A DNA stretch of 33,389 bases from Schoenoplectus triqueter (taxonomy: Eukaryota; Streptophyta; Magnoliopsida; Poales; Cyperaceae), in NCBI GenBank assembly GCA_964058805.1, contig CAXKVV010001298.1, forward strand, positions 1 to 33,389, in the 5' to 3' direction. How positions within the stretch are numbered: the stretch's first letter is position 1; each line of letters starts with the position of its first letter. A program made the translations under genes and the position numbers. Positions 1-33,389 of this stretch are shown here, one piece after another. The notes beneath the pieces are model-generated. The model saw only the letters and a list, made by a program, of their open reading frames with translations, had not been told where the DNA came from and searched no databases.

Positions 1-2088
1 CTCAAATATTTATTGAATATTATTTAAAATAAATTTTTATATCTAATGTAACAACTAAAAAGTGAAGTCTTACAAAACTTTATCTATAATAATATTTTTA
101 TGTAATTTATATTAAATATAAAATCTCATAAATAAAGTTTTAAAATTTAACATTAGAAATTTTAAGATCATTCATCTGATGTCTTAATATATATTAACAT
201 AAATTTTACTTTTAAATTTGAATATATATTAACAATATTTATCAAACACTCCTAGAGCTAAATTTCTATACCTAATTATTTCCGTCTTAATATTTAATAA
301 TTAAATTCTTAATACTAATTAATAAATCATATTTTACTTTAAAGGATTTAAAATTTCATAATATTTTCTAAATATAGATATTCTTGTTATCTTAACTAAG
401 GCCTTACAATTGATAAATTTATATTTAGTAATTTGTTTAAATATCTAAAAACCTTATAATTTATATTTATAAAAAAATAATGTCAATAAATAATAAAAAT
501 TATCTTTATATCTCACATCATTAAGTCATAATATTGTCAATAATATATAATAGATATGTAACTCAAAATAATATTTTTAAAATAATTATGATAAAAATAG
601 ATTTAATATTTAATACAAATAAGTCTTAATATCTACTATAACACATCTTAATGTATCATTTATAATATAATTTATAGTTTAGTCTTAATTTTCACTATTA
701 CAAATAAATCTAAATATATATTATATACATCCTTCAATTTGTAGTGTACATTTACTGACTAAAATTTATATTAATATATCATTCAAAATATAATTTATAA
801 TTTAATTTTAATTTTCATTAGTACAAACAATATAATCTCTGTTAGTTTTATGTTGAAGTTTATTTAATCCCAATTCTCAATATTACGATCAAGTTTTTAT
901 AGTTTATATAATAATACTTTATATCTAGTACAATTAAGTCTTCATATCTATTATAATAAGTCTAACGTATTTATATTTAGTGTAACAAAATATCTTTCTA
1001 GTGTTCTCTCTTATCTCTCAATCAATTTATTCGAATAAATACTCAAATTTTATCTTCTTACTCCCATAAATTGATCTAACTTCACTTCTTGATCAACCGA
1101 GCTTCAAAATATGAGTTTTAACAAAAAATTTTTGTGCATAAGAAGTGAAATGGTGATCCAAATATTTGGAATATTAGAGTACTTGCTTAAAGTTTCACAT
1201 ATCATCTCGTTGACCTAGAGAAAATTTAATCAATCGATTGAGATTCACCTGCACTAAATCACTAAAATCGAATTTCTAATCGATATATTTTCTCCCTTGA
1301 TTTTTCCTAAACCGTTGTTCCATTTAGTGCGTAATTTAACTCATTGTGTTCTCCTCATCACTAGCTTTCCAACGATATGTAGCATGAAGGGTAACTCTCA
1401 AAGATGAGGGGGATCGTGACCCGTGTTTTTTTATTTTTCTTTTAAATTCAAATTGAATAACAATTAGAAAGTAATTAGACTAGTTAAGATAATTGGGATA
1501 TAGAATGAGATATAGAAGTTGGGTATAGAAAAATTTTTCTTTTTTTTTAAAGTTGCCTTTCTACTACAGATGATGATCTAATTAAAATGATAACGGCCCA
1601 ATGAATTTCTTAAACAGTGTGGCTCTTCTGATAACAATTTTCTATAAACTCCTTCCGCAAGATACCCATCGAACTTCCTCATAAAGGATGCAAATTTTGT
1701 TATTGATAATTAAATACTTCTTATGCGCATGATTAGTTTAGTGGTGAAATGCATGGATTACTTCGAAAAAATGAAGTACTTGTCTACTTATCTCCAAGAA
1801 AACTTAAATACTTTCTTGTGCTAATTTTATATATCCTCTTATATATTTAGGGGTGTAAATAAATAGGATACAGATCATGTGGCATATTTTCATATCAATA
1901 TTCATTTAATATTACTATATTAGTTTTATTCAGTACTTATTATTATATGTTAATTTTTATCTTAATTATATTATATCGTTATCCATTAATTTTAGTCTTA
2001 CTCATACCCTCTTCCTTATCTGATATGGCAGTGACAGATTCAGCTAATTACACAAGCCCAGACACAATTTAGCACTAATAGAGGTAGA

Positions 2089-2126
<38 letters not shown>

Positions 2127-2880
2127 TAAGTTATAATTTGGTATCACTGTGATGCATAAAATAGTTGCACATATTTCTCTTTTTTTTTATTATCCGACCC
2201 TTGATATTTTATAATTCACATCCAAAATAAATTAGAAAAAAAAGAAGTTAAAAAATTGATGATGAAAAGAAACAAAGCATCATATTTTTTTGTCCACCCT
2301 AACTTATTTAGTTAATTGAGGTATTTGTATGGTATATGTGGTTTTCATTATTATTCTTTTATTTTTTTAATAAATAATATCCCTTTCTTCTTTTTAATAT
2401 GTATTTTATCTAATTAACATGTTCAAAATGTTATATCCTATGATGTGTATTTTATCTTCTTATGTCATTTTTTAATGTCAACAATTTTAAAGAAAAATCA
2501 AACAATGAAGAAATAACGGCCAAAATGAAGAAACAAAAAAATATTCTATTTCCAAACAAGAAACACTAGGCTCTTCGTTCGAGTTATGTCTAGTTGCTTA
2601 CATGGGTTTTTGTGGTGTCATTGATAATTTTTGTTTTGACACAACGTTTCATAGCCTTTTTCTATTTGTTTGAATAGCTTTAAGTTTTGAGCCATCTAAA
2701 AAATAGTTATAGATTCCTACTCTGCTACTGTAAAGTTAAGTTCAATTATACGAGCAAAGCCTGAGCAACATCACATTTTCTCTCTATATTTTTCAGTCTT
2801 AAAGTCTTAAAGAGATAAATTACACTTTCACACATAACTTTGAAAATTAAGCCGAGGCACTTCCTTAGGCTTGCCTAAAC
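1..2880. other. AT-rich intergenic DNA, no gene seen
   Basis: I see no coding frame, RNA gene or clear transposon here. The sequence is very AT-rich. A diverged duplication can be seen: about 647-708 and 768-831 share a run of words (ATAATTTATA, TTAATTTTCA, TACAAA) at a spacing of about 122 bp. An AAT microsatellite lies at about 2090-2124. Nothing else stands out. Confidence 0.6.
2090..2124. repeat. (AAT)n microsatellite
   Basis: About eleven uninterrupted AAT/ATA triplets, seen directly, in AT-rich intergenic DNA. Confidence 0.9.
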
Positions 2881-2939
2881 GTGACTCCGTCACGATGATA
2901 AGGTTAATGAATTATGAAAAAAATATAAAATCTTGACTT

Positions 2940-3225
2940 AATCCGAAAAATTCAACTGATTTGTCTGGATTTAAACCTGATCCGACTTAATTTTTTCAAA
3001 AAGTCAAATCGATCCGAACCCGATCCGAGATGACATGAAATCGGAGACAACTCGAGATCAGAGTGTTCGAAACCCAACCTAACTGAACCCGGACAAATCC
3101 AAAACTTGAGATGACCTAAGATCATATGATGTAAAATCTGACCCGACCCGAACACGAGATGACCCGAAATCAAAAAATCTAAAACCCGAGATTAGATGAC
3201 CTTCAAACCGACCTGACCCAATTTT
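2940..3225. repeat. Degenerate ACCCGA/GATGACC minisatellite
   Basis: Short related words (ACCCGA, GATGACC, CCCGAAATC, CCGACC) recur at irregular spacing, which is unlike the surrounding AT-rich DNA. The minus-strand reading frame across it (2952-3173) is a by-product of this composition and has no domain I recognise. The same kind of sequence recurs at 4390-4670. Confidence 0.6.
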
Positions 3226-4389
3226 AAAATATTTAAATATGATTAAACTATAATTAGAATTTTAAATTACGTCTTTATCTCTATGATTCAATATATATTG
3301 TATTACATATTGTTATAATATAATATTCAATTTATCTGATTATTTTAAAATTATATCGTATAGATAACACAAATTTTTCTAGTTCTCTTTATAAATTCAA
3401 CTTGTTCATATATCGCAATATATTTGCTTAGTAAATGTATGCCACAAAAAAATTAAAAAATATAATAATTAATATAGTAATTGTATGAATTTAACAAATT
3501 GACTAATGTCTCAAGAAATCAAAAAATTTATATTGGATGTTCAATAATTATTAGAAAATCATTCTGAAAAAAAATGGAATTATATCAAAATAATCATTTT
3601 TTACTAAATTTTTTTTACATACTGTTTACTGCCTACTGCAGAAAGTAGAATGACTAAGATCACAAATACGGAAAACTAGCAAACGTATTATAAGATAACT
3701 TGGTATTAGATTCTTAGTCTCTAAGAAAGTCGTGCTATTACTCTTCTAAACAGAGTAATCATGTTTTTGTTCAGTTTTCATAGTTTCAATTCAATTTATT
3801 AAAACATAAATAAGTGATTATTTTCTTATGCTAATTTTTTATTTAAGTTTGGTAGTATGCATTTGTCCGAACTTTACCGTAGTGGATTTGTATTTTTAGT
3901 ATGTCACTTAGTCTCCCAGTCTGTTCATTTTGAGTTCATAATCTGAATTCTAATATTTGATTCAACTTTGACATTTGGTAGATTTTTTCCAAGTCAAAAT
4001 ATGCTAGATCCCAACTCTTACTATGCACCATGATCAATACAAAATTAGCTTCCTTCACAATATTATCTCACGTGATATCAACAATCTGTGCTTGCTATGC
4101 TGTTATTTTAAATATTCAGCATTATTATCACTTAATTAAGAATTAGCATAATAATATATAATAATATGAATTTGTATGTCATAAATTAAAATTAGCATAA
4201 GAAAATCAATGTCTAATAAACAAAATTAACACTTTTAGTTCGTTAATAAATTGAATGAAGTATGATGATTGAAACTAACCTGACTAGATCCAAACTAATT
4301 AATCATATCAATATTATTTTAAAAATTAATTTGATCATAACATAATTGAAATTCCATACTTGATGTTGGCTAAAATGCATTATTGAAAA
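3226..4389. other. AT-rich intergenic DNA
   Basis: Low-complexity AT-rich sequence between two copies of the ACCCGA-type minisatellite. I see no gene, no structural RNA and no clear terminal repeats. Confidence 0.5.
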
Positions 4390-4670
4390 AATATTTTAAA
4401 GTCTGACGATCTAAAATCTAACTTGACCCGAAATAAAACATGGCAAAAAATCTGATCAGACCCAACCCGACCCGAGATAATCCAAAACCTAAGATTATCC
4501 AATAACAGTTGACCTAAAACCCGACCAAAAATGACTTGAGACCCAAAAAATCGATAATGTTCGACCCGAAACTCGACCCAACCAGTATCAGATTGACCAG
4601 AACGTGACCCGTGACCTAAATTTTTTTTGATCAAACTTACCTGACCCGACCCATCCGAACCTGAACTTGA
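4390..4670. repeat. Degenerate ACCCGA-type minisatellite, second copy
   Basis: The same vocabulary as at 2940-3225 (GACCCGA, CCCGAC, GACCCG, CCAAAACC) in a decayed arrangement. The minus-strand frame over it (4380-4634) is a composition artefact. The two blocks may be remnants of one repeat family; the unit length cannot be fixed by eye. Confidence 0.55.
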
Positions 4671-4848
4671 GTTATGCTACTAGTCAAGCAATGCCACTGA
4701 TATGTGACTATCCCTAGCTATTAAATAGATCTATTAGCTTAATCTAACCAACCAATCCGATTGTCACCTCTAAACAAATGGATTATGAATGAATAATTTA
4801 AATTTAATAAAAGTATAACAAATAAATCTATATCACTTTAAACACTGT

Positions 4849-5290
4849 ATATACAAAATATGAGTTTATCTATTATACTTCCAGCAGTACTTCGGCCGAA
4901 ACGTTTCCGGTTCAAATTTAATTTTTCATGCTTAAAATTTTAATTTAAGTAGCTCAATATAATTTTTATATCATAATCTTATAGAATACTATTTTTTATA
5001 ATTTTTGGAATTATTTTAATATACTTAATGATTTTCAAAAGAGAGCTCTAAAATAAAAGAAAATTATAAAAAAATTATATGTCAAAAAAGGCTATTTTCT
5101 AAAAATCGTCAAGCAGGGTAAATTAATTTCAAACATGATAAAAATTATTATTCTACGTGATTATGATATAAAAATTTTACTGAACTACTTAAATTAAAAT
5201 TTCGAGCATAAAAAAATAAATTTTGAATTGGTAGTGTTTCGGCCGAAGACATACTACAAGCACAATAGACAAACTCATATTATGTATAGA
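4849..5290. mobile_element. Foldback MITE-like element with long inverted arms and TTCGGCCGAA boxes
   Basis: The left arm (about 4849-4980) and right arm (about 5155-5290) are imperfect inverted repeats of roughly 120-130 bp. Each contains the palindrome TTCGGCCGAA, at 4891-4900 and 5238-5247. From the outside in, shared words are ATATGAGTTT, then the palindrome followed by AC, then AAATTTTAATTTAAGTAG, then TTTTTATATCATAATC. There is no coding capacity. Long arms and a size of about 440 bp suggest a non-autonomous DNA transposon of Mutator or foldback type; I could not fix a target-site duplication, so the superfamily is open. Confidence 0.75.
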
Positions 5291-5705
5291 AGAATATAAA
5301 TTAAACAATCAGTTTCATTATTTATAGAAGATTATAAATTAAAATTTTGTATAAATTAGTTTCGTCATTAGCTATAATTAAATTACGCTATAAAAAGTAT
5401 TGTATACAAATCAATCTCATAGCAATGATAAGAAAATAACAATTAATGATGTTGATGACGTATATAATAATGATAGTGATTGTTATTTATTATATAATTA
5501 AAAATAAATTTAAAATTATTTTGTATCTTATTAACCCTACAGGGTAACGGATATCGAAAAAGTTTTTATTCATACCCTTTTTATTCAATAACATACAGAG
5601 TACAGATAAAATAAAGGGAAGGGATCCGTTGATAATGGGTTATCTTGGCAATTTGATAATAGATCTCTAAATAAAGATGAAAATTTTTAAAATACAAGAA
5701 ATCAT
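5291..5705. other. AT-rich intergenic DNA
   Basis: No gene or repeat is clear here. The stretch separates two inverted-repeat elements. Confidence 0.5.
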
Positions 5706-5949
5706 ATAGATATGTTGTTCTACATATAAAATGATGGTGATTAAAATTTTATACAATTTCATTATTATTTCCTAGTCCATATGTTCTTTGCAACAATTTT
5801 AATTTAACGGTCTTTAATGGATTATACAACGATATTGAAATTACATATAAATATTATGTTCTTTGCAATGATTTTAATTTAACGGTCTTTATTAGACTAT
5901 CAAAAGATAATGAAATTATATAAAATTTGAATAACCATCAATCTATAAG
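5706..5949. mobile_element. MITE-like inverted-repeat element, family A copy 1
   Basis: The ends read inward as related inverted words: left GATGGTGATT and CAATTTCATTATTATTT, right the reverse complement of ATAGATTGATGGTTATT and AATTTCATTATCTTTTG. The inside carries a direct duplication of about 45 bp, each copy starting ATGTTCTTTGCAA and containing TTTAATTTAACGGTCTTT. The right end read in reverse is clearly homologous to the left end of the element at 33071-33239, so the two are one family. Confidence 0.65.
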
Positions 5950-6309
5950 TAGAAGAATTAATTTATAAGATTTTTCTATTTTTGATTTTTTTATATTTAT
6001 TTGAATTTTAATTATCAAAATTATCAAGATAACCATTGTCAAGTGATGCCTTCCCTAAAATTCCATTACAATACTTCTTTAGCCATTTGAACTATATGCA
6101 ATTTGTTTCAAACTATTAATAACAAAAAAATGTGATAAAATTTTCAGCAGAATACTAAAATATTTACATCTTTCATGAACACAAAAACTACAGGGTTTAC
6201 CTTTAAGAACGCGTTATTCTTTTTTTTTTAATTCAAAATAAATGTTGGCAGAAGCCGGGATATTTAAATTCTTTCAAATAAAAGAAAATAAGGACCATAT
6301 TCTAATTTA

Positions 6310-6945
6310 TTCTTAGGGCTGACAACATAATTCGTGACTCGAGACTCGTTCGTCAATCGTTCGGGATCAATTCTTTATTAACTCACTCGTTAATAGATCT
6401 AGTCGTTAATGGGTCGATTCATTAAGCTCGTTAAGTTAATGTGCTGAGTTTGAACTAGTTCGACTTGTTTGGCTCGGTAAACAACTAATAATTGTTATTT
6501 ATATTATTTAATTATAAACTTTTTTTGGATGGCTAATAATAATAAAATTCAGTGATTTTCTAACTGTTTAAAAATATAGTAATTTTTTTTAAAAAAAATA
6601 TAAAATGTAGTCCCCAACTAGATATCATATGGAAAATATATTGAGCAGTTCGTATTAATCATTTTGACTTTGAGAACGAAAATAGCACATAGTTGATCTG
6701 TGCTATGCATAGCATCATCGCCCAACTCAAAAAATATTATTAACTATTAAATGAGACTTAGCGAGCCTTAATGATCTAGCTCTATTAGATCATTAACTTA
6801 ATGAGTTAATCTCAAATCAGAACTTTTTACTCGAAAGTAGTTAACGAATCAGCTCGGTTCAGCTCGTTAAATTAATGAATCGAGTACATGCTTAATTCAG
6901 TTTGACTCAAACTCGGCTCATTTACAACCCTATAATTGTTTCTTA
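6310..6945. repeat. Decayed repeat built of TTAATGAGCTCG-type words
   Basis: Two zones (6310-6480 and 6760-6945) are rich in related words such as CTCGTTAA, TTCGTTAA, GTTAATGAG and AGCTCGTTAA, partly in opposite orientation. They flank about 280 bp of AT-rich sequence. The left edge carries AGGGCTGACA and the right edge ends near TTACAACCCT, which could be a worn inverted end. A similar block lies at 31680-32130. A decayed DNA transposon is possible but not shown. Confidence 0.4.
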
Positions 6946-7499
6946 AACTCGTCTATTCTATTAGACGAGTCTCATGTAAATCTAAATATCGATTTAATGT
7001 CACATATAGTAGTCATAAAACAACTAAAATGTTTTAAATTGAAAGAATTTATAATATCAATGGATGCAGTTAATTTAATTAAGTAGGCAGAAGTAATATA
7101 ATTGACGAGGAATTATATTGAATAAGCTCATACAAACTCTTCGGATGTGTCTAGTTACATCCAAATTTCAAATTATCTTGATCTTTTCAATTTTCATTTC
7201 AAAGTTTATGTTCATAGAATAAAAAAATAAGTTTACTTCCTTCAAACATTCAGTCAAACATATATTATTATCAAGATATAGCAAAACTTTTATAAAAAAA
7301 CATTGCACAATGTTGAAAATTGGTAAAAATAAATAAATAAAGAGAGAATATGCACGAACCTGTAAAATTTTTAAAATTAAAAAAGAGAATATGCATGAAC
7401 CTGTGATGAGAACAACCAATTTCTTGAGTTGTCAATTACAAATTTGCGGAGTGTTCGCCCTTTATAAATCCGTGTGGGACAGGTGATAATAGAATTAAT
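6946..7499. other. AT-rich intergenic DNA
   Basis: No convincing gene. A minus-strand frame at 7168-7419 is hydrophobic low-complexity sequence of the kind AT-rich DNA produces by chance. A short duplication containing GAGAATATGCA and GAACCTGT is visible at about 7347-7402. Confidence 0.5.
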
Positions 7500-7985
7500 A
7501 AAGGACGAAGAGACCGCCGAAAGGGACCCAAGGTGAAGAAGAGGCTTCCCAACCTGCCACGTTCAAAAAGCACCGAGAGCCTCTGTGGGTCCCTCTCTCC
7601 ACCTGCACTAAAAATATGCCACGTGTTAATTTTGATTTGACGTAGTGGCGTCGGAGATGAACGTGCTTCCCACCACTATCCTCCTCCACTAATCACATCA
7701 CACTAGCAGGCCATGGATGATATGATCAGATTTTTTCTTTTGTAGTAAATAAAAAAAAAGCAACAAAAGTGATATGATTTGTCCGTTTTCCTCCCCCGGT
7801 CAAGTTCAAAATTCAGGTCCAAAAGTTACACGTTTAAATCCCGCGAGTCCATCTCTCTCCCATCCCTTTCTCTTCCACTCTTGCTGCTCTCTTTCTCTAA
7901 ACTGATTTTTTTTTCTCTTTTCCCAATTTCATTTTTATTTGAATTTGAAAACCGTTTGCGTCAAATTTCTTATCGTTTGGAGGAG
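7500..7985 (+). promoter_or_regulatory. Promoter/5'UTR-like stretch, orphaned
   Basis: This part is less AT-rich than its surroundings. It has an ACGT-core box CCACGTGT at about 7620-7627 and, at about 7847-7905, a CT-rich tract (CTCTCTCCC, CCTTTCTCTTCC) typical of plant 5' leaders. The stretch runs directly into the copia gag remnant, so any gene it served has been lost or cut off. This is inferred from composition only; no TATA box or start codon could be assigned. Confidence 0.3.
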
Positions 7986-7987
7986 AC

Positions 7988-8453
7988 TTAAAAAAACTCG
8001 TCGATCCGTCGTGATGCCATAAACAAATAAGCTTGATCCTCTTCTTCGACTTTTTCATCCGTATTGAACACATTACACACCAAAATATTAAACGCATCAA
8101 GGTGAACCTTCAAATTCATATCCTCTTCCATCCTAAACTGGTACAATAGTTTCATTAAAGCTGTCCGACTTGCCAAGAACTTGGATAAATATATGCCTTC
8201 CAGTTTCATTCATAACTCATTTCAGCATGTTTCGGTTATGAAAGTAGCTTTGATTTCATTAGACAAATAAAATCTGATTGTACCAAGGGCTTTTACCACA
8301 TAATGTTTTTCTCTTGTCATCCTCTATTTCTGTTGATTTGGTACTACTCAAAGCATCATCCAAATCCTGAAGCACAAATACATCACAGATCGAATCTTGT
8401 CACAATGTAAAGTTTTATTTACCATCAAATTTCTCAATTTCAAACACAGAATA
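7988..8453 (-). pseudogene. Ty1/copia gag remnant (UBN2-type), minus strand
   Basis: Read on the minus strand, 8209-7988 is open for 73 codons and resembles the middle of the copia Gag (UBN2 / Retrotran_gag_2) domain. It shows the order LEGIYLSK, then LLYQFRMEE, then VHLDAFN, then EEEDQAYLF, which follows the family pattern of LWEKLE, YxLRM, HLxEFN and DEDxALxLL. Upstream, from about 8453, the same protein continues through several stops, with a recognisable FEIEKFDGK opening as in the family's KFDGxN start. No integrase, reverse transcriptase or LTR accompanies it, so it is an old truncated fragment. It is unrelated in detail to the Gag of the young copia element at 19469. Confidence 0.7.
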
Positions 8454-8588
8454 ACATCAAATTTTATCATATTGTATCAAATTGCACCAAATTAGACCAA
8501 ATTGTACCAAATTTATAATTAATTTAATTCAACTAAAATTATATCTTAATTTTAATTTTTGTAATTTTTTAAATAATTATAGGGAAAA

Positions 8589-9640
8589 ATGGAGTATCTG
8601 CAACTCCTTGTCGCACCCCAAAATGAACATAGGTTATAGAGGGTCAGAATCGATGTAAGTATTCTTAATCGTATAATGTCGAAAAAATATACTTTATAGT
8701 TAATTTTAGCATGTCGTATGTAATAAATAAAATTTTATTACCGCATAACACTCTCCGTTTGAACGTACATTGTCTAAAAATACCATACAACGCGCAGATG
8801 GATCCATATCTGTATAGACTAGGTTTGTACCAGATAACGATCATGGATGATTTCCAGTTAGATAAATCACTCATAATAAAGCTTGTCGAGAGGTGGCGAC
8901 CAGAGACGTCAACATTTCATCTAACAATCAGCGAGTTGACGGTGACGTTGGAGGACGTGTGCTGTCTATGGAGATTACCTATCAAAGGTATTTTAAATTT
9001 TTTATATGTTATTTTATATTTTATTTTTGAAATCTATTAATCTGGTTTTGCAAATTTAAAAAATACTGAAAAACCAATAACAAGGGTGACTGACGATGAA
9101 TGGAGCGGGACAGTGAAGATGCTACTTGGGTTGAATGTGAATCTATACAATTATGACAACATCACCAATAACCCGTGGCCGTTTAAGATAAGAAACATGG
9201 GAAAAGAGAATAAGTACATTCAGTTCTCGATATTCAGTATCCGACTGTCGTGTTTGCGGAAGTATTTTTAAGAGTTGTCTCCTTACTCATATGACGACAC
9301 CGTTCGATGATACAAATTTTACTCCGTCCATGAATTTATTTTGTTGGTACACAAGAGTACTAATTTATTTTTATAGGTACAAACGAGCGTTTTGTTTGGA
9401 TTTGTTCGGGTCCGTGATGTTCTCGAACAAAAATGCAGACTCGGTGTCGACGATGTACTTGACATTTCTTGACGATATGCTCAACGTACTGGAGGACGAC
9501 TATGATAGAGGACAGGCAGTACTCTCTTGCTTGTACTTCAACCTCTCTCGGTCATGTCTCGAGCCGGCAGATTGCATAGCCGGACCATTGCTTCTGCTTC
9601 AGATGTGGTCGTGGACACGATTCCTGATCGGGAGATCGAG
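8589..9640 (+). pseudogene. Plant mobile domain (PMD, MAIN/MAIL-like) pseudogene, 5' part
   Basis: This is the first part of a PMD-type gene (PF10536 family; members are transposon-encoded or are cellular MAIN/MAIL proteins of the nucleus). Exon 1 is about 8589-8654 and ends at GTAAGT; a 55 bp intron ends at 8709. Exon 2 (8710-8987) has the family hallmark LVERWRPETSTFHL, followed by LTVTLEDVCCLWRLPIKG. Exon 3 (about 9085-9320) has TDDEWSG and LSCLRKYF, then an in-frame TAA before ELSPYSYDD. Exon 4 (9377-9640) has FCLDLFGSVMF and GPLLLLQMWSW, and ends at a GTAAAT donor. The stop in exon 3, one in exon 1 and a phase slip at the exon 2/3 junction show that the gene is dead. The remaining exons lie beyond two insertions, at 16541 and 25327. 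Confidence 0.8.
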
Positions 9641-9718
9641 GTAAATCAATGTTACTCATCTCAATTGATAAAATTATATTTTATTCATATTTTATTAGAG
9701 GTGTAGGTGTATGTTTAC

Positions 9719-9736
9719 CCTTGAAAGATGTCAAGG
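9719..9736. other. Short stem-loop near the left edge of the insertion
   Basis: CCTTGA pairs with TCAAGG across a six-base loop. It is the first of the stem-loops met on entering the non-coding block. Confidence 0.6.
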
Positions 9737-9938
9737 ATGAATAGATGAATAAATGAAAATAAAATTGATGATTAATGATAAATCATGAGAAGAGGGAAGA
9801 AGAGAAAGCAATGAAAGATGGCCCACTAATCAGGAGAGGTCGCTGCTTAACCCCGGAACAAATTCATTAATCCCACAATGAAATATTAGGGTGAAAGACG
9901 AGGATATAAATACCCCACCACCTCCTACTCATTCGAGG

Positions 9939-9991
9939 TGGCTGACCCTCGGGAGATTTAGGAGAGAGAAAATCTCCTGATGGGTCAGCCA
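9939..9991. other. Nested perfect hairpin (10 + 8 bp)
   Basis: TGGCTGACCC (9939-9948) pairs perfectly with GGGTCAGCCA (9982-9991). Inside it GGAGATTT (9952-9959) pairs perfectly with AAATCTCC (9970-9977) around a ten-base purine loop. The internal joints are 3 and 4 bases. This is one of the longest perfect stems in the block. Confidence 0.9.
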
Positions 9992-10130
9992 TTTGACTAC
10001 ATTTTCTCTGACAAGTGGGACCCACCTGACAGTCCCTTGTAGATGAACCTGACGACATAAACATAGCCTATCTGATGAGTCACCCATGTGACCATTTTCA
10101 CTGACAGGTGGACCCCACACCTCAGTGACC
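9982..10130. repeat. Diverged duplication carrying GTGGG/CCCAC hairpins
   Basis: About 9982-10035 and 10078-10131 are diverged copies with the same order: a GTCA..TGAC hairpin (second copy GTCAC, loop CCAT, GTGAC), ATTTTC, then a GTGG..CCAC hairpin. In the second copy the latter is enclosed by CACTGA (10097-10102) and TCAGTG; in the first only CTG and CAG enclose it. Pairing is retained while flanking sequence differs. Confidence 0.6.
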
Positions 10131-10302
10131 TACTATAGGGGTCAGAGTTGAACCCTAAAAATCTGCCTTTGGAGCTAACCCTAGAAAGGAGCTGAAGCAG
10201 TATAATCCCTATGCTACATGAAATGATGTCAATGCCAAGCTAGCATTTTGATGCAACTAGTCATGAGAAATTCCAAATGTGATTTTGCTTTCAAGGCTGA
10301 CC

Positions 10303-10511
10303 TGGTGCCAAAGCTGCGAGCAACCACCTAACCATGCTTTGATTTGTGTCAATTACTGATAAGTAGTCAGTTCTTTGACCAAGTCACCCTCATGTTAAGG
10401 GATTGAAAGACAATTTCACAAGACTGATCAGGTGCCAAAGCTGGGAGCAACCATCTGATCAAGTCTAGATCTGTATCAATTGTTGACATATAATCAACTG
10501 TTGATCAGATC
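10303..10511 (+). repeat. Tandem duplicated stem-loop pair, about 128 bp period, with covarying stems
   Basis: Two copies of a two-hairpin module. The first hairpin (10303-10326 and 10425-10461) keeps the loop CAAAGCTGCGA or CAAAGCTGGGA closed by GC/GC and GGT/ACC; in the second copy TGATCA encloses it on both sides. The second hairpin is longer. In copy 1 (10340-10386) its segments are TGATTTG, bulged T, GTCAA, ACTG, a nine-base loop, CAGT, TTGAC and CAAGTCA. In copy 2 (10468-10511) they are GATCTG, bulged T, ATCAA, GTTG, a nine-base loop, CAAC, TTGAT and CAGATC. Arms change together between copies while the bulge, joints and loop length stay. Confidence 0.8.
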
Positions 10512-10931
10512 AAGCCCTAATGAATATCAATATAAGTCTAATTGGTATTTAGTTAGGGTGGTTTCTGCAAGAGGGAGATAATTGGCAGAGACATTGAGCT
10601 ACAAATGAAATCAGGGATTAATTCTGAAGGAATAACAGGGTTTATTTGATAAAAGAATTTTTAATTCAGAGAAGGAGGGGCAAAAATGGAATTAAAAATT
10701 ACAGGGGTGATCATCATGATTTTAGGGATTTTTGGTGAAATTTTCATGATTTTTGGATAAGTGGAGCTATCAGAATAAATTCAGGGAAGATAAAAGCAGA
10801 ATAAATGGATTAATCAAAGGCTGAGATTTGATCAGAGCAACTCTGGGTACAAATTGGGGATAATAACAGCTCTGGGTACAAACTGGGTGCAAGAAACACA
10901 GAAGGAATAAAATAAGCGAAGAGAGAGGGTG

Positions 10932-11197
10932 TGCCACGTGGCAGCCTCTCATTGGGCCATGTCAGCAAGTGGGCCCCACCCTGGTATGAGTCACTGACAT
11001 GTGGGCCCCACCTTAGTGCCACGTGGCAGACAACCAGTGGGCCACCTCACCACCCTAGTGCCACATGGCTTTACACCACAGGGCCACTTCACCCTCCCAG
11101 TGCCACATGGCAACACCATGGCATCACACCTCAACACTCCAGTGCCATATGGCAGCTGACCATTGGTGCCACATCACAGGGGACTAAGCCACATGGC
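10932..11197. repeat. Cluster of GCCAC-GTGGC type palindromes
   Basis: Perfect 12-base palindromes TGCCACGTGGCA occur at 10932-10943 and 11017-11028, and TGCCATATGGCA at 11143-11154. Near-palindromes with a CA centre lie at 11060-11069, 11101-11112 and 11188-11197. The first is extended by GAGAGG on its left and CCTCTC on its right. The CACGTG core also resembles a G-box, and the nearby GTGGGCCCCAC is itself palindromic. The spacing of 30-85 bp is irregular. Confidence 0.8.
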
Positions 11198-11230
11198 ACT
11201 ACACTACAGAGCCACCTCAGCATGCTATAA

Positions 11231-12337
11231 CAGATGATTAATAGATTGATTAAACAAGTGGACCTATCAGGGTGTGCCAAGTCAGATTAATTAGATTTAA
11301 GCAGAGAGTTAATCAATCCACAGCTGGACTAATGGGCCGAGATTCATATACTTACACATGGGGCCCATTTGTCAGGTTTTTGAATGTATAGCTCACACAG
11401 GCAATCATGCACCAAGCCTATGCACAGATCTAAACAGAGATTTAAATCAAAAGGAAAAAGCGATGTGTACCTGGCTCACTTGTGTTGCGCCTCTGACTGT
11501 GGGTCCCACCTAGCTGTGGACTTTGTGCGCCAGGCACACCTCCTTCCCTCTCTTCTCCTTCTCCCCTCCCTCTCTTTCTTCTTCTTCTCGCCGAGGCCGA
11601 TGGCGCCATTAGTGTTAATTGAGTTCTCTGAAGCTTGAAGCTTCAATCCTTTATAGCTAAAGATAGCCTGTACAAAGGAGAGAAAGGATGAGCGCTCGAA
11701 ATTAAAAGAAAACAATTGAATAGAGCAGTGAGAGAGAATGATCACCTCGGGCGATTAATGAAGAACTTTGATCCGTGGGTCTAAGCTTAAAATTGATGAT
11801 ACAAGCAAACTTTAATCACCTAGGCGATGCTGTAAATGAAAGAAAAAACAGCAATTGAATGTTGAATAAGAACAATTGAGATAAGATGACAAGGTCGGAT
11901 AAATTGAGGAAAGTTAGAACCTTATGCTATAGACTCGAATTGGCAGTGTTTATGGCTTCCATGCACTCACACGATGATGTTGAAATGGTGAAGTTTGACA
12001 ATTGAATGGAGGAGCTATGGCAATAGCTAAGGTGTGAGCTCGGGTGATGAAGCTTTAAGCTTTGAAGAAAAATAACAATGGCAGAGGGTAAAAGGGTGCC
12101 TCAGATGCATTAGAGTGAGTATATATAGTATGTTTAGATGCTCTAGAAGGTTCTAGCAACAGATAAGAAGTGAGTCAAACGTGGTTAACAGCCAAAGACT
12201 TGAGCTTTGGATTCTTTGAATGGGACCCACATCTCAACAGAATGAATAACAGAATCAAAAGACCATGTTCATAGGCCAAGGCAGTTCAATCAATGGTGTT
12301 TAGATGGTGTATGGCTATAATCCTTTGGTGCACCACT
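11231..12337. other. Non-coding part of the insertion, little recognisable
   Basis: No coding frame is supported; the overlapping opposed frames at 11384-11745 match no family I know. A CT-rich stretch lies at about 11540-11590. Small inverted repeats are visible: AAGCTT pairs at about 11629-11641 and 12050-12064, CTAGAA/TTCTAG at 12143-12156, and the 10-base palindrome TGGTGCACCA at about 12326-12335. These continue the palindromic character of the block. Confidence 0.4.
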
Positions 12338-12454
12338 CCAATTGCCTATATAACCCGAGTAATAGCACACACAGACAGGGGGAGACAATATAACAGACCA
12401 GAGAGAGATAGAGAGAGATAGACTAGAGAGCTATAGCATAGAAAAGGCAATTGG
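12338..12454 (+). promoter_or_regulatory. TATA-like box inside a 10 bp inverted repeat, followed by a GA-rich leader
   Basis: CCAATTGCCT (12338-12347) and AGGCAATTGG (12445-12454) are perfect inverted repeats about 97 bases apart. TATATAA (12347-12353) starts on the last base of the left arm, and a GAGAGAGATA-rich tract follows at about 12401-12425. The layout is that of a promoter with a purine-rich leader that could start transcription of the plus strand toward the stem-loop families downstream. Transcription is inference. Confidence 0.35.
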
Positions 12455-12494
12455 AAGAGAAGAATTAATTGTGAGAAGGAAAGAAAGCCAAGAA

Positions 12495-12529
12495 ACCGAT
12501 TGATCTCAGTTTTAACTTGAGAACTCGGT
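12495..12529 (+). other. Stem-loop family B, copy 1
   Basis: Outer arms ACCGA and TCGGT; inner arms TCTC with GAGA and AGTT with AACT, one bulged T on the 3' side, loop TT. The joints TTGA (5') and AC (3') are the same in all three copies. The total length of 35 bases is also the same in all three. Confidence 0.85.
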
Positions 12530-12782
12530 TGTTACATCTCCAATTATTCACTAGAAGGTCAGTCTTGAGCTTAATTCCAATTGGATTTGAAGTTTCAGTA
12601 TTGAAATTTCGATGTAATTGATATATCGCATTTGAATCTTAGAGTAACAGTATCTTTGAGTTGAATTTTTCAATTTCTTTCCTTTAGTTTGCAAATTCAT
12701 AACTTCTTTCCTCTAATATTTGATCTGAATTACAGTTCTTGTTTTGTTTCTTGATTGGATTTCAAGTAATTAAGCTGGTTAA

Positions 12783-12817
12783 ATCGATTGATCTCGGTTA
12801 AAACCTGAGAACTCGAT
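12783..12817 (+). other. Stem-loop family B, copy 2
   Basis: Outer arms ATCGA and TCGAT, inner arms TCTC/GAGA and GGTT/AACC with a bulged T, loop AA. Relative to copy 1 the outer second pair changed from C-G to T-A and the first inner pair from A-T to G-C, both by changes on both sides. TGGT and ACCA flank it and could extend the stem. Confidence 0.85.
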
Positions 12818-12915
12818 ACCAGTAGAAGTTCTTGCTTTGATTCTTTGTTTAAACGTCAAATTCATCTCAGTCTGTGTTTGTATCTTATGTATTCAAGGTC
12901 GTTGTGTTGTTCAAA

Positions 12916-12950
12916 GTCGATTGATCTCAGTTTTAACTTGAGAACTCGAC
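12916..12950 (+). other. Stem-loop family B, copy 3
   Basis: Outer arms GTCGA and TCGAC, inner arms as in copy 1. The outermost pair is G-C instead of A-T, again by a double change. No pair of the stem is broken in any of the three copies. Confidence 0.85.
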
Positions 12951-13236
12951 GGAATTAATGATCTTCAACGTGTTATCGCGTCGTACCAGTTAAATCCAGT
13001 TCCAGACTTGAGATTAGGGAAAATTACATGCATGATTGGATATAGCTCAGTTATAATTGTCATTATGAAGCCTATTAAGTGCATAAGTCGCATTGAAAGT
13101 GGATGAGTAGTCGGAATTTTGAGTGAAAGATGATCGGTATCGGGCGATGCTGCACTGTGTCAATTTCTTTAGATCATAATGTAATTATCGTCCAAATTAG
13201 GTATATAATCTCGACTTAACTCCTATAGACACGTTA

Positions 13237-13277
13237 AACGATGCATTATCAATTCTGAATTGTCAGGAAACATCGTT
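13237..13277. other. Stem-loop with two perfect arms
   Basis: AACGATG (13237-13243) pairs with CATCGTT (13271-13277); inside, AATTC pairs with GAATT around a single T, with unpaired joints of 7 and 9 bases. Confidence 0.6.
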
Positions 13278-13305
13278 AAAATTAGTTATAAATCATGTCT
13301 ATACC

Positions 13306-13527
13306 TTCGGTACCGAACTGCACCACTGCTCTCCGAATAATATTTGTCAGTGTGATTCATTGGGTCAATTTAAGCTGCAATAATCATGTTAATTCATACT
13401 AGCATACGTAAACGATGCAAATAGGGCATTTAATTGTACAAAATATTGATTAATTCCATTGAATTTCTAAGAATTGAGATTCGGTACCGATTGGTACCAA
13501 ACCGACCCATTTAGCATTGGTATACCA
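13306..13527. repeat. Series of GGTACC/GGTATACC palindromes
   Basis: TTCGGTACCGAA (13306-13317, 12-base perfect palindrome), TCGGTACCGA (13481-13490), TTGGTACCAA (13491-13500) and TGGTATACCA (13518-13527). Three perfect 10-base palindromes fall within 47 bases; their centres are related but their arms differ, each staying self-complementary. Confidence 0.85.
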
Positions 13528-13949
13528 TGTGATTCACCGCATAGATCATTAATCGAACGCCGTAGAATAACTCCTCACGGCAAGACGACCCTAAGGCAGT
13601 CGCCTGATCGGAGGGAGATGGCCGCAGTCGCCGGCGCTGCCAATGGCACGAATCTTGGAACTCATGTTGACTGGAGAGTCAGAGAATCGCGGCAGCACGG
13701 ATATTGATGCGCGTGTGTGAATCTTGAAGAGATCGAGCGTTTGAAATAAAAGCACTGTTTTAAATAAAGATACAGAATGAATCTGGGCCTTACATCTCAT
13801 GAGATTTAATCTTGAAGCAAATCTGACAGCCCAAATAAGAACAGAGTTGAATAAAAGATAGGCGCCAATCTTGGTGCAGATCCAAAGGCCCATATTTAAC
13901 CCATTAATTAAATAATAACAAAATAGTAATGATATAGAATAAATAAATG
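13528..13949. other. Non-coding part of the insertion, GC-richer then AT-rich
   Basis: A GC-richer island at about 13560-13720 gives short open frames on both strands that match no family I know. I see no splice pattern or conserved motif that would support a gene. Confidence 0.35.
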
Positions 13950-15013
13950 ATTTGAAAATGCTCATGAACTCCAAATTGACTCAAATTTGTTTCTAAAATT
14001 TCCTTATTTTTCATATTATTTTTCTATATGATGATATTCCAGTTTTAAAAATATAATCATGGTGAAACAATTTAAAAGCAAAAGACATTATATATATTGA
14101 TATATTGACCTAGCTTTGACTTGTCATTTTAAATGCTATAAAAATTCCAAAAATACAAATAAAATCATGAATAATAACTAGATATATTTTACTGATTTTT
14201 CAAGTGATTTTTCATGAAATAATAATGACAATAGTAATATGCAATAATAAATGATGAGATTAGCTATATTCTTTGATAAAAAAAATATAATAATAAATAA
14301 TAATAGATATTATGTTGATATTCTCTATAAAAAGAATAATAAAATGAATAGTACAAAAAATACAAAAACATATGTTACCATGATAATAGATAATAAATAC
14401 ATTTTCTCCTATAATAAAGAGTGATAATATAGCTTTATAATAATATGAATTGCATTTCTTTTGTTATTTCTATACAAATATACAATAAAAATATTTTTAT
14501 GAATAAAATGCAATAAAAATAATAGTTGTAATAAAAATATAATGAATTTCATTTCTTATGACTATTTTCTAATAATAATAATAAAAAAAAAATCTTATAC
14601 TTTCCTATAGATAATAAATAGAAATAATAAAAATAATAATAATAATAATAATAAATAGTATAATAAATAAGATAGAATATTGATAATGATTTCTTCTTAG
14701 CTATTATAGATTTAAAAAAAATATAATAAAAAAATATAATAATAAAGATAATATAGCTAACCATCTTTTGATTTTATTTTCTAGTATTTTGTAAGTGATT
14801 TTTCTACAAAATAAATAGAGTTTAAGAATAATAAAAATAAAAAATTCTACTATTTTAGCTATTATAAAAATCCCAAAAATATAAATAAAATTCTAGTTAA
14901 TAGCTAACCCCTTTTTCTTATTATTTTTGTAAATAATTTTTCTACATAAATAAATAGAGTTTAAAAATAAAAAAAATATATAATAAAAATAATAATAATA
15001 ATAATAATAAAAA

Positions 15014-15052
<39 letters not shown>

Positions 15053-15060
15053 ATAAATTC
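13950..15060. repeat. AT-rich block with AAT/ATA microsatellites
   Basis: Very AT-rich sequence with AAT runs at about 14568-14583, 14625-14655 and 14985-15051. The open frames here are poly-isoleucine/tyrosine artefacts of the repeat. It splits the stem-loop-rich insertion in two and may be a separate insertion or a local expansion. Confidence 0.75.
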
Positions 15061-15186
15061 ATTTTCATAATAGAGATATTATGTAATAGGCTTTGTACAT
15101 TTTGGAGATGAACAAAAATGCTCACACAAGGAGTGTAGAGCCACATGAGGATGTTTGCATACATGATGTAACATTTAGAACGATTA

Positions 15187-15440
15187 GTCAGGACAAGAAC
15201 ATCTTGACGAAGGATAAACAAGGTTGCAACGGCAACACGAGAAGATACGTCAAGACAGGAACATTTTGACGTAGGATGATTAAGGCTTTGATAGCAACAT
15301 GAGAAGATATGTCGAGACAAGAACATCTTGACACTTGATAAAGAATAATAAGACACGTCGAGACAGGAACATCTTGACGTAGGATGATTAAGGCTTCGAT
15401 AGCAACATGAAGAGATATGTCAAGACAGGAATATCTTGAC
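15187..15440 (+). repeat. Five-copy stem-loop family C (GTCAAGA ... TCTTGAC)
   Basis: Five 22-base hairpins at 15187-15208, 15249-15270, 15311-15332, 15357-15378 and 15419-15440, with start spacings of 62, 62, 46 and 62. The 7-base arms enclose an eight-base loop (CAGGAACA or close variants). Arm variants are GTCAGGA, GTCAAGA and GTCGAGA on the left, TCTTGAC and TTTTGAC on the right. Every departure from Watson-Crick pairing is G-T on this strand. The next pair outward is C-G in copies 2 and 4, T-A in copy 3 and T-G in copy 5. GTTGC/GCAAC pairs between the first two copies. Confidence 0.85.
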
Positions 15441-15549
15441 GCTTGATGAAAAATAACCAGAGCTGCGACATCAACACGGAGATACATGTCGACTCTGAGG
15501 AAGAAGAACATTACGGTGTCCGAGAGAAGTGACATCTTAATGACTCGGT

Positions 15550-15572
15550 GTCATGAACAAGTAATTCATGAC
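15550..15572. other. Perfect 8 bp stem-loop
   Basis: GTCATGAA pairs with TTCATGAC around the seven-base loop CAAGTAA. It lies just before the large array at 15586. Confidence 0.85.
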
Positions 15573-15585
15573 CATTTGAGCTAGC

Positions 15586-16239
15586 AAGACTGAACTCACC
15601 CGTCGATGAGTTTGTCTTCTGGTGCATCTCCCGAAATCGTGAGATTGAATCGTCCTGTAGTAGATTCATCCACAAAACAGTGAATGTGAACCGTTCTGTA
15701 GGTAGGTTCCTTCATTAACACATGCCTCAATGTTGAACTGGCTCAGCGCTTCAGGTTTGACATTGTGTGTAATTGTGTTTCCTAGGTTTATGAATCGGCT
15801 TAGTGCTTCGAATTCATGATCTAGAAGATCGGTGAGAAGAAACACGTGGGCCATATCCACCCTTCTCCTGATTTGCCAACCTCAAGATCAACCGGCTCAG
15901 TGCTTCGAGTTGTATTTTGTGTGATTGGTTGTTGACTAGTTAAGATTGAACCGTTCTGTAGTAGGTTTGTCTTCTAGATCAACGGAGGTCGAGTCGTTCT
16001 GTATGTAGACTCACCTCAAGCCCCTCTGAAGAGACTAACCTGGTCTGTAGTAAGGTTACATCTCGAGGTGGCATAGACTGAACCGATCTGTTTGTAGGTT
16101 CATCTTCCATAGGACAAAACCGATCTGTTTGTAGGTTTGTCTTCCATAGAATTAAGTAGAGATTGAACCGATCTGTTTGTAGGTTCGTCTTTCACAGGGT
16201 TAGATAAAGACTGAACCGATCTGTTTGTAGGTTCGTCTT
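15586..16239 (+). repeat. Array of 13 stem-loops (family D): two conserved loops, covarying stems
   Basis: Hairpins at about 15586-15618, 15643-15670, 15683-15716, 15728-15765, 15782-15824, 15889-15912, 15936-15977, 15985-16017, 16023-16068, 16075-16105, 16111-16143, 16160-16190 and 16207-16239. Loop type I is GNYCTGT followed by four or five bases ending GTA (for example GTTCTGTAGTA, GATCTGTTTGTA). Loop type II is GCTCAGCGCTT, GCTTAGTGCTT or GCTCAGTGCTT. Inner arms pair in each copy although they differ: GAATC/GATTC, GAACC/GGTTC, GAGTC/GACTC, TAACCT/AGGTTA, AAACC/GGTTT. Most have a one-base bulge on the 5' side, then outer arms that also pair: AAGAC/GTCTT, GAGGT/ACCTC, GAGA/TCTC, AGGAC/GTCTT. 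The first hairpin has a different loop. A minus-strand frame at 15666-15860 is a shadow. Confidence 0.85.
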
Positions 16240-16540
16240 CCATGGACCCCTTTTATGAACCTAGACGACCACTTGACCATCTTTTAACTATACTATTTGC
16301 TTCTCTCTTTCAAAGATCCAGAGGTGCCTCGAGGTTAGTAGCCCAGGGTAATTAACGGTGGGGGCTTGCGCCCACCGGAATATACAAGAACTCACAATCA
16401 CTAAAAAACCCCCTGAATGTGCATCCAAATCACTCTAAACGGCAGAACCGGCCGACACCCAGCAGATGCACGCTCGGGAGGGATCTCCGTGTCCTTCTTC
16501 CGCGAACCCATCGCCCAGCGGCGGTGCGGCGGCGCGCGAA
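16240..16540. other. Right part of the insertion with a GC-rich hairpin
   Basis: CGGTGGG (16356-16362) pairs with CCCACCG (16371-16377) around an eight-base loop, and GAGG/CCTC pairs at 16321-16330. From about 16435 to 16540 the sequence is unusually GC-rich (several GGCGG and GCGCG words), a sharp change next to the PMD exon. The true right boundary of the insertion is probably in this interval. Confidence 0.45.
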
Positions 16541-17012
16541 AAAGGGTCGCACAGTGTAGAACTGAGGAGCTTCCACTAGGTGATCCTGAGCCTCAATTGC
16601 GACCTCCATACGGTGTCAAATAGGCGACACGATACATGGAGGACCCGAGCATTTTCGGGATTAGTTTGAGAATTTATAGGATCATATCGTCGATTGGATG
16701 CCGTACAGTGCCTATCACGACGACTGAACTTGGATGTACCATGTGCATTACAATTCGTAAGTTTCTAAAATCAATAAAATTTATTTACTTCAATTGGTAC
16801 ATGAATTTAATGTACTAACTTCAACATATGCAGGTGAAAGAGTCGGTGTGGATGATTCACTTCTGGATGGTTGTGAATCACTATCCAAATAAAGTCATGA
16901 GGCAGTTTAGTTTTTTCTAGCAGGTTCCTCCGCCGACGCCAATCGATTACCAACAGGTGCTGACATATCGTAAGAACAAGCACACATTGAGAGGCGGTGG
17001 ATGGCAGAATGT
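16541..17012 (+). pseudogene. PMD pseudogene, middle part
   Basis: The PMD frame resumes with LPLGDPEPQLRPPYG (the family has a closely similar DPxPxLRPPYG segment after the second domain part) and then a stop. It runs on through SLRIYRII, needs a frame change, and continues as WMPYSAY to a GTAAGT donor at 16757. The next exon starts at 16834 after an AG acceptor and reads SVWMIHFWMVVNHYPNKVMRQFSFF, with a TAG before QVPPPTPIDY; the family has VxRQFG followed by Q and IP or VP. It ends abruptly at GGWQNV, where the copia element begins. Stops and the frameshift show decay that is independent of the insertion. Confidence 0.75.
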
Positions 17013-18082
<1,070 letters not shown>

Positions 18083-18083
18083 G

Positions 18084-18095
18084 TGGTATCAGAGC
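18084..18095 (+). promoter_or_regulatory. Primer binding site, initiator tRNA-Met
   Basis: TGGTATCAGAGC, one base after the 5' LTR, is the usual complement of the 3' end of plant initiator tRNA-Met that primes minus-strand synthesis in copia elements. Confidence 0.9.
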
Positions 18096-19468
18096 ATTTG
18101 GTCATTGTATGTGATAAATCATGGCCAAAAGACTAAACTAAATTGATTGATTTATTCATAAGTTGTATATCTAGATAGTTATGCATGAGTTTTTCAGATT
18201 TTTACGAATTGGCATGCGTTCATGCGCATGGTATGTGTTAGATTTGTCAAGTTTGTAAAATTGTTGTAAAAACTGAAAGTTGGGGCTCAGTTTCAAGTCT
18301 ATAAATGGGGTCTATTTCGGGTTAGGAATTGACCAAAGGGGCTGTGATTAATTGAGTCTTCGTTTTGGCCCAAATCGTTAAAGATTGTTCTTTGGAGAGC
18401 CAAAACTGAAAAACTGCAATTTCTGGACAGCAACTTAACCATCATTAGATGATGCTTTTGAATGGTTTCTAGATCATAATAAGAAGTGAAACTGAGCACA
18501 ACCATGCATAATTGTTAGATTATGAATTATGAATAGTTTCAATCGGTTTGGTGCAAGTTATTGCGCTATTCTAACTTTGTTTTGCAGTAGTGGGTTTGTA
18601 TAGCCATGTTCAATGCCTTGTGTGTTGTAATGATTGCATGTATGAATGTTTGTAAGCGGCCTAAGGTGCCCCATGATATTAATTATTTTGTTGCATGATT
18701 AATATTGTATTTATGGCCTGCGTGTCAAGTTAGGAATGGGGATTTCTAATGTAATTTTCTGTTTCGATTTGAGAGTAGTCTTAAATAGAAAATGGGAAAT
18801 TATGGGTACTTAGATCACTAGTTTGTTCATGGAGATGATCAAAGAGGCAGTGATCGGAGGCCAAGGAAGCACAAGGGCTATACAAACTCACGATCATTTG
18901 TGTGGTTGTGCATGTTATTGTTTATGATATTTTATGTGATTGAATTGCGAGTCGTAGGATAGGTATGGGTGTATGCTATCACGACCACCATTCAAAGAGT
19001 CATATAAAATAAAGTCCCTAAAAATTAAGTCGATCTCCCTTCCTCCTCTATCCATGGAAACCTTGTATGGGGTGTTGGTGGGACCTACTCAGTAGGCACT
19101 GCATCCTATCCTTGGGGAAGTGGGGCACGTCGGACGTGTCGTCTCAAATAGAGAGGTTTTACTTAAGCGGGGTAACTCTGGGTTACATACCGACGCTGGC
19201 CTAGTTTGTACCTCGGGGAGGAGTATTCGTCATGAGTACTGGGTACTCAAGACGGAACCAAGAGTCAAATACGATTGTGATTAGCGAGGAGTATGCTTAC
19301 CTAAAATAGCTAAGTTCAAGTTTATGCCGACGCTGGCTTGAGCTTAGTAAAGATAGGGATCTTGGACTCACTACAAATTTTGGGACTTAATAATTGTAGT
19401 GGGAGTTTTATATTTATATAAAACATTACAATGCATGAACTAAATTCAAACCTTTGAAATTGTAGAAC
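18096..19468 (+). other. Untranslated leader of the copia element
   Basis: 1.37 kb without a supported coding frame between the primer site and gag. The word CCGACGCTGGC occurs twice (19190-19200 and 19327-19337). GAGTAC and GTACTC pair around a three-base loop at 19234-19248. A packaging or translation-control role is possible for such a leader but nothing here proves it. Confidence 0.6.
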
Positions 19469-20065
19469 ATGACAAAAGAACCCTCTTTCTCTCTTCGATC
19501 TCTCCTAGACAAAGAAAAACTTAAAAGTGATGGAATGAATTTCATGGATTGGCATCGTAACCTCAGGATAGTCTTGAGGCATGAGAAAAAGGAACACATC
19601 TTAACTCAACCCGTTCCAAAAAAACCCCACGATAAAGCGTCTCAGGCTGACAAGGACAAGTACACCAAGTTCGTGGATGACGAACTTGATGTCTCGTGCC
19701 TAATGGTGGCCACTATGAGTCCAGAGCTTCAAAAGAGGTTTGAAACTCGTGGTGCGTATGAGGTCATGGACACTCTCAAGAACATGTTTCAAGAGAAGGC
19801 CCAGACCGAGATGTACAATGTCACCAAGTCGCTAATGAGATGCACAATGCGCGAGAACGAATCCGTTAGCGCTCATATGCTCAAGATGACTAGTTATATT
19901 GAGCAGCTTGAGAAGCTAGATTGCAAGTGGGACGAGAAACTCATGCGGAACATTGTACTCGGCTCATTGTCATCACGCTTCTCTCAGTTCATTATGAACT
20001 ACAACATGATGGGACTGAAGGGAGGCCTGGATGAGTTATTGGGACTTCTTAAGACTGCCGAGTAG
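19469..20065 (+). CDS. gag: Copia Gag, closed by an in-frame TAG
   Basis: 198 codons of the copia capsid protein (UBN2 / Retrotran_gag_2 type), which assembles the cytoplasmic particle in which reverse transcription takes place. The N-terminus shows SLRSLLDKEKL and NFMDWHRNLRIVL (residues 24-36), the family's tryptophan-containing opening; LMRCTMRENESVSAHMLKM and LGSLSSRFSQF follow. The ATG at 19469 is chosen because it opens the domain at the usual distance. The frame ends TAG at 20063-20065 and the same frame stays open from 20066 on, with the zinc knuckle in the next piece. The stop thus cuts Gag before its RNA-binding end. It most likely replaced a glutamine codon by one C-to-T change; stop readthrough is less likely, as copia elements of this type usually have one open frame. 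Confidence 0.9.
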   Translation: MTKEPSFSLRSLLDKEKLKSDGMNFMDWHRNLRIVLRHEKKEHILTQPVPKKPHDKASQADKDKYTKFVDDELDVSCLMVATMSPELQKRFETRGAYEVMDTLKNMFQEKAQTEMYNVTKSLMRCTMRENESVSAHMLKMTSYIEQLEKLDCKWDEKLMRNIVLGSLSSRFSQFIMNYNMMGLKGGLDELLGLLKTAE

Positions 20066-22090
20066 GACATGAACAAAATATCTTGTAACGTCCTCGCGGT
20101 GAGTCAGAATGGGAAGAAGATTAAAAAGAGTTCCAAGCGCAAGAAGGGCAAGGGCAAAGGCAAGGCTCAAGTGGTGATCTCGAGCAAGTCCAAGTCCAAG
20201 GATGTTTCCGAGGCCGAGTGCTTTTATTGCAAAGGCATAGGGCATTGGAAACGTAGCTGCCCTAAATACCTGAAGGATAAGAAGAATGGGAATGTCCCTA
20301 CTTCATCAGGTATACTTGTTATTGAAATTAACCTTGCTACTTCTATTTCTGATTGGGTGTTGGACACTGGGTCATGTGCTCATATTTGTTCAAATGTGCA
20401 GGCACTAAAGAATAAGAGGTTGCTTGGCAAGGGTGAGATGCTGCTCCGAGTCGGCAATGGAGCGAGTGTTGCTGCTATTGCTGTAGGAGATTTAGATTTG
20501 CATTTACCTAGTGGACTTGTATTAGAACTTAGTAGTGTTTATTATGTTCCTTATATTTCTAGAAATATTATCTCTGTCTCATGTATGGACAATGATGGAT
20601 TTGCTTTTTCTATTAAAGATCGTTGTTTGTCTTTTTATAGAGATGGCTTATTCTATGGTCATTCCCAGGTTGTGAATGGCATATATGTTCTAGAAATAGA
20701 TAATCAAGTCCTTAACATCAATAATAAGAGAATTAAGTCTTCTAATGAGGGTGAGACTCTCATATGGCATCATCGCCTAGGTCATATAAACGAGACGCGC
20801 ATTAAGAAATTACAAGAGGTTGGACTTCTTGGTTGCTTTGACTTAGAGTCGTTAGCAACATGCGAGTCATGTTTATTAGGGAAAATGACTAAAGCACCTT
20901 TTACCAAGCTAGGTGAGAGGGCAAATGACTTATTGGACCTAGTACATAGCGATGTGTGCGGTCCTATGAGCATTGGTGCTAGAGATGGATCAAGATACTT
21001 TGTCACGTTTACTGATGATTTCAGTAGATATGGCTATGTCTATTTGATGAGACATAAGTCTGAATCCTTTGACAAGTTCAAGGAGTTCAAGGCTGAAGTT
21101 GAGAACCAACTCGGAAAGAAGATTAAAGTATTTAGAACGGATCGAGGTGGTGAATACTTGAGCGGTGACTTTAGGGAGTACCTAAAGGAACATGGGATAG
21201 TCCCACAGCTCACTCCTCCCGGGACGCCGCAATGGAATGGTGTCTCTGAGAGGAGGAACAGAACCTTGTTGGACATGGTTCGTTCTATGATGAGCAAAGC
21301 TGAGTTACCACGCTTTTTCTGGGGATTTGCGCTTGAAACTGCTGCATTCACATTGAATCGATTGCCATCAAAGTCCGTTGAAAAGACGCCATATCAGTTA
21401 TGGTTTGGAAGAGTACCAAATGTGCCTTTTCTTAAGATTTGGGGTTGTGAGGCTTATGTCAAACGACTGATGTCTGACAAGCTTAGCCTTAGATCTGATA
21501 AGTGCTTGTTCGTGGGATACCCTAAGGAAACAAAAGGGTACTACTTCTACTTCAAGTCTGAAAATAAGATAATTGTTGCCAGACATGCAATATTCTTGGA
21601 GAAGGAGTTTCTCGCAAGAGGAAGTAGTGGGAGTAGTGTGCAACTTGAAGAAATTCAAGAAGCACATGAGAGTGTAGTCGGTGATGACTCCACAATCTCT
21701 CCTATGGATACTGAGCCTAGTGGGAGTGGGACTCCGGAATCGGGCTTAGAAAATATGGCTCAAGAGGCATCTGAGCCACAAGTACTTCGAAGGTCGAGTA
21801 GATCAAGTCATCATCCTGAAAGATGGTTGGGGCTTCATCAAGGATCAACGGTGGAGACCGAAGATCCCATGACCTATACGGAAGCGATGGCACGGCCCGA
21901 CTCCGCTGAATGGCTTGGAGCCATGCAATCTGAAATACAGTCTATGTACGACAACCAAGTTTGGAATTTGGTTGACCTCCCTGAGGGAGTGCGTCCTATT
22001 GAAAACAAGTGGGTTTTCAAAAGAAAGTCGGACATGGATGGTAACTTGACTACTTATAAAGCACGACTAGTTGCGAAAGGTTACAAATAA
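20066..22090 (+). pseudogene. pol: Copia Gag end, protease, integrase and start of reverse transcriptase
   Basis: In frame with gag; counting from the Met at 20069 it has 673 codons. Domains in order: basic KR-rich linker; CCHC zinc knuckle C51, C54, H59, C64; aspartic protease with WVLDTGS (D99); pre-integrase zinc site H235, H239, C265, C268; integrase core with catalytic triad D295, D358, E394 (35 residues between the last two); the PWN-type segment QWNGVSERRN; then a serine-rich linker and the opening of the reverse transcriptase (NKWVFKRK, YKARLVAKGYK). It ends with TAA at 22088-22090, where glutamine (CAA) is usual after KGY and one residue. All catalytic residues of protease and integrase are present. 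The break falls inside the reverse transcriptase domain, so no polymerase can be made from this frame alone. Confidence 0.9.
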
Positions 22091-23437
22091 ATTCAAGAAA
22101 TTGATTTTGATGAGACCTTCTCGCCCGTAGTCATGTTTAAGTCAATTCGGATATTGTTAGCCATTGCCGCATTTCATGATTATGAGATTTGGCAAATGGA
22201 TGTCAAAACCGCCTTTCTAAATGGAGATTTAGAAGAGGATGTGTATATGACACAACCAATGGGTTTTGAGGATCCAAGTAATGCTAACAAGGTATGTAAG
22301 CTTCGAAGAGCCATTTATGGTTTGAAGCAAGCATCAAGAAGTTGGTACAAACGCTTTGATAGTGAAATCAAAGCGCTTGGCTTTATCAAGTGTGATGAAG
22401 AGCCATGTGTGTACAAACGATTCAGTGGGAGTAATATTGTGTTTCTCATATTATATGTGGATGACATATTGCTGATCGGAAATGATATTCCTACCTTGGA
22501 AGAAATCAAGTCATCATTGAAGAAGATTTTCTCAATGAAAGACTTGGGCGAGGCTGCCTATATTTTAGGCATAAGGATCTATAGGGATAGATCAAGGAGA
22601 CTTATTGGATTAAGTCAAGAATCATATTTGGACAAGGTGTTGAAGAGGTTCAACATGCAAGATTCCAAGAAAGGAAACTTGCCCATGTCCCATGACATTG
22701 ATCTCAGCAAGAAGCAGTGTCCTAAGACAACAGCTGAGCTCGAGAGCATGAAGAAGATACCATATGCTTCTGCAATTGGATCTATCATGTATGCCATGAT
22801 ATGTACTCGCCCAGATGTGTTATACGCGTTAAGTGTGGCAAGTAGACATCAAGCAAATCCAGGGTTCGCACATTGGACTGCGGTAAAAACTATCCTGAAG
22901 TACTTGAAAAAGTCTAAAGATATGTTTCTCGTCTATGGAGGAGAAACTGAGCTCGTTGTAAGAGGTTACACGGATGCTAGTTTCCAAACAGATCGTGATG
23001 ATCTAAGATCGCATACAGGGTTTGTGTTCACCCTCAATGGTGGTGCTGTGAGTTGGAGGAGTTCCAAACAAGATACGACAGCAGACTCAACCACAGAGGC
23101 TGAATACATAGCCGCCTCGGAGGCAGCTAAAGAAGGTGTATGGATCAAGAAGTTCGTAGTTGAGCTTGGTATAGTCCCCAGTGCTTCCGGACCATTGGAG
23201 CTCTATTGTGACAACAATGGAGCCATCGCACAAGCGAAGGAACCTCGATCACATCAGAAGTCAAAGCATGTTTTACGGAGATATCACCTAATTCGCGAGA
23301 TTGTCGAACGAGGTGATGTCAAGGTTTGTAAGATAGATACGGAGGCGAACACAGCCGACCCACTGACTAAGCCCTTATCTCAGGCCAAACACACGATGCA
23401 CACAGCTGGAATGGGCATCAAGTTTATGTGTGATTGA
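22091..23437 (+). pseudogene. pol: Copia reverse transcriptase and RNase H, 3' part of pol
   Basis: Same frame as the preceding piece, opening directly after the TAA; the first Met is at 22133, giving 434 codons. Counting from it: D23 in QMDVKTAFLNG and YVDD at 108-111 are the reverse transcriptase metal ligands, and IYGLKQASRSWY is the family signature. RNase H follows with D281 (GYTDASF), E324 (TEAEYIAAS), D360 (YCDNNGAI) and D409 (TADPLTK). It closes with a normal TGA 120 bp before the 3' LTR. No frameshift and no lost catalytic residue are seen. The Met at 22133 is internal to the domain and is not a natural start. Confidence 0.9.
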
Positions 23438-23546
23438 CATTGAGAGTCTTCATGAGTCATGTACATGGGGATGTACTTCGGGCTACCCAAATTAGTTAGA
23501 GTTGTATTCTTTTATGCATGGAGATTGTATATTAGATTGGCTCTAG

Positions 23547-23560
23547 CTCAAGTGGGAGAT
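23547..23560 (+). promoter_or_regulatory. Polypurine tract
   Basis: AAGTGGGAGAT directly before the 3' LTR is the expected primer site for plus-strand synthesis; AGTGGGAGAT ending at 23560 is typical of plant copia elements. Confidence 0.8.
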
Positions 23561-25326
23561 TGTTAGTGTTGTAGTGATCTAGTAGCCAATCATTGGATGA
23601 TTGTATTTAGTTTCATGTAAAAGGATGATATATTTGATATTTCATTTGTTCCTTGAGTATTCATTGTTTATATTTTGAGTTGGACTTCAAATGTGAAACA
23701 TATATATATATATATATATATATATAAAGATTATAATGAAAAACTCTAGAAGTCCCTAATCCATTCATTATCTAGGAATAATAATTAACACAAATGGATT
23801 AGTATGTAAGTTAAGTGTTGATCGTGTTTCACAGATCACTCGATAAGGAGTTATCGGCTTAATTACACAAATAGCATGTTGGACATGTTATTGGACATGA
23901 CCCATGTTGAAATACTATAAAGATTATGTTTGATGTCATTAGTATTTCATTTGGATGCTAATTCTTAGGTTGAGACAAATGATCTTCTTATACGTCTGAT
24001 TTGTATTTGTGGATATCGTCTAACGTTGTCCGTAACTGGCAGCCATAAGGGCTTTATCTCAGTGTACGTCTTTCGTATGAAGGGGATGCATGAGTCAAGA
24101 AGACCGATGTCTCTTTTGTTTGTCGACGGGAGTGATGATATCCAACTAGGTGCACATAGTATACGAATGCATTGCAATGGATGACATGATCTTGCCTTGC
24201 AACATTCGGGATATCATAGGACATAGAATAAGCATGAGGCAATTGTCGTTGCCTAGGACCGGGATATAAGTACCGCACTCATGTCTGAATTATTTAGGGG
24301 TTGTGATGCATATTGCTGGGTGCCGCTCACAATCTATGAGATTAAGGGGTTTAATCTCATTGCTAAATAATTTAGGTCCCAAAGGGTCACACCGTGAGAG
24401 GATTGTGCCTCTATTCGTTCCTTGATCATTTAATATGTTGGACATATTAAATTGAGTCTTAAACATGAGATATATATAGTCATAGAAAATGACTAATTAA
24501 TTATATTTATCAAATGGTTTGATAAATAGGCTGAAATTATGAAAACGATGCAAAAATAGCCCGGTTCAGCCCCATTCGACTTTCATTCGGCCCAAATACC
24601 CATAGTGCAAGACACCTCACTATTCTGGACACATGAAGCCCAACTAGGGCCCTTCTAATGGATGCACAAGGCCTAAAGTAGTGGGTGGTTATGCCAAAAC
24701 GTGGGTAGAAGGCAATGCTGAAGTTGGGAGCTGTTTTGCCACGTTTTCAGCAGTTTTTCAGCAGTTTTTCGGCAGTTTTTTTTGCTGTTTTGGGCTGTTC
24801 TCCACTCTAGAATGTGGGGAGACTACCTAGGGACATGGGAGAGGAGTCTCCTGCCTTGGGGCTCTATAAAAGGAGGCCTAGGCAGCCAAGAAACCCATCG
24901 ATCTTTCACTTACGCACGCGGAAGCTCTGCTGAATTTCTGCCGCGTATCTCATGTGTTGAGACCCATCTTCCACCAGATTTTTCACATAGATTAAAGGAG
25001 TTTAATCACAGTGGTGTGGAGGAGATCAAGGAGAGTCTCCCTAGCATCCTAGCAAGTGCGAAGGAGATCGGATAGTGGGCTGCCTCGGTGGATACCTTGG
25101 AGGGCGCCTACGCTTGGTGTCTTTGCGGGTACCGGTGCAAATCGAGCGAGAAGGAGACTACCCCGAGCCTCCCCGAAGACTCACGCATCAAAGGTACAAT
25201 AGTTTAGTCTAGATCTATGATTTTGGTTCAGTTTTATCACATGCAAGATCCTTGTTTGAATTGTGCACCGAAAAATTTAAAATTCCGCATGTTCGTGTAC
25301 TTGCTTGTTCAAACTAAATTCCAACA
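23561..25326 (+). repeat. 3' LTR of the copia element, full length (1766 bp)
   Basis: It starts TGTTAGTGTTG and ends CCAACA, a short inverted pair. The first 1 kb matches the 5' LTR; the remainder is present only here. TATAAAA at 24865-24871 follows repeated CAGCAGTTTTT words (about 24747-24790) and lies upstream of the probable R region. The plus frame at 24782-25075 spans the TATA box and is not a gene. The end is supported by the PMD exon resuming directly after it. Confidence 0.85.
24865..24871 (+). promoter_or_regulatory. TATA box of the 3' LTR
   Basis: TATAAAA in the context GCTCTATAAAAGGAGG is the best core promoter in the element. The 5' LTR has lost the corresponding segment. In this position it could drive read-out into the PMD remnant and downstream flank. 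Confidence 0.7.
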
Positions 25327-26207
25327 TGTCGATTGGGCGAAATATTACTGGTGAGCACAGAATGAGCCCAAGCTGCCTATCACGGAGTCGAGATCGTACG
25401 ACTATGCCCAGCGCTATACGTACATGGGGTGATATTACAAGAGAGGGATGACTACAATATGGTACGGCATGAGCACTGATGAGCACTTGAGCCAGCCGTT
25501 ATCGCACCCTGAGGAGCCTATGGATTAGTTGTCCTACGTTCCATATTCACATCAGAATGCCCGAGCAGTTAGCATTTAACCAAGCTATTTATTCTTAATT
25601 AAACTCTTCACATAACTTATGCTATAAAATAAAAAAAAATTATATATGCAAATACTCTGTTTAGTGAAGAATACTACCATCGTCATTGGTTGACTTACGA
25701 CGCCCGGACATTCATGGTTTGACAATCATGAATTACACTAGATAAAGCATTTGATAGGCGATTTAGGGCATCATCATATTTTCACAGCGATACTAGCTTC
25801 CGCAGGTAAATATTTATTTTTTTATTTTAATTTATAGGTATTTTTAGTTTAATTGATTTTGACAATTTAATTCATGTAAATATGTATAATTTTCTTGTAT
25901 AGGTCTTCTTACGGATCTTGAGGACATCGATAACTCTACCGCTGACCGTCCGACTCACGACCCACTTGACCCGGCGTCGGAGTCGACGACTGATGAGTTA
26001 GACTTATTTTAGGGAGATTTCATGTCGTAATCTCAGCTGATGAGTCATATGAGTCTCAATCCGGGTGCTGGGACCTTCGGTCCGTCCACCCGAGTGCCCG
26101 AGACGCAGGCATCGGCTGACGCAAAATATGAGAGCCCTCGCCATGAAATCCGGCCGAGAGACACATACAATCCGTCTCTCATTAGGAGGATGTTTCGTAG
26201 GCGTTGA
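25327..26207 (+). pseudogene. PMD pseudogene, 3' part
   Basis: Straight after the LTR the frame reads DWAKYYW, stop, AQNEPKLPI and on to SYDYAQRYTYMG, with three or more stops (two TGA, one TAG). A GT-AG-like gap follows; a probable exon at about 25670-25806 ends at GTAAAT, and a last one at about 25902-26207 carries an acidic stretch DPLDPASESTTDEL and ends with IRPRDTYNPSLIRRMFRRR before TGA. A basic tail after a low-complexity acidic region is common in transposon-encoded PMD proteins. Stop density matches that of the upstream parts, so the decay affects the whole gene. Confidence 0.65.
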
Positions 26208-28148
26208 TGTATTTTTTCCCGAGATTATTGTTTATATTACTGTTGTTTATATATGTACTTTATTTTCTCATTTATGATTTAAAATTAATTTTTTCTTATT
26301 TATACTTTGACATTAACTTCTTACAAAACTTTCAAATAATATAACATAATAATTATTAAATCATTCAAGCATTCAATCATTTTTACTTTAATATACAATC
26401 ATTTAAATAATTTATTTTATTTCTAAATTATATTAACAAAAAAAAAATAACAACCAATTGGATCCGAATTGCAAATTCAGGTCACTAGTCAGGGAGCTAA
26501 CACGAGTTACAAACTCTGCGTATACGGTAAAAATGACACAATCATATACCACTTTCGTTGTTTTTTTATTCACTACAAAAAAAAAATCTGTGATATGACC
26601 CCCTTCTAGTGCAATTTTATTAAGTTGCCCTTTATTTTTTAAGTTTGTTTGTAGGGCCCTTGAGCCCATGTTTGAATTTAAGCTGCTTTATTTACATCCT
26701 TGGCGATATGTAGATGAAAAATTATTTGTCGGCTGATTTGTATGTTTTACCTTTTGTTGTTTAAGACGTTATTATATTAGTAAAACCGAAGTTGACTTCA
26801 ATATATAAACGTCAAACGCGCCATACAATATGCAGCACCACCGGAAAAAGTGAACTGAGTTTTCAACTCAAATTTGACTTCTCTTTTGTCAGACTTTATT
26901 CTCATACATATTTTTTAAAACAAAATGACTATGATCGTCAACAAAAAGTTATTTTTAGTTTTCTTATTAGTAAACACGTGTTATTTTGTTTAAAATTATC
27001 TCTCATGTTAGTACTCTTTTTATCTGTTTATTTATTATATTAATACTTCAAAAGATTGATTCGAACTATTTAAATCATCATTATGGTATAAAATGGTGAC
27101 AAAATGTGTCACAAAAAGAGAAGAGTTATAAAATATCTTTTTATTCAGAGAGTAATACTTATACTGTTTTTTTTTATTTCATATTTATTCATAAACTTTT
27201 TACTATATTATAGCTACCTATCAATTCTTTAGATTCTTTTATATTTGTACATATACTCCTTAATATATGTAATATATTCTTTAACATTTTAAATTCTTTC
27301 ATATTTTTCTAGAGATTCAAATATATCATATAAAATATATTTACATACTCAACAATTATTTAGGATATCTTATATATTATTTAACACTTTAAATATTTAT
27401 ATATTTATTCATAAAATTAAATTTATATTTTGATTTGATATGTATTATTAATTTTCTTGACCTAACCCGAAATCAGACCGAATGTGTCGCATCGAGTTGG
27501 GTAAAAAAATTAAATAAATATAAAAATTTAAAGAGTTATAATTTTTCAGAAATAATTATTAGATATATTTGAAAATATTTTAATAATTAAATATTTTTTC
27601 GATAGATAAATACAAAAAAATGATGATATAATTGAGAGTTCTCAGGTAGATATGAAAGAATTTAAAGTATTCAATGATGTTATATATGTTAATGAGTATG
27701 TGGGTAAATCTGAAAGAATTTAGGGAGTTGATAGATAAATATGATACATTAAAGAGATAAGAGATAAATATGAAATAAAAGAAAAGTTGAAGGGAAAATA
27801 TGATATTAATCTTTTTATAAGTGCATCTATTTGTGCAAAAATTAGTAGGGGTGTAAAATAATCTGACAACCCGACAAATCCGTTCAACCAATCTAATCTA
27901 ATCATTTTTTTTTACCAAATTGAGATGTTGTCGGATTGTGTACAGATTATAATTGTGGCTAACCCGTTATATTAGATTGTATTATGAATTTACAATAAAA
28001 AAATTCCATCTAACTAGGACCCAACAGTATATATGTCACATATATATTTTTTTTAAAACTCTGTATCTAAAATTTATCGGATAATCGGTCAAATAGTCAT
28101 CTAAGAGTTAAATTATGTTGTAAATTTTATTATCGCTATGTGTTTGTG

Positions 28149-28182
<34 letters not shown>

Positions 28183-28994
28183 TTATAGATGTCATATATC
28201 AATTTTCTTTATATAATAAATTGTCATTTAAAATTTTATTTTGAGAAACGTAACAACTATTTAATTTTTGATTCGTTATTCATATATGATGTTTAATAAT
28301 CTTTATTATTAATATTTTTATCCTGAAGATTGATGTTGTTAATATAATTTTTTATATTAAGAAAAGTAATGAAAAATATAAAATATATTAATTAATTAAA
28401 ATATTTACATGTTTAATTCGTAAAAACTCATATGTAAAAATATATGAGCTAGATTGGATTACGGATGAAATAGCTAAATAATTTTCAACACAATCGGAAA
28501 ATTGTGATAAAAAAAATTACCGACACGCCAGCGATATACCCTAAATATTTGCGTTGTGAAATGGAACATGCATTTTATATTGGGGAGTCGCATTTTCCAA
28601 ATTCCAAGAGTGCTAATGGGGAAAACATGTATGGAATTACCAATCAATAAATACAGCTGCCTCGAGTGCCGATGTTTTTTTCATCGAGGTACAGCTCCCC
28701 TGTGAAAAGTCTGAAGGATATTATACAACCCGAGTCCGCATCTGGTATTGTTCTAATAAGTAAATTTCCAAAGTGTTCGTTTTTTTTCCTTTCTCATTTT
28801 CAATTTTCTAGCTTCCTGTCCTGCTTCATCGTTTTTATATTAGAACAGTGTAAATTTTTTCTCTCCTGTCAGGATCCATGGATAAACATAAATTAACGGC
28901 CTCTGTGGTTCCCCGTGAAAGCGAGGGGACTCGTGCATCCTCCTCAATTTCAATCAAATTAAATTAATTAACACGTTGAAAAGATAATATTAAC
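26208..28994. other. AT-rich intergenic DNA
   Basis: No supported gene. A (TA)n run lies at about 28149-28178. A small hairpin at about 28661-28701 has GCTG plus CCTCGA on the left and TCGAGG plus CAGC on the right, with a T-rich loop. CCCC and GGGG pair across ten bases at about 28911-28927. Minus-strand frames at 27580-27905 are AT-rich artefacts. Confidence 0.5.
28149..28178. repeat. (TA)n microsatellite
   Basis: About 15 uninterrupted TA units in AT-rich intergenic DNA. Confidence 0.9.
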
Positions 28995-29416
28995 TAGGGT
29001 TTCAATACAATAAGTTTTGCATGCCATAAAATATCATAATTTTTTTAATTTTTATTATAAAATTTGATATTCAAATTTTAAATCCAAATCAGTTAAACTT
29101 GTTCATTTTATGATACATATGTACGCTTGTAAAATTTTATAATTTTGGAACTCATTTTATAGTTTATCAAATGATAATAAAATGAATAAATATAGTCAAT
29201 TATGATTGATAAATTTTATTGTATCCATTCTGTTATCATTTGTTCTAATATAAAATGAATTGCTAAGATCATGAAATTTTATAAATATATATTTACTATG
29301 AAAATTAACAAGATCATCAGCTTGAATTTGCAATTTTAATGTTAAATTTTAAAATATAAATTAAAAATTAATTTGTGGTGTATTTTGACCGCAAAACTCA
29401 TAGCACTGAAACCCTA
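28995..29416. mobile_element. Foldback MITE-like element with about 200 bp arms (TAGGGTTTCA ends)
   Basis: Left end TAGGGTTTCA (28995) and right end TGAAACCCTA (29416) are perfect inverted ends. Inward, both arms share AGTTTTGC, AAAATA, CTTGTT, TAAAATTT, then a segment related to CATTTTATA and ATCAAATGATAA, so nearly the whole element folds on itself with little spacer. It has no coding capacity. The size of 422 bp and long arms recall Mutator-like or foldback MITEs. A target duplication could not be read with confidence. Confidence 0.75.
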
Positions 29417-29570
29417 AAAAATAATAAGGTCCATAACACATTATGTCATTTTCAACTTTTTACAATGTTCAGTATATAGAAGCGTCTATGTAATTTCCGG
29501 ATAGAAAGTTTTTTTTTTCTTTCTTCCTTTACTAATTAAACGGTCAAGAACTATAGAAGAAAAAGGTAAA
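29417..29570. other. AT-rich intergenic DNA
   Basis: Nothing recognised apart from a T/C-rich run at about 29510-29528. Confidence 0.4.
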
Positions 29571-29760
29571 AGTAAGGAAGGAGCATCATACTGACACGTG
29601 TGTTAGTGTACCGTCGTCAACTTTATCTTATTAGGATTAGAATAATATTAGAATGCTAAAAATGACCTCAAGCAGTGTGAATCTTTAATAGAACGAAAAT
29701 ATTGGTGAAGAGTTGACTGCTGCCTTGGCTTATATATAGATATTGACATCACCTTCTTTG
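29571..29760 (+). promoter_or_regulatory. Promoter-like stretch without a visible gene
   Basis: ACACGTGTG (G-box-like) at about 29596-29604, TTGAC cores (as in W-boxes) at about 29712-29716, and TATATATAG at about 29731-29739 occur in the order of a plant promoter. No coding frame longer than chance follows within 1 kb, so if real it would serve a short or non-coding transcript. Low confidence: these words are frequent in AT-rich plant DNA. Confidence 0.25.
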
Positions 29761-31679
29761 GAGATTGAAATTAATTGAATTGTGGATTGAAAGAAGAAAA
29801 GTGATTAAGAGATAAGTGGGCGGGGCATCTCACTAGTCATTAATTACTGATCTGCTATACAAAATATTTCACATGAGAGTTATTCCAACTTACGTATGCT
29901 AATCCTACTGGCATTAATATTTCATGTACAAACATTGTTAATGAAAATGATACAATTTAGACGTCGTTTAGTATTTAATACCTATTTTTTGAAAAAAATA
30001 AACTGTAAATGAAAAATGAGCTAGGCAATGTCATTTTGTAAACATGAAGTTTGTGGTATTCGATTCTCTAATTTTACTATTGTGAGATTGAATTAAGATA
30101 GACATGAAAAAGTTTGAGATTGCATTCTTTTTGGCTAAGAATTATGCTGGGTTATTTCTTTAAAAAAGTAAAAGCATTTTTCTAAAATTCTTAAACTCGA
30201 TATTGAGTGTTCTTAGCCAAGCATGTAATGGCGTAACCTCCAATAATTACTCCTTGATCAGCATCATTTGATAATTCTCTTCAGTTTGGAGTAACATCCA
30301 ATAATGTTTGGAATTGCCGAAATGTTTCAACATTGAAAATGAATATTAACTTTGATATAGTGATAAAGATAATGTTTGTATGAGAGGTTGTAGGCTTTAA
30401 AATTTACATTAGTTAATTTTGGATTCAATTTAGTTTAAAATGTCTGTGTGAATATTTCTGTGCAAATTTAAGGTTGGATGACTTGACCTTCATCTTTTAT
30501 CTTAAAAAATATATAGTTAATTTTATCCAATTTAATCTAAAACTCAAAAGAAGGATCCTTCAGGGACATATAAATTACAAAAATAATTTTTCTTTATGTA
30601 AAAATTGCAATGAATGTTGAACTCAGTTTTGTTCAGGAACATAATGTACTATCACTTTCTTCCAATTATTATTAATTATTGCCAATGTTGGAAGTATTTT
30701 CACCAATAAAAAAAACCCTCGGAAGTCGGAAGAATTCCCAAAAAATAAATACACATTCCCGTCATTTGCGCCCCTATACATTTCTCCACTAACTTAAAAA
30801 AATAGATTAATATTTTATCCGAACTGGACAAATTAAATTGATTAAAATAATCAAATACGTCGTCATGTGACATAAGCATCGGTATCATATGGAATTCGAA
30901 CATATATCAATAGTTCAATACACATCCCGTACTTATTGGGCCGGTATATCAAAAATTCGAGTACCATATATAGGATGAATTATGAAAAAAGAAAAAAATA
31001 TGCAGAAAAGTTATTTCGTTTAGTAGATGCCTAGGAAGTTGAGATATGGATTGATTCTGGCAAGAAATAAATGTTACGAGAATTCTTAAATGGCTGATGT
31101 TTTAATTCAAATAATCGCTTGTAGACTAAGATGGAAAAAAAAATGATGTTTTTATGTTGTTTGATGACGCCTTTTGTTCAGTTCATGTAGCCATTTTTCA
31201 GAAATCCAAATATGAGTTCATATTAGCCAAGGGTGGATTTAAGTGTAACTGGGGTCTCTAAATTTTAAAAAATAGTACTTTTAGGTTTAAGTTTTGTTAA
31301 GCTGACCCCTCTGAATTATCTGATTAATTTTAATTGAGAAAAATATTTAATATCGTGGATAATAAAATAATTATATCAAAAATTTTAAATATAAAGTCTC
31401 ATAAAGGAAAATTTTATTTATCACTATGATTATTATTATTTTGTTATTTTTAATATATAAAAGATATTATTTTAATATTTTTATTTAATACCCGATTAGT
31501 TAATAGATTTGAATCCGATAAGTTACTGAATTCGATTACTGACTTCCTGATCAAAATTCTACATCCGCCTCAGATATTAGCATCTATAATGAAGTTTCTG
31601 GAAATTTGAATTTTTTTGTCCTGGGTTGTACTGGCTGTACAACCGAAATTCATTAAAAACGAAGAATTTGATTAGCTTG
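29761..31679. other. AT-rich intergenic DNA
   Basis: No gene, RNA or repeat recognised. The minus frame at 30700-30903 shows no family features. Confidence 0.5.
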
Positions 31680-32130
31680 ACATCGTTCTAGCTTTAGAGC
31701 TATAAAAAAACCGAGTTAGGTTAAGTTTGAGATCAGTTCATTAGCTTAATGAGCTATAATTACTAGCTTAAAATTAATAAGTTAATGAGTGAGCCGAACT
31801 GATATGTTAACAACTCATTTATAATTAATAATATTTTATGTCAAAATTTAAAAATTAATAAAAATAAATGGCAATTAGATTTTATACATATTTCGTATAA
31901 TAATTTTATATATTGAATTATAACTTATATAATACACTAAAAAATTATAATAAAATAATAAATATTAATAATTTAATGAGCTCAAACTAGCTAATTAGAC
32001 CTAGTTCAATTAATTTAATGAGCGAGTAAAATTTAAATCGATCCTAAATGAATAACGAGCAAATCATATTTGAATCTATTCTGAACAAGTCACCGGCTAT
32101 CCACTAAATATGTGTTATTTTTATGGCCCT
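31680..32130. repeat. Decayed repeat with TTAATGAGCT words, similar to 6310-6945
   Basis: Words such as TTAATGAGCT, AGCTTAAT, TAATGAGCGAG and ACGAGCAAAT recur on both sides of an AT-rich centre, as in the block at 6310-6945. The right edge has ATGGCCCTAA, comparable with the AGGGCTG edge there read in reverse. The two are probably the same repeat family; the type is unresolved. Confidence 0.4.
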
Positions 32131-33070
32131 AATTAGTTTTGCTCGTACCACTAAATAAATAAATATATAACAGAAACAGCACTACAGCTGGTCCTCTGCT
32201 GGTTTCATTATCTTTTAAGAAAGGAAATGATGCTACAGATGGTCAATGCATGAAGACCAAACATGGCACCACAAATTCAGATGGACCATGGTTGTCAAAG
32301 TAAGAAAAGTATAAAAATATTGTAGTTGTCCCGAGAAAAGGAATGGAGAATAAATTAATTTATGGATACAAAACTGCATTTATTTTAACTAACGTACGTA
32401 CGTTACAGCAGACTTTTTTATTTATACATTAAAATATTATAAAATAAAAAAAATCATATTTATCTAATATTAAATTATAGAAAAAACTTATAATAAAGAC
32501 TATGTTTAATCTTGGATGAGAATTTTGCACAATATAAGTTAATGATTCATGATTTTTATGGCAAGAAAAGTAAATTGTTTTAACATATATTATCACCATT
32601 AATTTCTTACCAAATATGCATAAGGTTGCTAAATAAAAAATAATATTATGGAAATAATAGTATATATGGGAAAGAAATGGAGAGAAAGAGAAGATCAATG
32701 GACGCGATCACAAATGTTCGATCAGCCAAAAATAAATATTATCCGTCTAATTGATGGATAAAATGGGTATAATAAAAAAATATCATGATAAAAAATTAAT
32801 TCTCCAATCCTTAGATGCTTTATATAATAGTATAGATTGGAAGTCTATATTTGCAATTAAATTGGTAATTATATCGGACAGTAAAATAAATTATTATTCT
32901 GTATCAATCGATACGTGCATTCGCCTCATGATGTCACGCAGTATAATAATTTATTATAAAGGGTGGGGATAACTGGACAATGAGTTATTTTAATAATTTT
33001 GATGATGAACTCTAAAATAAATATTAAAAAAAATAAAAATAAAATTCTTTTTATAATTTTATTTTTCTAT
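32131..33070. other. AT-rich intergenic DNA
   Basis: No supported gene. The frames at 32429-32698 (minus) and 32751-32972 (plus) are AT-rich and lack recognisable domains. ACGTACGTACGT at about 32393-32404 is a short palindromic run. Confidence 0.5.
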
Positions 33071-33239
33071 TTATAGATTGATAGTGATTTAAATTTCATA
33101 CAATTTCATTATCATTTGATAGTCCATTAAAGAACGTTAAATTATTACCGTTGTAAATTATATAAAATTCTGATGGTCGTTGATGGACTATTAAATGATA
33201 ATGAAATTAGATGAAATTTAAATCACTATCAATCTATAA
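33071..33239. mobile_element. MITE-like inverted-repeat element, family A copy 2
   Basis: Left TTATAGATTGATAGTGATTT and right AAATCACTATCAATCTATAA are inverted copies. The match continues inward through AAATTTCAT, AATTTCATTATCATTT and ATAGTCCAT, giving arms of about 60 bp around a 45 bp centre. It is homologous to the element at 5706-5949 and has no coding capacity. Confidence 0.8.
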
Positions 33240-33389
33240 GTAAAATAGCATATTTATAAAAAAAATTATTTTTAATTTTTTTTATATTTATTCTAGTGTC
33301 CATTCTCAAGATTGTCAAATTAACCCAGTGAATTCCACCCTATTATAAATGAGAACCGGATCCGTTGCCATAAAGCACGTAGTCCGTTT

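Follow-up and report, generated by a model that had tools for sequence, protein, structure and literature searches.

What is a row of short stem-loops in which the loops recur from copy to copy and the arms do not? The question was raised by positions 15586-16239 of a 33,389-nucleotide stretch of the Schoenoplectus triqueter genome (contig CAXKVV010001298.1; hereafter the window, i.e. the whole stretch that was analysed). For this region the original prediction had described thirteen stem-loops with conserved loops and covarying stems, had attributed them to selection on RNA structure and had named template switching as a neutral alternative.

The hairpin array and its host element

The predicted location stood, and the count was corrected: the main fold of the + strand contained 14 stem-loops (Table 1). 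Nine carried the class A loop (GNYCTGT..GTA) and three the class B loop (GGCTYAGYGCTTC), both numbers as predicted, and two hairpins (H1 and H6) were unlike either class. An alternative hairpin, which competes with its neighbour H2, lies outside these 14. The typical hairpin had two helices of 5 bp, separated by a single unpaired 5'-side base (the bulge), and a loop of 11-12 nt.

Ten of the 40 arrays supplied 51 distinct class-A hairpins for a covariance model (R1); one of the 52 regular-expression matches (L048:200-232, not a hairpin) had been removed by hand prior to alignment. On the 33-kb window, R1 found the nine class-A hairpins with 38.8-48.7 bits (E 1.1e-7 or better), all nine being among its own building sequences, and gave a tenth, weak match at H1 (18.4 bits, E 0.024); the 10 matches were all in the array and on the + strand. 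On 198 kb of 20 other stretches, 216 matches (E up to 0.1) were obtained, all of them in homologous arrays on the sense strand (checked by eye). The original prediction had proposed a search with an Infernal-type model; across the window and these 20 stretches of the same genome, such a model found arrays only, in the sense orientation. When 15090-16600 was searched against Rfam 15 (E up to 5), there were 3 matches, none above its gathering score (best: E 0.42, 20.9 bits against 60). A stand-alone plant non-coding RNA gene was ruled out: at the loci examined, the model matches were confined to LTR arrays.

The array lies in a 6,842-bp solo LTR (TG...CA), the edges of which were placed by BLAST against 20 fetched stretches. 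The TG...CA termini and the 5-bp target-site duplication GTGTA are those of an LTR retrotransposon, here of the Ty3/gypsy superfamily. The source genome of the window (82 Mb, 2,086 contigs) was searched for further copies: a first look gave 664 candidate places, 40 of which were scored (window included), and in 40 of 40 the array was covered wholly or nearly wholly at 94-100% identity. As judged from its sequence, the array is part of a high-copy Ty3/gypsy LTR retrotransposon, near the 3' end of the LTR; this context makes it a cis-element of a mobile element and not a plant gene.

In some cases, other copies continue past the terminal CACA into GATCTGGCACGCCCGGTGGGAC, which matches the 3' end of tRNA-Arg(TCT) genes, and then into gag-pol frames. 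The primer-binding site (PBS), TGGCACGCCCGGTGGGAC, is complementary to the 3' terminus, CCA included, of two such genes of the same genome; this tRNA-Arg(UCU) type of primer site is absent from the solo LTR of the window and present in full-length copies. In one copy (L010), the Pfam matches followed the order RVT_1, RT_RNaseH, RVT_3, H2C2 and rve, with RVT_3 (a second RNase H type) at 784-896 of the frame, between RT-RNaseH and integrase; this frame stops within the integrase core, and the integrase frame of another copy (L022) has 437 amino acids. Retrotrans_gag matched the upstream frame of L022, and no chromodomain match was found in the four frames scanned with Pfam. By domain order alone, these are features of the Tat-type non-chromovirus group, of which we take a second RNase H together with the lack of a chromodomain to be the mark. 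The best of three gag matches was a taro protein (27% identity over 28% of the query) and the other two came from two further plants, which makes a plant host very likely.

Two observations concern the surroundings of the LTR copies. A Ty1/copia-like element adjoins the solo LTR on the right (17012-23999 and beyond), with pol-like frames at 19466-23437 (named by eye) and near-identical direct repeats at 17012/23560 and 17224/23700. Within 20 kb at L011/L012 (C2057:436000-454999), there are several LTR copies from both array families, in opposing orientations.

Table 1. Coordinates of the LTR, its signals and the hairpins within the window
Feature	Position	Strand	Basis
Left copy of 5-bp target-site duplication GTGTA	9707..9711	.	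direct reading; edge by BLAST of other copies
Solo LTR of Ty3/gypsy element, first letters TGTTTACCC, last letters GGGTCGCACA	9712..16553	+	extent common to other copies
TATAAATA box; putative transcription start ~30 bp downstream	9905..9912	+	7/8 LTR starts
Upstream class-C hairpins (GTCRRGA / CARGAAYA loop / YYTTGAC) in tandem repeats; starts 15187, 15249, 15311, 15357, 15419	15187..15440	+	
H1, unlike; AAGAC-T-GAACTCA stem, loop CCCGTCGA	15586..15618	+	
H2, class A, loop GTCCTGTAGTA; competing fold 15626-15645	15639..15673	+	fold, covariance model
H3, class A	15680..15715	+	fold, covariance model
H4, class B, loop GGCTCAGCGCTTC, 3'-side bulge	15729..15764	+	fold
H5, class B	15790..15817	+	fold
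H6, unlike; ATCGG-T-GAGAAG stem, inner GTGG/CCAC helix	15828..15872	+	fold
H7, class B	15884..15918	+	fold
H8, class A	15942..15973	+	fold, covariance model
H9, class A, GAGTC/GACTC	15985..16017	+	fold, covariance model
H10, class A, TAACCT/AGGTTA	16031..16064	+	fold, covariance model
H11, class A	16075..16105	+	fold, covariance model
H12, class A, AAACC/GGTTT	16111..16143	+	fold, covariance model
H13, class A	16158..16192	+	fold, covariance model
H14, class A; best model match of the window	16207..16239	+	fold, covariance model
U5 arm; in full-length copies, complementary to the leader immediately 3' of the PBS	16251..16335	+	fold and duplex energies
Right copy of target-site duplication GTGTA	16554..16558	.	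read in window

Covariation, strand and divergence

By themselves, the stem counts were modestly above chance: among 300 dinucleotide shuffles, perfect stems of at least 5 bp averaged 11.8 ± 3.5 (maximum 23), where 21 were present, and those of at least 6 bp averaged 3.0 ± 1.8 (maximum 12), where 8 were present. The folding energy of the array region as a whole gave z -3.1 on the + strand and -4.1 on the - strand (20 shuffles each); being no stronger on the + strand, it does not pick a strand and was dropped as strand evidence. The shared architecture and the covariation provided stronger evidence than raw stem counts. Among the 51 distinct class-A paralogues, 90.2% of the pair cells held standard pairs (76.5 ± 1.0 shuffled), 99 cells were changed on both sides (27.3 ± 5.5 shuffled) and the covariation score was 0.559 (0.275 ± 0.018 shuffled; 0.08-0.19 in slid registers), values that none of 500 shuffles reached, although shuffles overstate the covariation of paralogues because the hairpins are related. 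Two other measures, 8 of 10 pairs doubly changed and 20 additional pair types, did not exceed shuffled alignments (reached by 300 and 249 of 500, respectively). In the inner stem, 623 of 675 cells were Watson-Crick (433 ± 11 shuffled) over 135 distinct loop matches from the 40 arrays, a few of these matches not being hairpins. The predicted arms that differ and stay complementary are borne out by the doubly changed cells.

Orthologous arrays were extracted by alignment; extraction on long BLAST matches found 2 of 20 family-B loci. Cells paired at 98.2% in family A (19 copies) and at 97.8% in family B (19 copies, leaving out L046 and L048, which have longer arrays), levels that are biased by a structure chosen with G-U allowed on the + strand, a bias that affects the counts of changes from Watson-Crick pairs less. 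The family A copies were too alike: one double change was seen (reached by 74 of 500 shuffles), and the covariation of 0.027 was not above the shuffled 0.026 (68 of 500). In the same family, H1 paired in 90.4% of cells; among its 12 pairs, one was disrupted in 10 and another in 12 of the 19 copies. In family B, 4 pairs and 6 cells were double-changed (reached by 16 and 1 of 500 shuffles, respectively) and the covariation was 0.053 against 0.049 (0 of 500).

The strand was addressed with single changes. One transition in a Watson-Crick pair gives either G-U, which is allowed in the sense RNA, or A-C, which is allowed only in the antisense RNA. Orthologous stem changes from a Watson-Crick consensus comprised 49 G-U, 27 A-C, 15 other single and 5 double changes; for the 49:27 ratio, unpaired sites in these arrays predict about 55:59 (p 0.003 in a binomial test and 0.0013 in Fisher's test), the counts being variants and not independent events on a tree. 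A held-out set was made of 40 further copies fetched afterwards, 38 of which were kept after two duplicates had been dropped. Here 5,519 of 5,627 cells paired and the new variants were 25 G-U, 11 A-C, 10 other single and 3 double (G-U:A-C expected about 26.5:28.7, p 0.008). Two pairs of these held-out copies showed the full path via G-U (GC 25, GU 11, AU 2; AU 26, GU 10, GC 2). The class-C hairpins upstream lean toward G-U as well: in 28 distinct versions, the pair cells were 155 Watson-Crick, 29 G-U, 8 A-C and 4 other, 16 of the 29 G-U cells coming from a single position at which G-U is the usual pair (13 G-U against 8 A-C without it). These counts support the sense strand as the structured RNA, and a function at the RNA level in that strand is very probable. 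The selection on RNA structure that had been predicted gains support from the paralogue covariation, the G-U excess and the stepwise series from GC through GU to AU.

Substitutions among copies amounted to 2.8-3.4% in 15712-16461 and 7.6% in 15462-15711; left of the array, 13962-15461 had 6.2-14.8%, and values as high as 29% were seen beyond it. When 13 alignments were profiled more finely, in 75-bp bins and under different gap costs, 15585-16259 had 1.8-11.6%, 15060-15509 had 17-33%, a figure probably inflated by misregister of tandem repeats, and the remaining LTR had 1.3-7.4%. Divergence in the array is lower than in the LTR sequence that precedes it. This is no peculiarity of the array, since the first 750 bp of the LTR, with the promoter, are likewise well kept (2.6-5.6% substitutions). 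Minor alleles reached 1.28% in stems, 1.75% in loops and 2.32% in spacers of family A, and 2.38%, 3.06% and 5.08%, respectively, in family B. Family B arrays were 84-87% identical to the array of the window (three copies measured). A four-hairpin block of about 174 bp was present in duplicate in family B and in triplicate in L046 and L048, which indicates an array built of repeated multi-hairpin units whose stems drifted apart with pairing kept.

On the neutral account, template switching or conversion among tandem copies would re-match the arms with no selection at all. Growth by tandem duplication of the ~174-bp unit suits this account, as does a family A covariation that does not exceed shuffles, but template switching makes perfect arms at once and predicts neither the excess of G-U over A-C steps, seen in two copy sets, nor the intermediates that were observed. 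With the 5' bulge kept and the array less diverged than the sequence before it, this alternative fits poorly and is very unlikely.

Probable position in the element RNA

In 7 of the 8 distinct LTR starts identified by BLAST, that of the window among them, TATAAATA stands 185-194 bp into the LTR; the eighth (L028) had TATAAATG at the corresponding place. From this box near the LTR start, we infer a transcription start near 9935; nearly the whole LTR would then be leader, and the array, ~5.7 kb 3' of the probable start, would fall in the U5 part. All 35 AATAAA signals on the + strand of this LTR lie upstream of the array, from 9748 to 15052. Overall, the array probably sits in the 5' leader. A promoter just upstream of U5 (TATACTA at about 16285) was rejected, since the local sequence pairs with the post-PBS leader and the canonical TATAAATA is near the LTR start. 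Inside the LTR, the hairpin region is preceded by an AT-rich stretch with many AATAAA (13900-15080; ~15% GC in 14001-15000).

Directly 3' of the array, the U5 arm can pair with the leader in a duplex that encloses the primer site; this holds for four of the six copies whose PBS was recognisable and whose flank was long enough. The duplex energy was -66 to -82 kcal/mol in L002, L004 -, L013 - and L022, and -42 kcal/mol in L009, which is the L002 copy with its leader truncated; L010 folded with z -6.0. The duplex was absent from the other two of the six copies (L007 and L013 +), where the post-PBS sequence differs (ACTATCAAAATAAACTC...) and lacks the U5 complement. Some copies carry tandem repeats of the terminal ~77 bp of U5 (L007 896-1185, L013 7364-7508 and others), and the repeats of L007 include the PBS.

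The putative 6.6-kb leader contains 139 ATGs. Immediately 5' of the first gag ATG, a 3'-splice-like tract (branch-like TGACTAAT, T-rich, GCAG) matched the pattern in 3 loci (L002, L010 and L022, the first two being one copy) and suggests a leader intron that contains the PBS. In L010 the tract reads TGACTAATAATTTTC...TTTTTGTTTTGCAG around 1031-1064, with equivalents in L002 and L022. A clear 5' splice donor was not found: the R-U5 of the window had 1 donor-like site (at most one mismatch) against 2.5 expected by shuffling, and the surroundings of this site had no homologous counterpart among the 20 stretches compared. These signals bear on a role in translation or splicing, in which the hairpins would help ribosomes bypass, or the spliceosome remove, the long leader (shunt/IRES-like or intron retention). 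Plain scanning through so many ATGs is unlikely and the splice-like tract is placed as such a role would have it, but the donor-like site is a single one, below expectation, and hairpins of 10-12 bp with conserved loops are atypical of shunt stems; we consider this role unlikely.

Published relatives and proposed role

Published systems were compared on the portions of each paper that were available. The nearest case seen was that of the Sirevirus LTRs (Ty1/copia), which hold clusters of palindromic repeats with a CGG-CCG core (one element excepted) upstream of the TATA box (PMC2829016). In both cases repeat clusters able to form hairpins lie inside a plant LTR (PMC2829016). The array described here differs in superfamily, place and core: it belongs to a Ty3/gypsy element, has no CGG-CCG core in its arms, lies downstream of the TATA box, and keeps its loop while the arms covary. 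Identification as a Sirevirus palindromic repeated motif was rejected on the Ty3 domain order, the GAACC/GGTTC arms and their variants, and the position downstream of TATA.

For the maize Sirevirus palindromes, cis-regulatory or small-RNA roles have been proposed (as cited in the available part of PMC10760457). Published clusters of this kind (PMC2829016, PMC10760457) favour, by analogy, an array that acts as DNA, through transcription-factor sites or cruciforms, or that is a hairpin source of host small RNAs. Sites bound as dyads keep their arms and leave the centre free, whereas these paralogues retain the centre and differ in the arms, and the array is ~5.7 kb downstream of the TATA box. 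Stems of 10-12 bp are short for Dicer, which counts against a small-RNA source; either role seems improbable.

Two further plant elements share other traits. The LTR of the rice element Retrosat2 exceeds 3.2 kb, carries CCAAT/TATA close to the 5' end and includes an R region of 2 kb; most of this LTR would accordingly be transcribed (PMC3485330). It resembles the present element in a very long LTR, of different length, with TATA near the LTR start; unlike here, no hairpin array is described in the main text as available, where 'stem-loop' occurs 0 times (PMC3485330). Retand/Tat elements belong to the same broad Ty3/gypsy non-chromovirus group by domain order and also have repeat arrays in non-coding sequence, but these lie between pol and the 3' LTR, the LTRs measure 315-1,194 bp, and 'hairpin' and 'stem' occur 0 times in the available main text (PMC11963269).

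In full-text literature, mostly without subscription papers, no covarying hairpin array in an LTR leader was named among the matches listed. Retroviral and Ty1/Ty3 leaders hold a few unlike stem-loops and are not known to have a tandem row of one covarying hairpin type. The present case would be a structured retroelement leader in array form. What would be shared with the packaging and dimerisation leaders is a structured 5' genomic RNA around the PBS, as described, in the parts available, for Ty3 (PMC11381356) and for the packaging structure of the MMTV leader (PMC8096270).

The hairpin, repeated with natural compensatory variants in many copies, is a ready-made covariation data set. LTR retrotransposons make up much of plant genomes and, to our knowledge, their cis-acting RNA signals have hardly been mapped; the array supplies a well-defined hypothesis on a binding site and could be used to study how such elements distinguish genomic RNA from mRNA. 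A reason for the great length of some plant LTRs is suggested as well: much of this one is probably transcribed leader.

The proposed mechanism is as follows. The array would be a structured cis-acting element in the U5 part of R-U5, in the 5' leader of the genomic RNA, where the sense RNA would fold into a series of short bulged hairpins; their stems would be free to change only in both arms together, with loops and bulge preserved. Next to the array would be the long duplex between U5 and leader around the tRNA-Arg(UCU) primer site. The loop-plus-bulge unit would be a putative multivalent binding site for the Gag/nucleocapsid of the element or for a host RNA-binding protein, and the bound array would mark the unspliced genomic RNA for packaging. 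To this reading, a multivalent protein-binding leader array that marks genomic RNA, most simply for packaging by Gag, we assign a probability of roughly one half. Loops and bulge that are kept, arms that are free but complementary, the many copies and the location next to the PBS domain agree with a protein-binding array, and Gag packaging is the first choice as it needs exactly such recognition. Retroviral packaging hairpins usually sit 3' of the PBS, so the placement in U5 counts against packaging; the absence of the U5/leader duplex from two of the six copies counts against the favoured reading too. That packaging or genomic RNA recognition is the job of the array is, taken separately, plausible at a little under even odds. 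A more tentative version is that the array, as a tandem and expandable set of 10-bp bulged hairpins (GNYCUGUnnGUA loop) amplified via the four-hairpin unit, may nucleate Gag assembly on the genomic RNA; it would then be a packaging signal in the form of a repeat array.

In place of Gag, the bulged loops might bind a host export factor, by which unspliced genomic RNA would leave the nucleus constitutively. The constitutive transport element (CTE) of simple retroviruses is the analogy for such export of unspliced RNA, and many near-identical loop sites in an RNA that may carry an intron would suit it; no Rfam family scored above its gathering threshold (best E 0.42), and we regard this alternative as rather improbable.

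Pairing of the loops was assessed. Kissing or tRNA pairing was rejected for loops A, B and H1, which paired to the primer tRNA, to U5/PBS/leader or to early gag no better than shuffled. The class-C loops gave 4 and 9 of 200 against early gag and the leader, respectively (uncorrected, 18 tests).
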